Shown here: piece after piece, positions 1-64,000 of the stretch | Layout of the letters: the number at the start of each line of letters is the position of its first letter | How positions within the stretch are numbered: position 1 is the stretch's first letter | NCBI GenBank assembly: GCA_010279815.1 | Contig: QEOQ01000508.1 | Location: 2,418,457 to 2,482,456 of the forward strand | Source: Brachionus plicatilis | Taxonomy: Eukaryota; Rotifera; Eurotatoria; Ploima; Brachionidae | Length of the DNA: 64,000 bases | Reading direction: 5' to 3' | The notes under the pieces: model-generated | What the model saw: only the letters and a program-made list of their open reading frames with translations | The model's database searches: none | Told to the model about the DNA's origin: nothing | Program-made: the position numbers and the translations under genes

Positions 1-549
1 TCATAAGTAACACCACCTATACCACAACTTTTACCATTCGGCAGATTGTCTATCAGCTCTTTAAAGTTTTCCGGATCTAATCTGTAATCGTGTACTTGAT
101 TTTTGTGCATGCAAACAAATTCATTCAGTATTTTTATGTTTTTAAGCTCATTTGGCGAATTTTGACTAATTCTTTCGTTAAATTGTTTAAAAAATACATC
201 TTTAATTTTTGCTATCTCAATATCGACATTTTGCTGCTTACTATTCATCGATTTAATCTTTTTCCAAAAGCCTGTTTTATCCATCTGGAACAAGGAGTTA
301 AGATTTCTTAAGCACCGATCTCGTTTTAGTGTTATGTTTAATCTTTTTTTTGCTCTAAATTCGCGTTTAGCATTATTGTATAAAGCCTTTTCTTTCGCCG
401 CAAAACCAGAGTTTTTGTAAGCGATGTAAAATTCAATCATTTTGTTGTGAATATTTTGTATACTATCATTCCACCAAGACTTGAATTTGTAGTGAAAAAG
501 AATCTTCTGGTTGCCTATACCATTAAAAAATTTGAAAACACCATTACCT
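1..549 (-). mobile_element. Non-LTR retrotransposon (LINE) fragment, endonuclease-RT linker region
   Basis: The minus strand reads open from about 549 to the window edge, about 180 codons, with an in-frame TAA just upstream. The translation contains KSWWNDS near 465-485, then a basic helical stretch, then LPNGKSCGIGGVTY at the very edge. This order (a WWN motif, a coiled linker, then an N-G-K-S-x-G-x-G-G motif) is typical of the segment joining the endonuclease and reverse transcriptase of Jockey/CR1-type LINE ORF2 proteins. The RT domain itself would lie outside the window to the left. No promoter or ORF1 is visible to the right, so the copy is 5'-truncated or decayed there. Confidence 0.75.
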
Positions 550-1060
550 TACAACCAATGACCGATTTTGGTCACCAAATAGGCAAAAAAAAATTTTAGA
601 AATTAAACCAGATCTTAAACCAAGGACGATTATGAAGGAAATTGAATAAGGTGCAATGAACGCTGCTAAAACCTTTTTAATTAATTATTTTTTATTTAAT
701 TGTTCAATAAAAAATTGTCGGAAATGACTTGTCGGATAGGTCACGGTCACGAAAAGACATGGGGAGAATTTGATGATTTTTTTCAGAAATATTGGTTAAA
801 AATAAATCGGTGTTAAAGCTGATTTGATTTTTCATAGTTGGCAAATAAGCTAAAGATACAGAAAAGCAAATAATTAAAATCATAAATGATATATCTGAAT
901 AAAGAATTTAAAACAAATAAAGAATTATCTATTTATGTATAAATTTATTTCTTGAATTTTTTTATTCTATTACAAAATTGATTTATCTAATATTTATTTT
1001 TATCTACTATTTTCTAAAAGAATTATCTACTATAGAAAAACTATGCCAAATAAAATATTG

Positions 1061-1104
1061 AACAGGAAGAAAAAAATAGAGGGTCTCTATTTTGATAGTT
1101 TAAT
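1061..1104 (+). repeat. Dispersed repeat with a copy at 11935-11985
   Basis: The segment AACAGGAAGAA followed by AATAGAGGGTCTCT recurs in inverse orientation at about 11935-11985 inside a kinesin intron. It looks like a small fragment of a dispersed element. Confidence 0.5.
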
Positions 1105-1129
1105 CCATCAGGTCCTCTATCATTTAATT

Positions 1130-1550
1130 AACACTAGAAGCACCAAATAAAGAATAAATCATATATTGAATGTTCGAATTTATTGAAATTATTTAATTAA
1201 TTGAATAAAAATAATAAATTATTAAATTTTAGTCTTTTCTTAGGCCTTATAAAATATCCATGGTCAATAACATTTTCTACAAATGCTCTCTTTTTCTATT
1301 GTACAATATCCACTGCAATTCACACTGCTTTTTACATTTTGAACAAAAATTTGTCGCTTTATAATTATAACATAAACAAATTTGAACATTTTTTTTTTAA
1401 TTTAGTTGATTTAGAAAGTTATTCTTATTTTTATGCTGTCAATTGAAAGTCAATTTCCAAGGCAAAATCCAAGTAAATTTTTGTTACTTTGGATTTTAGA
1501 ATCCAAAAATCGAAAAAGAGCTATTTTGACTCGTTGGTGCTTCTTGTGTT
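1130..1550. mobile_element. MITE with 17-bp terminal inverted repeats
   Basis: AACACTAGAAGCACCAA at 1130-1146 matches the reverse complement of TTGGTGCTTCTTGTGTT at 1534-1550 with one mismatch. The 421-bp interior is AT-rich. It contains a chance 81-codon frame at 1201-1446 without an ATG start, which I do not call a gene. Size, TIRs and lack of transposase fit a non-autonomous DNA element. Confidence 0.6.
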
Positions 1551-2282
1551 TTTTTATCATTTTTTTAGCAATTGCTTTATTGTATTTATCACTTTTTTAT
1601 TTTACCTAATAAATATTTTAATTCAGCAAGCAAATGTTTTTTTTTTGCTCAGCATCATTTTTTAATTTAGCTTCCAAAAAAAACTTTTTAACTTAGTTTT
1701 ATTTCTTGACTAACAAATTAAACATTTTAATTTGAGAATTTTTTTAATGACTTAGCATTTGAATTTTTACATAGTAAAAATAATTAAAACCATTTAAATT
1801 TAACAAAAAAACGGTTAAACATTTGTTTGAAAGAGAATTTTCAGGATTTTCGAAAATTCCACTATGAGTTCTTTCCTCTTGATGGCTAGTAAGATGGCAC
1901 AGACTTATACAAAAGTAAAAAATAATAAATTAAAGCCCCTTTAAAGACAAATCATTTGACTTTTTTTTTTTTTAAAAATCGAAAATTATGCAAGTCAAGG
2001 GATTTGACTTCAATTTGCCACTATTACTTTTGAACAAGACTAACCTTGATACTTTAAGCAATTTTGATTAACCTTGAATCAGAATTTCCCATGCCTAAGA
2101 AACTGATAAACATTTCGTTGATTTAAGTTCATAATAAAACTATCTTTATTAAAAAATATTAAAAAAAAGCTTAAATTTATAAATGTGTAATAAAAAATTA
2201 AATTTTTTTATTAAATAGATATTTGAAGAATTTTTTCAACAAAGTATACAAGTAATATTTCGAAAAAAATAAAAAAAATTAT

Positions 2283-2341
2283 AAATAAAATTTTTCGAAA
2301 AAATCTTTTTAAATAAAATTTTTCGAAAAAATCTTTTTAAA
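2283..2341. repeat. Two-copy tandem repeat, 28-bp unit
   Basis: AAATAAAATTTTTCGAAAAA plus an ATCTTTTT tail occurs twice back to back. Confidence 0.6.
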
Positions 2342-5091
2342 TTAAATTTTTAAAAAGAAAAAATTCGAGGGTTTTTCCTTTTTATGATTTGTTCATTGGT
2401 TTAATTAGATTATTGTTTAGTTATTTTCAGATTTGTTTTTTAAATTTTAAATTTTTTAAAATCAAAATTCAGGCTTTTCTTTTTTATTAAATTGCATTGC
2501 AGCAATTTTTGAAAGTGTTCTTCAAGAAAATCTTCCAATATCAATTTGGATATAAGTAGAAATATTCTAGTAAACAAAAAATTCATTTTTTTTTAAATTT
2601 AACAATTCGAAACGAAAATTATTTTGGAGAAAATTTTGCAGATTTTTTTTATCTAGCTTAGTTTTTTACCTTAATTTGATTTTTTATCTTTTCTGTCAAT
2701 GTTACCTCAAAATATTAATAAAATATAATATTTAATTAAGAAATTCAGCATAAAATTAAAAATTTTAGTCCAATACAAACGTTTTAGTGCTTTATTGTCA
2801 AAAAATTAAGATTTTATATCTAGAAATTTTACAAAATTCGGATACCTTTGTATTTTTTTGATTCAGTGCAAAAGTTTGAATCAGTTTTCTCAGAATTAAA
2901 AGAATCCCTTAAATTTTCGAATTTAAAATTTTCAAAAATATCCACATTTTATCTAAATAATTGCTTTATAACCACGTTGAAGTTGAGCCCAAAAAATGTT
3001 AAATTAGGTCAATTCATCGTATCATAGAAGCATATTATCAATGTTAACTTTAAAAAATAATGTTTTATATTAATTTTTTTTTTTTATGTTACAAATTTAT
3101 TAATTTAATAATTGATGTTTCATTCTTGTTTTGTAAGCTTGATTTAACAGATTCACCAAAAAACTATAAAGTAAGAATAACGTTCGGAAGAATGAAAATT
3201 TCGTAATTTTATTATATGTAAAAAGGATGTTGACATTATTCTAAGCTAATATCAATAATTTGATTATATTATCATTATGTTGGGTAAAAGAAATTTTTTT
3301 TAATTAAATTAAATTCTTTTGAATTTTTAATTTAAAATATTCAATGCGACTGGGGAAGTAAGCTTTTTGGTTTTAAAATTAAAAAAAAATATTAAGGGTT
3401 GATTTGCGTAAAAATAAGGGTAATAACACCCGCTATTTTAAATTTTAATATTATTCTTTTCAGTTGTTTCACAAAATAAGAGCGAATTATTTCATGAGTG
3501 TTTGATTATTTTTATAAATTTCTATATTCTATATTTTAGTTATTTTTTTGATCTATTTTACCTCCTAAGTAGGCAAAGTAGTGTCTTAAAAAGTAAAAAT
3601 TCGAAGAAACAAAAGTATTCAATAAAGTTCTTGAATAATATTTCCAATTCAAATCGAAAAATTTAAATTAGAAAAAAAAATTACAAGAATAAAATTTTTA
3701 ATGTTGCCTTTCAATGAAAATACTAAATATTTTTATATTAAGCAGGCAGAAAAAATATTAAAATTAAGAGATAGAAGAGAGGAAGATAAAATAATAAAAG
3801 AATTTTTCTCAATAAAGCCTAAATTTTAATAAAAGACTCTTCCTATTTATGTAAATCAAATTTATAGCTATTCGAATAAGGTATTTATTTGTATCATTTC
3901 TTGAAAAATTAGCTTATTCAAATATGTAATTAACAGTCAAGTTGAAATTAATAAAATTCATTTATCTAATTTTGGAAACTGCAAAATTATATATAATTTT
4001 TTATAAGTTGAATTTATCAGAGTTTACAATTAGAATTTTGGGAAAGAAGAGTTCGTTTCAAATTAATAAAATTTAAATAATTTTTTAATAAAATAAAATA
4101 ACTAATGCTGTCAAATGCGGTCCTGCTGCAAAATTAAAAGGCAATAGCATTATGGTTCAAAGGTAAAGCTTTCCTGTCAAGTTTTAATATAATTTAGCAG
4201 CTTCTAGTCATATATTCTTAAAAAATAGAGTGACATGATGTCCAGACGCTTTTTGAAAATATTTAAATTGTTTTTTTTTTTAAATTATGTTTTTGATTCA
4301 TTTTGGCTTTAGAAACACGTCCCATTTTTCTAAGATTAGTCGAAAGATTTGTTTGAGTTAAATTTATTTTAAAAGAAAATTAAAAAAATTTCAAAAAGTT
4401 TTTGAAGAACTAATAAGCTAAATAATTTCAAAAAGATTGTGAAAAAACATAAAGAGAACAAAAAAAAGAAAAAATCAAAGATTAACAGATAAAATAGGTT
4501 AAAAAATTTCTTAATTTTTTTTGGAAAATAATGAAATAGAATTTTTAGGGTAAAAAATTTATTTTTTAAAAGTTAAGATTTATGGTGCAGTGAACTCTAA
4601 GAACAAGTCAAAAAAGAACAATTAGCAGTATTTTTGATTCATCGCAAGGAATGTTTGCAAAATCTCTGCAAAGTATTTGCAGAAAACTTTTTATGAGAAA
4701 AGTAAAGGGTAAATACTATAGAATTTTTTTAAATAGATTTCTGAAAAGCTATCTAAAATACATACAAGTCGAAAAGGTGCAATGTTAAAAAAATCACTTT
4801 TTTTAATGAAAATTTTTTGCGATTTTTACCCGAGAAAAAATATTTATTTCACGCAACAAATAAACGTAATTTCGGGGCATGTAATTTTTTTAGCTTGTTC
4901 AATTATAAAATTTTTAATATCTAAAATCTTAAAGTAAATTTTTATTTTATACATTTTATTATAAAAATGAAAAAATCATTCTATTATTCACAAAATTTTC
5001 TTTTTTTTAAATTTTAATTCGATTAATTTAAAATTATTTGAAATGTTTAAAAAAAGAATTCGTAATAATTCTTTTATTTTAACCAGACTTG

Positions 5092-5187
5092 TTTATAAGT
5101 CACAGTTTTAAGTCTAAGTCACAGAAATTTAAGTCAAAGTTATGACTTGACTTGACTTAAGACTTGTGACTTAAAAACAAGTCTGAT
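5092..5187. repeat. GACTT-rich inverted repeat
   Basis: AGACTTGTTTATAAGTCACAG on the left is mirrored by CTGTGACTTAAAAACAAGTCT-like sequence on the right, read in inverse. The GACTT/AAGTC richness recalls the termini of the element at 21949-22567 and of fragments near 50710 and 58813. Confidence 0.45.
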
Positions 5188-6048
5188 TTTAACACAATTT
5201 TACATAAATACTTACTTTAAAATTCAATATTTAGAAATTTTATTTTATAAAAATTTTGCCCATAATGGATTTCAGTCTTTTCACTAAATAAAATGTCAAC
5301 ATTAAAAAATTTCTATAAATTTAACCTAAATTTTGGTAAAATATGGTAATAGAAATGCAAAAAAAGCTTTAAATTTTTTTTATAAATCCAGTTGTAAACA
5401 ATTCAATTATTAGACCGTTTTCCTTTTTTAATTAGCCGCTTTTATTAAATTGATTTTAATAATAATAAAAAAATTTTTTAAAGTTAAATGCTTTGATCGC
5501 CTTTCCGGCATCAAAATCAGACATTTAATCTAAAATCTACGATTAGGATAAAATAATTTTTAATTAGCTCAAAATTTAAAATTTTTTGCAAAATTTTTAT
5601 AAAAATTTATTGAAAATTGATTTTTAGACAAATTTCCATAATTAAAAATTTTTTTTAAATGTCTAAAATTTCTCATGAAAATGAAAATATTTTGTTTTGC
5701 CTTCTAAGTTTCTTAAGATTTTTGAAAATAAATTTTTATTTTATTTGAATATTTCTTAACTTAAAACTTTTTTTCATTAACTAAATAAGTCTAAAGCAAA
5801 AATTATATCGTTTTTAGTATTATGTTTGTAATTTGCGTGAAAATTCACAATGTCTTTAAATAAAAATTTAACTTATTTCAATCATTTATTTCATTTTAGG
5901 TTTATTAAATATTTTTTCAATTAAAATTTAGTTTAAAAAATTTTTAATTTCATTTTGAAAGAACTCCAGCTTGATACAATTTACAAATTAATAAAAAATG
6001 ATTTAATTAAACTCTTAATTTAGGAAAGGAAAAAAAAATACAACATTC

Positions 6049-7074
6049 ATGTCTAACTTGACATCAAACATTACATTAATCTGCTCAGATGTTAGTCAAG
6101 TAATCAATGTGTACCTTAATCCGATAATTAATTTTAGCGGTATAATATTCAGTTTATTAAACTCGTTCTCATTTTTTAAATTGGTGAAAGAAAAAAACAA
6201 CCATAAAAGCTTTTTGTACAAATACTTGTTTGTACGATCAATTGATGAACTTTTGTTTTTCATGGCAAACTCATTTTCAGTATTCTATTTCTGTTCAGAC
6301 CAATGTCTGAGCTCTACCAGCTACATAATGCAAATATGGACAATTTTTTTGTATTTTTATTTAACAATGGTAACAATTTTGTACTCCACCTTTTTGGATA
6401 TTCTGGCAACTTTGGAACGTTTTTTAATGATTAATTCTCTATTCAAGAAATTCAATTTTTTTAAGTCAAAATTATTTTTTTATTCAGTAACAATATTTCT
6501 AGGCTTATTTTGTCTTTTTTTCTACATTAACCGAATATTTGAATTTGAAATTGTACCTATCAGTAACAGTACCGATATGTACCAAGTAGAATTCTCGGAC
6601 TACTATTACAATGATCAAATTAGCAAAAATCTCCGCATATATAATGTTGTAATGCGGGATTTTATCTCAACAGTGCTCATAATGCTGCTAAACGTTTTGA
6701 TTATGCTTTCAATGAAAAAAGCATTAATTAAAAAAAAAGTCTTTAAAATAATCTCTAAAACTTTTAGATCATGTGCAAAAGAACGTCAAGTAACTATTAT
6801 GGTTCTTTTGAATGGTTTGAAATTCACCATTGGACATACATTAATTTTCATCTACTACCTACAAATAAAGGCTCTACAAAAAATATCATGCTTGTATGAT
6901 TTATCTCGTTTTATGATCGTTTTTTCCTACTGGTCTGGATTTTTTTTGTATTATTTTTTTAATTTAAAATTTCGACGGGCATGCAATTCTATCATCTTCA
7001 ACAAATTTTCCTGCTTGAACAAAATTGAGCAAAACAATCAGTCCAATTCTACTTATTTACACGAAAACCATTAA
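6049..7074 (+). CDS. Seven-transmembrane receptor, rhodopsin-like GPCR type
   Basis: This is a single-exon ORF of 341 residues starting at ATG. The short N-terminus carries two N-glycosylation sites (N3-L-T, N7-I-T). Seven hydrophobic segments lie at about 25-47, 60-82, 95-128, 142-162, 202-222, 248-272 and 284-306, with basic intracellular loops (KKALIKKK at 223-230, LKFRR near 306) and a polar C-tail. In TM3 the usual D/E-R-Y is replaced by ERF (123-125), and TM7 has no clear NPxxY, so it is a divergent family member, perhaps a peptide or chemosensory receptor as expanded in rotifers and nematodes. The ligand cannot be named. A possible splice acceptor (TTTAG) lies about 25 bases before the ATG, so a 5' untranslated exon may exist. 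I infer a plasma membrane location. Confidence 0.8.
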   Translation: MSNLTSNITLICSDVSQVINVYLNPIINFSGIIFSLLNSFSFFKLVKEKNNHKSFLYKYLFVRSIDELLFFMANSFSVFYFCSDQCLSSTSYIMQIWTIFLYFYLTMVTILYSTFLDILATLERFLMINSLFKKFNFFKSKLFFYSVTIFLGLFCLFFYINRIFEFEIVPISNSTDMYQVEFSDYYYNDQISKNLRIYNVVMRDFISTVLIMLLNVLIMLSMKKALIKKKVFKIISKTFRSCAKERQVTIMVLLNGLKFTIGHTLIFIYYLQIKALQKISCLYDLSRFMIVFSYWSGFFLYYFFNLKFRRACNSIIFNKFSCLNKIEQNNQSNSTYLHENH

Positions 7075-7575
7075 GAATTTCCCAAAGAATGAATTCAAAT
7101 TTTTTTTTTCAAATATTTAACTTTTTGTTTAAAAAATTAAAATTTTTTTAAATTTTTTGATTTTTATGATCGTTTTTTTGGGTCTTGCCTGTAATGTTAT
7201 ATATGTAAGATGATAACAAAAAATATTATCTTTAGGTACCATACTGGTTATGTTATCAAAGCTGATTACTTAAATGTTATCTTTTAGTTACGTTATCAGA
7301 AATAATAACAATTCATTCTTAATGATAACATTTTCTAAAGTTTGATAACAAAAATTTATAATTTTTATTCTTAATTTTCATGACATTAAATGTAATATTT
7401 TATTTACAATTAAAAAAAATGGTTTTTCAAAATTTAAAATATAGACAATATTTTGATAATTAAAGGGGAATAAAAATAATTTAATAATGAAGGAAAAAAA
7501 AATGTAGAAAATATAGAAACAAAAGATATCTAATTCAAAATTTTTCAATGAATAAATAGTCTAATTAGTTTTATT
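7075..7575. repeat. Intergenic stretch with scattered GATAAC/GTTATC motifs
   Basis: Between about 7190 and 7350 the words GATAAC and GTTATC recur at least seven times in both orientations. This looks like a decayed repeat element. I see nothing else in the stretch. Confidence 0.4.
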
Positions 7576-7806
7576 TCAATTTTTTTCTTTATCAATTTGT
7601 AAATTATTACCTAAACCTTCTAAAAATGCTTCAATATCCTCACATTTATAATCTGTCACTAATCGTAAAATTCTCAAATTAGTCTCATGTTTGTCTTTTT
7701 TAGGTTTAAATTGATCACCGTTTTTAATTCTAAGCTTATCTAAATTTACTTTATTTTGCTCTCTCCTGAATAATTCTACAACTTTCGGAACAGTTAAATG
7801 TTTTCT
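7576..7806 (-). CDS. Short ORF or terminal exon of unknown protein
   Basis: The minus strand is open for about 75 codons and ends in TGA at 7576-7578. The translation is coding-like rather than low complexity: it includes PKVVELFRREQN, LRIKNGDQFKP and DYKCEDIEAFLEGLG. It begins just after an ACTAG that could serve as a splice acceptor. It is on the same strand as the kinesin gene but beyond that gene's stop, so it is separate. I recognise no family. It may be a last exon whose upstream exons are lost, or a transposon remnant, since AGTCAAAGTC repeats follow at 7815-7855. Confidence 0.35.
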   Translation of the reverse strand, partial: RKHLTVPKVVELFRREQNKVNLDKLRIKNGDQFKPKKDKHETNLRILRLVTDYKCEDIEAFLEGLGNNLQIDKEKN

Positions 7807-8210
7807 AGTTTTAAGTCAAAGTTTCTAATAGTTTTAGTCAAAGTCAAAGTCTCTAATTATATTATTATAATTATATAAATAAAATTTTCTATATTTTTTT
7901 CTACATAAAGTCCTAGTCTAAATTCTGTCTTTCTATATTTTGGAGAAAATTCGATATTTTGTTTTTCTATATTTGGTCTTCCTCCCACATAATTATGGTA
8001 TTTTGGTATTAATTTAAATGGTTTAGGGATTCATTTTAGCATTAAAAAAATTTATATCAAAACTTTATTTTTTTACCAAGTTTAATTTATATCGAATTAG
8101 AATAAAAAAGAATTACATTTATAAAAAAAAAATTTTGACAAATAATAGAAAATTGAAAAATTAAAATTTCCTGAAAAAATTTAATATTTAAAATAAAATA
8201 TTCATTTATT

Positions 8211-11200
8211 TTATATAGCCCGTTTTTTTCTCAAGACTTTTTTTGGCTTTTCATCAATTTCTGGATTCAAATTTTCATCATTATCGTCCTAATCAAAAAA
8301 AATTTAGCTTTTTTCTTTTCAAATTTTTCAAATTTTTTACCTTTATTTTATTTAATGTTTCAATTAAATTTGAACTTTTAGCATTTGGTTTTGTTTTCTT
8401 GCTATTATTGGACGATATACTGCAAGTTGATAATTCAGATGCATTGGACGAAGACGCCTTTAGATTCACCTGACGAGTTGGACGGTCTGAATTTTAAATA
8501 TTTTTTAAATTTCTAATAAAAATAAAAAACAAAAAAATAATATTACTTCTTAATGGTTCTAGAATTGGCGATTTAGTAATCATCTCCGTAATTCTGTCCA
8601 GAGTGCTCTTTTTTTTAGTCTTGGAAACTTTAGATACTTCAATGGCTTCATCTGTTTCCATTACATCATCAACTTCAATAGATTTTTTAGATGCCTTATT
8701 TTTTGACTCTTTCTGCGACTCGTCGTTGCTATTTTGAGCATCAACAGATTTTTTTGTTTTTTTGCTCGAGTCCTTATCTTTTTTTTTATCCTTGTGACTT
8801 TCACTTGACTCGTCAACCGAGTGCTTTTTTTTTGTCTTGCTAACCAAAGTCTTTTTTTTGGCAAGCTCTCCCGAGTCGCCGTTCTCGGACAAAATGCTCA
8901 ATTTGCTTCCTGATTTTGACATTTTTTTCAAAGAAGTTCCAGATTTTGACTTTTTCATCTTGGGAGGCTCACAGTCCACTGCCATTTCCATCAAATCTTG
9001 TTTAAGTGGCTTTTTCGAATGAAAAATTGGAGGCAAGGACGCAGTTTCGCTTTGGCAATTGATGGCTGCATTTTCAGCTTCTAATTTAGCAACTTGTGCC
9101 TGGTATTGCTGAATTATAGTTTCTTGTTCTTTTTGTTGCTGAGCGTCAAACATTAAGCGCTCAATTTTGTTATCCTTAAACTGAACGTCGTTCTTAAGCA
9201 CTTCAATTTCGGTATTTTTTTCCTCAATTATTTGCTTAAGTTCGTCAATTTCAGCCTGAAGTTGTACCTTGGACTCTTCGAGCCGTTCAAATGCCAGCTT
9301 CTTGGCCTCTAGTTCACTTCTGTACTCCTCACTTTTGTCTCTAAGACTCTTTTTTTCAGTTTCCGAATCAGATTTTAGTTTTAAAAATTTTGAATCCAAG
9401 TCCTCTAAAGTTTTGAAATTTTCGTTAACTTCGGCTTCAAATAGTGATATCTTTTCCTTGAGCTTGAGAATTTGTTGACTAGATTCGCTCAGTAAATCTT
9501 CCTTTTCGGTTAATAGAGACTGAAGATTTTTGGAGTTGACTTCGGCCATTTTTAACTGAGACATGAGCTCGCTTTGAATTTGCCTAGACTCAGATTCTAG
9601 TTGCCGAAAGTTGTCCAGTTGCTTCTTGAGCTCGTTTCTCAAATTTTCATTTTCATTCGACTTGAGATCCATTTCGTGATTTAAAGATTCGTATTCATGG
9701 TTCATCATGCTCAAATCTTTTTTATAATTGTGCATTTGGTCAAAAAATTCATTATCGGCCTTTTAAATTAATTTATTTTAGGTTTTTGAAAATTATTTTT
9801 AAATGATTAATAAATAAATTCAATAGAAATACTTAGATTAAATGATTTATTTTTGAAATATGATTATCACTTCAGTAAAAATAATAGAATTAATCAGTAA
9901 ATATAATATTTTATTCAGTAAAAATGATTATCCCATCAGTAAATTTTATTCAGAAAATTATTTTCAGCAAAATTATTTTTTCATCAGCAGAATTGTATAT
10001 GACATCATCTGAGCAGCCCATAATTTATTATCGTAGCGATGATACTGACGTTGAAGCTAAAGAAATCGAGGCACCTGTTTATAAGAAAACCCATGGTATT
10101 GGAAAAATATACGACCCTCAAGGCACTTTTGAAATGGAGCTTGTGGGCCTGGACGCCAGAAAAACGCTAAAAGAGCACTCATCAAACAGTAATTTTATTT
10201 TCAGTTAACTAAAATTCAATAAATTTACTGAATAAATATATATTTTTGCTATTTCTTTTTAATTAATTTACTGAATTGGATTTATTGATTTAATAATATT
10301 ATATTAACTGAACATTTAATTATTTTTTTGAAATTATTACTATTTTTTTGTATTATTTTACTAAATAAATTTTACTGCAGATTAAAATACTTTTGCTAAG
10401 AAAATTCAATAAATTTACTGAATAAATAAATATTTTTGCTATTTCTTTTTAAATATTTTACTGAAGTATATTTACTGATTAAATATACATTATTTTACTG
10501 ATCATATAATATTTTGTCTTTATTTTTATATTAAGTAAACATTTTGAGTAAAAAGAAAATATTAATTTTTTCCTCTTAATAATTATAATAATTTTATTGA
10601 AATAATTTAACTTGGAATAATGGTTTATATTTAAGTTAAGGAGACAGAGATAAGAATGGTTGTATCATCAACAGATGCTTAATTCGAGAATCCATTTTTG
10701 TTACCAAATTGCTTTTATTATAAAAAATTTGTTTGACTTTTTGGTTTTTTTTTTAAATATTTTATTTTATTTTGAAAAAAAATTGATCAATCAATCTTTT
10801 ATTGAAACGTTCATTTTAAAAACCTAAATTTTTCATATAAAATTTTTGTAAAATATTAAAATAAAATATTCAAAAAGAGATTTTTTTTAATTAAAAATTA
10901 AATGTTCAGAAATCTTCTATTTAAAATTTTTAAAACTACCGTATTCCCTTATTCGAAACAAAACTTTGGTGCATGCAACCAACAGTATCTCTCCCATGTT
11001 TAAACATTCTTAACTTACACTGCATACTCTAAATACGTGTTTTAAGCCTTGAGTCCGCATTAAAAAAAAAATTTAAAAAAAAATAGTGTGGCATTAAAGC
11101 TTGAAATTTTTGTGAAAAAAAAAATCATTTTTTTGAAATTTTACATTTGATGCTGCGCTTTAAACTAAATTGAAAAAAAAAAATTTGATTATTTTGTTTT

Positions 11201-14200
11201 TAATTTTTGGTAAAAATCTCAAGCTTAATGCCGCATTAATCTAAAAGGAAACTTTATTTTATTGCAGACTTAGGCAAAATAAAAAGAATTTAAAAAAAGA
11301 TTTTTCTAAAGGACGTTTCTCTTTAATTTTGCTGTGTATAAAAAAAATAAACAAGTTATCATTTAATTGATAAAATATATTTTTGATAATTTTTTATCGT
11401 GAGAACATATTTTTTTCCTTATTTACACAAGTTAAAGAATTCAAAATGCTAGGTAAATAAAAAATTCGCTAATTATAAAGTTTAATTTGCTATGTTAGTA
11501 AAAAACAAAGATAGAAATTATTTTTTGCCATTTATTGATTTTTATAGGTAAATTTAAAAAAAATGTAATCTTTAAATAAAAATTAGTTAGGTAAAATAAA
11601 ACAATTGCCCAGTAAATTAAAAATAACCAAAAAAAATGTCTTTTGTCTTATGAGAGCTTGCATTGCTTTGGCTGGATGACGAATACAAAGGTTTATCGTC
11701 ATCATTTTTACTCATTTAATTATTTTTATACCAAATTTCGAGTTTTCCAAGGTTTGATATTTTTTTATCCTGGTTCTCTGATTCATGGACATTAACTTTA
11801 AGACTGTCACTCAAATAATGCAAACATAATTTTTTTCCTTTGTTTTTTTTTTATTTAATAATAAGTTCATTATTATTAATAGATTTAAATTATTTTAGCA
11901 ATAAATTCGCTCTTATTTATTTAATCGACGACTCAATGAACTAAATACCCGAAAGAGACCCTCTATTACCTTCTTCCTGTTTTAATAAAGCATTTTTATC
12001 AAAAAGCTTAGAAATTTAATTTCTCATTCTAGCACTTTGATTTATTTACATAGCGTTTTGAATTTTTTAACTATCATTTAAATGTATGCCAATTTTTATT
12101 GGATTTTATTAAGAATTTTTAATTTTTTTGAAGAGTTTTTTCAATATTAGGTATTTTGTCTGACAAAATTTTTTTTCTACAGAATTCAAAAAATCAATAA
12201 ATCAATTTATCTTATCCCTTTTTTATACAAATTTAAGTAAAATTAAAAATTTCTAAATTCTGGAAAAAAAATTAAAAAAAATAAACTTAATATCGAAAAA
12301 TCTTCAAATTGCTCAAAAAAATTTGTACTTTTTTTTTAAATCAAATCATTAAAAATTGTAAGGAAAAATGTGTACTCATAAAAAAAATTATGTCAAATAA
12401 AAAACAATTAAGAACTTACATCAATTCCAATTGATTTCTTTTTAACAATTTCAGTTTGCATAGAAGTATTGATGCCAGCTGACAAAATGCTTGTTTGAAT
12501 CTGCATCGATTGATTTTTATTGAATTCTTTGATTTGGCGATCATCATCAAATTCCATCATATTTGCATCCACATTGACCTGAGACTCATCATATCCACAA
12601 TGACTCAGCTTGCGTTTAATGGACCGATCATTGGGTCCAGAAGAGCAAATTTTACTACTCAACTCTTCATTTAATTTATCTATTTGGCAATTCAATTTTT
12701 TAAATTTCTCTTCATTTTCAGCAAGTATAGCATCGTAATTTTTTTTTATTTCCTCCAATTTCACTTTAGATTTTCTTTCATTAACCTGTTCGATAAAATT
12801 GATTCTCTCAGCCAAATCGCTGTCAATTCTAAGCTTGTAATTTTCCATTTCTTTCTGAAAATAGCTCTCGGTCTCTTCAACTTTTCTGGACCACTTTGTA
12901 ACCAATTGATTTCTCAGCTCGGCCTCAAATTTGGTCGCATCTCGCCTGGTCTTTATGATGTAAACCCTTAAGTTTTCAATTATTTGACAAAGTTCTGTGT
13001 TTGACCAACTTTGAAGTTCGGACATGTCAGCAGTGTTTTTTACAATGGCCATGGAGGTTTCGTTTAACAATGTACTCAAGTCGGATTCAATAATTGAGTT
13101 TTGAGCAGTGGTTTGGTCACCTTTCTTGACACTTTGGACCACACTCTTCGGAGTTTTGGCATTTATACGAGTTGACTCAGCTTTTTTCATTTTGGAATGA
13201 TTGAGTGTGATGTTGGTAGTGCTGGTTGTGGTGTTCATGGTTGTTTCGACAGTAATTTCTGTTTCTTCGATTTCAGTTTCTTCCACTTCGGTTTCTTCAT
13301 CAGTTTCCTCAATTGTTTCGTCATCGGACTCTTCTTCACTTTCGTCTTCAACAGTGGTTTCATTTACAGTCGAAGAAGTTTTCTGTAATTTTGACTTGGT
13401 CGCACTTTCCTCGATTTCAGTCTCTTCTTCAGTTTCTTCCTCTTCTTCTTCATCTTGACTTCCTTCTTCTGACTCCTCGATTTCTTCTTCGGTATCTTCG
13501 TCACTTTCCTGACAAGTCTCCTCAATTTCAGTCTCTTCCTCACCAGATTCTTCTTCTGAGTCTTCTTCCTCTTCACTTTCTTCTTCCGAGTCATCTTCTG
13601 AATCTGAGACATGTTTGGTCTTGTTTTGGTCTGACTCCCAGGCAACTGACTGGCGATCATTTTGCTCAACTTTTTCTGGCTCTACCTTGTAGTGTATTTT
13701 TTCCTCGTCATTTAGACCAATTTGAATTTGATTAGCAATGGATGAAAACTTAAGGACATTGACGTTTTCGTCGAAAAAATTAACTGACGGATTAAGATTG
13801 ACAATCATTTTGACCATGCCACGACCTTCAAAGTAAGCCTGAAATAGCCGAGTCAATTTGTTTACTCGATATGGAACTTGTAGCTGGGCTCCCTTACTTG
13901 AAAATTAAAATTTTTAAATTATTTATTTAGAAAAAATTAAATTCATTTAGAATTGTTGGTTTAAGTGCAAAATTAATTTTTAATTAGATGACGAATGTTC
14001 ATTCAGATCTTTCAAAATAAGAATATTTTTTATTTTTTAAATTTTTTCTGCAAATGGATCAATTTTAGTTTTTGGCAAAAGTCTGCCAAAGTTTTACATT
14101 ACAATTAAGTAATTCTTTTAGATACTCTTGGATGCCAAAAATTGCTCAGTTTAGTAGACTTTCACAGTGGATGAAACAAAAATTGTTTCTTTTGCAGAAC

Positions 14201-16893
14201 AAATAGCTGATAATTAGCATCAAAATTGGAACATCTTTAATTTATTTATTGAAATTAATTTAAAGTTATTTTATGAAATTTAACAATGAAAGCTTTAGAG
14301 TTTGCTTTGAAGCAGCTTAAAATTCTGACATCAAAAGCATCAACGAGTCAAATGACTCAGTATAAAAAAATTTTGGTGATTCTAGTGTTGAAATAAATAT
14401 TGTCCCTATATCCAAATTTTATATTTCTATTTTCTAACAAAAAAAAACACGAATAAAAATGATAAAGTTTTTTTTATTGCGACAAATCCTTTATATCATT
14501 AGACACTTGAGTCAAAATTATCGGCATTGTAAAATTTTAGTACAAAAACTATAGTACATAAAGTAAAAATTTAATAATTTTTTTTCTAATTGTGCAAAAA
14601 GGATTCTGTACAATTAATTAAAAATGATTCTGTAAAATTGTACAAATTTTTACAAACGAATTTCAAGCTCTGCAAAAACTCTTCAATTTATCGCATATTT
14701 TAATCAAATATTTTTGATGATGTGCATTTTACAGAAAATTGCAGAGTTTTTGCAAAGCTTGGAATTCTTTTGTAAAAAATTGTACAATATTTTACTATTT
14801 ACAGAATCATTTTTGCACAAATAGTAAAAAAATATTAAGTTTTTACTTTTTGTACTAAAATTTCATATTGCTAAATTTTCTCAATTTTTTTATTTTAAAA
14901 TGTGGAGACTCAATGTTCCAGAAATAATTTAGCCATAAAATTTGATTTTTTTTGTCTTTCCACAACTTATTTTCCAAATATTTATGTGCAGTCATAGAAG
15001 GGCTGAGGGCTGCTCAAGCCCTAAAAATTAAACAGGGTTGAGCACCCCTTTGAAAAGTTCTATTTATCAAAACAGTAATAATTTTTCAGTTTAATTGTAA
15101 ATTTTAACAAAATAGAGAATTTAGATTAGTTTCCATATTTTATAACTCATAAGTTAAATATTTTTTTTTAAATTTCATCTAATAAGATGAAATTTAAAAA
15201 AAAAATTTCCACTTCAAGCTCAGGGTCCTAAGTTAATTTTTTTAATTTAAAACAAATAAAATAATGGACTTACCTATTTTTTTGATTTTGCATCATTGTT
15301 TCGATGCAGCGCGAAAGTGACATCAAAGAAGTATTGATACATGAGGCCTCTTTTTGTGTAATACCAACAGCGTTAGTTTTTGATGATCGCTCAATGCCAG
15401 CCAAATCACAAAAACTCAACCTAAAACAACGAAAATATATATTTTTTTTAAAACTATTATTCACAAAAATTTATTTAATAAATTTAAAAAAAAATGTATT
15501 TTCTAAATATAAACTTATAATAATTTGGCTGAAAAAGGAAAATTAAAAAAAAAAAAGCCCACTGATTAATGTAGATGGTAGCGCCTTTGTTAATTGTATT
15601 GTTTTCGATTGTGACCAATTTGAGACAAAAAGTAGCATGACTTCTAGACGACGTCGCATTGATAGAGTTGGACGATTTTTGCAAATTTTTTTCTCCATAC
15701 TTTAAGACTTTTATTGCCTCTTTAGTGTCGAATACGGGGATATGATTCAAGCCCTCTACATACGGCACTCGATTCATATCTTCGCGAATTTTGAGCTGTG
15801 GTCGCTCATTATTGGCAAGGCTCATTTTGGATTTAGTAGGTATTGTGAGCAAATCGTATACATTGTCATTATACAATTCATAGAAGCAAAGCCAAAGGGC
15901 GTACCTTTTATTCTCTGATATTTTTATTTTAGAATCAAGGCCCAGAAGATTAGACGCCGAGCTACAATAGCTCGAGATTGAATCAAGAGATCCGAATTTT
16001 TTGGTTGGCATCAAGGATCCACTCGCGTCCTCCAAATCATTCAATGAGCCAAATGAGTCAGTCCGATCTATTTCTTTGTAGTTAGACAGCTTGAGAATTT
16101 GTTCCTTAATGTTGAGTTCTGAGTTTAGTTCCGCTTCAGTGAGGGAAGATATTTCGTTGAATTTTTCCGGCTTGTAGGAATAAGCAGCTCGTTTGGTCTC
16201 TAGGTTGTTTTTGAGTGTGTCGAAGAGAACGTCAAGAGTTCGCGGGATTAAGCCCGCATTTTTGTTTGTTCCCTGCATGGTAAATGTTTTGCCTGAATTG
16301 GTCACACCGTAGCTGAATATCAACAAGTTTTCGCCATTGAAGAACTTTTCCAGACAAGGAAAAATTGTTGCTTTAAAAAAGTCCTGCTGACTTATGTCAG
16401 GCTGAAAAACATAAGAAAAACTGTACAGTGTGTTGGACAGATTTTGCAAACTTTGCTTATTTTGGCAATAAACTGAATATTTGGGTGGTATAAGCGAAAT
16501 GGCGGTGTCCGAGTGAATTTTGTAGTGTTTCTAAAAAAAAAAAAGGTTAAATTGTGCCATGGCAAATTAAAGTGGAACAATTACGATATTGTTTTGTTTT
16601 GCCATTTCTTGGTCAGTGAGTGGTTTAAGTTTGAGGAATATGTGAATGGGCTCCGAGTGGTTGATTGATCGAAATTCTTCTTCATTGTATAAGTTCTTTT
16701 TTAGGTCATGTATACTAGTGGTGTTGTTGAGCGACTCCTCGACATGGTCAATTTTGCTTTCACTGGTCCCGTCTGATGATGAATCGAATGTCGATTTTTC
16801 AGATGTGTCTTGGGTGATCTCCAAATCAGTGGTTTCATTAATTGATTCGGCTTCTTTTCCATTGCTTGCTAAGTAACAATACGATGCTTCCAT
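8211..16893 (-). CDS. KIF20: Kinesin-6 (KIF20-like) mitotic motor, seven exons, 1445 aa
   Basis: Exons on the minus strand are 16893-16585, 16530-15563, 15420-15274, 13896-12420, 9759-8547, 8486-8341 and 8288-8211. All junctions are GT-AG and phases match, giving exactly 1446 codons with the stop. The motor domain shows the P-loop GVTNSGKT (about 178-185), switch I NATSSRSH (about 394-401), switch II DLAGIE (431-436, where most kinesins have DLAGSE) and VPYRVNKLTRLFQ. A roughly 100-residue Ser/acid-rich insertion (about 210-310) inside the motor is a kinesin-6 trait, and GLIPRTLDVLFDTL resembles KIF20A/B. A very acidic Glu/Ser region (about 574-695), coiled coils (about 780-890 and 976-1200) and a Lys/Ser-rich tail follow. 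Known family members are plus-end motors of the central spindle and cytokinesis; that role here is inferred. Introns 3 and 4 (1.4 and 2.7 kb) are filled with mobile elements. Confidence 0.9.
9830..10545 (+). mobile_element. Inverted-repeat element in kinesin intron 4 with a coding-like insert
   Basis: CAGTAAA words crowd the left flank (about 9870-9960) and TTTACTG words the right flank (10210-10510), so the two sides are inverted relative to each other. A 58-bp segment is also directly repeated at 10210-10268 and 10401-10456. Between them an open frame (ATG at 9924, with an inner ATG at 10000) encodes up to 94 residues, including HGIGKIYDPQGTF and ELVGLDARKTLKEH, which look like real protein rather than AT noise. 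It lies antisense to the kinesin gene. I do not recognise the family. A non-autonomous DNA transposon carrying a transposase or captured exon piece is the best reading. Confidence 0.5.
11046..11275. mobile_element. Short MITE in kinesin intron 4
   Basis: GCCTTGAGTCCGCATTAAA at 11046 pairs with TTTATTGCAGACTTAGGC ending at 11275. Inner segments (TGGCATTAAAGCTTGA against TCAAGCTTAATGCCG) are also inverted. The whole 230 bp is a near palindrome. Confidence 0.6.
11935..11985 (-). repeat. Second copy of the 1061-1104 repeat
   Basis: AGAGACCCTCTATT followed by TTCTTCCTGTT is the inverse of the 1061-1104 segment. It lies in kinesin intron 4. Confidence 0.5.
14523..14872. mobile_element. Palindromic MITE, same family as 28732-29036
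   Basis: Ends are GGCATTGTAAAATTTTAGTA and the inverse of TACTAAAATTTCATATTGC. Internal arms repeat GTACAA, GCTCTGCAAAAACTC and their complements around a centre near 14700. It lies in kinesin intron 3. Confidence 0.75.
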
Positions 16894-17534
16894 CGTTATT
16901 TGAGGTACAACTAATTTAAGCTTATTTTAAACTCAAAATGCTATATTAAAATTTGTAAAGAAAATTTTTGAATATGCAGCTAAAAAATTAGAGAAATTTA
17001 AATTTTTAAATTTAAAGCTAAATAACATTCAACTTTAAACTTGAGCTAATAAATTAATTATTTGTAAGGAATTTTGTCTTTGAAATTTTAAAGTTAAATT
17101 TTAGAAAATTTTGAGCACAAATAAGGACATGACCAGTTTATTTTTTATTTTTTTTATTCAGACATGATTGTTAATAAAAACCAGTAGGACTTGCTGCTTC
17201 GATGCATGAAAAAAGGCGATTAAGTTTAGGCTCGAAAAATTTGCATTGATTTGACAGAAAAAACAATGTTTTTACAATATTTTTATTCATATTTTTTGAA
17301 ATTTTCTACAATTAAATATTTCAAGTCTAGTTAAATAATTAAAGTGGCGAAGACCAATTTTAAAAATTAATCAATCATTCAATAAAGAAAATTTTGTTTC
17401 ATTTTTATTTTTTTGAATAAATCTTAGAGAAATTTGTGAGTTCAATGTTCAACTAAAAAAATTTATTAATTGTATTTTAATTTACAAGTTATTCAAAGTT
17501 CAGCAGTTCGATCTATTTAGAAGTTAAAATATGA
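16894..17534. other. Intergenic, upstream of the kinesin gene
   Basis: AT-rich sequence upstream of the kinesin ATG. I see no recognisable TATA box or other gene. The kinesin promoter should lie at the left edge of this stretch, read on the minus strand. Confidence 0.4.
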
Positions 17535-18060
17535 TACACACTCAAATATTATGCACCAAGAGGCCTTTAATAAACTTAAACAACTAGCAGTTTCAAATCG
17601 ACTCTTTAAGTTGGGTGATAGATATGCCAGCGCAAAATTGAGTCATTCTATTCTTTTATTTATAAAAAGAGCTGCCTGACCGGTCATTCCACCGGTCAGG
17701 CACCATTTTTTCAATAGATGTTTAATTGTCAAAAAAATGAAATGATATCGTAAAGAAGCATGCTTTCGAACTAGAATATAGAGAAGGTTTCGAATCAAGA
17801 TATATCGAATATACAACTCCGTTGTGTAATTGCTACCCAGTAATTTCTTCTTTTTTTCCTGATTTATCAAATATTTAAATATGTCTAACCTCTAGTTATC
17901 TCAACATATCGTTTTTAATTTTCTTTTGACTTTTTTCCTTTTTTTATTATCATTCTTATTTATTTTCTACTTTATTTTATTTTATTTAACTTTATTTTAA
18001 TTTTTTTTAAATATATTCTGAAGGAACATTAGCTCGGTACAGGTAAAAAAATAAATAAAA
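17535..18060 (+). mobile_element. 5'-truncated LINE: ORF2 C-terminus plus 3' UTR and A-rich tail
   Basis: About 45 open codons (17535-17679) include EAFNKLKQLAVSNRLFKLGD and RYASAKLSHSILLFIKRA before TGA. This resembles the extreme C-terminus of Jockey/CR1-type ORF2 proteins. A perfect hairpin overlaps the stop. The 3' end reads TTCTGAAGGAACATTAGCTC followed by GGTACAG and an AATAAATAAA tail. The same terminal sequence recurs at 54781-54840, which supports a shared LINE 3' end. Confidence 0.55.
17674..17701 (+). other. Perfect 11-bp stem-loop overlapping a LINE stop codon
   Basis: GCCTGACCGGT, loop CATTCC, ACCGGTCAGGC. The stem is GC-rich within an AT-rich region, and the TGA stop (17677-17679) lies in its 5' arm. 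A role in retrotransposon RNA recognition is possible but not shown. Confidence 0.8.
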
Positions 18061-18333
18061 ATAAATGTATTTTAATTTAAAATATGACACAACAATGACA
18101 GCTGCTTAAAGTTTAAACGCCATTCTTTCAGTATAAAAATTTAAAGGATTTATTTTGTTTTTTTTTTGTAAATTAAAATTTAAAGTAAATTTGAACTACT
18201 AAAATCAAAAATACTATTATCAAAAAGCCTAAAATTTAAAAATTTCAAAAATCAAAAATCAAATATCAAAAATTTTTTTACAATATTTTTTATTAATTCT
18301 TTTGTAATTATATTTTGAATAGGGATTACTTGT

Positions 18334-18685
18334 GGTTGTGAAGTTCATTTCAATTCGATCGTTTCAATTCAGAAAAATTTTAATAACTTTTTTACAATAA
18401 GGAATAATTTTGTTCTGTAAAAAGCTTAATGTTTAAGCAACTTTGCTTAATCCGAAAATATATGTCTGCAAAAATTCTGCAATAAATTTGCACTGTTGAT
18501 TAGAATACTTTTTAATGGCGTGCAAAATGCATAAAATTGCAGAGTATTTTGCAGACCTATTTTACTGCATTAAGCAAATTTGCTTATAATTAAGCATTTT
18601 ATAGGACTAAATTTTTTCTTTTAGTAAAAAAGTTATTCTAGTTTTTCTGAATTGAAATGATCGAATTGAAACGAACTTCACAACC
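18334..18685. mobile_element. Palindromic MITE
   Basis: GGTTGTGAAGTTCATTTCAA at the left is mirrored by TTGAAACGAACTTCACAACC at the right. AATTCGATCGTTTCAATTCA is likewise mirrored further in. The centre (TCTGCAAAAATTCTGCA and AAATTGCAGAGTATTTTGCA) resembles the centre of the 14523 and 28732 MITEs. Confidence 0.75.
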
Positions 18686-19140
18686 CCAAAATACTCCAAA
18701 TAATTTTAATTTTTTATTGTTAATTTTGCGTTTTTAAATTTTTTTGATAACTAAGTTTAGATGTTAAGAATTATCTTAGCAATTCTTAAATAATTAATTT
18801 TTATAGTTTTAAGTTAAAAAAAATAGTTATTAATAAAGCTAAAAATGATTTTTCTCTTTTTTCTCAGATTGTTCATTTAATTTAAAAAAACTGGTTTATG
18901 ATGTATTTTTTGTTTAATTTCAAAATTTGATTTCGAGACATTTTTTCATGTCAGGAAAGTCATGTTTACAGATAACCAAGTGTTATAAATAGAAAATTTT
19001 TGCAGAGTTTTAAAAATAAAAATTTTATTTAAAAAAAATCAAGACTTAAATGTTTAAATAATTGACAACCGAAGATAAAAGAGTGTAATGTTTGAACAGT
19101 ATCAGTTAAATATTTTTTAATTATTAAAAAAATATTTTAG

Positions 19141-20640
19141 GAAAAGTTTTTCCAGGGCAGTTCCGAATGGCAGAGCCTTCTTTTCAGCCCACATGGTTGC
19201 AATATGATTAAGATATATATTAATTATATGTGTATAATTATAGTAGAAAAATTAATATCTAGATTTTATAAAAATTGTTAAATTAAATTTTTGCTAAGAG
19301 TTTGGCGTGTTAATGATTGAATCAAAGGGTGTTTTGTACTTTAAATTGTTTCTGGAGGAGTTTTGAAGCAGAAAGTCCTGGATCTCCTGAGCTATTATTT
19401 CATGACTTTGCCTTGTGGTGATAAATTTAGAAAAAAGCTTGTTTGCTCTGTCATCAATCAAGTCGATTCTTAGCTCTTTGTGGATTGTTTTGATTCTTGT
19501 CTTTAGTGGAAAATACTTTATGATTCGCAAGACTCGATTTTGCATTTTTTGCATTTCGGCTCTTATGTTCTGAGTGCCTGACTGAAGTATTATAAAAGAG
19601 TAGTGGAATAATGATCGTATGAGCGACATGTATAAAATTCTGTTGATTTTAAAAGATGATCTCCATTTAAAACTTTTAATTTTCCTGATTAGGTTTATTT
19701 TGGAAATTTGTTTTGAATTGATAATTTTCAAATGTTCTTTGTAGTTGATTTTGGGATCTAGTTTAATACCAAGGAATTTTGGATTTGGGTCAAGAGGAAT
19801 ATGTGAGTTCCCAATTTTTATTTTCATTCCATATCCTTTCTCATAATTTTTTCGAAGGCCAGCTTTGGTAAATGTTGTGTAGCAAGTTTTTTTTTCGTTA
19901 ATTTTAAATCCCCATTTTTTGCAGTACTCAACGATTCTATTCACTGCCTTTTGAAGAATTATCTGAATTCCCTTTTACTGGTCCTGGATGCCCAGATACA
20001 GAGGTCATCTGCGAACAAGGCTATTTTAATATCTGAAGGAACACTATTTGCTATATCGCTAAAAAACAGAATGAAAATGGTAGGGGATAGGCAACTTCCC
20101 TGAGGGACTCCACATTTAATAGACTTATTTTTTGAAGTTTGGCCATTATAGCTGACTCTGAAAGAGCGGTTTGTGAGAAAGTCTTCAATCCATCGGAGAA
20201 ATATTCTATGAAGATTGTGTTCTTTTAATTTTGCAATTATACCATTGTGTGATGTTTTGTCAATGGCCTTCTCAAGATCGAAGAAGATAGCTCCTGTTAG
20301 TTGATTGCGGTTGAATCCATCTTTTATTGATTGGTTTAATCTCAATATGTGATCTTGGGTGCTTTTGGATTTTCTGAAGCCAGATTGACTAGTTGGTAGA
20401 ATTTTTGAGTTTTCTGCCCAGTCTTGAATCTTTTGATTTACAATTTTTTCGAGCCATTTGGCTAAGCAACTGAGGATGGAGATCCTGTAACTGAGGAGGG
20501 CCTGTAAGAGTCTATACTATCTGGAGGTTTATTTTTTTAAGAATCATGATAATTTTGGATTTTTTCCAAATTGAGGGTATGTGGCCATGATTAAGAGAGT
20601 ATCAGTTAAAATAGATATATAATTTTATTGCTGACAATTT
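19141..20640 (-). mobile_element. LINE ORF2 reverse transcriptase, frameshifted copy with 3' end
   Basis: On the minus strand the RT motifs run in order: HIPSIWKKSKIIMILKK near 20590-20540, SYRP, ILSCLAKWLEKIV, SQSGFRKSKSTQDHILRL, motif A (AIFFDLEKAIDKTSHNGI), motif B (GVPQGSCLSPTIFI), the catalytic motif C FADD (IALFADDLCIW) and the thumb (KFLGIKLDPKINYKEH). Frameshifts occur near 20500-20540 and at 19945-19958, so this copy is dead. It is also 5'-truncated, as no endonuclease is seen. The 3' UTR ends around 19141-19205 with GGCTCTGCCATTCGGAACTG, a motif shared with four other loci in the window. The class is Jockey/CR1-like LINE; the exact clade is uncertain. Confidence 0.85.
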
Positions 20641-21109
20641 CGATCAAAACAAGGAAAACTAATTTAAATCAATTTTTTTTATTACTTTTGTCAATCTCAC
20701 TTTCTTCTTTACTTGATTTAGCATCTTATTAGCTGGTTTTCTCTGCTTTTGAATTATAAATAAAATTAAAAACAAAATTCTTAAAAATAACTTATTTTTT
20801 TGACAAATAGTAGCAATTAATTTGAATGAAAAAAATCTTAAAAATAAAAAAATTTTAATGGTTAATAAGGGAAAATTTCAAATTAAGCCAAAGAAAAAAA
20901 GCTCTTTCCAAATGTTGTCAACGTTTTCTAATTTCGTACACATTAACGTTGCTAAGCTTGAATTTTTTTCAAATTATTTTATAATATTTCAACATAATCT
21001 TATTCACAGTTAAATTTGTTCAATGCTTTTTTTTGTTTAAAAACCCTGTAGTCTTGATAATAATAATATGCCACCGCCTAGAGACATAAAAAAGTCAGCA
21101 GGCATAAGC
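20641..21109. other. Intergenic, upstream of NEK11
   Basis: AT-rich. An open frame at 20822-21013 lacks an ATG start and any recognisable motif, so I do not call it. An ATG at 21067 lies just before the NEK11 start in another frame. Confidence 0.4.
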
Positions 21110-24100
21110 GATGACGAAAAACGTGTACTGGCCAATCGTTACCGTGTCGAAAAAAAGCTTGGCAGTGGCAACTATGGAACAGCTTTTTTGGTCAAAGATC
21201 TCAAAACAAACGAACTGTAAAATTGATTAATTAGAAAAAATTAATAAAAATAAATTCATCTTTATTTAAATTAAAAAAAAAATAGAAAAGTTCTCAAAGA
21301 AGTCAGTGTAGGCGACATGCAGCCTGATGAATCTATTGAGTCAGTCCATGAGGCTAATCTTCTGTCCAAACTCGACAATCCTTATATTCTCAAATATTCA
21401 GACAGCTTTTTGGACGGCGAATACTTTTGTATAGTCACTGAATACTGTGAAGGTGGTGATCTTGATATTAGGTTTAAAAAATTGAAGAAAGAGCGCAAAC
21501 GCTTGTCCGAGGAGTTGATTCTTGACTGGACTGTTCAGCTTCTCACAGCCGTAAATTACATGCACTCACGTCGAATTCTGCACAGAGATTTAAAAGCACG
21601 GAACATTTTCCTAAAAAATGAGATGATAAAAATTGGTGACTTTGGAATCTCGAGAATTCTACAAGGAACCATGGACATGGCACAGACTTTTACTGGAACA
21701 CCGTATTACATGAGCCCAGAAGTCCTCAAGCACGAAGGCTATAATTCTAAATCAGACATTTGGTCAATTGGATGCCTGCTTTACGAAATGTGTACATATG
21801 AACATGCATTCGAGGGCCAAGGACTGATGGGGGTTATGTACAAAATTGTGGAAGGAAAAGTTCCGGAACTTCCTACTTGTTATTCGAAAGAACTTAATTT
21901 AATTCTAAAAAAGTAAATTTTATCTTTTCATTTTTCCAAGATTTGGTCAGAGTTGGTCAAAATTCACAGTCAAAAAGAAAAAGTCAGATTTGACTTGGAC
22001 TTTTTATTTTTTTATCAAGTCATAATATTAATGAGCAAGATACTTCAAATCATTTAAATTTTTTTGCTCACTCGCAACAGTTAGACATTGTGAAATTCCA
22101 TACAAAACTTCCAATACAAAAATAAAAAAATTTTACAACTTTTGTTCCAAATGTCAAAAACTTGTTTTCCAAATGAAACAAAGTAAAACAACTTTTGTTT
22201 CACCTTTTGCGGAAGTCTGTAAAATCTGTGCAAAATTAATTTCATTTTATTTCTAATATTATTAAATACCATAAAATTTTCAGAATTTGCTCAGATTTTG
22301 CAGACTTCCTCAAAAAGTAAAACAAAAGTTGTTTTTGTTGTTGTTTAATTTGGAAAACAAGTTTTTAACATTTGGTACAAAAGTTATAATATTTTTTTTA
22401 TTTTTGTATTGGAAGTTTTGTATGGAATTTCACAATGCCAATTATTGGCTAAAAATAGATTTAAAAAATGCTAAAATTTTAAAGGTTCACTAAAAGTATT
22501 TCAAAAAATTTATAAAAATTATTTTAAAAAAATTTTTAAAGTCAACTTTGACTGTTGACCAACTCTGTTTTTTTTCTTATTTTTTTGTAAACGATTTACT
22601 GTAGGATATTCCGTAAGGATCCAGCTACCCGACCTTCAGCTATCGAGCTTCTTCGGGAACCATTTCTCTCTAATCATATTAAATCAATGATCAAAAGGCT
22701 TGAGGCAACTAAGCTAGACGATCCGGAGAGTACATTGGTCATCAAAAATGATCGAAACGAAATAGCCAAAGCATTGTAAGAGTTATTTGAAAAATTTTGA
22801 ATTTTTAAGTTTTTTTTAGAAGCGCCAAGGTATCTCTAAAAGATTTGCAAGCGCAGAGACAAAAAATTCTACCTCCAATTACAGCTACTGAAATTGTTCA
22901 GCCAGATGATGATGATGTTCAGATTGGTCACGGAAAAAATACTCAAAGACCTAGAACTTCATACGTTTCGCCAAATTTCACTGAAAATGAATTGACACCG
23001 AAAGAAAAAATGATGTTGAACAAATTGAGAAAAGCTGACGAAGAAGGTGCTAGAATGAGGTCAGTTATTTTTTTTTATTTTTTCTAAAATTTTTTTCCAA
23101 AAAATTATTTAGCCTGTTAGCACAACAAAATTATGAAGAAAGAATGTTTAGGGAATCAATAAGACGTGAAGCAACTTTTAATTCTTCGGTAAGTAAATAA
23201 TATAAAACATTTTTTTTTGTATTAATGTGTTTAGAGAATATTAGTGTAAGAAAATAAACTGGAAAAAAAATTAATTAAAAAAAAACAGGTTATCTCTTTT
23301 TTTCAAGATAACTGACAAAAAGACTTTAATTATCGGTTATTAAAATAAGATTTTTGGAAACAAGGTTTTTACATTTTTTATAAGAAAAGGAACATTTTTA
23401 CTTTTTTTAAAGTCCAGTCCAACTGTAATTCGGTAAAGAATTGATTTGAATTTCTTATCTTGATGTCTAAAAATTAAGCATAAAATAAAAACAAATACCG
23501 TAACCGCTTGATTAAAACTCCAGGAATAAAACTGTAGTTCCTTCTTTATACTATTGGAGTTAAGACAATACCCGACATGTTATAATATATTTTAATTAAA
23601 ATTCTGGAGTAAAGGAGAATTTAATATTTTAAGCCACTTATAAAGGCTAAAATTCAGCTTTATTCCAGGAGTAAAGGCTGAAAAATAACGGACATCTTTG
23701 AAAAATTGTGGAGTTAATTTTGAAAATCATTAAAGTCAAATTTAGCTTATATTCTAATTTCAAAAAAAAAAGTTCGGTTTTATTCCAATATGAAAAACTG
23801 AGTGTTTTAAAAATTATTAAAAAAAATTTTATTTTAAAATAAAAAACATCGCTTAAGCTAAAAATTGAAAAATGATAAATGTACAACGAGTATCTTTGCC
23901 GCCTTTTTTTATCGTCTTCTAGAGCATCAGTAACACCTATGTCTTCTTCATTTATCATTTTTCAATTTTTAGCTTAAGCGATGTTTTTTATTTTAAAATA
24001 AAATTTTTTTTAATAATTTTTAAAACACTCAGTTTACGTAATTTTACCTGAAATTTTATTTAATAGTGGTAATTTTTAGTAAAAAAAAGTAAATTTTGTA

Positions 24101-25727
24101 AAAATTTTAAAAAAGTTAATTATAAACAAAAGGCAAGAAAAAAAATAATATTTTTTGGAATTTTTACTTTTTACAAAAGTTTACGTAATTTCCGGTAATT
24201 TTACGTGAAATTACGTAATTTCACGTAAAATCAGTTTTTCGTAGCAGTACTGTAAGTTTAAATATTATTTTGAGTTAAACATGAGTTACGTCCTTCATTA
24301 ACTATCTTTATTGAAGATACTTGCAAAATATTAAAAAATAAGTCATTATTAAATCTTTTCCAATTCAAACCAACCATCTGACTTCAATTTTTTTGTAAAT
24401 TTTTAAACAATTGATAAATATCCCTTAAAAATATATTTTTAAATAAACTGAAAAACATTATTTTGTTTGTAAAGTTAGTTAAATTTAAAAAAATGCTTGC
24501 ATTAAAAAAATAGTTTTGTTCTAATAAATCTCTGAAAAAATATATAAAGGCTTCTTGTACATCAATTTTTTAATTATTTTTCTTAACCCTTAAACTTTAG
24601 ACGTTTTCTAAATAAAAAATTTAAATTTCTAAGACTTTTCAAATTAGAAAATTTATTGGATTCCATTCTTAATCAAAAAACTGACAATTAAAACCAAAAT
24701 AATTCAAAATCTTTATTTTTCTTAAATTAAAATCGATTAAAACTAATAAAAAATTTAAAAATTAAAAAAAAAAATTTTTTTATTTTATTAAATTAAAGTA
24801 TAGACAATTTTAAAATTAAAATTGAATTTTTAAGATAAAACATTATAATCCCTTGTTAAATCAGAATAAGACCATTAATTATGACACAATTGTACCTTCA
24901 CATTTAAACCAAACAAGGCCTTCTCGACCTGCAAAAACCGAAATATACGATTCTTTTGATGAAGAAGATGAAGGAACATTACTTCAAACTGTACAGCACT
25001 TTGCTTCATCTAAAAATCAAAAAAACAAAACTTTCCCAAAACAAACTGATGACTCTCGTCCAATTCGTCCACTCAAAAAAAGAATAGAAAATGCATTTGA
25101 TGACCAGGGAATTCCATACGATCCAGAACTAACAAACGAATACTATCAAAACGATTTTGAAGTTGATGAGTCTCCTGAACGAAAGCCAAAATCATCAATA
25201 AATTCTCTTAGCAAAACAATTGGTTATAATCGAAAAGCAAACACCGCTGGTCCATCTAAAAGGCCATTGAACCGAGGCGCTTTAAAAAATCAAGACTCTT
25301 CTGTTCGAAATAGTCTAGCAATGTCAAATACTTACGGTGGGTCCACAGGGTCTAATGAATATTCTGAATTGTTAAACCACATGCAGAATGCTTTGTTGGA
25401 TGATAGAGGTAATGAAACGTTTGGAGACGATTCCAAAACCAGCGTTTTTGGCTCAAATGCGAAATATACTAAAATTCAAAATTTGAAAAAGTTTACTTGA
25501 AATTATTTAATAATAAATTAAAATTATTTTATATTTTTAGACAAGCAAAAAGACTACTAGGAGATAGTTACGAAAGAGTGTATGAATATTTAAGAGAGAA
25601 TCGGTTTGGGAGTAAACGCGGAATTCTTGACGAAAGTAAAATAATCGATGGATCGAAAGAATTGGCTAGCAATCCAAATGCGTGTTTTTTAGTAGATCAA
25701 CTTTTGTTTCTTGAAGAATCAATCTAA
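21110..25727 (+). CDS. NEK11: NEK11-like serine/threonine kinase, seven exons, 677 aa
   Basis: Exons are 21110-21216, 21286-21912, 22605-22775, 22820-23059, 23113-23188, 24865-25490 and 25541-25727. All are GT-AG, in phase, and total 678 codons. The kinase domain shows the glycine loop GSGNYG (18-23), LKVLKE with the likely catalytic Lys40, TEYCEGGDLD, HRDLKARN (135-142), DFG (154-156) and TGTPYYMSPE. LKEVSVG, GYNSKSDIWSIGCLLYEMC and the C-terminal FLVDQLLFLEES match NEK11 in particular. A PKEKMMLNKLRKADEE segment corresponds to the basic coiled coil after the NEK11 kinase domain. Known NEK11 acts in the G2/M DNA-damage checkpoint; that role here is inferred. The ATG at 21110 is the first in frame. 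An ATG at 21067 reads MPPPRDIKKSAGISDD but is one base out of frame because of an A6 run. Confidence 0.92.
21949..22567. mobile_element. Palindromic MITE in NEK11 intron 2
   Basis: CAGAGTTGGTCAAAATTCAC and the inverse TTGACTGTTGACCAACTCTG bound 619 bp, followed inside by GACTT-rich sequence. Two arms of about 150 bp (22085-22250 and 22285-22436) are inverse copies sharing AAACTTCCAATACAAAAATA, so the RNA could fold into a long hairpin. It explains why intron 2 is about 690 bases when the other small introns are 44-70. Confidence 0.8.
23811..24012. repeat. 70-bp inverted repeat around a coding-like insert, NEK11 intron 5
   Basis: AAATTGAAAAATGATAAAT and the flanking AAAACATCGCTTAAGCT and TTTTAAAATAAAA are mirrored precisely at 23940-24012. 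The 70-base spacer reads, on the minus strand, INEEDIGVTDALEDDKKRRQ. The origin is unknown. The region to 24253 is rich in ACGTAA words and ends in GTAGCAGTACTGTA, like the ends of the 26393 element. Confidence 0.55.
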
Positions 25728-26392
25728 ATGAGAAAGTTTTTAAAATTTTTTTTTAATTTATATAAAATAGAATAAATTTATTCAAAATTGAATAATTTCT
25801 TATTTTTCCAGGATTAGATTAGACATTATTTTTTCATCTATAATAAAGAGAAAATTTTTAATAAATAGTTTTTTAATAAACTTAAAGGATTCTATAAAAA
25901 TATATTCTATCTAAAATATCTCCAATTTGAATTAATATCTTAGTATATGAAATTTTGATTTTAAAATCTATTACAGTCGTCCCTCTATAATCCGATAAAA
26001 TAATATTTTAACAAATTTGTTGGGCTAAGCGAAAAATTCGTATGACACGATAGTCCTAAAAAAAATCAGATTGACAAAATTACAATTTATTTAAATAAAA
26101 TTATTAAACAAATTTTTTTAACTTACTATACATCAAAATATCAAATTGATCAATTTATTTTTCAAATTAATTTTTTTTGTTTTTCCATAAAAATGTATTG
26201 ACTAATGAATAAAAGTATTCAATAATGATACAACAATGTGGTCTCATCGAAATTTTAATGTCATTTATGTTATAACCTTAAGTAGCTTCTTGTAAATAAA
26301 TTCTCAAACTATCAATTGAGCTTTTGTCAACACGATCAATCTTCACTTGATTTTTTTTGTAACTAAGACCTGAATAATTTTTAGAGCCAATG
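25728..26392. other. Intergenic downstream of NEK11
   Basis: AATAAA at about 25772 could be the NEK11 polyadenylation signal. Nothing else is recognised. Confidence 0.4.
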
Positions 26393-27068
26393 TACAGTGC
26401 TGCTACGATATCTGTATTTTACTATTTTTTACTACATTTTACGTAAATTTTCGGTATTTTACGTAAATTTACTATATTTTTCGTAAAATATAGTAAAAAA
26501 TAGTAAAAATCAAAATGTCCAAAAACAACCGAAATTTTGACATTTTTTAAAAATTTTTTGTTTTTTTTTAGTTTTTAATTTTAAAGAAAAAAAAAATTTT
26601 AAGTTTTACTTTTTTTTAACTTTTTTTACGTAAATTATGGTAAATTTTGGTAAATTTTAATTAAAAAGAGTAAAAATACGGAAAATAATGAAAATTTTTT
26701 TAAAAAAACTTATATACATTTTTAACTAATTTTTTTATACAAAATATTTAATCGCTAATATTTATAAAATTAAAAAAAACCTATAAAATATAAACTAATG
26801 GCTCGACCATCCACCTTCTTTCTCAATAACGATTTTAATTACCTTAGTTCAAATTGTTTATTAATTTAATTTTAAGCTGTGTTTTTATAGTTATAAAAAT
26901 TCTTACTTTTTTAAGTGAATTATATAATTCTGAATTTCGGGATTTAATGTTTTTTCAAACTCCAAAAAAGCATTAAACACATCATTTTCGTAAATTACGT
27001 AAATTTACGATATTTTACCTAAAATATAGTAAAAAATAGTAAAATACAGATATCGTAGCAGCACTGTA
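26393..27068. mobile_element. Palindromic MITE with TACAGTGCTGCTACGATATC termini
   Basis: TACAGTGCTGCTACGATATC with TGTATTTTACTATTTTTTAC at the left is the exact inverse of the right end (GTAAAAAATAGTAAAATACA, then GATATCGTAGCAGCACTGTA). The interior is rich in ACGTAAATT words. Length is 676 bp and no ORF is present. Confidence 0.85.
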
Positions 27069-27194
27069 TTTAATACGGAACAGCTTTTTTTCCAGTTTTC
27101 ATTCAGTTTGTCGACAATTTCCAATTGTCGATTTTCGGGTTAGGGATATTTGAATTTATTTTTTTATTTTTAAATTTTTAAACCTTTTTTCAGA

Positions 27195-27503
27195 ATTAAA
27201 AGTTGAAATATAGTAAAAACCAAATCAAATTTTAGAATTCTTTTTATCTTATTAAATTTCAAAAAAGAATATTAAATAATTCGAAAATTTAAACAGGATT
27301 TCTTTTTTCAGTACTTTTCTATGTGTTATGTGCAAGGAGCTACCATAGGTCACCTCCTAGTAAGCCACCTCCGCAAGCTAGTCTTGCTGTAGCTTATATA
27401 TATTATTATTAAAAGTAGAAATATAGTAAAAACCAAATCAAATTTTAGAATTCTTTTTATCTTATTAAATTTCAAAAAAGAATATTAAATAATTCGAAAA
27501 TTT
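27195..27503 (+). mobile_element. Retroelement 3' end flanked by 96-bp direct repeats
   Basis: Positions 27195-27290 and 27408-27503 are the same 96-bp sequence with one mismatch. Between them is a GC-richer insert ending CCGCAAGCTAGTCTTGCTGT, AGCTTAT and a (ATT)n tail. The insert's 3' portion (27330-27413) matches 28585-28677 and, in inverse, 47752-47840. This looks like a LINE or SINE 3' fragment with an unusually long target-site duplication. Confidence 0.65.
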
Positions 27504-27721
27504 TTGAATAATCATTGAACATTTAAACAAATAAAAGATGCGAGAATTTCAAAAATTTTAAATTATTTTTATATTTCGAGTTAGAAATTTTTAAACTATT
27601 TGAATTAATTAATTTTATCTTAATAATAAAATTTTAACTAAAAAACCATAGCCGATTAAAAATTTCAAATGGGTTGAGAATGAAACCGATTACTAACTAG
27701 TTTTTATTGGCTATCATTTTC

Positions 27722-28493
27722 TACCTTCACTAATATATTTCCAATTCGTCATCTAATTAATATCTATTCTTCATCTAATAAATTTCCTTTTGAGTATAAT
27801 TATATAAATCTGCACTAATAAATTAAATGGAACCTAATATATTTCGAAGTTTACTCTAATTAATTAAACCTCATCTAAATAAATTCGTCATCACTAACCA
27901 ATTCTGAGAATTACGAGGAAAAAAACTTCGGTCTTTTAGTTGCTTTTAATGGTCTTCGTGAAATGTAAGCTTTGATTTTTTTTACTTGATTCACTCCGCA
28001 AGTGTCAACTGATGAGATTATTCATACCTGGAGTACGGATCGTGACCCATCGATAGTCCATCAAAACAACCTCAAAGCCTTCGTCCAAACTCCAACTGCT
28101 GTTACAACACCGCTTTTAGACAGTGCCGGGAAGTGGCTCCTGCTCGCCAAGAACATCATCAGCAAAGGTAACAAGCACTAAGTCAGTGGTCTCTCAAAGA
28201 AGAACGAGCTTCAACCAGCCGATATTAAAACCTTTGAGAGCGCGCTGAAGAAGACAAGTTGGAAGAGCTTCGATGTTTTCATCCGTGGAATCAACATGTA
28301 CCGAGTCGTCACACTCAATAATCAAGACTTCCGCCACAGCAAGTGTAGTTGTCCCAGCTATGACTAAATATTTAAAATTGATTAGATGATCCCCAAATTA
28401 TATAGTGGAGCTATATACTATTGGTGGAGCTTTATTTTATTAGTGACGATGGAAATATATTAGTTAAGATATGGAAATATATTAGTGAAGGTA
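27722..28493 (+). mobile_element. TIR element carrying a decayed MULE/SWIM-like transposase fragment
   Basis: A perfect 21-bp inverted repeat (27722-27742 and 28473-28493, core CTTCACTAATATATTTCC) bounds 772 bp. Inside, 27990-28367 is a GC-richer reading frame of 125 codons with one internal TAA (28179-28181). It encodes DEIIHTWSTDRDPSIVHQNN, FESALKKTSWKSFDVFIRG and ends HSKCSCPSYD. The C-x-C near the end resembles the first half of a SWIM zinc finger, which sits at the C-terminus of Mutator-like transposases. The assignment to MULE is inference, since no catalytic domain remains. Confidence 0.55.
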
Positions 28494-28584
28494 AGGAAAT
28501 TGTTCCCGTTTTTATTATAAATGCTCGATCAATCTTTATTATGTTATTTATTTTAGATAGTAGTCTAATGTTTAGTTGTAAAAA

Positions 28585-28677
28585 CGGTGTAAAAGCTACC
28601 ATAGTAGTCTTCCATGTGAGACTTCTCTGCAAATTTCTTGCAGTAGCTAATTATTATTATCATTATTATTATTATTA
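28585..28677 (+). mobile_element. Retroelement 3' tail, (ATT)n family
   Basis: It shares AAAGCTACCATAG, CTCTGCAA, CTTGCAGTAGCT and a long (TTA/ATT)n tail with 27330-27413 and 47752-47840. Confidence 0.55.
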
Positions 28678-28731
28678 ATCCTAATAAAAACATAGAATTA
28701 TAAAATAATCGTTCCAAGGTCCAATATTAAA

Positions 28732-29036
28732 GGCAATGTGAAATTTTAGTACAAAAATTACAGTACAATAAGTAAAAACGTTATAATTTTTTTTCTAATT
28801 GTGGAAAAATTGTGGAAATATTGTACAATTTTGTACAAACGAATTCTAAGCTCTGCAAAAACTCTTTTTTGTGTGTATTTTATCATTTGATGGTGTGCAT
28901 TAGTACAGAAAATTTTAGAATTTTTGCAGAGCTTAGAATTCGTTTGTACAAAATTGTACAATATTTCCACAATTTTTCCACAATTAGAAAAAAAATTATA
29001 ACGTTTTCAATTTTTGTACTGAAATTTCACATTGCC
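28732..29036. mobile_element. Near-perfect palindromic MITE, 305 bp
   Basis: The ends GGCAATGTGAAATTTTAGTA and TACTGAAATTTCACATTGCC are mirror images. Arms of about 130 bp, including GTACAAACGAATTCTAAGCT, match almost base for base around a 30-base centre. Open frames on both strands of the arms are artefacts of the palindrome. Confidence 0.9.
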
Positions 29037-31795
29037 ACATTAAAGCTCTAATATTTTTTTTACTTGGATCAAATCCATTTCAATCAAGCTCACACCGAAG
29101 ACACAAATCGATAGTCGATCATTATGTTTGTGGTATGAGCAGATTTCGATGTTTCCCATTTATTTCTCACGTTCCATATTTAAAATCGGTCGTGGTTTCC
29201 GCACATAATAAATTGAATAATTGTGTTGTAGGCTAACTTGAATCTTTAGGAAGCATAGTTAATGATTTACAACATCTTTCTTTCATATATTAAAAAGCCA
29301 TATCATAGATGAAACTTCAGTTACCAGGTTTTCAATCAAAGTTAAATTTTAACTTATATGATATTATTAAAACTAGGATACAATAAGTTAAGTTTTAACT
29401 TCAAACTTAGCAAGTTGTTTAAACTGCTGGCAATTTTTAATTCTGTTTAATATTTTTTTTTATAAAAAAAATTTTTGTTGCGTGCTGCTCAGATTAAAAA
29501 AAAGAACTCCAAAAAGATCTAACTGACTAGCAGCATCATAAATGGTTTTTGCACATCCACAAAAAACAATAAACATGGTATTCTTAAACTCACCCTTAAT
29601 TCTATTCAACACGATTTTTTTTGACTTCAAAATAAAAATGATTTAAAACGATGAGTTTTAAAACGTGAAGCTCAAATTTAAAAAAAATACCTAAATATAA
29701 AAATATTTTTTTTGTTGGTAATTTAAAATGGCTTTATTTCTTTAAAAATTTAGCTGTACATTAATTTTGTTAATGCTGTGAATGCCTTTTTCGATGTGGC
29801 TAAGGTATTCCAAGAATTTAGAATTTTAATTTTCGTCTAATTTTTATTTTTTTAACTTTTTAAATTTTACTTTTTTAAAGATTTTTAATTTACCCTAAAA
29901 GCTCGGCTTTATATTACTAGATCCAAATAAATTTAAAATTTAGAATTTTTTTTATTTATTAAAAAAAAAAGTTAAATATATTCAGGAGTATTTTTTTTAC
30001 AAATTTGTGTTGAAATGAATTATATTAGATTTTAAGTGTAATGTCAAGGTGTCACTATTGCAAAGAGACTAAATTTTTAAATATTAAAAGAAAAGATATA
30101 TGAATGAATGATTCTCATTTAAAACTAGTATATTTACAAAAAATATGGTTTGACAGATACAGTACTGATTCGCAATATTCTTCGACAGTAGTTTTAAAAA
30201 TCTAAGGCAATAATTTTTAAATGAAAAAGCTAAGAAAATTATTAAACATCTTTGTATTTTATATAGTGATGCAAAGTTTTCAAATGGTTTATCGATATCA
30301 TAAAAAAATTATCAATGTTATTTTAATTTTTGTTAAATAAAGTATAAGTTACCTTAAAATAATTACCTTAAATTAGATTTATTACCTTGTATTTAACAAG
30401 GTATAATCTGTATCAAATAGTGCAACAACTTGATTTTTTCATCTTGTTACTTTGCTGATGCTCTTGATTTTCTTAATTATTACCTTGCAGTTATTAATAT
30501 TGGTAACTGAAAAATTTTAAATTAATAAAAATTGATTCAATTATATTTTTAATTGTTCTAAAGATTGTAAGAATTTTTTGGCCTATTGAAGTTCATAATC
30601 AAATGTAAATTCTAAATCAAAATTTTTAAATTTTGATATAAGTAAAAAAATATTTTTTATCAATTTTTTATCAATAAGTGACTAAACTTTTTTAAACATG
30701 ATATGTTTAAATTAGATAGAAAACTATATGGATCTCTATCAGAGGTAAAATAAAATCTTAATCAATATTTTGAATTTTTGCGATGCAAAATTTATGTTTG
30801 GCCGTAATATATTTTAATTAATATTAAAATATAATTTAAAGCCATAATTTGGATAACTTAATGTGGATTTAAATTTGTATTTAAATTTTTCAAATAAAAA
30901 TTTTAAAAGAATTAAATAAAGATTAATAATAAAAAGGATTTAATTTTTTTTTAAATTAAAACAATTAACATCTTATGTTTTATTTTAAAATAATTAAAAA
31001 AAAAGCTAATATCTTTATTTTTTTGAAGATTTTAATCAATTTAATTTTGATCATTTGATCATGATAATGAACTTCAAATTTCCGAATTTTTTTAATTAGC
31101 TTAAGCAACTTTTTATGATATGTTTTAAAATATTATTTTGTATTTTATAGAAAATTTTTAAATTTCAATTTTTTTTTTATTTTTTATTGAAAATCAATGA
31201 TTAATTAGAAAGTAAAATAAAGAATTTTAAAAGAAATTTTATTTAAGTCAAGATTTTGCACTTTTAGAAACGAATTGAGCACTGTAATCATTACTATCTG
31301 CTTTAAATTCTAAAAACTTAAGAGTCAGGTCAAATAACCTGTTAGGCTTCTAATCACCTAAAAAAAAAACAATTTAAAAACCCATTAAAAATACATTTGA
31401 ATATTTTCAATACTTGACTATTTCCATTTATTTATTTAATTTAAAATATTAATAAAAAAATTCTTGAGTTTTTGCCACAGGTTAAATTTAAATTTCAAGC
31501 TAAGAAGTTAAGTAAGGTTTTAATAATTTAAGCTTAATTAAGCCTAAAATCAATTTGATATTTGTGTATCAAGTTATTTAAATAATTCAAGAAATTCGAA
31601 CTTTCATTTCAAGATTTTATTCATATGATTAATTCAAATCAATACAGACTCAAAAATGAAATAACAGAAAAGTATGAAATATGAAGTTTCTGCTTAGATT
31701 AATTTAATATTCATGCGTTCTAAGTTTCATAATGCTTTGATTTATTGATTTCTTAGCTTTTTAAAATTGAATTATTTGAAAAAATTAAAGTAATT
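29037..31795. other. AT-rich intergenic, no gene seen
   Basis: I see no ORF with recognisable protein. TTACCTTA words recur at 30345-30400, but no clear repeat unit can be defined. Confidence 0.5.
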
Positions 31796-32092
31796 ATGTC
31801 AAGAGAACAAAATAACACGATTCGAAATTCGATAAATGCCAAATTAATAGAAACAGGTGAAAGAGAACGCTTAAGAGAAGCGCTTCAATTGAAGTTGGTC
31901 GAATGTGGTTGGACCAAGGAAGTCACTGCACACTGTCAGGAGATAGTCAAAAAGCGAGGCTTCGAGAACATATCAATTGATGAATTAGTTGCAGAGTTGG
32001 TGCCAAAGAGTCGAGCCCTGGTTCCCAATCAAGTCAAAAAAGAATTGCTTGAAAGCATTAGATTGTTTTTAGCTAAACAAAATAATTTATAA
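31796..32092 (+). CDS. ENY2: ENY2/Sus1, subunit of SAGA deubiquitinase module and TREX-2
   Basis: This is an intronless ORF of 98 residues, about the family's usual length (around 100). It matches ENY2 almost throughout: INAKLIETGERERLREAL, LKLVECGWTKEVTAHC, a KKRGFENISIDELVAELVP segment, then KSRALVPNQVKKELLESI and RLFLAKQ at the C-terminus. ENY2 is a small all-helical nuclear protein. It couples SAGA-dependent H2B deubiquitination to mRNA export through the TREX-2 scaffold. The ATG at 31796 is the first in frame and gives a family-typical N-terminus. AATAAA follows at about 32100, eight bases past the stop. The lack of introns could mean a retrocopy, but there are no decay signs. Confidence 0.95.
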   Translation: MSREQNNTIRNSINAKLIETGERERLREALQLKLVECGWTKEVTAHCQEIVKKRGFENISIDELVAELVPKSRALVPNQVKKELLESIRLFLAKQNNL

Positions 32093-33540
32093 AGAATTTT
32101 AATAAATCTATTCTATAATCTACTTTTTTTTACGCAGATAAATGATCAATTAGTGAAATATTGATTGATAAGTTGATTTGATACACATTTGAGATTTTAA
32201 GTTGAAATAAATTTGGGCTAAAATAATAAATATTTGATATCATATCAAGATTTAGGTCCTTAGTTTATTTTCAAATTGAAATACCATCTTATCAAGTTTA
32301 TTTTCATGTTAATCTTATTTAGAAAGATTGTTCTTTTTAATTATTGATCTTTAAATTGATACACTTAAAAATTGCTCGTACAATATTTTATCTACAGTTA
32401 TTTATAAAAAAATAATTTCAGCTTTAAATCAATTTTATGAATTTAAAGTAGCCAACAATTTGGAAATTGCTCTTCTTACTTGATACAATTGATTTTATTC
32501 TAAATCCCGAGACAATATCTTGAGAGAAAATTTATAAGTTTAAAATTTTTAAATAAAATAAAAAAAAATTTATTTGAGACTAATTGCTTGCAAATTCTAA
32601 TAGAATTAAGTTTAACTTTTTATTTCAATGTTTATTTTGTTTATTTTCTAAGCTTTTTTAAACATCATCAATCACACTTTTAAATATTCAAATAATTGCA
32701 CAAACAAATTTTCTAATCTCAAAGATTAATTTAGATTCTAAAAAATCTATTTTAAAAACTTTGTTTTTTTTTGTTTTGTAACCAAGCTACTTTTCTTTAT
32801 TTGTTGATGTAATTGATGAGAAAAAATAATTAAAAAAAAAGAGTATCATTTACCTAAAATAAAAAAAAATCAATAATCAAATACGATCTTATTGTGTTTT
32901 TGGGACAAAAGTTAATTTTAGTTTAAGAAGGTGTCACATACCATCTTGTAATATGTTACAATTTTTTTTTCGATTTTTTTTTATTTTTAATTTTAATTTT
33001 ACCAAAAAAAGAATTTTTTTTGTTCATTTTAACTCAATTTCATAATAACACTAGCAGTTTAAATTATCTTTTCTTTCCAAAAGTTCTTTTAAAGTTCGCT
33101 CACTAATTGTATTTGGAATGCCTGTTTGTTATTATTTTTCTTCGCTCCATTACGATGTCAATCATGAACAGAAGAAGGAATTTGAGTATTTATTGGCTTT
33201 AAATAAAAAGACTAGCTTGTTAAAAATAATTAAGCAAAGGGTTACATTCAAACTTTTAAGAGTCCAGTGGTCAAATATGAATACTAAAACTAGAAAAAGA
33301 AAATTATTTATTTAAAATCTTAAAAAAATTTTTTGAAGTTATGTGCCATCAAGAGTTGATAAGACTACTATGTTGGCTTTTTAAAAGTTTTTGATATTTC
33401 AACAGTCCAAATGGTCTCCAAATGTGAGCAATTTTTCTGGATACTTAGAGTTTTTACTCCAATGTGCTGGTAACAAATGTATGATCTGAATTGCCATTGA
33501 TTTTGAATGTAGAATAAAACTAGAAAAAATAGATGGCTTT

Positions 33541-33606
33541 ATAAAAAACCAGGGTTTGTCTGAATGGCAGTAGCCTTCGTTCTAAGCCTTCATGATTGCG
33601 TTGCAG
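33541..33606 (-). mobile_element. LINE 3'-end fragment
   Basis: Read on the minus strand, GAAGGCTACTGCCATTCAGA and CAAACCCTGG match the conserved 3' end of the LINE at 19141-20640. Confidence 0.55.
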
Positions 33607-34844
33607 TTCTTATAAAAATTATTCAATGCAAAAAATAAAATATTTGAAAAAATTGAATTTAAGATTTAAAAATAAATGATTAAAAAGAAAAAATTAACAA
33701 TTGCTTTCATTTTAATAAATGGTAACTTGCTTTTCTTTTTTGTTGGTCATTCGCTAATTTTTATTCAATAGTTAGGATAATTTTTAAAATACTTTTATTT
33801 TGATGATTGAACTGAACTGTGTGAGGCCTTAAATCCACTCAAGAGAAATAGATATTGTTTTTACATTTAGCTCACTCTTTGAGAAATTAAATATTGAATA
33901 TAATCTTTTTTTTCATGTCTGAAAAATCTGTATCAAGCATTAGTTTCTTATTTAAAATTAATAAAACAAAAAAGTTAGCAAAGATTAAATTTTGAAAAAA
34001 ATGTTTTGCATAAATAGAATTAATGTAAAAAAATAATTAAGTTTGAAAAAAATAAAAAAGTTTTTTTATAAATCTGTCAGAATCGAGACAAATAACAAAT
34101 GAATAAAAGAAGTCGCATTATTCTTGACTCTCCAGATCAAAAGGAATGCATGCAGACCACCAAATTACTTGGATTAGAGCAGGATGTACCTTAAAATTCA
34201 GTTCAAAATTTAACCAAAATATTTGCATTTTTAAAAAATAAAAATGAAAGATAAAAAATTTCTTAAAAAAAGAAAAATTCCATCATAATTCAACATTCCA
34301 TGTTGCACTTTTTTAACCTAAAATAAAATTTTCCATAGTCCAAAAAGACATAAACTGAATGATTTCTGTTTGATTGCAGATTTGATTGATTTAAAAAAGA
34401 AAATCAATATTAAATTTAAGCTAAAAATTGTGTTACATAACATTTTTTCGAGGCAATTTTTTTATCTTTAATTTTATTTTTTCAATAAGGAAAATATTCT
34501 TGTTCAATTTGTTCTAGTTCTCCCAAGGTGCAAACACAAATGAAGAAGAAGAAAAATAATAAAATAAAATAAAATTCTGATAAGCAAAACTTTTATTCAA
34601 ATTTAAATAAAAAAAAAGTTAAAAAAAATTCACAATAACAACTATGCCGATCCGCTAGTAGAATTGGTACTACTAAAGACTTGATTGTGTAACTGCGCTG
34701 CGTTAATGATCAAATTTTTTTATGAGCCGATTTCTTTGGCTTAATCAAATGATGATCCGAATGAGGTTAGAAAAACAAACAGAAATTTTTTTAATAAGTT
34801 CGAATAGCTAGAATAGTTTTTGAAGCCTTTGGAAAATTAACCCA

Positions 34845-35093
34845 GTGAAGTCATTGAGCTGGGGCTATCACGCAAAGACATATGGCAAGGAAAAAAAAGA
34901 AGAAAAAAAACGATTAGTTCCATCGTGTTCACTTGATAAATTTAAATCATCTGTAAAAATAAAAAAGAGAAAAAAGATAGCTACACGGCCGACACATGAA
35001 TGTTACTTTAACGACCAAGCAAGACAACCAACTGAATATCAATCAAGGCAACAATTTAATTTTTTTCCTAATCCCCAAAAGAGCTTTGTTTGA
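34845..35093 (+). CDS. Possible small ORF, 82 aa, unknown
   Basis: Starts at ATG, is Lys-rich in the first half and ends with HECYFNDQARQPTEYQSRQQ followed by a Phe/Pro-containing end. Composition is more protein-like than the surrounding frames, and a CAG just before the ATG could be a splice acceptor. No family is recognised, and it may be a chance frame. Confidence 0.25.
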   Translation: MKSLSWGYHAKTYGKEKKEEKKRLVPSCSLDKFKSSVKIKKRKKIATRPTHECYFNDQARQPTEYQSRQQFNFFPNPQKSFV

Positions 35094-37069
35094 TAGAAAA
35101 TATTTTTTTAATTAGATTTTTTTCTTAATTAATATTTGCTCAATTATGTTTTTTCAACAAATTAAATACAGTAGAGATTTTCGATGAGATAATCAAACAC
35201 CTGATTAAAACTAAGCTAATAGCAATTTTCCAAATTTTGAATCGCGAACTCAACTCTGCAAAGACCTAGAAATGTGATCAAACTGAAACCTTTCGCTAAT
35301 TGCAATTCAATTCACCTATTTAATAAAATAAAAAATTTTCAATTGCATCCATTTTCAATTTGGTACACTTAAACTTTGAGAAAAAATCCAACAAAAAAAA
35401 TAAACCCTCTTGACAAACTGTTCACAAAAAGGCTTCTGTGTGTATCCAATGCATACCCCAGAGCTTTATTGCTTTTTGCTAATGCAACAAAAAAACTCGA
35501 TCAAACTTTTTTATCTTGTTGCCAATCTGGGCGCACACTCAGGCTACATACACAACATAACAAGCAACTAATCGCTTTATTTCTCTATCTATTTGTCTAA
35601 CCTTTGGATCTATTTTGACGCATCAAATCAATCTGCTATTACGTCAGCGCGTTGCTCCAATTTTACATTATTAAAAATTTTCATACTACTTCGCTTCATG
35701 CTAATCTCATTCATTTGAAATATTTTTTAATCTCTATCAGAAAAAAAGAAGTCTTCATTCATAAAATCTAGAGCATAAATTCAAATTTAAACATTCACAA
35801 TTATCTATGACTGAGATTGAAACAAAATTTATTCAAAAAAATTTTTTATTTTTTTTTTATCTATGAAAATTTTGTTCACAAGGCCTAAAGTGCAAACATG
35901 AAATTTCAAATTTATCTTCTAACATGTTTAGATTGTGCAACACTAAAAATGTACTCAAATTTAAAATTTTTTTTTCTTCATCAGCCAAGAGGTGTTTTGC
36001 TAAAATAAATAAATAGCATTCTTTAATTTATTTTTATTTTATTGTTTATTTTGAAAAAAAAATTCAAATTTAATTTTGTTTGATGCCAAGAAACCGAGGA
36101 CGATTCGGCATGAGATTGAGCAAATTCTAATCAAAATAAATGTCCATTGCATGTTTATTAGATAATTTGAGGAAGAACCAAGTCCTTATTTTTGGCCTAG
36201 CGTTGAATCAAATGTAAAAAATAATTGAAAATTTATAAACTTTGAATAAAATGCAGAGGTCCATCCGACCGTCAAAGTATATCACTAGCTGCAAAGAAAT
36301 AACTGACTTTGATTGAGTGGAAATTGAAAGTAATTAGCCTACGCTCCACATGAAGCTAATACGGTAAACAAAAATCAACAAAAACAGCACAGATCATTTT
36401 TAAATTTCTTTATTTAATATTCACTCGTACCTGATTAGGGTAAATTAAACAATTTTTTTGTTTAAATATTTCTTTTTTTTTAAAAAGAACAAAGAAAATA
36501 AAAAATATTAATAGACATAGTATAAAAAGTAAGGAAAGGACCAGTTAGTGTGATGACTTTATTTGTGCGACCTTTGCTTTGATGACCAGTAGACAATGTT
36601 TTGTCCGATAGTTTATAGAGTATGCTAGTGAGTGGATGGTCGTGTTCCACAATTAATTCCTTAAGAAGTTCCACGCAATATTTTTTATTTGATGTTTTCG
36701 ATTTTCTATTTTTTTAAGTTTTAATTGGTCATTTTTTACTACATTTTGTGAATTTTTTTTATTGCTTATTTTTTTTCATCATCCAGCAAAACTATTTTAC
36801 AAAAATCGAAAAAAATTTGGCATGGGTCTCATTTAGTCTTTGGCTCTGGAGTCCATAGCTGTGGAATGCATTTCCGAGCAGTGCGGCACACCTTTATTTG
36901 GTGAAACACAAATTACCATTTGAGGCTACTTCTTCTTGATAAATTTTGCTTGTTACATTGAAATTGATGCTTATTCGGTGCAAGTTTGGATCGTCACATC
37001 ACACATCGCATCGAAAGCATTTGACTAAAATTATTAAAATAAATATTAGAAAACAATTAAATACGAACC

Positions 37070-37306
37070 ATGCACCAAAAGTTAAGCCTCCAAACGATTT
37101 CAGTAAGAACCGATCTTCTTTTCGAAAAATATGTAGCTATCCGTCAGAAGCATACTCAAATTAACGATAACCTAAAAAATTCACAAAACACAACTAGCCC
37201 ATCACACAAATACTGGCCACTCTTTGATAAGTTTAGACATGTTACCTGGAACCTGGATCCTCAAAACAACATCGAACTCATATCTCTTAAAAAAAAATTA
37301 TTTTAA
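37070..37306 (+). CDS. Possible small ORF, 78 aa, unknown
   Basis: Starts at ATG and includes LLFEKYVAIRQKHTQIND and HKYWPLFDKFRHVTWNLDPQ, which looks coding. No family is recognised. It lies 0.7 kb beyond the 3' end of FOXC, on the opposite strand. Confidence 0.3.
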   Translation: MHQKLSLQTISVRTDLLFEKYVAIRQKHTQINDNLKNSQNTTSPSHKYWPLFDKFRHVTWNLDPQNNIELISLKKKLF

Positions 37307-37969
37307 TATTAAATTCATTCTAAATTTTATGCTTGTTTTGTAACGGGACTGAAAGTGAGATTAATTACCATCCCGTAACTATTATTTTAATAAAAATAAA
37401 AATTGTCAAAAAATCGATGAACTATCAAAATAGAGAAAAATTAAAATAGAGAAAAATCATCAAAGTTTCAATTTCAATTTCATTAATCAATAGTTTAAAT
37501 TTAATATGGAGTCTGATTTGTTAATGTTGTTTGCTGGTAATCTATTTAAGTCAATGACATTAAAAGTAAAAAAAAAGAAGAAAAGATAAAACGACAAGTT
37601 TTGGATTATAATAAAAACAATTTAGATTTATTTATTCGTGGCTTTGCTAATTGATTAATTTTTGTCGCTATTTTTTTCTCTAAAAATTTTTTTCTCTATT
37701 ATGAACGTTTACTATAAAATCAACTGATCATCTTCCCAAAATACGATTGACACTTAAATTGAGTTTGAGAAAAAAAAATAATAATTTTCTATCATCATAA
37801 GCTTTATTAATTAATTAATGAGCAACAAAAAAAAAATCGAAAAAAATTCACCATTAGAAATAAAACGAAAAAAAATAAAATAAAATAAAAATACAACAAA
37901 TAAAATTTTAAATAAAACTTTATTTAATAGAGAGAAAAAAAAAATTTACAATTGGCTAATAGATTCAAT

Positions 37970-38025
37970 GTGTGTGTGTGTGTGATCGTGGTGAGAGCGA
38001 GCGAGAGAGAAAGAGAGAGCAGAGG
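37970..38025. repeat. TG and GA microsatellites in FOXC 3' flank
   Basis: (TG)n at 37971-37983 is followed by GA-rich repeats at 37994-38023, immediately after the FOXC stop and so probably in its 3' UTR. Confidence 0.8.
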
Positions 38026-38027
38026 GT

Positions 38028-39281
38028 TCACTTGCTAAAACTAGTCATGAACTCATAAGCGTATGGATTTTTGAACGTAGACGGAGTCAATTGGCCAATG
38101 AGATTGTTGGGCTGAAAGTTGTGCTGGGCCGAGGAGTCGTAGGCGTAGTAGGGCGGCGGATAGAGTGGCTTGGCGTGCTGGGACTGCGGGCTGTCGGTAG
38201 TGTTGTTGACGGGCGTGCTCGAATTGGAGCTGGACGCGGACGCCGTGTTCGAGCTGTACCAACTTTGCGCTTTGCCTCCGTAATAATTCGAATTCAGCTG
38301 CGTAGATAGAAGACTTGTGTATGTGGGCTCGGAGTACTGCTGCTGCGCTTGGAATGTGCTGGTAGATGTTGGCGGCGATTTGGGCGAGCCGCTGGACGAC
38401 ACGCCGGACGACGTGGACACGTTCGCCTCGTTGGCGCTCGTCACTATATTCTCGACCGAAAACGACGAGTAGGTGTCGGCGCACTTTTGCTTTTTGGCCG
38501 CGTTTCCCGCCGTCCCACTCTTGCTCTTGACGGGCGCCGCACCGCTCTTTTTCATCGACTCCTTTTTGAAGCGTCGCCGCCGCCTCAAATAGCTGCCGTT
38601 GTCGAACATGTTGTAGCTCTCCGGGTCCAGCGTCCAATAGCTGCCCTTGCCCGGGCGCTTGTCGTCCCGCTGCACCTTGCAAAAGCAGTCGTTCAGCGAC
38701 AAGTTGTGCCGGATCGAGTTCTGCCAGCCCTGTTTGTTCTCTCTATAGTACGGAAACTTGTCCATTATGAACTGATAGATGCCGTTGAGCGTTATTTTTT
38801 TGTCCGGCACATTTTGTATGGCCATGGCTATGAGCGCGATGTACGAGTAGGGCGGCTTGACCATGTCTTTGTTGGACGCCGACGAGCTCGACGACGACGA
38901 GTGCTGGTTCACCGAGCTGGTGGTCGGCGCCGGGTTCGGCGAGGTGGTCGCCGCGTTCACGTTCAGCGGCAGGCTGTAGCCCCCACTGCCGCCGCCGCTC
39001 ACCGAGCTCGTCGACGACACGCTGCTGCTGCACGTCGACGAGCTCGAGTACGGCGACGTGTTCTGGATGTACTGGTTCAGGTAGCTGGCCTGGCCCGCGT
39101 ATGTGGACGCGCTCTGGCTGCTCAAGTGATAGGTGAGGTGCGGCGACGCCGAGTTGTACGCTGCGTAGCTGGGGCTCGGCTGCTGCGCCGCTATGGCCGC
39201 TATCGCTCGGTAGTACGACGACGACGACGACTCCTGGTAGCTGCTCGGGTACTGGCTCAGTAGGTTCGATCCTTGGCTCAT
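38028..39281 (-). CDS. FOXC: Forkhead transcription factor FOXC
   Basis: An intronless ORF of 417 residues. The forkhead domain (about 141-240) begins [17 protein letters not shown] and carries the recognition helix [15 protein letters not shown]. It ends in the FOXC-like sequence [15 protein letters not shown] followed by LRRRRRFKK. Outside the domain, a conserved FOXC motif is present (SFSVENIV, 273-280). Poly-Ser, Gly and Gln-rich stretches fill both flanks. FOXC proteins bind DNA in the nucleus and pattern head and mesoderm derivatives (Drosophila crocodile, vertebrate FOXC1/2); the role here is inferred. FOXC genes are often single-exon, which fits. The coding region is a striking GC-rich island. 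The ATG is 17 bases from an N gap, so the 5' UTR is incomplete. Confidence 0.93.
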
Positions 39282-39298
39282 TTTTTACATCAACAAAT

Positions 39299-39363
39299 NN
39301 NNNNNNNNNNNNNNNNNNNNNNNNNNNNNNNNNNNNNNNNNNNNNNNNNNNNNNNNNNNNNNN
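39299..39363. other. Assembly gap (65 N)
   Basis: A run of N lies just upstream of the FOXC start. The flanking AG repeat (39411-39432) suggests the gap spans simple sequence. Confidence 1.
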
Positions 39364-39410
39364 TATCGACTTGAAATTCAGAAATAACAACAACAACAGA
39401 GCAGTAAAAA

Positions 39411-39432
39411 AGAGAGAGAGAGAGAGAGAGAA
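39411..39432. repeat. (AG)n microsatellite
   Basis: AGAGAGAGAGAGAGAGAGAG adjoining the assembly gap upstream of FOXC. Confidence 0.9.
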
Positions 39433-39559
39433 AAAAAAAAGTTATAAAAACAATTTTTTTACTGAACAGAAAAAAAGTGGAACCCATTATCATTTATATT
39501 TTTTACGGTATGCAACAGAAAATATGTTTTCAATTGTGGCACACACAAACAGAGAAAAG

Positions 39560-39720
39560 AAGACAGCGAATGAGGGGCCATGAGAGGCCGGCCTAAGCCA
39601 ATAGGAAAATTTCACTCTGCTAGCAAATGCGCGCACACAAATGGCAAAAATGCTGCGAGGCGGAGCTCGGAGCTCATTTTTCCAATTGGCTCCCGACAAC
39701 AAAACAAAATTTATGCATTC
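39560..39720 (-). promoter_or_regulatory. Candidate FOXC promoter region
   Basis: A short GC-richer stretch 280-440 bases upstream of the FOXC ATG. It contains two CCAAT-type sites (GCCAATAGG near 39597 and CCAATTGG near 39682) and a GAGCTCGGAGCTC repeat. The placement fits a proximal promoter, but no start site can be shown. Confidence 0.35.
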
Positions 39721-42549
39721 AGTTTCTTTTTTTGTGTTCGAAGAATAAACTCTCTCAATTAATTGACTTGATCGCTTTGTCGATAGGTAAATAGAAATCA
39801 ATTTAGATTTAACAACAATAAAAATTCTCATTCTTTCTCTCTCTTTCTATTTATACACCTTGTTTGACGAATGAGAAATATTCAAATGGACTTGTATCTC
39901 CCGGGCTTGGATAACACAATTTGCATAATAATAGCAATAATATGCGTTTATCCGCAGAGCCTCGCTTTCTGGAAATAAAAACATATTGTCAACTGAATTG
40001 AATGACTCAATCGCTTTCTTATTCTACACACATTTAATTAAGTCACTCTCGATTGAGTGAAACCAAATAATAAAGAATCTCATTCAAAATTAAAAATTTT
40101 ATTTTAACCCAAATTTAAAAAAAATGTACACTTTGTTTTAAAAAAAAAATGATCAGCATGCCAATGTATCTCAGACCAAAAAGCAATAATCTCCATTCGC
40201 TAGTCCTTTGTGCTGATTTTCTTTTCAGCCGCTATCTTCAGCTTACTTTTTGTAAACAATAAAAAATTTTGATCAAAAAAAATTTCTTTTTTTTTTCTAT
40301 AGATTAATTAATCCTGATTTAGCGCAAAACCTCGAACAATGTCTCATGGAACTTTAACTGAGACATGTTTTTAATGTCGCTGGAAAATTAAATGAAACTT
40401 CTTCTTTATTTGCAAATATTTTAATAAAAATAAAATTTTTCAAAGACACTATGTGAGGCTAGTTTCTGAATTAGTCTGGTAAATTACCAAAAAAAAGAGA
40501 CGAGATAAATAGCAAGCACGGGATATGGGAGAATAAATAAAATTAAATTTTTTTTTTTAACTGCAGGGTCCCTTTCATTTTCTTATGCCAAAATAATTTA
40601 TCTGCAAATTATGTCTTTTGTAGAATAATTCTATTTTGAATTTTTAAAGATAATGATTTTTATTTGAAAAGAACAACGAAGGTTAGTGCCATTCGGGCTA
40701 ACCTTGGGGATTTCCCTAAACTAAAATAATTTTGAAAAAATTTCTAATTTTTTATAATATAATTTCTATCTTATTTTTGTCTTAATTTATTTTTTCTTTA
40801 ATCTTATAACTTTACATCGCCTTCAAGGTGTTCAATGAAAAATAAATAAAAATGATATTGTAAAATTGGACTGAAAATAAGGACATCAAACCGATTCAGT
40901 ACGGTCCTTACCCGGTTCCTTTCATTTCATGATAATGAGTTCATTAAAAAAGGGAATTGTTAAGAGACACAGGAGATAGTCCAAATTATCATGAAATAAT
41001 TAAAAATGAAGATTGAGTTAGAGTAAAATAATTTGAAAATAAATTAAAAAAAATAAAAATTGACCCCGGCTATTTTACTGCAAAAAAAAATTTAAATCCT
41101 CACATCATTTGAACAGATTTTTAAACAAATAAATTTTTTCTGAACTTTTTAATTTTTGTTTTTTTTTTCCTTTCCAAAAAATTTAAATCCTTACTGCCTC
41201 TTGTGTTAAAAGATAAAAATAAGATCAACGCAAAGGCCCACCAGACTCTGTCTAATATAAATTTTGTGAATTAAATAAAAAAAATTGACAAAAAGTCAAT
41301 TGCTTTTAAGCCCGTTGATTAATAGAAACAAAATGCGTGCTAAATTAATTGATGGACCGCACAAGGCCTGAATGAAATTAGCCAATTTAGTTACGCTTTT
41401 TTTACCGTTTTCTAGAGCCTATCAAGATTAAAGCGAAACTAAAAAAAAAAATAATAAGTAGCAGCCAAACACTAATTGCTAATTAAATATTTTTTTAGAG
41501 GATTTTGAAACTTTTCCCCTTTACTTTTTTTTTTTTCATTTTTTATATCAAGAACATTCGGATCTGATAATCGATTAATTGATTCGATTAGCGCGGCCAG
41601 TTTGATAGAGTTAATTAAATGTGGATGATGGACACCCGACATGTAATGTGCACAAATCTTGCGTATCTTCTTCTTTTTACTTTCTTAAACATATTACCTT
41701 TCTAAGCGGATTTTGTGCTGCGGTGATGTTGTTGGTCGTTGCATTTTGTTGACTACTTCTTTGCCGATTAAAAAACTAATTTCAAATGATTGAAAAATTA
41801 AAGAGAGAAAGATGCAGTTCTTTTTATACCAACCATAGACTTTGTTTTTCTTTTTTTTTTCTCTCTCTCTCTCTCTTTTTAGTTGTTTTTGTTGTTCTTG
41901 GATGCTCTAAAACACTTTAATTTCAAAAAAATAAATTGGGTTTTTAATAAGAAATAACAGAAAAAAATTTATTTTTTTTTTTAGCGAAAAATTTGTTTTT
42001 TAAGTTTTATCGAATTAGTTAGATCCACAAGTTATTTGTGTTTGGTTGTTTTTGTTGGCTCGGATTGTTGTTGTTTTTGTTTTTTTTTTGTGTGTGTGTG
42101 TGTTGGGGAATATTGAAATAGCAGAAGTTGCAGCAACTGAGCTGAGGCAATCGATCGATCCATAGATCTAAATCGTCCTGTTCATTCTACTCTATTTGCT
42201 CGTTTCATACACTGCCATTTGACGTCATGTGTTTTTTTTGGATGCAATTGTTTGTTTTTTAAAAAGTTTTTCCAAAAATAATAATCTTCTTTTTTTGTTT
42301 TTTTAGTTTTGGCACAAAGTTATTTTATTTTTATTTCATTAATTTCTCTATGTGTCTCAAATTTTTGCTTTGGCTTACTGAATTAAAAGAAACCAACAAA
42401 TACAACTTTTCAAATATTTTTCATTTAATTAATTAAAATTTGGTCGAGTTTTATCATTTTTTTTTAATAGTTGGCTTTTGGGAAAAAAATTTAATTATTT
42501 TTTATAAAGACACAAAAAATTCAAAGCCCAACAAAGATAAAAGCCAGGC
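39721..42549. other. Upstream flank of FOXC, no gene
   Basis: Contains a LINE 3'-end copy at 40676-40725, CT repeats at 41858-41878 and a poly-T plus (GT)n tract at 42079-42105. Cis-regulatory content is likely, given the neighbouring developmental gene, but is not shown. Confidence 0.4.
40676..40725 (+). mobile_element. LINE 3'-end fragment
   Basis: GAAGGTTAGTGCCATTCGGG, CTAACCTTGGGGATTTCCC. AAGGTTAG and CTAACCTT form a perfect 8-bp stem around the conserved TGCCATTCGG. Confidence 0.6.
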
Positions 42550-42850
42550 TTAAGCAAATTTCTTACTACTTGTCTCTGAAATGAGAATGTCTACGAGCAC
42601 TGGACTGTAACTGTTTTGGGGCACAAACCAATTTACAGATGGCACTTTATTTATCAAAATAAGCTCCCCTCTTACAACTCTTTCTTCAACTGATGTCCAA
42701 TTGAACTTTGCCAATCGTTCCTCACAATTTAGGCCTTTCACTGATCGCACCAATCTAGTTGCTTTCCTTTGATCAGATTCCAACACTTCAGTATCCTTCT
42801 TAAGATGCGATTTCCACGCTTCAAATTCAAATTTACTTTCATTTTCTTTT
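42550..42850 (-). mobile_element. LINE ORF2 C-terminal fragment
   Basis: The minus strand reads FEAWKSHLKKDTEVLESDQR, KATRLVRSVKGLNCEERLAK and TSVEERVVRGELILINK. The pattern E-x-x-Q-R-x-A-T-R-L-V, E-E-R-L, R-x-R-G-D/E-L-I is the post-RT region of Jockey/CR1-like LINEs. It is truncated at both ends. Confidence 0.7.
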
Positions 42851-42974
42851 TTTCAAATTTATATTCAACTTTTTTTGATTGCACCAAAAATGTTTTTTAT
42901 TCTATCTCTTTAAATCAAATGAGGACTAGAGAGAAAACATAAACCCATTTGGAAGAGTCCTAGGGGCATGTAGC

Positions 42975-43115
42975 TAAAAATTTTAGTAAAATAAAATAAA
43001 AATTTTAGCAAACAAAAAATAAAAATTTTAGTAAAATAAAATTAAAAATTTTTGTAAAAAAAAATAAGAATTTTTGTAAAAAAATAAAAATTTTAGCAAA
43101 ATAAAATTAAAAATT
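42975..43115. repeat. Tandem array, about 24-bp unit
   Basis: AAAAATTTTAGTAAAATAAA-like units repeat about six times with small variation (TAG to TTG, GTA to GCA). Confidence 0.7.
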
Positions 43116-44689
43116 GTATCAATAAAATAACATTCCAACTTGACCAAGCAATATCACAAAATTGCTAGACCTTTGAGAAACCTTAAATTTTGTAAAAAAT
43201 TTTATCAGAAACTCTAACTAAGTAAATATCGGAATTAAAAATTAAATAAGTAGTTGTGAATACAAGCGATAAAAATTAATAAAAAAAAAATATTATTCAA
43301 TCTGTCTTAATGATTAGAATTTTTCTCTTTATTTAATTTTTAAATTTACGTCAACTTTTTGTTCTAACTAATTGTATTTTGTATTTAAAATTTTTGTTAA
43401 TTATTTAGCAGTGGAGCCTAGGTCAAATTTTAAATTAAATGAATTAAAATATTAAACCTTTGAAGCGTTCTTCATTTAAAACCTCAATAATTTTTGTTAA
43501 ATACTTACTAATTTAAATAGCAGTATTTTCCTAGATTGAAAAAAGCTTTTCGATTAATCTTTCTAGATTATTTATTTAACAATTCTACAACCATTATCCT
43601 TTATCCTTAAAGAACGACACGTATCGATGAATAGTCAGGAACAATCTTCAGTCAATGATAAACTAAAAATGTAGACCTCTATGACTTTTGGACTGTAAGA
43701 AAGCCTCGGCTTTCGTTTCTTTCCTCAACCTTTTTGAAATGAAATAAATTTATTTTAATGATCAGTCCAAACTGTCTGAAATAAATCTATGATTTTTTCA
43801 ATTCTTGAATGAATAAGACAAATCAGGAAAATACCAATCGCCTTTTTACCAGGTTGCTAAAAAAATTCTGATATTGCCTGATTTTGTCATTGATACTAAT
43901 CAAAATAATGGGCAGGTCTGAAGAAGTCAAGAGTGAAGGCATATGATTGAAATGCTCAAATTAGTTTAATGGCTTAAGAGATAATAGCATGAGAGCACAT
44001 AGAGAGAGAGAAAGTTCCCCTGTCAGGATTAGAAGTGATTTTGCTGCTAGTATGAGCGCAAATCACTTCTTATTTCGAATAGATTAATTCTGCACTCAAA
44101 CAATTTGCCATGAATGAATAGTTGAATCTAGTATTGATAAGCGGAGCCTTGGTGACATTGGCTGTGTTATCTTTTAAGTGCTCAAATATGGTTTATTTAT
44201 AATAAAAAAAAAATTTGATTATTTTGATTCATTCTGAAGGATGATGTTTCAATTCATCGAACAACTAATTCATAGATATTTAATAAAATTAAACAAAAAT
44301 CATAGAATTTTTTTTCATAGAAATTATGTTAACAACTTTAATAGAAAAATTTAAGGATTAAATTAATTTAAAATTTTTTTAACGAAAAAATTTTACATTT
44401 TATTAACTTTTAGAATAAATTTTTTTCCAATTAAAATTTTTGTTTTTTTGTAGATTAAAGGAAAATCTAAAATTTTTTTCAATTTGATGTCAATTAAAAA
44501 TATGATAAATATTTTTTATAATTTTTAAATTCAGATAAAGGATTTTTTTCTTAATCTAAAAAGCACGGATTAAATAATAAAATGGTCTAAACTTGATCAG
44601 TAAATTTGATTTTTTTTATTATTATTTTATTCTAATTTTCCTTAAGAGGCTAATTCAATTAAATAAATAGATAAATACAACTAAAAGTA

Positions 44690-44760
44690 GCGAAACCACG
44701 ACTCCATCTGCCAACACTGGCTACGAAGCCGCTTTAACGCCACATTGCTGAATGTCAACA
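44690..44760 (-). mobile_element. Possible SINE-like fragment
   Basis: On the minus strand, GCGGCTTCGTAGCCAGTGTT, GGCAGATGGAGTCGTGGTTT, CGC stands out as GC-rich. It has loose A-box-like (TAGCCAGTG) and B-box-like (GGTTTCGC) words about 28 bases apart, then an A/T tail. It does not fold into an evident tRNA. Confidence 0.25.
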
Positions 44761-45724
44761 ATTATTTCAAAGCAAGTAAACATTTTAAGGACTCTTAGTG
44801 GCATGAGACACTGGAGTCAAGTGTTCAGCTTGAAAATGAGTTGTTAAAAACTTTGATGGTTCAATTAGTATTTCATAATATTTTTTAGATAGCGATTCTT
44901 GAAAATTTTAGTTCTAGTTCAAAATTTAGATAAAATTTTTATTCTTAATTTTTAAATCCAATAAAAATAAAAAAACGTGAGCCAACAATTTCTTTCACAA
45001 GCTGTCAGTAAAAGCAGCTCTTTTTATTTCGAAAGGTAGATTTAAAAACAAAACAAAAATAAAGAAAGCAAAAATAAAAGAAATAAAGAACGAATCATAA
45101 ATAATTTCTTTGCCATAGTTTTTTTATTTTTTACGAATAAAAATTTGAAAATTATTTTAGTCTTTTCTTCGGCTTATTCAATTCAATTTAATCCATTCAT
45201 TTATTACTTTTAACATCTAATGACTTTTATATTTAACCTTAAATTTTGATTTTGACTCATATAGGAAATCACAGACTCTGTCAGGCCATGGCAGAGAGCA
45301 CTCTATACTTAACAGAGTAAACGACAACTCGAATCATCTTTTAGCAGCAGTATATTAGCAAAATAAACAAAAGTCAAACTTTTTAGGTATTTAATTTGTT
45401 AGAAAAATAAAGTTCAAGCTGGTTTAAAACCAAGATTAAAGATCATATAAATTTTTCTATTTCTAAATGCTGAAAATTTTTAGCTATTTATAAAATAATT
45501 AAAAAAAATATTTTTTTTCTGGATTTAGCGGGTCTTTGATTGCCAAAGAGCTATGCTTGGTCGACCACGTCTTTGGAAGCTTTGAAATATACATTAGCAA
45601 TTTCGAACACATATTTGAGTAATTTGGAAATAAATAAAATAATTGGCTAAATAAAAAATGTTATTTAAATCATAGTATATTTAATAAATTACAAAATAAA
45701 ATTAGAAGTATTGATTTTTTAAAT

Positions 45725-46345
45725 TTACATCAGCTTGTAGAATTTTAATATTGATTGAATGAATTTGTGAAAAAATTTGTTTTTTTTTTTAAATATTCAA
45801 GAGATTTTAATTTTAAAAAATAATTTAAATAAATTAGAAAAAAATATTTGAGCTTGTAGACTTTTAATATTGATTGATTGAATTTTGAATTTTTTATTTT
45901 TTTCAGAAATTTATAATTTAAAAATTTTTTAAATAAAAATTCAGCTTGTAGACTTTAAATGTTTATTAGATGGATTTAGAGAAGAAAAAAAATTCTCTAG
46001 TACACAGTCTAGAATAAATCAGCAAATATTCATTCTCGTTAAAAAATTTTTATAATTTTTTTTTTTTATTTTCAAGAGATTTTAATTCTAAAAAATAATT
46101 TCAGCTTTTAAACCTTTAATATTGATTGAATTAATTTTGAAAAAAAAATAATTTTTTTTGAATTTTCAAGAGATTACATTTTAAAAAATACTTTAAATAA
46201 ATTAGAAAAAAATATTTCAGTTTGTAGACTTTAAATTTTTATTATTTGGATTTGGGGAAGAAAAAAAATCTCTGACAGTTAACAGTTAACTGTCTAGAAT
46301 AAATCAGCAAATGTTAATTCTAGTTAAAGAATTTCAAGACTAGAA
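45725..46345. repeat. Degenerate tandem array, units of about 90-165 bp
   Basis: CAGCTTGTAGACTTTTAATA with TTGATTGA-type starts occur near 45731, 45853, 45943, 46105 and 46220. Two of the units also carry CTAGAATAAATCAGCAAAT followed by TTAATTCT/ATTCTCGTTAAA (46010 and 46290). Alternating long and short units suggest a higher-order repeat. Confidence 0.7.
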
Positions 46346-47280
46346 ATTAAGATAGTTGCTGTTGATTTAAATGTCAAGCCGTGTAAACGAGAATAAACAA
46401 GGTATCTAGCATTGCTGATGTGACTTTGGGTGGCTTAAACAAACATAAACAACGAATTGAGGTCATGGTTCCAAGCTAAGATGGATTAGAAACAGCAAGA
46501 GTGGAGAGCATTAATCAAAAGTAAACAGAATATTCAGCAAGATATGCAAGTTCGATCAATCAATTAAATCTATATTCAAAGGCTTTCTAGTTCTAAAAGT
46601 CTAAATTTCGGTCTAAGGGCTTCTTGATAGATTTTGTTGTTGTTGTTGTTGGCAAGAAGAAAAAAGGCAGAGCAATTAATTTAAAATTTACGGTGATTTA
46701 TTAAGTTGCCATAAGACAAATACATCTAAAGAGTTTAATTAAAAAAGAATTAGTCAGAATATGGCTGCAAGAAAGAGCAAAAATCGATTAATTTGTAATT
46801 CAATGATTAGACATTACGATCAATGCTGTAAAAACAATTAAACATATGCAAAAAATTCGATCGAATCTTAGCGGCGCCAACGCCGACTCGGATTAGTTTT
46901 CATGTTGTTTCTAAGAATCAGTTTGAAACTAAAAATGTGTTTCGCATTTAGCCATCGCCAAAACACGTCTTCTGTTTCGAATATTGCTCGCCAACACAGC
47001 TCCGAGTGCCTGCTATGCGTCTGAGACTTTTAGCAAGTGTTTGCTTAGGTGAAATTTATTCAGTTTAAAAAAATAGCTTGGAGACTTTGAAATGTTTTTT
47101 TAAGAAATTGAGACATTAAAGGATTATTAACCTTAGAAAGAATTTTGGCTAAGTGAATTATTGGATTTTGAGAACTGTTGACTTAAACGATGCCAACAGC
47201 AACTTTATTTGCATTTTTACTTGATCTAATTAAGTTTAATCGACATCGAAGATCTTCACTAGTCGAGTGGGTGAAAGGTC

Positions 47281-47300
47281 GACTCGATTCGAATCGAGTC
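47281..47300. repeat. Perfect 20-bp palindrome
   Basis: GACTCGATTCGAATCGAGTC. It could be a dimeric factor-binding site; nothing nearby decides. Confidence 0.85.
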
Positions 47301-47751
47301 AACCTAGTTTTTTCTTATCACTCTTAATTAATTCCGCTGCTTAATTAAATAACATGAAATTCTATAGTCTCTCTCTCTCTCTCAAGTCTCTGGAGCTGTT
47401 TTTTCATTAATGTTGAGCAACTATTTTGTTAACTTATCAATTCACTAACAAGCCAAAGTTGAACAATTCCCAAGCGAAATTCTTTTTTTTTTAATTGAAT
47501 CATTTTAATGAATTGTTTATCTATGGAGAGTTAAAATGCGAAACAACAACAACATGCTCAATGAGTATATTTTGTTGTTCAATCAAATTTTAATGTAATC
47601 AATAAATAAATTATTCATAAAATGAATCCTAGAAAATCCCTCATTTGTCACCACACTTTGTTTTTCTATTTCAATGCCTGTCAAAAATTGATAAAAATAT
47701 AAAGTTAATTTTTGTTCCGCGATGAAAAATTTCATCACCAAGTCTAAATAA

Positions 47752-48345
47752 TAAAAATAATAATAAGCTACGGCAAGCAAGCTTACGGAAGCGGTCAACT
47801 AGGAGATCGCCTTTGGTAGCACATTGCGCTATTAAAGGAAAATTACAGAAATAAGAGAACTGATAAAATTATGGAGGCAAATAGACATTATTGTCAAATT
47901 TGTTATACAATACATTATACAAATAAAAAGTAAAAAAATTGAGATGGAACTGAGAGGGCTATACTTTAAAAAAATCAAAATAAAATTTAAATAAAAATTA
48001 ACATGTGGTTAAACCTTGATGGCCGGTCATAAAAGCATCGTAGCGATTCTTGAATTGATTAACTAAGTCGGAGCTTGTGACCGCAGAGGTCAGGGCATTC
48101 CACTGATTGACAACCCTGTTCGTAAAGGAGTTGGCCCTCTGCATACACTTGGTTGTGCCCTGGCCGGACAGTCTCCTCGTGTGCCCCCTGATTCCTCTAG
48201 CCGGCCCGACTAGGGATAGTGAGCTGCTGAGGACCTGGGGATTCGCCCAGCTCACTTCGTTGATGCCATTTATAAGCTTGAACTGTTGGATCATTTCACC
48301 TCGTGCACGGCGCTCGTGAAGGGATGGCAAGTTTAGAATGGATAA
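47752..48345 (-). mobile_element. 5'-truncated LINE: ORF2 C-terminus, 3' UTR and (TTA)n tail
   Basis: The minus strand encodes LPSLHERRARGEMIQQFKLI, NGINEV, then RGHTRRL and FTNRVVNQWNALTSAVTSSD, LVNQFKNRYDAF before the stop at 47998-48000. This is the classic C-terminus of Jockey/CR1-like ORF2 (R-R-x-R-G-D/E-M-I and F-x-N-R-V-V-N-x-W-N-x-L). The 3' UTR continues to about 47752, ending GCTTGCTTGCCGTAGCTTAT and a TTA-repeat tail shared with 27330-27413 and 28585-28677. Confidence 0.8.
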
Positions 48346-48434
48346 TTTTTTTTTATCTTATTTTTATTTTTTATACGAAATTTTGTGTAATATTGACAAC
48401 AAAATATTTACTTCCATTAAAGAGACTAAGAGGA

Positions 48435-48485
48435 CTGAAAAGAAAGCATAATGCCATTCGGCTAAGTCCCTAGATGTTCCCAAAC
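48435..48485 (+). mobile_element. LINE 3'-end fragment
   Basis: CTGAAAAGAAAGCATAATGC, CATTCGGCTAAGTCCCTAGA match the 19141 LINE 3' end (CTGAAAAGAAGGCTCTGCCA). Confidence 0.55.
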
Positions 48486-51400
48486 TAATCTCAATGACAA
48501 AATTAAAAAATAAAAATATTGTTGAATAAAAAAATTTATTTTATTGAAAAATTTAAAATAAAGATAAAAAAATGAAAAAAAAAATTGCAGCATACTCTAA
48601 TTTCGCACAATTTTTAAATAAAAATCATAATAATTTGTTCCATGCTATCCAACAGAAAAATTGGGATGGTACTCATCTATTTTTCCAGTAAATTTTTGAC
48701 CGACGGCTTCAATCTGAGACAAGGGTTTTCATTTTATGCTTGTATGAATTACACTCGACAATACACCTTTCTACCGAAAATAAAATTTTTCAAAGACTCG
48801 TTAAGAAAAAAATAAAGTATGATTTTATTTTTGATTTGCATTGTAGAGGTGCTAGTAATGCAGACCTCTCTCCATTGACAGCAACTAGTGCCAGTATCTC
48901 GTAATGTCCAAAGAAAAAACAAGAATAACACACAAACACAATAAAATGAATAATTTCAAAAAATTTTATCTATTTCAAAAATAACCTCAAAATACCGTTC
49001 GATTTTTTCAATTTAAACCTTTAAACTATTAAAAAAAGATATTTTGAATTTTATTATGTTGTATTTTTTTATAATAAAACCATTTCTTTTTTGGGCTTAT
49101 TTTACTTAAAGTTGCAAAATTTTCTTTTTAAATTTAATGACTTTATATTTATTTTTTTTGTGATCGTTATTTTTGAAATAAATAAAAAAAATAATTTACT
49201 TAAAGAAAGAAATTAAAGATTTAATTTCTGTTATCTTTTTTGCTACTTTGCGTTTTTTTCATTTATTTTGTAGGGAATTTAAAAAACGCCTAAAAATTTA
49301 AATTTAACAAAGGCACTTGATAGCTTTTTAAATTATAATAATTTAAATTTTGTTTTTTTGTTGGCTTTTTTTTTTGGTTTAATTTTTAATATTCTCATTG
49401 TCTAAACCTTCATAAAATTTTTCAATTACATAAGGACTAACTAATGACTCTTTCGATGATGTTTCTAAATTCACGAGATCTATTAAAGGGTCAAAAAAAA
49501 TACAAAATTTTTTCAATTTTTACACTTTTTATAATTTTTTTTGAAAATTGTCTTAAAAAAATATAATACGAGAATTTACGTAAATTATTTTTGATTTTTT
49601 AAGTTAAGAAAAAAAGTTAGATATTAAAAAAATATGTATTTAATTAGTTAAATATCAAAATTAAAACCATTAAAATAATTTAGTTATTTTTACCAGACAA
49701 ACCAATAAAATAGAATAATAAAAATAATAAAAAATATGGAGACTGGTAGTCTCAATCCATTATCCAAATTTTTTAACTTAAATGTATTTTTTAAAATGCA
49801 ATTTGTTACAAATTTCTTATTACAATTTGAGCGAACTGGAATAAGCATCCTTTAAAACCGATTCTTCAAAAATAAAATTCTTATCAATAAATCAGTACTA
49901 TTGCAAATTCTTAAGTCAATCAGAGTGAATTTAACAAAAAGCCTGAATTTTCAATCTACTTTTCTTTGAAGTAAAAAAGTTTTTTATATATCGCATCAAA
50001 AAAATTTTGAATTTTAAAAATAAAAATAAATTTTTTAAATGACAAAACCATCTTTTTTAATTGACAAAAAATCTAATTTAAAAAATATGAAAATACTTAA
50101 TTTTTGCTAAAAATAGTTGCTAAAATATTTATTATTTATTTGTTTATCTGTGCTAAGGTAAAGCTCCTTCAGATTAAAAAAGGTAAAAAATTAATCGTGG
50201 GATTGTATAAATGGGAATACCAAATTTTATTTCGAGATTGAAATTATATTTTAATATTAAAATGGGATAATAACTTTATAAAAAACAAAAAAATTAAAAA
50301 TTTCGAAAACTTAATAAATTCTTAAAATTTTATAAAAAAACTAAATAAAAATAGTTAAATATTGATAAATATTAAGAAATTAAGTTGTGAAAATCTTTTC
50401 TTTAAATAAAAAATTAAAAATAAATCTTGATCTTTAAAATTCTTCATAGTCTTTCATATTCTCGACTGAGTACCATTTATTTCTCTAATGACACTTCTGG
50501 CCATGGACTAGGACATTTGGCAGCTCTGATTTAGGTACTTTATTTTTCCATTTGGCCAGCAAAGATTCAATTTGTTTCAGTTTCTGATGCTTTCTTAAGC
50601 AACATAACAGGGTACTAACTCCGTGGATTAAGTTTTTCGGCTGTTAGCTAAGTTTCCATCTTTAAACCAATATTACTTTCTTAAATTCTTTAAAGTAGCT
50701 CTTTGCCAGAGTTGGTCAAAATGGATAAAAGTCAAAGTCTGACTTAATCTTGGTGTTCTTATAGAACAAATACTTTCCCAAATTTTAATTTATTTTATTT
50801 AAAAAAAATTTTAATTTATTTGATTTTGATTTAAATTCGATAATCCCTTGCAGTAAAGAGAGCATTTTATTACTTGAAACATGAAAAACACTTTTAGACT
50901 AATTGAATAAATTGAAATTTAAATACATTTTTTGTATTTTTAATTTTTGAATAATTTTATAAAAAATGAAAAATACAATTGAGGTAATAAGTTAAAAAAA
51001 TATTTTTTCGTTCAAGGATGTAAGGTAATTTTAAAAAAATTCCATCATTTGTATTCATTAAACTATAAAATATAACGAAATAAATAATTTTAAAAAGCAA
51101 ATGTAAATATATTAAGAATTTGTTTAGAATTTATAAAGAATGTTTTTAAAATTTCTTCAAAAATTAATCTTTAATTTCTAATGGTCAGAAAATTAGTTTA
51201 CTAATGACTCTGAACCCAGAAAACACTTTTGAATTTACTAAAAAATTTCTCATCCATAAGATAATATTTAGAATGCCTACCATGTTGAGAGAGATTGACA
51301 AGTAAATTTCCTAAAGCTATAACAGCTACACAAAGCGCACGAAGCTGGCTTATTTTTTGAAAGAAAATTAAATTGGACAATTTTGAGTTTTTGTAAAATA

Positions 51401-51640
51401 AATAAAACTAGGTTCATAACAAATAAATTTTTTGGTGGATTTTTAAATTGTAAAATTAAAAAACTTATTAAAATATAAAAATTTTGTAAAAATATTTTTT
51501 AAATTTTTTAATTTTTATACATCATGATTTAAGGAAAGTATATTTCCAAATACATATATATTTCCATTCCAAATGCACCTTAAATGTTAACTGCGCTATA
51601 GCAGTCGTTTTTTTTTGTTTCGAAATTAAAACATTAAGCT
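48486..51640. other. AT-rich stretch, no gene supported
   Basis: A minus-strand run of about 38 codons ending at 50491 (LRKHQKLKQIESLLAKWKNK) looks coding-like but is isolated. CAGAGTTGGTCAAAATGG at 50709 is a solo end of the 21949 MITE family. Confidence 0.4.
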
Positions 51641-52140
51641 TCGCTATGAAACTTTAAGCTCTTTGTGTTTAACACATCTTCCGGGAGTTAGTTCCATCCA
51701 TTCCATTCACTACTCTATTTGTAAATAAGTGAAATCTTGGAAGACATATCTTTATTTATTCACGTGTTAGGCAATAACTGTTTCAACTCAATTCATAACT
51801 TCGACCAACGGATCTTGTATTTAGTCTGTAGTTGATTTTTTTATTAGAATTAATTTTTTATAATTGTAACCCTTGATCTCCTTGTTCTCAGATAAGTTAA
51901 TTTTAGCATTGACAAACGTTTTTGATTATTCATATCATGCAGTTCAAGAATCATCTTTGTTGCTCTTCTCTGAACTTTCTGAATCTCATTCATATCTTTT
52001 TCAATATAAGGACTACATGCATTGGCAGCATACTCTAGATCTGATCAATTGAAGGATTACATCGTTTCCTGGTTTTGAAATCAAAAACTGGCAGAGGCGA
52101 AGAGTCATCTGGGCAAAAAACTGATCTTTGGTTACTAAAA
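51640..52140 (-). mobile_element. Decayed LINE ORF2 C-terminal fragment
   Basis: The minus strand reads FFAQMTLRLCQFLISKPGND near 52110-52050. A frameshift follows, then LEYAANACSPYIEKDMNEIQ, KVQRRATKMILELHDMNNQK and RLSML, then stops, then FTNRVVNGMDGTNSRKMC near 51700. The order matches the ORF2 C-terminus, and multiple frameshifts make it dead. Confidence 0.75.
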
Positions 52141-52789
52141 TTTTAACATAAAGATGTTTGCTGATGAAATGACAATAAACCATTTAGATAAAGACTTGGA
52201 CAGTATTTTAATTAATCAAAAAGCAAAAAGCAATTTATGTCCAAATTAAATGAAAATGGTACCAAATGTGCTTTTTACAGAATTCAAAAAAATTAAGTAT
52301 TAACAAAGTTATGGTCTTTTTGCTTAATTAATTTTTCATCAATCATTAAAGGTTTTAATAAATGGTGTTCTTATAACAAGATAGATATTAATTTTTCCAA
52401 AACATTTTTAAAGATTATTATTCGAAAAAAAAGACTACATTTTTTTTAAGATTGATATTTGTAGAAATGATTTACAAATGGTATATGAAATAAGTCTCTT
52501 GAGTTTTAAGATCGATCAAAATCTAAATTTTTCAAAACTTCCCTGCAAAATTATAACAGTTTTTTTATGTCGTATTTTAAATATTTTTCAATATTTAAAT
52601 TTTTTAAATTTTGATTTGAAGTTAATTACCACAATGAAATTAGCAACGTTCTAGAAAACTTACATTTGGCTTTCATTCTTTTCAGCATAGAATTCATTAT
52701 TTTGCCAATAAAGAAATATTTTTCCTTGAAGCGCTTGAAAGTTTAAGTATGAAATCAAATCAATTTTTAAGCTATTGACAATAGATGTA

Positions 52790-53660
52790 GTAACATTCTT
52801 TTTATACTTTTTGTACTTTTTTTTTTAAGTCAAAGTCAAAGTCAGTTTCTACCCAAAAAAGGATGTACTTTTTGTACTTTTTTATTTAAGTTAAAGTAAA
52901 AGTTAGGTTCTACCCAAAAAAAGATGTACTTTTTGTACTTTTTTTTTTAAAGTCAAAGTCAAAGTTAGGTTCTACCCAAAAAAGGATGTACTTTTTGTGC
53001 TTTTTATTTTAAGTCAAAGTCAAAGTTAGTTTCTACCCAAAAAAGGATGCACTTTTTGTACTTTTTTTTTTTAAGTCAAAGTCAAAGTTAGTTTCTACTT
53101 TTTAAAATTTATATTTAGCCTTGGTTTAAATAGATATCCTTTTTTAAATTTCTTGGTATAGAAAAGACGTAATTTTTATTCTATTGTATCTTTCCCTATA
53201 TTCAAAAAACCCGAATTCCCTAAAGCTCTTTTATTTTTATTTTGTTAAAACGAAAATAACCCTTTAATTAACCCTAATTTGACAAAGCTCTTGACGTCTT
53301 ACGACGTCAATCGCTCAGACAAAATATGGTTAATTAAAGGGTTATTTTCCTTTAACTAAGCTAAAGTTGAGAGAACGTCCTTTAAAGACTAAAGCTAAAA
53401 TAAAATTTTTAAAAAGTACAAAAAGAACATTCTTTTTTGGGTAGAAACTAACTTTGACTTTGACTTAAAAAAAAAGCACAAAAAGTACATCCTTTTTTGG
53501 GTAGAAACTAACTTTGACTTTGACTTAAAAAAAAAGCACAAAAAGTACATCCTTTTTTGGGTAGAAACTAACTTTGACTTAATATAAAAAGTACAAAAAG
53601 TACGTCCTTTATGGTGTTTTATTGTCAAATAGTACAAACAGTACATTCTTTTTTTTAAGA
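52790..53660. mobile_element. Foldback-like element: inverted arms built of about 61-bp tandem repeats
   Basis: The left arm (52800-53100) has four to five direct copies of a unit containing AAGTCAAAGTCAAAGTTAGT, TTCTACCCAAAAAAGGATGT, ACTTTTTGTACTT. The right arm (53395-53610) has about four copies of the same unit inverted. The middle (53222-53390) carries a second inverted pair, AATAACCCTTTAATTAACC against GGTTAATTAAAGGGTTATT. It also has the GC-richer hairpin GACGTCTTACGACGTC at its centre. The structure matches foldback (FB) transposons. No transposase is seen. Confidence 0.8.
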
Positions 53661-53782
53661 CTCTTTATGGTTTTTAAGTTTTTAAGGGATAAAAAGTTTT
53701 TAAAAGGATTCTTTTTTTTTATTGTCAATAGATGCAATTTTTTGAATAAAAAAAATTTTTATTCAAAAAATACATTATTTTT

Positions 53783-54051
53783 AAACTTACATTATTTTTT
53801 GTAAGCTTACGTAAACTTACGTGAATATTAATTGGTAAGAACATGTAACTTTACGTAAAATTACGTAAGCTTACATTAAAAAACGTAAGTTTTAGTAAAA
53901 TTATTCCGAAATGCTTACGGCCAAAAAAAATTAGGTTTTTGGTAAGAAAAATGTAAAAATTGACGAAACGTAATTTTATGTAAAATTACATGTTCTTACC
54001 AGCTTATATTCACGTAAGTTTACGTAAGCTTACAAAAAATAATGTAAGTTT
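53783..54051. mobile_element. Palindromic MITE with ACGTAA words
   Basis: AAACTTACATTATTTTTTGT, AAGCTTACGTAAACTTACGT at the left is mirrored at 53999-54051. GGTAAGAACATGTAA is likewise mirrored. It may extend to AGCACTGTA at 54086, which recalls the end of the 26393 element. Confidence 0.7.
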
Positions 54052-54309
54052 ACTTAATTTTACAAATTCTGGACCTTTTATAAAAGCACTGTAGGAAAAA
54101 TAACCAATAGGAAAAATTCAGGCATAAATTACGCAATATTAAAATAATTAATAAAAATCAAAATTACCAAAAGCATATTAACATGGTTCAAATGGTAACA
54201 GTTTATTTTTGAAATAAAAAAGTAATACTCAGTAGGAATATGAGAAGTAAAATGAGAATTTTTTAATGCAATGTTATATGGGTAGCTGAGGAACTTTAGT
54301 AAGATCCGA

Positions 54310-54450
54310 TGACTTTGACTTTGATACGATTGTTTCAACATCTCCAAGATTGAGTGCCGTCTTTTTTTGGTTTTCTTAATTTTTGATATAGATGGTTATC
54401 ATAATAAAGGATCAATATCCACCTTTATTGGAGGAAACCAATTCAAGTTA
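54310..54450 (-). pseudogene. Remnant of a FLYWCH zinc finger
   Basis: The minus strand gives LVSSNKGGY, a one-base shift, then LYYDNHLYQKLRKPKKDGTQ, SWRC and TGA. The pattern S-x-K-G-G, L-x-Y-x-x-x-x-Y, W-R-C is the first half of FLYWCH zinc fingers, which often accompany Mutator-like transposases. It is isolated and broken. Confidence 0.5.
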
Positions 54451-54780
54451 ATGGCTCATTTTCAGTTTTCAATTTTATTTTTAAGGAGATAAGACTATTT
54501 TCAAATTTTTATATTACTCAATGACAGTCAAGCCAAAAGTAACTTAAAGTAAAGGTTCTCAGAAGTGGTGAAAATTTTAGTGCCAGAGAAATTTTAAAGC
54601 AAAGGTGCAAACAATTAATTTTAATCAAGAATTAATTATTTTATTTTATGTTGATTTACTGTTTAATGACAACATTTTCACACATCAGCTTAAATAAATA
54701 AATTTCTTAACTCCTCCTTAAATTTTCGGTAATTAAAAGAATTTTTTTTCGTATTTTATCTTTTTTTATTTTTTAACTTA

Positions 54781-54840
54781 TTCTGAAGAATTTTAGCTCG
54801 GTACAGAAAACAAATAAAAAATAAAATACTTTTAACTTTT
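54781..54840 (+). mobile_element. LINE 3' end matching 18016-18060
   Basis: TTCTGAAGAATTTTAGCTCG, GTACAG and an AAATAAAAAATAAAA tail repeat the end of the LINE fragment at 17535-18060. It lies 330 bases upstream of the eIF1A-ORF1 gene, on the same strand. Confidence 0.6.
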
Positions 54841-55168
54841 ATTTTAAATAATTATGAATTAAATATAAATTTTTCTGATAAAAATTTTTCCTATATTCAA
54901 AAATTTCATTTCATTTGATTATCAAGTTTTGCCTCAAAATAAGATAAGTAGGTAAAGTAACTGTTTTTATACATTTATAAAGGCAACTTTCTTCAAATTA
55001 TTCTGCAATAAATTAATATTTTATTTTTTTTTATTTATTTCATTTTGCGCCAATTCTGGCGATGTATTAAAATTAAATAAAAAAAAGTAAAAATGTAAAA
55101 AGTAAAATCTAAGACAGAATAAAATTAATATATTTAAATAATTTAAATTATTCATTTATTCATTTAGA

Positions 55169-56065
55169 ATGATAAAAAAGAACAAGAAAAAAGAAATTAA
55201 AAAAAAAAAACAAATAAGCTTTCAAAATTTGATTCGTGCTGATCCAGGACAGTCATATGGCGTCGTTTTTCAAAAACTTGGAAATGGATGTCTTAGAGCT
55301 ATATGTTCTGATGGTGATATTCGAATTTGTCATATTCGAGGAAATTTAAGAGATATTCATTTTAGACTGAGTGACTTCATATTAATTAGTATACGAAACT
55401 TTCAGGACAAAGTAGCTGATATAATCACAAGATACTCAAGAGAAGAAGCCATATTCCTTATTAATGATGGTGAAATACCAAAATATTTAAAAATACCTTT
55501 TTTCGAATTAATTTCAAAGCAAAGTTTTAAGAGAGAACTTAATTACACAAGAGAATTTTTTCTAAAATCAAAGCCAAGCTTTAGCAGAGTGGACCCTTTT
55601 AAAAATTCTGCAAAGATATCAGAAACTCAAATGAACTTGTGTTCGAGAAAAACTGCTGAAGAAAAGGAACAACGCAGCAAGAATGTAATTATTTTTGGTA
55701 TTGATGAGTCAGAAAGAATTGGAGTTGAGGACAGATACTGCGATGACAGAAAGAAAATAGAAAGAATATTTAATGATCTAAAAATTGAGCTAAATAAAAT
55801 AGAGAAAATAATACGCTTCAATAAAAAGCCAAATAGCTTGCACAAGTCGCCAATTCTTGTTGAACTAAAAAGTGAGCAGGACAGAAATTACTTTTTGTAT
55901 TTTGCCAACCGGCTAAAATATCTTCCAAATTATTCAGGAGTGTTTATTATTATTAGTCGTGATCTACCTATTGCTGAGAGAGAAACAAGATTTAAATATC
56001 AAATGAAAGAAACAAGTTACAAAAAAAAAAGAAAAAGCGGTTTTTTAGTCCGGACAGCAGACTGA
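55169..56065 (+). CDS. eIF1A domain fused to a LINE ORF1-like domain, 298 aa
   Basis: One intact ORF starting at ATG. After a Lys-rich N-terminus, residues 27-110 match eIF1A, the translation factor of the 43S complex. Landmarks are GQSYGVVFQKLGNGCLRAIC (27-46), DGDIRICHIRGNLR (48-61), the second half of the OB fold with FQDKVADIITRYSREEA (78-94) and GEIP (101-104). The acidic eIF1A C-tail is missing. Instead, a linker leads to residues 170-298: KNVIIFGIDESE, DDRKKIERIFNDLKI, SPILVELKSEQDRNYF and GVFIIISRDLPIAERETRFK. These resemble the conserved C-terminal domain of LINE ORF1 proteins (NVVIFGL..ES, V.L....R, VFI..DL...ER). An ATG follows 21 bases after the stop but reads only about a dozen codons, so no ORF2 is present. 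It may be ORF1 of a LINE that captured eIF1A, or a retrogene chimera. Whether it is expressed is unknown. Confidence 0.8.
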   Translation: MIKKNKKKEIKKKKQISFQNLIRADPGQSYGVVFQKLGNGCLRAICSDGDIRICHIRGNLRDIHFRLSDFILISIRNFQDKVADIITRYSREEAIFLINDGEIPKYLKIPFFELISKQSFKRELNYTREFFLKSKPSFSRVDPFKNSAKISETQMNLCSRKTAEEKEQRSKNVIIFGIDESERIGVEDRYCDDRKKIERIFNDLKIELNKIEKIIRFNKKPNSLHKSPILVELKSEQDRNYFLYFANRLKYLPNYSGVFIIISRDLPIAERETRFKYQMKETSYKKKRKSGFLVRTAD

Positions 56066-56739
56066 AAAGATTTAAAATGGCATCCAACATTGAAAAAAAA
56101 ATTAAAAAAAACTAAACATAAAAATTATACTTAAAAGTATGATACAGTTTATTCGAAATTTTTCAAAAATATTATCATTAAAAATAAAATGTTTTATAAT
56201 TATATATTAATAAAAAGAATTATACAATAAAATTATCACTTAAAAGTATAATTTTTTAAACCGCTTTATGAAAGGAGCTTTAAATTCCATTATTTTTTAT
56301 GCAGTCTTTTGAGTCACATGCAAATTTTTTTTACATATTAAAAAACGATTTTGGGATATTTGGCTGATTAATTGCTGGAAATGGTAAATAAAGGTATACA
56401 GTCTACAACTCCAATTGCTACAGTTGCTTTTAGAAAGCAACCAAGCACTGAGCCTGATTCACCTCAAACATTAGCAAAAAAATTTCAAATTAGATTATAC
56501 AGTATGTTACAAAAGTTTAGAAATTTATTTATTTGTTAACACAAAGATTGTTTTTATGTATATAAAAGGCGGGAAAATTTTTATCTGTAATCAATCCAAA
56601 AAAAAAATTAAGTAAAAATAAAAATCATAGAGAAAATTCAAAAAAGGAAAAAAAGCTATACAATTTAAAAAAAAACTCGTTCAATAGTTTAGAAATTTTT
56701 ACAATTTAATTTTTACAATGAAATGACTGCCTTTGGCCT
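56066..56739. other. AT-rich spacer after the eIF1A-ORF1 gene
   Basis: CTTAAAAGTAT occurs at 56130 and again near 56240 in CACTTAAAAGTATAATT. No ORF2 sequence is recognisable. Confidence 0.4.
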
Positions 56740-57640
56740 TAAAACCAAGCTAAAACTCTTTTTGGCATTGATTCAATCAATTTTTGTACGTACTCAGTCG
56801 GAATCTGTAACCACTATTTGTGTAAAACCTCTTTTAAATGCTCAATAGAGGCTACTTTAGTGCTTACCATTTTGGCATCCATGTATGACCATCTTGTTGA
56901 AAAACCCAAGGGTCATTTGATTCAAATAGGAGTTCAACAGATGATAAAAGATTGTTTTCCAAAGTGTTAATGTTGACAAATTGATTGATTCGTCCTGTAT
57001 AAATGTTGCATATACCAGTGTCTTTGTAGGAAATGCATCTCCAGATACCAGCTGACCCTCCACCGTTTTGTAACCTTGGTATACAGAACTTCTGGTGAAA
57101 CTTTTCATTTTTAGACCTTTTTACGATTACTCTTGATTTACGATTAAAGACCTAAAAATTGGACTCGTCACTGAAAATAACTCTGGATCAATTATTAACT
57201 GGCCAATTAAGTCTCTGTTTACACCACTTATATCTTTTTTGTCTATCTTTTGTGTTAAGAAGCGGTTTTCTGACCGCTGTATGAGACTCCAACCCCTTTT
57301 TTTTGGAGATGTCTCATTATAGTATACTTACTTATCCTAACCCCTTGAGTCTTAGAATTAAAATCAGTGGCGAGTTTTTTATAACTAGTTATAGGATCTT
57401 TTCTAATCTCTCTAAAAATGTAATTTTCATCCCTAATAGCTTCCGAGGTCTACCAAAACGGCTTCGATCAGAGACAGAAACAGTCTCTTCATATCGTTTC
57501 TTAGTTGAAGAGACAAATTTTGGAGATACACCTAACAACTTGGCTATTTCGTTTTGCTTTTTATCTCCGCTTTTTAGCAGACCCACGATCTGCTATTTTT
57601 GTGGGGTAGACACATTTTTTTTTACCCATCTTTTGCCAAA
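56740..57640 (-). pseudogene. Tc1/mariner-type transposase, decayed
   Basis: On the minus strand, the N-terminal HTH (57590-57440) reads LKSGDKKQNEIAKLLGVSPK, FVSSTKKRYEE and GRPRKL. IMRHLQKKG follows at about 57305, then RQKRYKWCKQRLNWPVNN and VIFSDESNF with the catalytic D of the DDE triad (about 57140), then VSGDAFPTKT and FFNKMVIHG-region sequence. The C-terminus IPTEYVQKLIESMPKR is at about 56800-56755. Stops and frameshifts separate these pieces, and the PDLNPIE segment with the last acidic residue is missing. TIRs were not found. Confidence 0.8.
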
Positions 57641-57894
57641 TTAAAGATTGTTTGGTAATGTTACTCAGAGACCAAATGAGTAGTTTAATAGCAAAATTTA
57701 CTCAAAATTAGAAGATATTTAAGAATAATTCATAAAGGTGTGAAAAAGGGAGTATTAAAATTAATTTAGCTAATTTAACAGGGTATAAATAGATTTTCAA
57801 TTTAAAAAAAAATTTATTTTAGAAAATTTCGAAACATTAAGTAAACAAAGAACAGTTAATAGGAAAAAAAATAGAAAGAATCATTGTTATTAAC

Positions 57895-58260
57895 TCTGCC
57901 ATTGGCCGGTCCCAAGCCCGGATGAAAAAAGAGGAGGGGTGATGATGATGCAGGCGCATAGAGGCCGGGATGAGGAGGCTTGCAAGCTAGAGCTGATGAT
58001 AGTCTGTTGGGTCCAAGAGCCTTAGTGAAAAAAGTAAAGTGTCTTTAGTTTGGATAAGCTTGTATCCAAATATAGATACGCTTGGTTTGTGGTTCCAAGC
58101 TAGTCTAAATAGTTGCCGAGTTCGCAGCCATTAAGTGCTCGGATGAGTGGCGCTGTTTATGATGAACGTCCCATATGTAACTTTGGCCGCTGACTGTTGA
58201 GTTGCAATCATACCGTTGCCGGTCCCAAGTCCGGATGAGAAAATGAGAGGGGTAAGGACT
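57895..58260 (+). mobile_element. GC-richer retroelement doublet with RTE-like 3' tails
   Basis: GCCGGTCCCAAGCCCGGATG at about 57906 recurs as GCCGGTCCCAAGTCCGGATG at about 58216. Both are followed by purine-rich GAGAGGGG-type sequence. The GGTCCCAAGCCCGGAT word is, as I recall, typical of the 3' ends of RTE-type LINEs and dependent SINEs in animals. The spacer is unusually GC-rich, with no ORF. Confidence 0.5.
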
Positions 58261-59649
58261 AACAGTGTGACTTGACAGATAAACACACGAGAAAAAAAAA
58301 GTTTATTAAATATTTATTTTGTTAAAAAAAAGATTCTTTCAATTAATTTTTTTTATAATAAATTAGAAGCATCGCCCATTCTCGTATACATATATTTTAA
58401 CATGGCGAACGGGTTTTGATTTTTTTTGTCAAATACAACCATGTTAAATTTTTGAAACTAATTTTATATATATATTATATTAATAAACCCATAAATTAAT
58501 GTTAGTACTAGTTTATTAGAATTAATAAAATTAGCGGTGAGGAAAATTATGGGCCTTTAAATAATGGTATATAATGAAAACAAATCGATCTTTACTTGCG
58601 GCAAATGCAAAAATTTACATATATTCCATTTGGGAGAAAGTTTTCACTTCTTACTGTTACACTTCTTAGTTTTCACTTCTTACTTTTAATTACTGTTACA
58701 GCCAAGGACTGAAAGTTTAGATAAAATTATATTTTATTTCTGATTAAAAATTTTTTCTTTAATTTTTATAAAAATTTATTTGTTAATAATTTTGCTGTTT
58801 TCAATTAAATCCAGAGTTGCTTAAAAGTCACAAGTTTTAAGTCAAGTCCAGGTCCGGATTTTGACTTTAATTTAAGTGAATTTGGTTTAAACTAGGCTTT
58901 TGGTTTAAACTTAGACTAGTGACTCTAAAACAACTAAGCTTAAATCAAGACATAATATTTTTGAAATAAAAAAAACAGCATTTTTTAAATAAATCTGATA
59001 AATACTTAAAAAATTCTGAATAAAAAATCCAGTTTATTTGTCTGTCTAAAAGTCAGTTCCAATTTTAAGGTTTTTTGGATCTCTTTAAGCTTTTACGTAG
59101 TAAAAAAAAACCGGTCAAAGAATTTTAAAGTGATAAAATCTAATTTTTAATCATGAAATTTAATAATTTAATTATTATTCTTTCATCCTTTAGAATCGGA
59201 ATTGAAATTTTTTTGTTTTTCTTTGAAGTTTTGCTCCAACTGAAAGTAAATCCAAGATGATGGAATGTACATCCTAAAACATAAATTAAAATCTATCATT
59301 TTTAAAAAATTCGTTTGTATCATCTTCGCTAAAAATTAATATTAAAAATTTAAAATTTTATTTTTTACTAATTTCTTTTTTTGTTTCCTTCATTTTTAGT
59401 TCTATTTTACCCCAAAAACGGTATTGAATTAATGAAATTCATAAACAAATCTAAATTTTGGATTCTCATAAAAGAAAAAATTTAATCAAGTCTAAGCATG
59501 CAACAAAAACATAATTTTTTTTTTAATTAAAATGTTTTGGTTACAATAATTTCTCAATCACTGAAAATTTTTCAAAGGTTGTGAAATTCTAATCGCTTAT
59601 AAAAACTTTTTCGATTTTATTTTTGCTATTTAAAAAGTATATTCAAAAA
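58261..59649. other. AT-rich spacer, no gene
   Basis: AAGTCACAAGTTTTAAGTCA at 58825 is a GACTT-family end related to 5092-5187. Nothing else is recognised. Confidence 0.4.
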
Positions 59650-61380
59650 ATGCCACCTAATAAAAATAAAAAGTTTTTGAAAAAAAATTCAAAAAAGACC
59701 TCGAAAAATATCAGACCGAGAAAAAGCCCCAATAAAGCCAAAGAAGTAGCAGATGAACCCCTTAATTTGGACATTAACAAAGACTCAACAGAATTTTTTT
59801 CCAAAAATGCCACTTTTGATCAACACTATGATGCCCAGTTGGCAAATCGCGAAAAATATCTAGCAACCATGATAGCGTTTGAAGAATACTCAATTGATTT
59901 GGTTCCTAATGCAAGATCAAGAGCTTTGGCTGCGGCTTTTGCTCGCAATGACAGTGAACTGATCGATTATTTTCTAAACAGCGAAAATGGATTTACCGAC
60001 GCTCTAAAGGCAGTAACTATTTTGGACAGTCAAAGACAGAAGAGAGCCATTGACAAAAAAATAGAGAGAATTGCCAAATCGGGAGCTGTTATTAAGACCA
60101 AAAAAATGGCCGAGATTAAAAAAAACATTCACAATTTAGAAGCTCTTAAGCCCAAAGCTGGATCGTTTAGTGGAGCTATGGCAAAAAAGTTTAAAAGATG
60201 GGTGAGAAAATTGGAAGCCAAAGATTTTGAATTTTTTGCCCTTTGCTTACCAACTGAGCCGTGGAAAAAAATGGCAGATCTATGCCATTTTAATTCAGAG
60301 AAAGACTTTCCAAATGCTCCATGGTTTTTGCCATTTTGTTTTGGTCAAAGTCCTCCTGAAGGTTCAAAAGTAGACAAATGTCGCAATATAACCAGTGAAA
60401 ATGTGAATCAACTAATTTCCGACTTTGACATTCCATATAGATTAGTGAAAAATTTTAAAACCTCTTTGAACAATCAATCGAAAAAAGTTATTGCTGAAAG
60501 ACAAGTTAAATTGGATACAATTTTGTGGTATTATGAAGATTTACATTCTCCTGAAGTAGATGACATAATTCGAGCCAGATTGGAAAGAGGCGAAAAAGTG
60601 GAATTGGGATATGGAAAATTAATGGAAAGACTTTTGTTATTTAAAGACTACATTGGAAAAAATAAGACTTTAAATTCAGAATCGTTGTTATCTTTATTAA
60701 TTCCCATTGCAGAGAAAAATCTGAAGAGCTTTCGTTCGACACTAGCATCACCTGTTGCTGTCCTGGGAGATGCAAGCAGCTCAATGAATGTGGCCATTCG
60801 AACATCCACCATCATTAGCTCTTTACTGGCAACTATTTGCGAAGCTAAATTATCTTTTTTTAATCACCAAAACTTTAAATCAACATTAGAGCCAAAAGAT
60901 ATAAAAGATGTTTTGCAAGTTGCCCATGATACCAGAGCAAGCGGATCGACTGCGCCGGCTGCTAGTTTGGTTCCATATTTCGATAATAAAGAAGTGATTA
61001 AAACTTTTATCATTGTTACAGATGAAGAGGAAAACACAAATGCAGAAACAAACGATAAAAAAAGCTGGAGATTTTTTGAGTTGTTTATGGAATACAGAAA
61101 GAATGTCTATCCAGCGTCCTTAATTTTTGTCTCATTCCTGAACCAACAGCACAGCGAAGGACAAATGTATAGAAGCTTTTTGAGGGAAAATGTACCAGAT
61201 GTGATGCAGTTTAAATTTTCTCGAGCAAGACCTGATTTGACAAAATTAGATTCAATTTTAGGTAGTATTTGTTCTAAGTCTTCAAAATCTTTCGCTGGTG
61301 ACTTGGAGAATATTGAATCGAATTTGAGATTAAATGGTCTGACCAAATTTTTAAAAGAGATCAATTTAAATTCATCATAA
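59650..61380 (+). CDS. vWA-domain protein, Ro60/TROVE-like
   Basis: An intronless ORF of 576 residues from the ATG at 59650; the frame is open nine codons earlier, but without ATG. A Lys-rich N-terminus (about 1-35) precedes an all-helical region (about 50-360) with RSRALAAAFARNDSELIDYF, WKKMADLCHFNSEKDFPNAP and FCFGQSPPEGSKV. The C-terminal von Willebrand A fold starts PVAVLGDASSSMN, with a complete MIDAS (D374-x-S-x-S). It continues with SGSTAPAASL (Thr about 434) and IIVTDEEEN (Asp about 458). Helical repeats followed by a MIDAS vWA is the Ro60 layout, and Ro60 binds Y RNAs and misfolded RNAs. Sequence identity to Ro60 is not obvious to me, so it could be another vWA family such as DUF2828-like. 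A cytoplasmic RNA-binding role is inferred only. Confidence 0.6.
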   Translation: MPPNKNKKFLKKNSKKTSKNIRPRKSPNKAKEVADEPLNLDINKDSTEFFSKNATFDQHYDAQLANREKYLATMIAFEEYSIDLVPNARSRALAAAFARNDSELIDYFLNSENGFTDALKAVTILDSQRQKRAIDKKIERIAKSGAVIKTKKMAEIKKNIHNLEALKPKAGSFSGAMAKKFKRWVRKLEAKDFEFFALCLPTEPWKKMADLCHFNSEKDFPNAPWFLPFCFGQSPPEGSKVDKCRNITSENVNQLISDFDIPYRLVKNFKTSLNNQSKKVIAERQVKLDTILWYYEDLHSPEVDDIIRARLERGEKVELGYGKLMERLLLFKDYIGKNKTLNSESLLSLLIPIAEKNLKSFRSTLASPVAVLGDASSSMNVAIRTSTIISSLLATICEAKLSFFNHQNFKSTLEPKDIKDVLQVAHDTRASGSTAPAASLVPYFDNKEVIKTFIIVTDEEENTNAETNDKKSWRFFELFMEYRKNVYPASLIFVSFLNQQHSEGQMYRSFLRENVPDVMQFKFSRARPDLTKLDSILGSICSKSSKSFAGDLENIESNLRLNGLTKFLKEINLNSS

Positions 61381-62240
61381 GATTGATTTACTTTAGCTTG
61401 CCATTCTATTAATTAGGAGATACAAAATCTTAGAAATAATTTAAAAAATAAATTTCTAAAAAATTTTTTTTATTTTTTCTCATTGTTTTAAAATAAAGAT
61501 AATCATCAATTAAAATTGATCATTCTTTTATTTTGATTTCGAAATTTTTTTATTATGACGATGTGGATATATTTAATTTGAATTTTTTGAACAAAACCAA
61601 ATAAAAAGAAATTTAAATATAAAGATAAATTTTTTGAAAAATTTTTTAAAGCTGGAATTGATTATAATTAAAATCATATCGAACTAAAGTTTTATAGAAT
61701 AAATCTACAACAAACTATTTAAAACTTTTATTTTTTATTCTTATCATTACTTAAAATAATTGAATAATTTATTTAGAATAGAATAACTCTTTTTTTTTGA
61801 ATTTGAGCGATAAAAAATTTGTTAATCATACTTGTTGTAGTGAAAAAGGCTGGAAATTGGCTTCAAATTACCTTTATGGTGAAAAGGCAAAATAAGCGTC
61901 TTGACCATAGTAATAGTTTCGTAATAACTGAAAAGGATTTTGTAAATTCAATTAACCAAGATTTTATATATGTTACTGTCAATTTATAGAATGTGTCATT
62001 TTGTAAAATGACTTAGCAAATGATAAAATTCTAGAGAAAATAAATTGTATATTCACAAAAGGCAGTCCGAGTGCTTTATTTTGGATATAATATTACCTCC
62101 ATGTTGTAAATAATTATTTCACTGTCGAAATTTATTAGTTGTAAATAAATTGTTGAAAATAATTACTTTTTGTTTAATTGAATTAGTTTATTTACTGAAT
62201 ATTTATTATTTTTATCTTTATTAATAAAATAATTTTGGGT

Positions 62241-62305
62241 TTTCCCAGGGTTTGTCCGAATAGCTTAGGCCTTCGTTTAAACCATCTTGTCACGATACAA
62301 TGTAA
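62241..62305 (-). mobile_element. LINE 3'-end fragment
   Basis: On the minus strand, GAAGGCCTAAGCTATTCGGA, CAAACCCTGGGAAAACCC match the 33541 copy and the 19141 LINE end. Confidence 0.6.
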
Positions 62306-62516
62306 AATATTTAGCGAAATTTTGTAGAAAATTATTATATAAAAAATGATTAAAAATTAAAAACAAAAAAAGAATAAAAATATTAAAATTTTAACTGAAA
62401 TGAGTTTGTTAAAATATTTAGTTTAAGTAGAAAATCATTAATCAAAATAAAAGAAAAGGGTTAAGAAAAAGAAAAATTTAAATAAAAATAGAAAATTTAT
62501 TTGATTATTGTTTAAC

Positions 62517-62602
62517 TTAAAATTCTTTTGTTTTTTCTTGTTTTGGAGCAACAGCTTTCTGAATATCATTAAGTAGCATTGCTAAAACCTTTTGGTTTAC
62601 TG
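62517..62602 (-). CDS. Probable terminal exon of an unidentified minus-strand gene
   Basis: After a good acceptor (ATTTCTTTAG), two bases complete a split codon. The frame then reads VNQKVLAMLLNDIQKAVAPK, QEKTKEF and TAA at 62517-62519. This looks like a genuine C-terminus. The upstream exons should lie to the right, perhaps outside the window. I cannot name the protein. Confidence 0.4.
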
Positions 62603-62814
62603 CTAAAGAAATAATATGAGAGCAATAATAATTTTTGAAATGAAAACTACAACTGCATCTAATCCTTGACCAATTATTACTATTAAATTGTACTTTTTAA
62701 AGCTGATTGAAATGAAATCAATTTGTTAAATTTTTTTATCTAATTCTAGTTTATTTTATATTAAGATAATTTGAAAATTTTTAATCAAAAACACCCTAAC
62801 TTTTCTAATAAAAA

Positions 62815-62905
62815 ATTTACTAATAAGAGGGCTGAAAAGAGGGATTAAACCGCTCGAAACTGCCCCGGAGTCCAACTCCTAAATTATTTTTCAAATAAAT
62901 AAATA
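62815..62905 (+). mobile_element. Possible retroelement 3' end with (AAAT)n tail
   Basis: AGAGGGCTGAAAAGAGGGAT, TAAACCGCTCGAAACTGCCC, CGGAGTCC is a GC-rich patch ending in AAATAAATAAATAAA. GGCTGAAAAGA recalls the start of the 19141 LINE 3' motif. Confidence 0.4.
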
Positions 62906-64000
62906 AATTATATTAAGATAATGTAATCGAAATTTAACTTAATAGGATTTATCTATTAAAACCTAATTTTTATTTTTTCATCATAAAGTAATTATTTTGA
63001 CAAAAATAAATAAAATAAACAAAAACTAATTAATTTCAACTTGTTAAGTTAATTTTTTTGTCCAAAATAGAATTTTTATTCTTTCAACAAAAATTAATTA
63101 ATCTCATAAGAAAGTAATTATATTCGAAGAACACGTAATTAACAGCCTTTCTTTTGGGCATAGTTAAGAATTTATAAAGAGATCTTTTGCTATGAGAAAG
63201 TCTTTTCGAAAAATTTTAATTTCATTTCAAGTTTGGCTTGAAATGTAATGGAAAGATTTTTCAATAAAAAAATTTGATAAATTAAATTATTAATTTAGAG
63301 TATTATTTAATTTTTATAAAATTTAAATTTAACAAATGATTTTATAAATGAAAATAAATTTTTGAGTTTAAACATTACAATTAACTTATGGTAAAGACAT
63401 TAAAAATTAGTTATTCTGATTTTTTTTGAATTTTTAAAATGCCTGGTCTAAGAAAAAAGAAAAGTTTAATTATTTGCCTAGTCATTTTATAAATTGACAG
63501 TGACATATACATGAGATTTGACAAATTTATATCATCATTATTTAATGGAATCATTAAAGGACTACAGCATTGTTTTATTAAATAAGCATCATTGGACCAT
63601 TAGTGTACTAGTTGTTACTATTTAAAAGATTATCATTGCTTTTATATTATTGCTCTAGCCGTGAGTCAGAAGATAGTTGAAATGCCAATTAAGTAAATTA
63701 GGTGTTCTGTTGTAGCTAAAGCTAAAGTTTGTCGGAAGGCAAAATACAAAATATGTTTAGAAATGTAAAAAAACAATTTTATGTTTTTACTAATTAATTA
63801 AAATTTGGAGATAAAAAAAATATTCATCAAAAAGAAATAAAAATCGACTAACTAATTGAATAGTTTAAACAATATTTTTGTAAAAAAGTAATTATTTCTG
63901 AAATACAGGTAATATTTTCTGGTTTTTAATTACTAAATATTTAAGGTCTTAATAGTTATCTAAAATTTAAAAAATTTTGATCGCAATTTTAAATCATAAT

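Follow-up and report, generated by a model that had tools for sequence, protein, structure and literature searches.

An eIF1A-like fold joined in frame to part of a LINE ORF1 in Brachionus plicatilis: a single-copy locus that looks more like a host gene than a retrotransposon

When one intact reading frame combines a translation initiation factor with the RNA-binding protein of a retrotransposon, the question arises whether a mobile element has captured a ribosome factor, whether a host gene has absorbed a piece of the element, or whether no gene of either kind exists and the join is accidental. Such a frame is found in the window, i.e. the whole stretch of 64,000 nucleotides analysed here, the source of which is Brachionus plicatilis or a very close relative. 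An earlier sequence-only reading had described it as eIF1A captured by a retrotransposon and had named a domesticated host gene as the alternative. The parts of the frame are the following:

55169..56065, plus strand: intact fused ORF (P0001) of 298 codons and 298 aa, from the ORF list; protein P0002 is 97% identical over residues 21-287
55169..55498, plus strand: eIF1A-like part, residues 1-110, with basic N-terminal tail and OB fold (Pfam, solved structures, alignment)
55499..55564, plus strand: junction, residues 111-132, with weak likeness to the start of the eIF1A-2 tail (weak alignment to eIF1A-2)
55565..56029, plus strand: LINE ORF1-derived part, residues 133-287 (genomic matches, L009, alignment, predicted fold)
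55946..55954, plus strand: ATT-repeat stretch, two residues longer than in P0002 and in the aligned LINE ORF1s (alignments to both)

The join of the eIF1A and LINE ORF1 parts is real. Both halves are detected independently within the intact ORF, as had been proposed, and the frame stays open through the junction for 307 codons from stop to stop. The same two halves with the same junction are present in P0002, a 265-aa B. plicatilis protein from a separate record, which starts at residue 21 of the fused ORF and is identical to it at 258 of 267 aligned positions. Beyond its first residue, P0002 differs by 6 substitutions and a 2-residue gap in all (1 substitution in residues 22-130, 5 substitutions and the gap in residues 131-287), and from these differences it appears to stem from another assembly. 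With this fusion on record in a second, 97%-identical B. plicatilis protein, an assembly chimera is unlikely, and the possibility of an assembly error near the junction, named at the outset, is not supported by a record that spans the same junction with differences. Since P0002 keeps the family spacing at the gap, the two extra residues of the ATT repeat are probably new in the present genome. No fused copy besides P0002 was found in the protein database searches, which covered proteins between 0.55 and 1.75 query lengths with shared 5-residue words and in one case scored only the 7995 candidates with most shared words, so that ordinary short eIF1As and distant fusions could escape.

In the first half, a full eIF1A OB fold had been proposed for residues 27-110, and this is borne out by a Pfam search, in which PF01176 matches residues 27-88 (E 1.4e-9, 37.9 bits versus a cut-off of 30.2, profile positions 1-64 of 64), as well as by solved structures of human eIF1A, which match residues 10-110 (E 2.7e-20); clear eIF1A similarity reaches residue 110. 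With canonical eIF1A (EIF1AX, PF01176) the fused protein shares the OB fold, the LGNG...CHIRG core and the basic N-terminal tail, whereas it is devoid of Trp69, of the Lys-Lys pair and of the acidic tail, and bears a LINE-derived RRM. In the alignment to the structures and to the two other eIF1A genes of the genome, both of which keep Trp69, His64 occupies the place of this invariant residue; of the Lys-Lys pair preceding it, only one position remains, occupied by Asp62, the other having been deleted. According to PMC6122471, Trp69 lies on the ribosome-binding surface and stacks on an adenine of the decoding site, and a W69A mutant shows nearly normal 43S assembly together with disturbed start-codon recognition. 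The acidic C-terminal tail with its eIF5B-binding end had correctly been recognised as replaced: residues 111-298 are made up of the linker and the LINE part, and no leftover eIF1A tail was found downstream of the fused ORF.

Three PF01176 loci were found in the genome, namely the fused ORF and two eIF1A genes (eIF1A-1 and eIF1A-2) on contig C42, to which the eIF1A half is 50% and 47% identical over 86 codons. The pair on C42 (L027:1221-1733, minus strand, and L027:5756-6316, plus strand) consists of uninterrupted coding frames which lie about 4 kb apart, point away from each other and are 69% identical over 86 codons; the minus-strand gene is diverged yet has Trp69.

The eIF1A part has evolved under amino-acid constraint. 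Over residues 21-106, the 86 codons to which the codon test is confined, identity to eIF1A-1 at codon positions 1/2/3 is.62/.78/.31 against a random expectation of.27/.28/.26, and identity to eIF1A-2 is.55/.77/.42. GC content at the three positions amounts to.456/.356/.156, compared with a third-position GC of.478 in eIF1A-1; third positions have drifted to AT and the first two have been held. The dN/dS check that had been suggested was run on the eIF1A branch of the fused gene and gave about 0.10 (2dlnL 12.5 in the test against 1), a ratio that is rough given saturated third positions and reference branches of about 18-25 in length, and that assumes a star tree of three genes. Neutrality is rejected for this branch, as 0 of 37 null simulations reach 2dlnL 12.5. 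The period of constraint may possibly be older than the fusion.

For the second half, LINE ORF1 C-terminal signatures had been placed in residues 170-298. The identity of this part stands, supported by genomic LINE relatives and by an L1 ORF1p-like fold; its start has to be moved forward to about residue 133, since L009, the closest LINE copy, aligns from residue 134. An alignment to eIF1A-2, and to this gene only, continues at low identity up to its residue 153, with a weak run to about residue 130 of the fused ORF. Pfam recognises no domain in the LINE half; the predicted fold of the C-half finds its best match, ranked first, in the RRM of human L1 ORF1p. Type II LINE ORF1 proteins, described for the L1, CR1, L2 and R1 clades in PMC4120745, consist of a coiled coil, an RRM and a CTD. 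The fused ORF shows the type II order from RRM (core at about residues 172-263) to the start of the CTD, and its alignment with type II ORF1s includes a common PDLT.AER-type segment. In contrast to them, its N-terminal region is eIF1A and the YGIR-type tail is missing from its frame. The N-terminal region of the LINE relatives gives weak matches to coiled-coil proteins (E 0.01 and above, the label being read from protein names), and in the alignment its place is taken by eIF1A. Compared with 13 LINE ORF1s, the LINE half shows identities of.42-.52,.54-.65 and.32-.40 at codon positions 1, 2 and 3, in which constraint after the fusion is not separable from constraint inside active LINEs.

Elsewhere in the genome the C-half is matched 49 times, with E<=1e-3 in 34 cases, and 19 of the 49, those to which the ORF2 count applies, were fetched with flanks. 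Ten of these 19 precede long ORFs (long frames made of N runs, e.g. in L019, being left out), and all four long ORFs that were scanned encode endonuclease/RT; L023 has an additional ORF of 518 codons, placed between its ORF1 and the long ORF that was counted. The same ORF1 type is joined to an endonuclease domain in the B. plicatilis protein P0003. The fused ORF, in turn, is single-copy at both the DNA and the protein level in genome searches that score the best candidates only and, for DNA, skip very common words. An eIF1A domain turned up with none of the other 49 matches to the C-half, the remaining PF01176 loci found being the two C42 genes only, and a very permissive search for eIF1A beside L009 gave chance-level matches only among the matches listed.

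At the 3' side, the end of the frame and its surroundings comprise three further features:

56021..56030, plus strand: A10 run, the probable exit of the reading frame from the ancestral LINE ORF1 frame
56062..56085, plus strand: out-of-frame remnant LKRFKMAS, matching LKRFKTAS in the L009 tail (shuffle test)
56192..57752, minus strand: remnant of a Tc3-like DNA transposon that bounds the fused gene at its 3' side (identity to L032, PF01498)

Against the L009 tail, the score of LKRFKMAS is reached by only 15 of 2000 shuffles; against L010, L011 and L012 the out-of-frame tail is not significant (421, 1175 and 1048 of 2000 shuffles). The terminal YGIR-type tail of LINE ORF1s is lost from the frame, and the similarity to L009 suggests that the ancestral LINE tail probably lies out of frame at the C-terminus. 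Taken with the ATT-repeat difference between strains, this probable frameshift gives the C-terminus signs of drift. The Tc3-like remnant matches L032 at 92.5% identity in 56192-57287 and at 81% in 57592-57752, and PF01498 is matched in the fragment 57258-57449 just under the cut-off (E 4.6e-7, 30.5 versus 31.5 bits). It had been suggested that full-length LINEs be sought behind such fused ORFs. Unfused C-half copies do precede endonuclease/RT ORFs, but behind the fused ORF a search of 50000-64000, thus as far as the window end, with the ORF2s of 10 other LINE copies as queries found no same-strand ORF2 match at E<=1. Its upstream flank gave only short matches among the best 40 of 797 candidates.

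LINE fragments elsewhere in the window lie upstream of the fused gene, all but one on the minus strand. ORF2-like fragments occur at 19519-20513, 42589-43005, 48028-48345 and 51591-52089 (all minus strand), positionally unrelated to the fused gene; RVT_1 is matched in the stretch 19959-20516 (E 1.7e-27). A 585-codon ORF at 59623-61380 (plus strand) gave no significant Pfam match for the residues from 59650 on.

The reading that we prefer, with a probability of roughly 57%, is a single-copy host gene in which a third, diverged eIF1A paralogue continues in frame into the RRM and a portion of the CTD from a type II LINE ORF1, presumably yielding a two-domain RNA-binding protein. On the host side, the history would begin with this diverged paralogue; a LINE copy lacking its 5' part would then, most likely, have inserted in the sense direction at its 3' end. 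Truncation at the 5' end is common when LINEs insert (PMC4120745), and truncation within ORF1 followed by a sense landing would produce exactly the observed order of parts; the rest of the LINE, including ORF2, would have been lost later. The product would hold two RNA-binding folds and lack the coiled-coil-like stretch found ahead of the RRM in the LINE relatives, and its most likely role would be that of a host protein binding single-stranded RNA, possibly LINE RNA or rRNA. A host gene that absorbed a LINE piece fits better than a LINE that captured a ribosome factor: the domesticated host gene of the sequence-only reading agrees with a single copy and with the failure to find ORF2 downstream, whereas capture by a retrotransposon fits less well with these findings and with two eIF1A genes as the only other PF01176 loci.

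Having lost both the eIF5B-binding tail and the residue in contact with the 40S decoding site, the fused protein is probably no longer a standard initiation factor. Recruitment of ribosomes or of the 43S complex, which had also been considered, appears doubtful because Trp69, the neighbouring lysine pair and the acidic tail are gone; the W69A mutant, however, still assembles 43S complexes nearly normally (PMC6122471), so that 40S binding could survive the loss of Trp69 by itself.

As a class, host genes fused to transposon proteins are familiar, and the pairing of an initiation factor with a LINE is apparently new: judged by titles and abstract openings, no prior report was found of a core translation initiation factor joined to a LINE RNA-binding protein. 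In SETMAR, a SET methylase is fused to the Hsmar1 transposase, the host gene having been extended by a transposon integrated downstream (PMC6326780, according to its summary). The fused eIF1A gene resembles it in its proposed making, a host gene lengthened by a transposon; SETMAR, however, involves a DNA transposon and its function has been studied, whereas here the element is a LINE and the gene is known from its sequence alone. The EKA genes of powdery mildew, with more than 1350 homologues, derive from LINE ORF1 (PMC4641428, abstract) and likewise encode a protein from part of ORF1, but they form a large family, and that abstract mentions no fused host domain. The locus suggests that a paralogue of an initiation factor can have its tail exchanged for LINE sequence by an insertion that keeps the frame. 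If expressed, it would offer a natural test of whether the eIF1A fold can take on a new use after losing the decoding-site tryptophan and the tail.

Among the competing explanations, the one that survives best, though clearly less probable than a host gene, is a young non-functional chimera, i.e. a LINE fragment in frame behind a diverged eIF1A copy that has not yet collected stops. The probable C-terminal frameshift and the strain difference in the ATT repeat agree with it, and the lack of stops by itself is compatible, at P=0.05, with a neutral divergence of as much as about 4.9% per site, the 6 substitutions from P0002 corresponding to about 1% if neutral. It is opposed by the long constraint on the eIF1A half, though this may predate the fusion, and by the expectation that a recent insertion should leave a recognisable ORF2 downstream unless deleted; none was found. 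It is unlikely that a LINE lineage exchanged its coiled coil for an eIF1A domain as a means of drawing in the small ribosomal subunit, with the locus as its lone remnant: eIF1A does sit where the LINE relatives carry their coiled-coil-like region, CR1/L2 LINEs are documented to have exchanged ORF1 domains (PMC4120745) and LTR elements of bdelloid rotifers have acquired extra ORFs (PMC5408684), but no other C-half match was found with eIF1A, no ORF2 was found behind the fused ORF, and the protein has lost Trp69, the Lys-Lys pair and the acidic tail. A further, likewise unlikely reading is a Brachionus regulator in which the eIF1A OB fold, deprived of its decoding-site residue and tethered to a LINE RNA-binding domain, would bind LINE or other RNA and compete with or divert the small ribosomal subunit, thereby interfering with LINE translation or canonical eIF1A. 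An artefact of assembly or annotation, or two genes on separate transcripts sharing one frame by chance, is very improbable, as the A-rich homopolymers in the ORF and the start of P0002 at residue 21 are outweighed by the divergent second record and by the open frame across the junction.

Two observations on the LINE relatives may be added. In 7 of the 19 fetched copies (L016, L018, L020, L022, L023, L026 and L028), ORF1 and the next ORF share one frame with a single stop between them (TGA in four, TAG in two, TAA in one), while the ORFs overlap in L010, L013 and L017. In L016 and L018, respectively, the endonuclease match begins at aa 66 and 48, and the first Met comes only 79 and 56 aa beyond the stop, within that match, which suggests stop readthrough or a non-AUG start for these two. 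L023 and L024 read TAG CAATCA at the stop, a context which we take to be tobacco-mosaic-virus-like. Titles and abstract openings yielded no literature on point for the single-stop arrangement. Finally, the LINE ORF1-like protein P0007 shows a PHD-finger match ahead of its ORF1 RRM region, weak at 18.5 bits against a cut-off of 24, and in this it resembles the PHD-bearing type II ORF1s summarised in PMC4120745.
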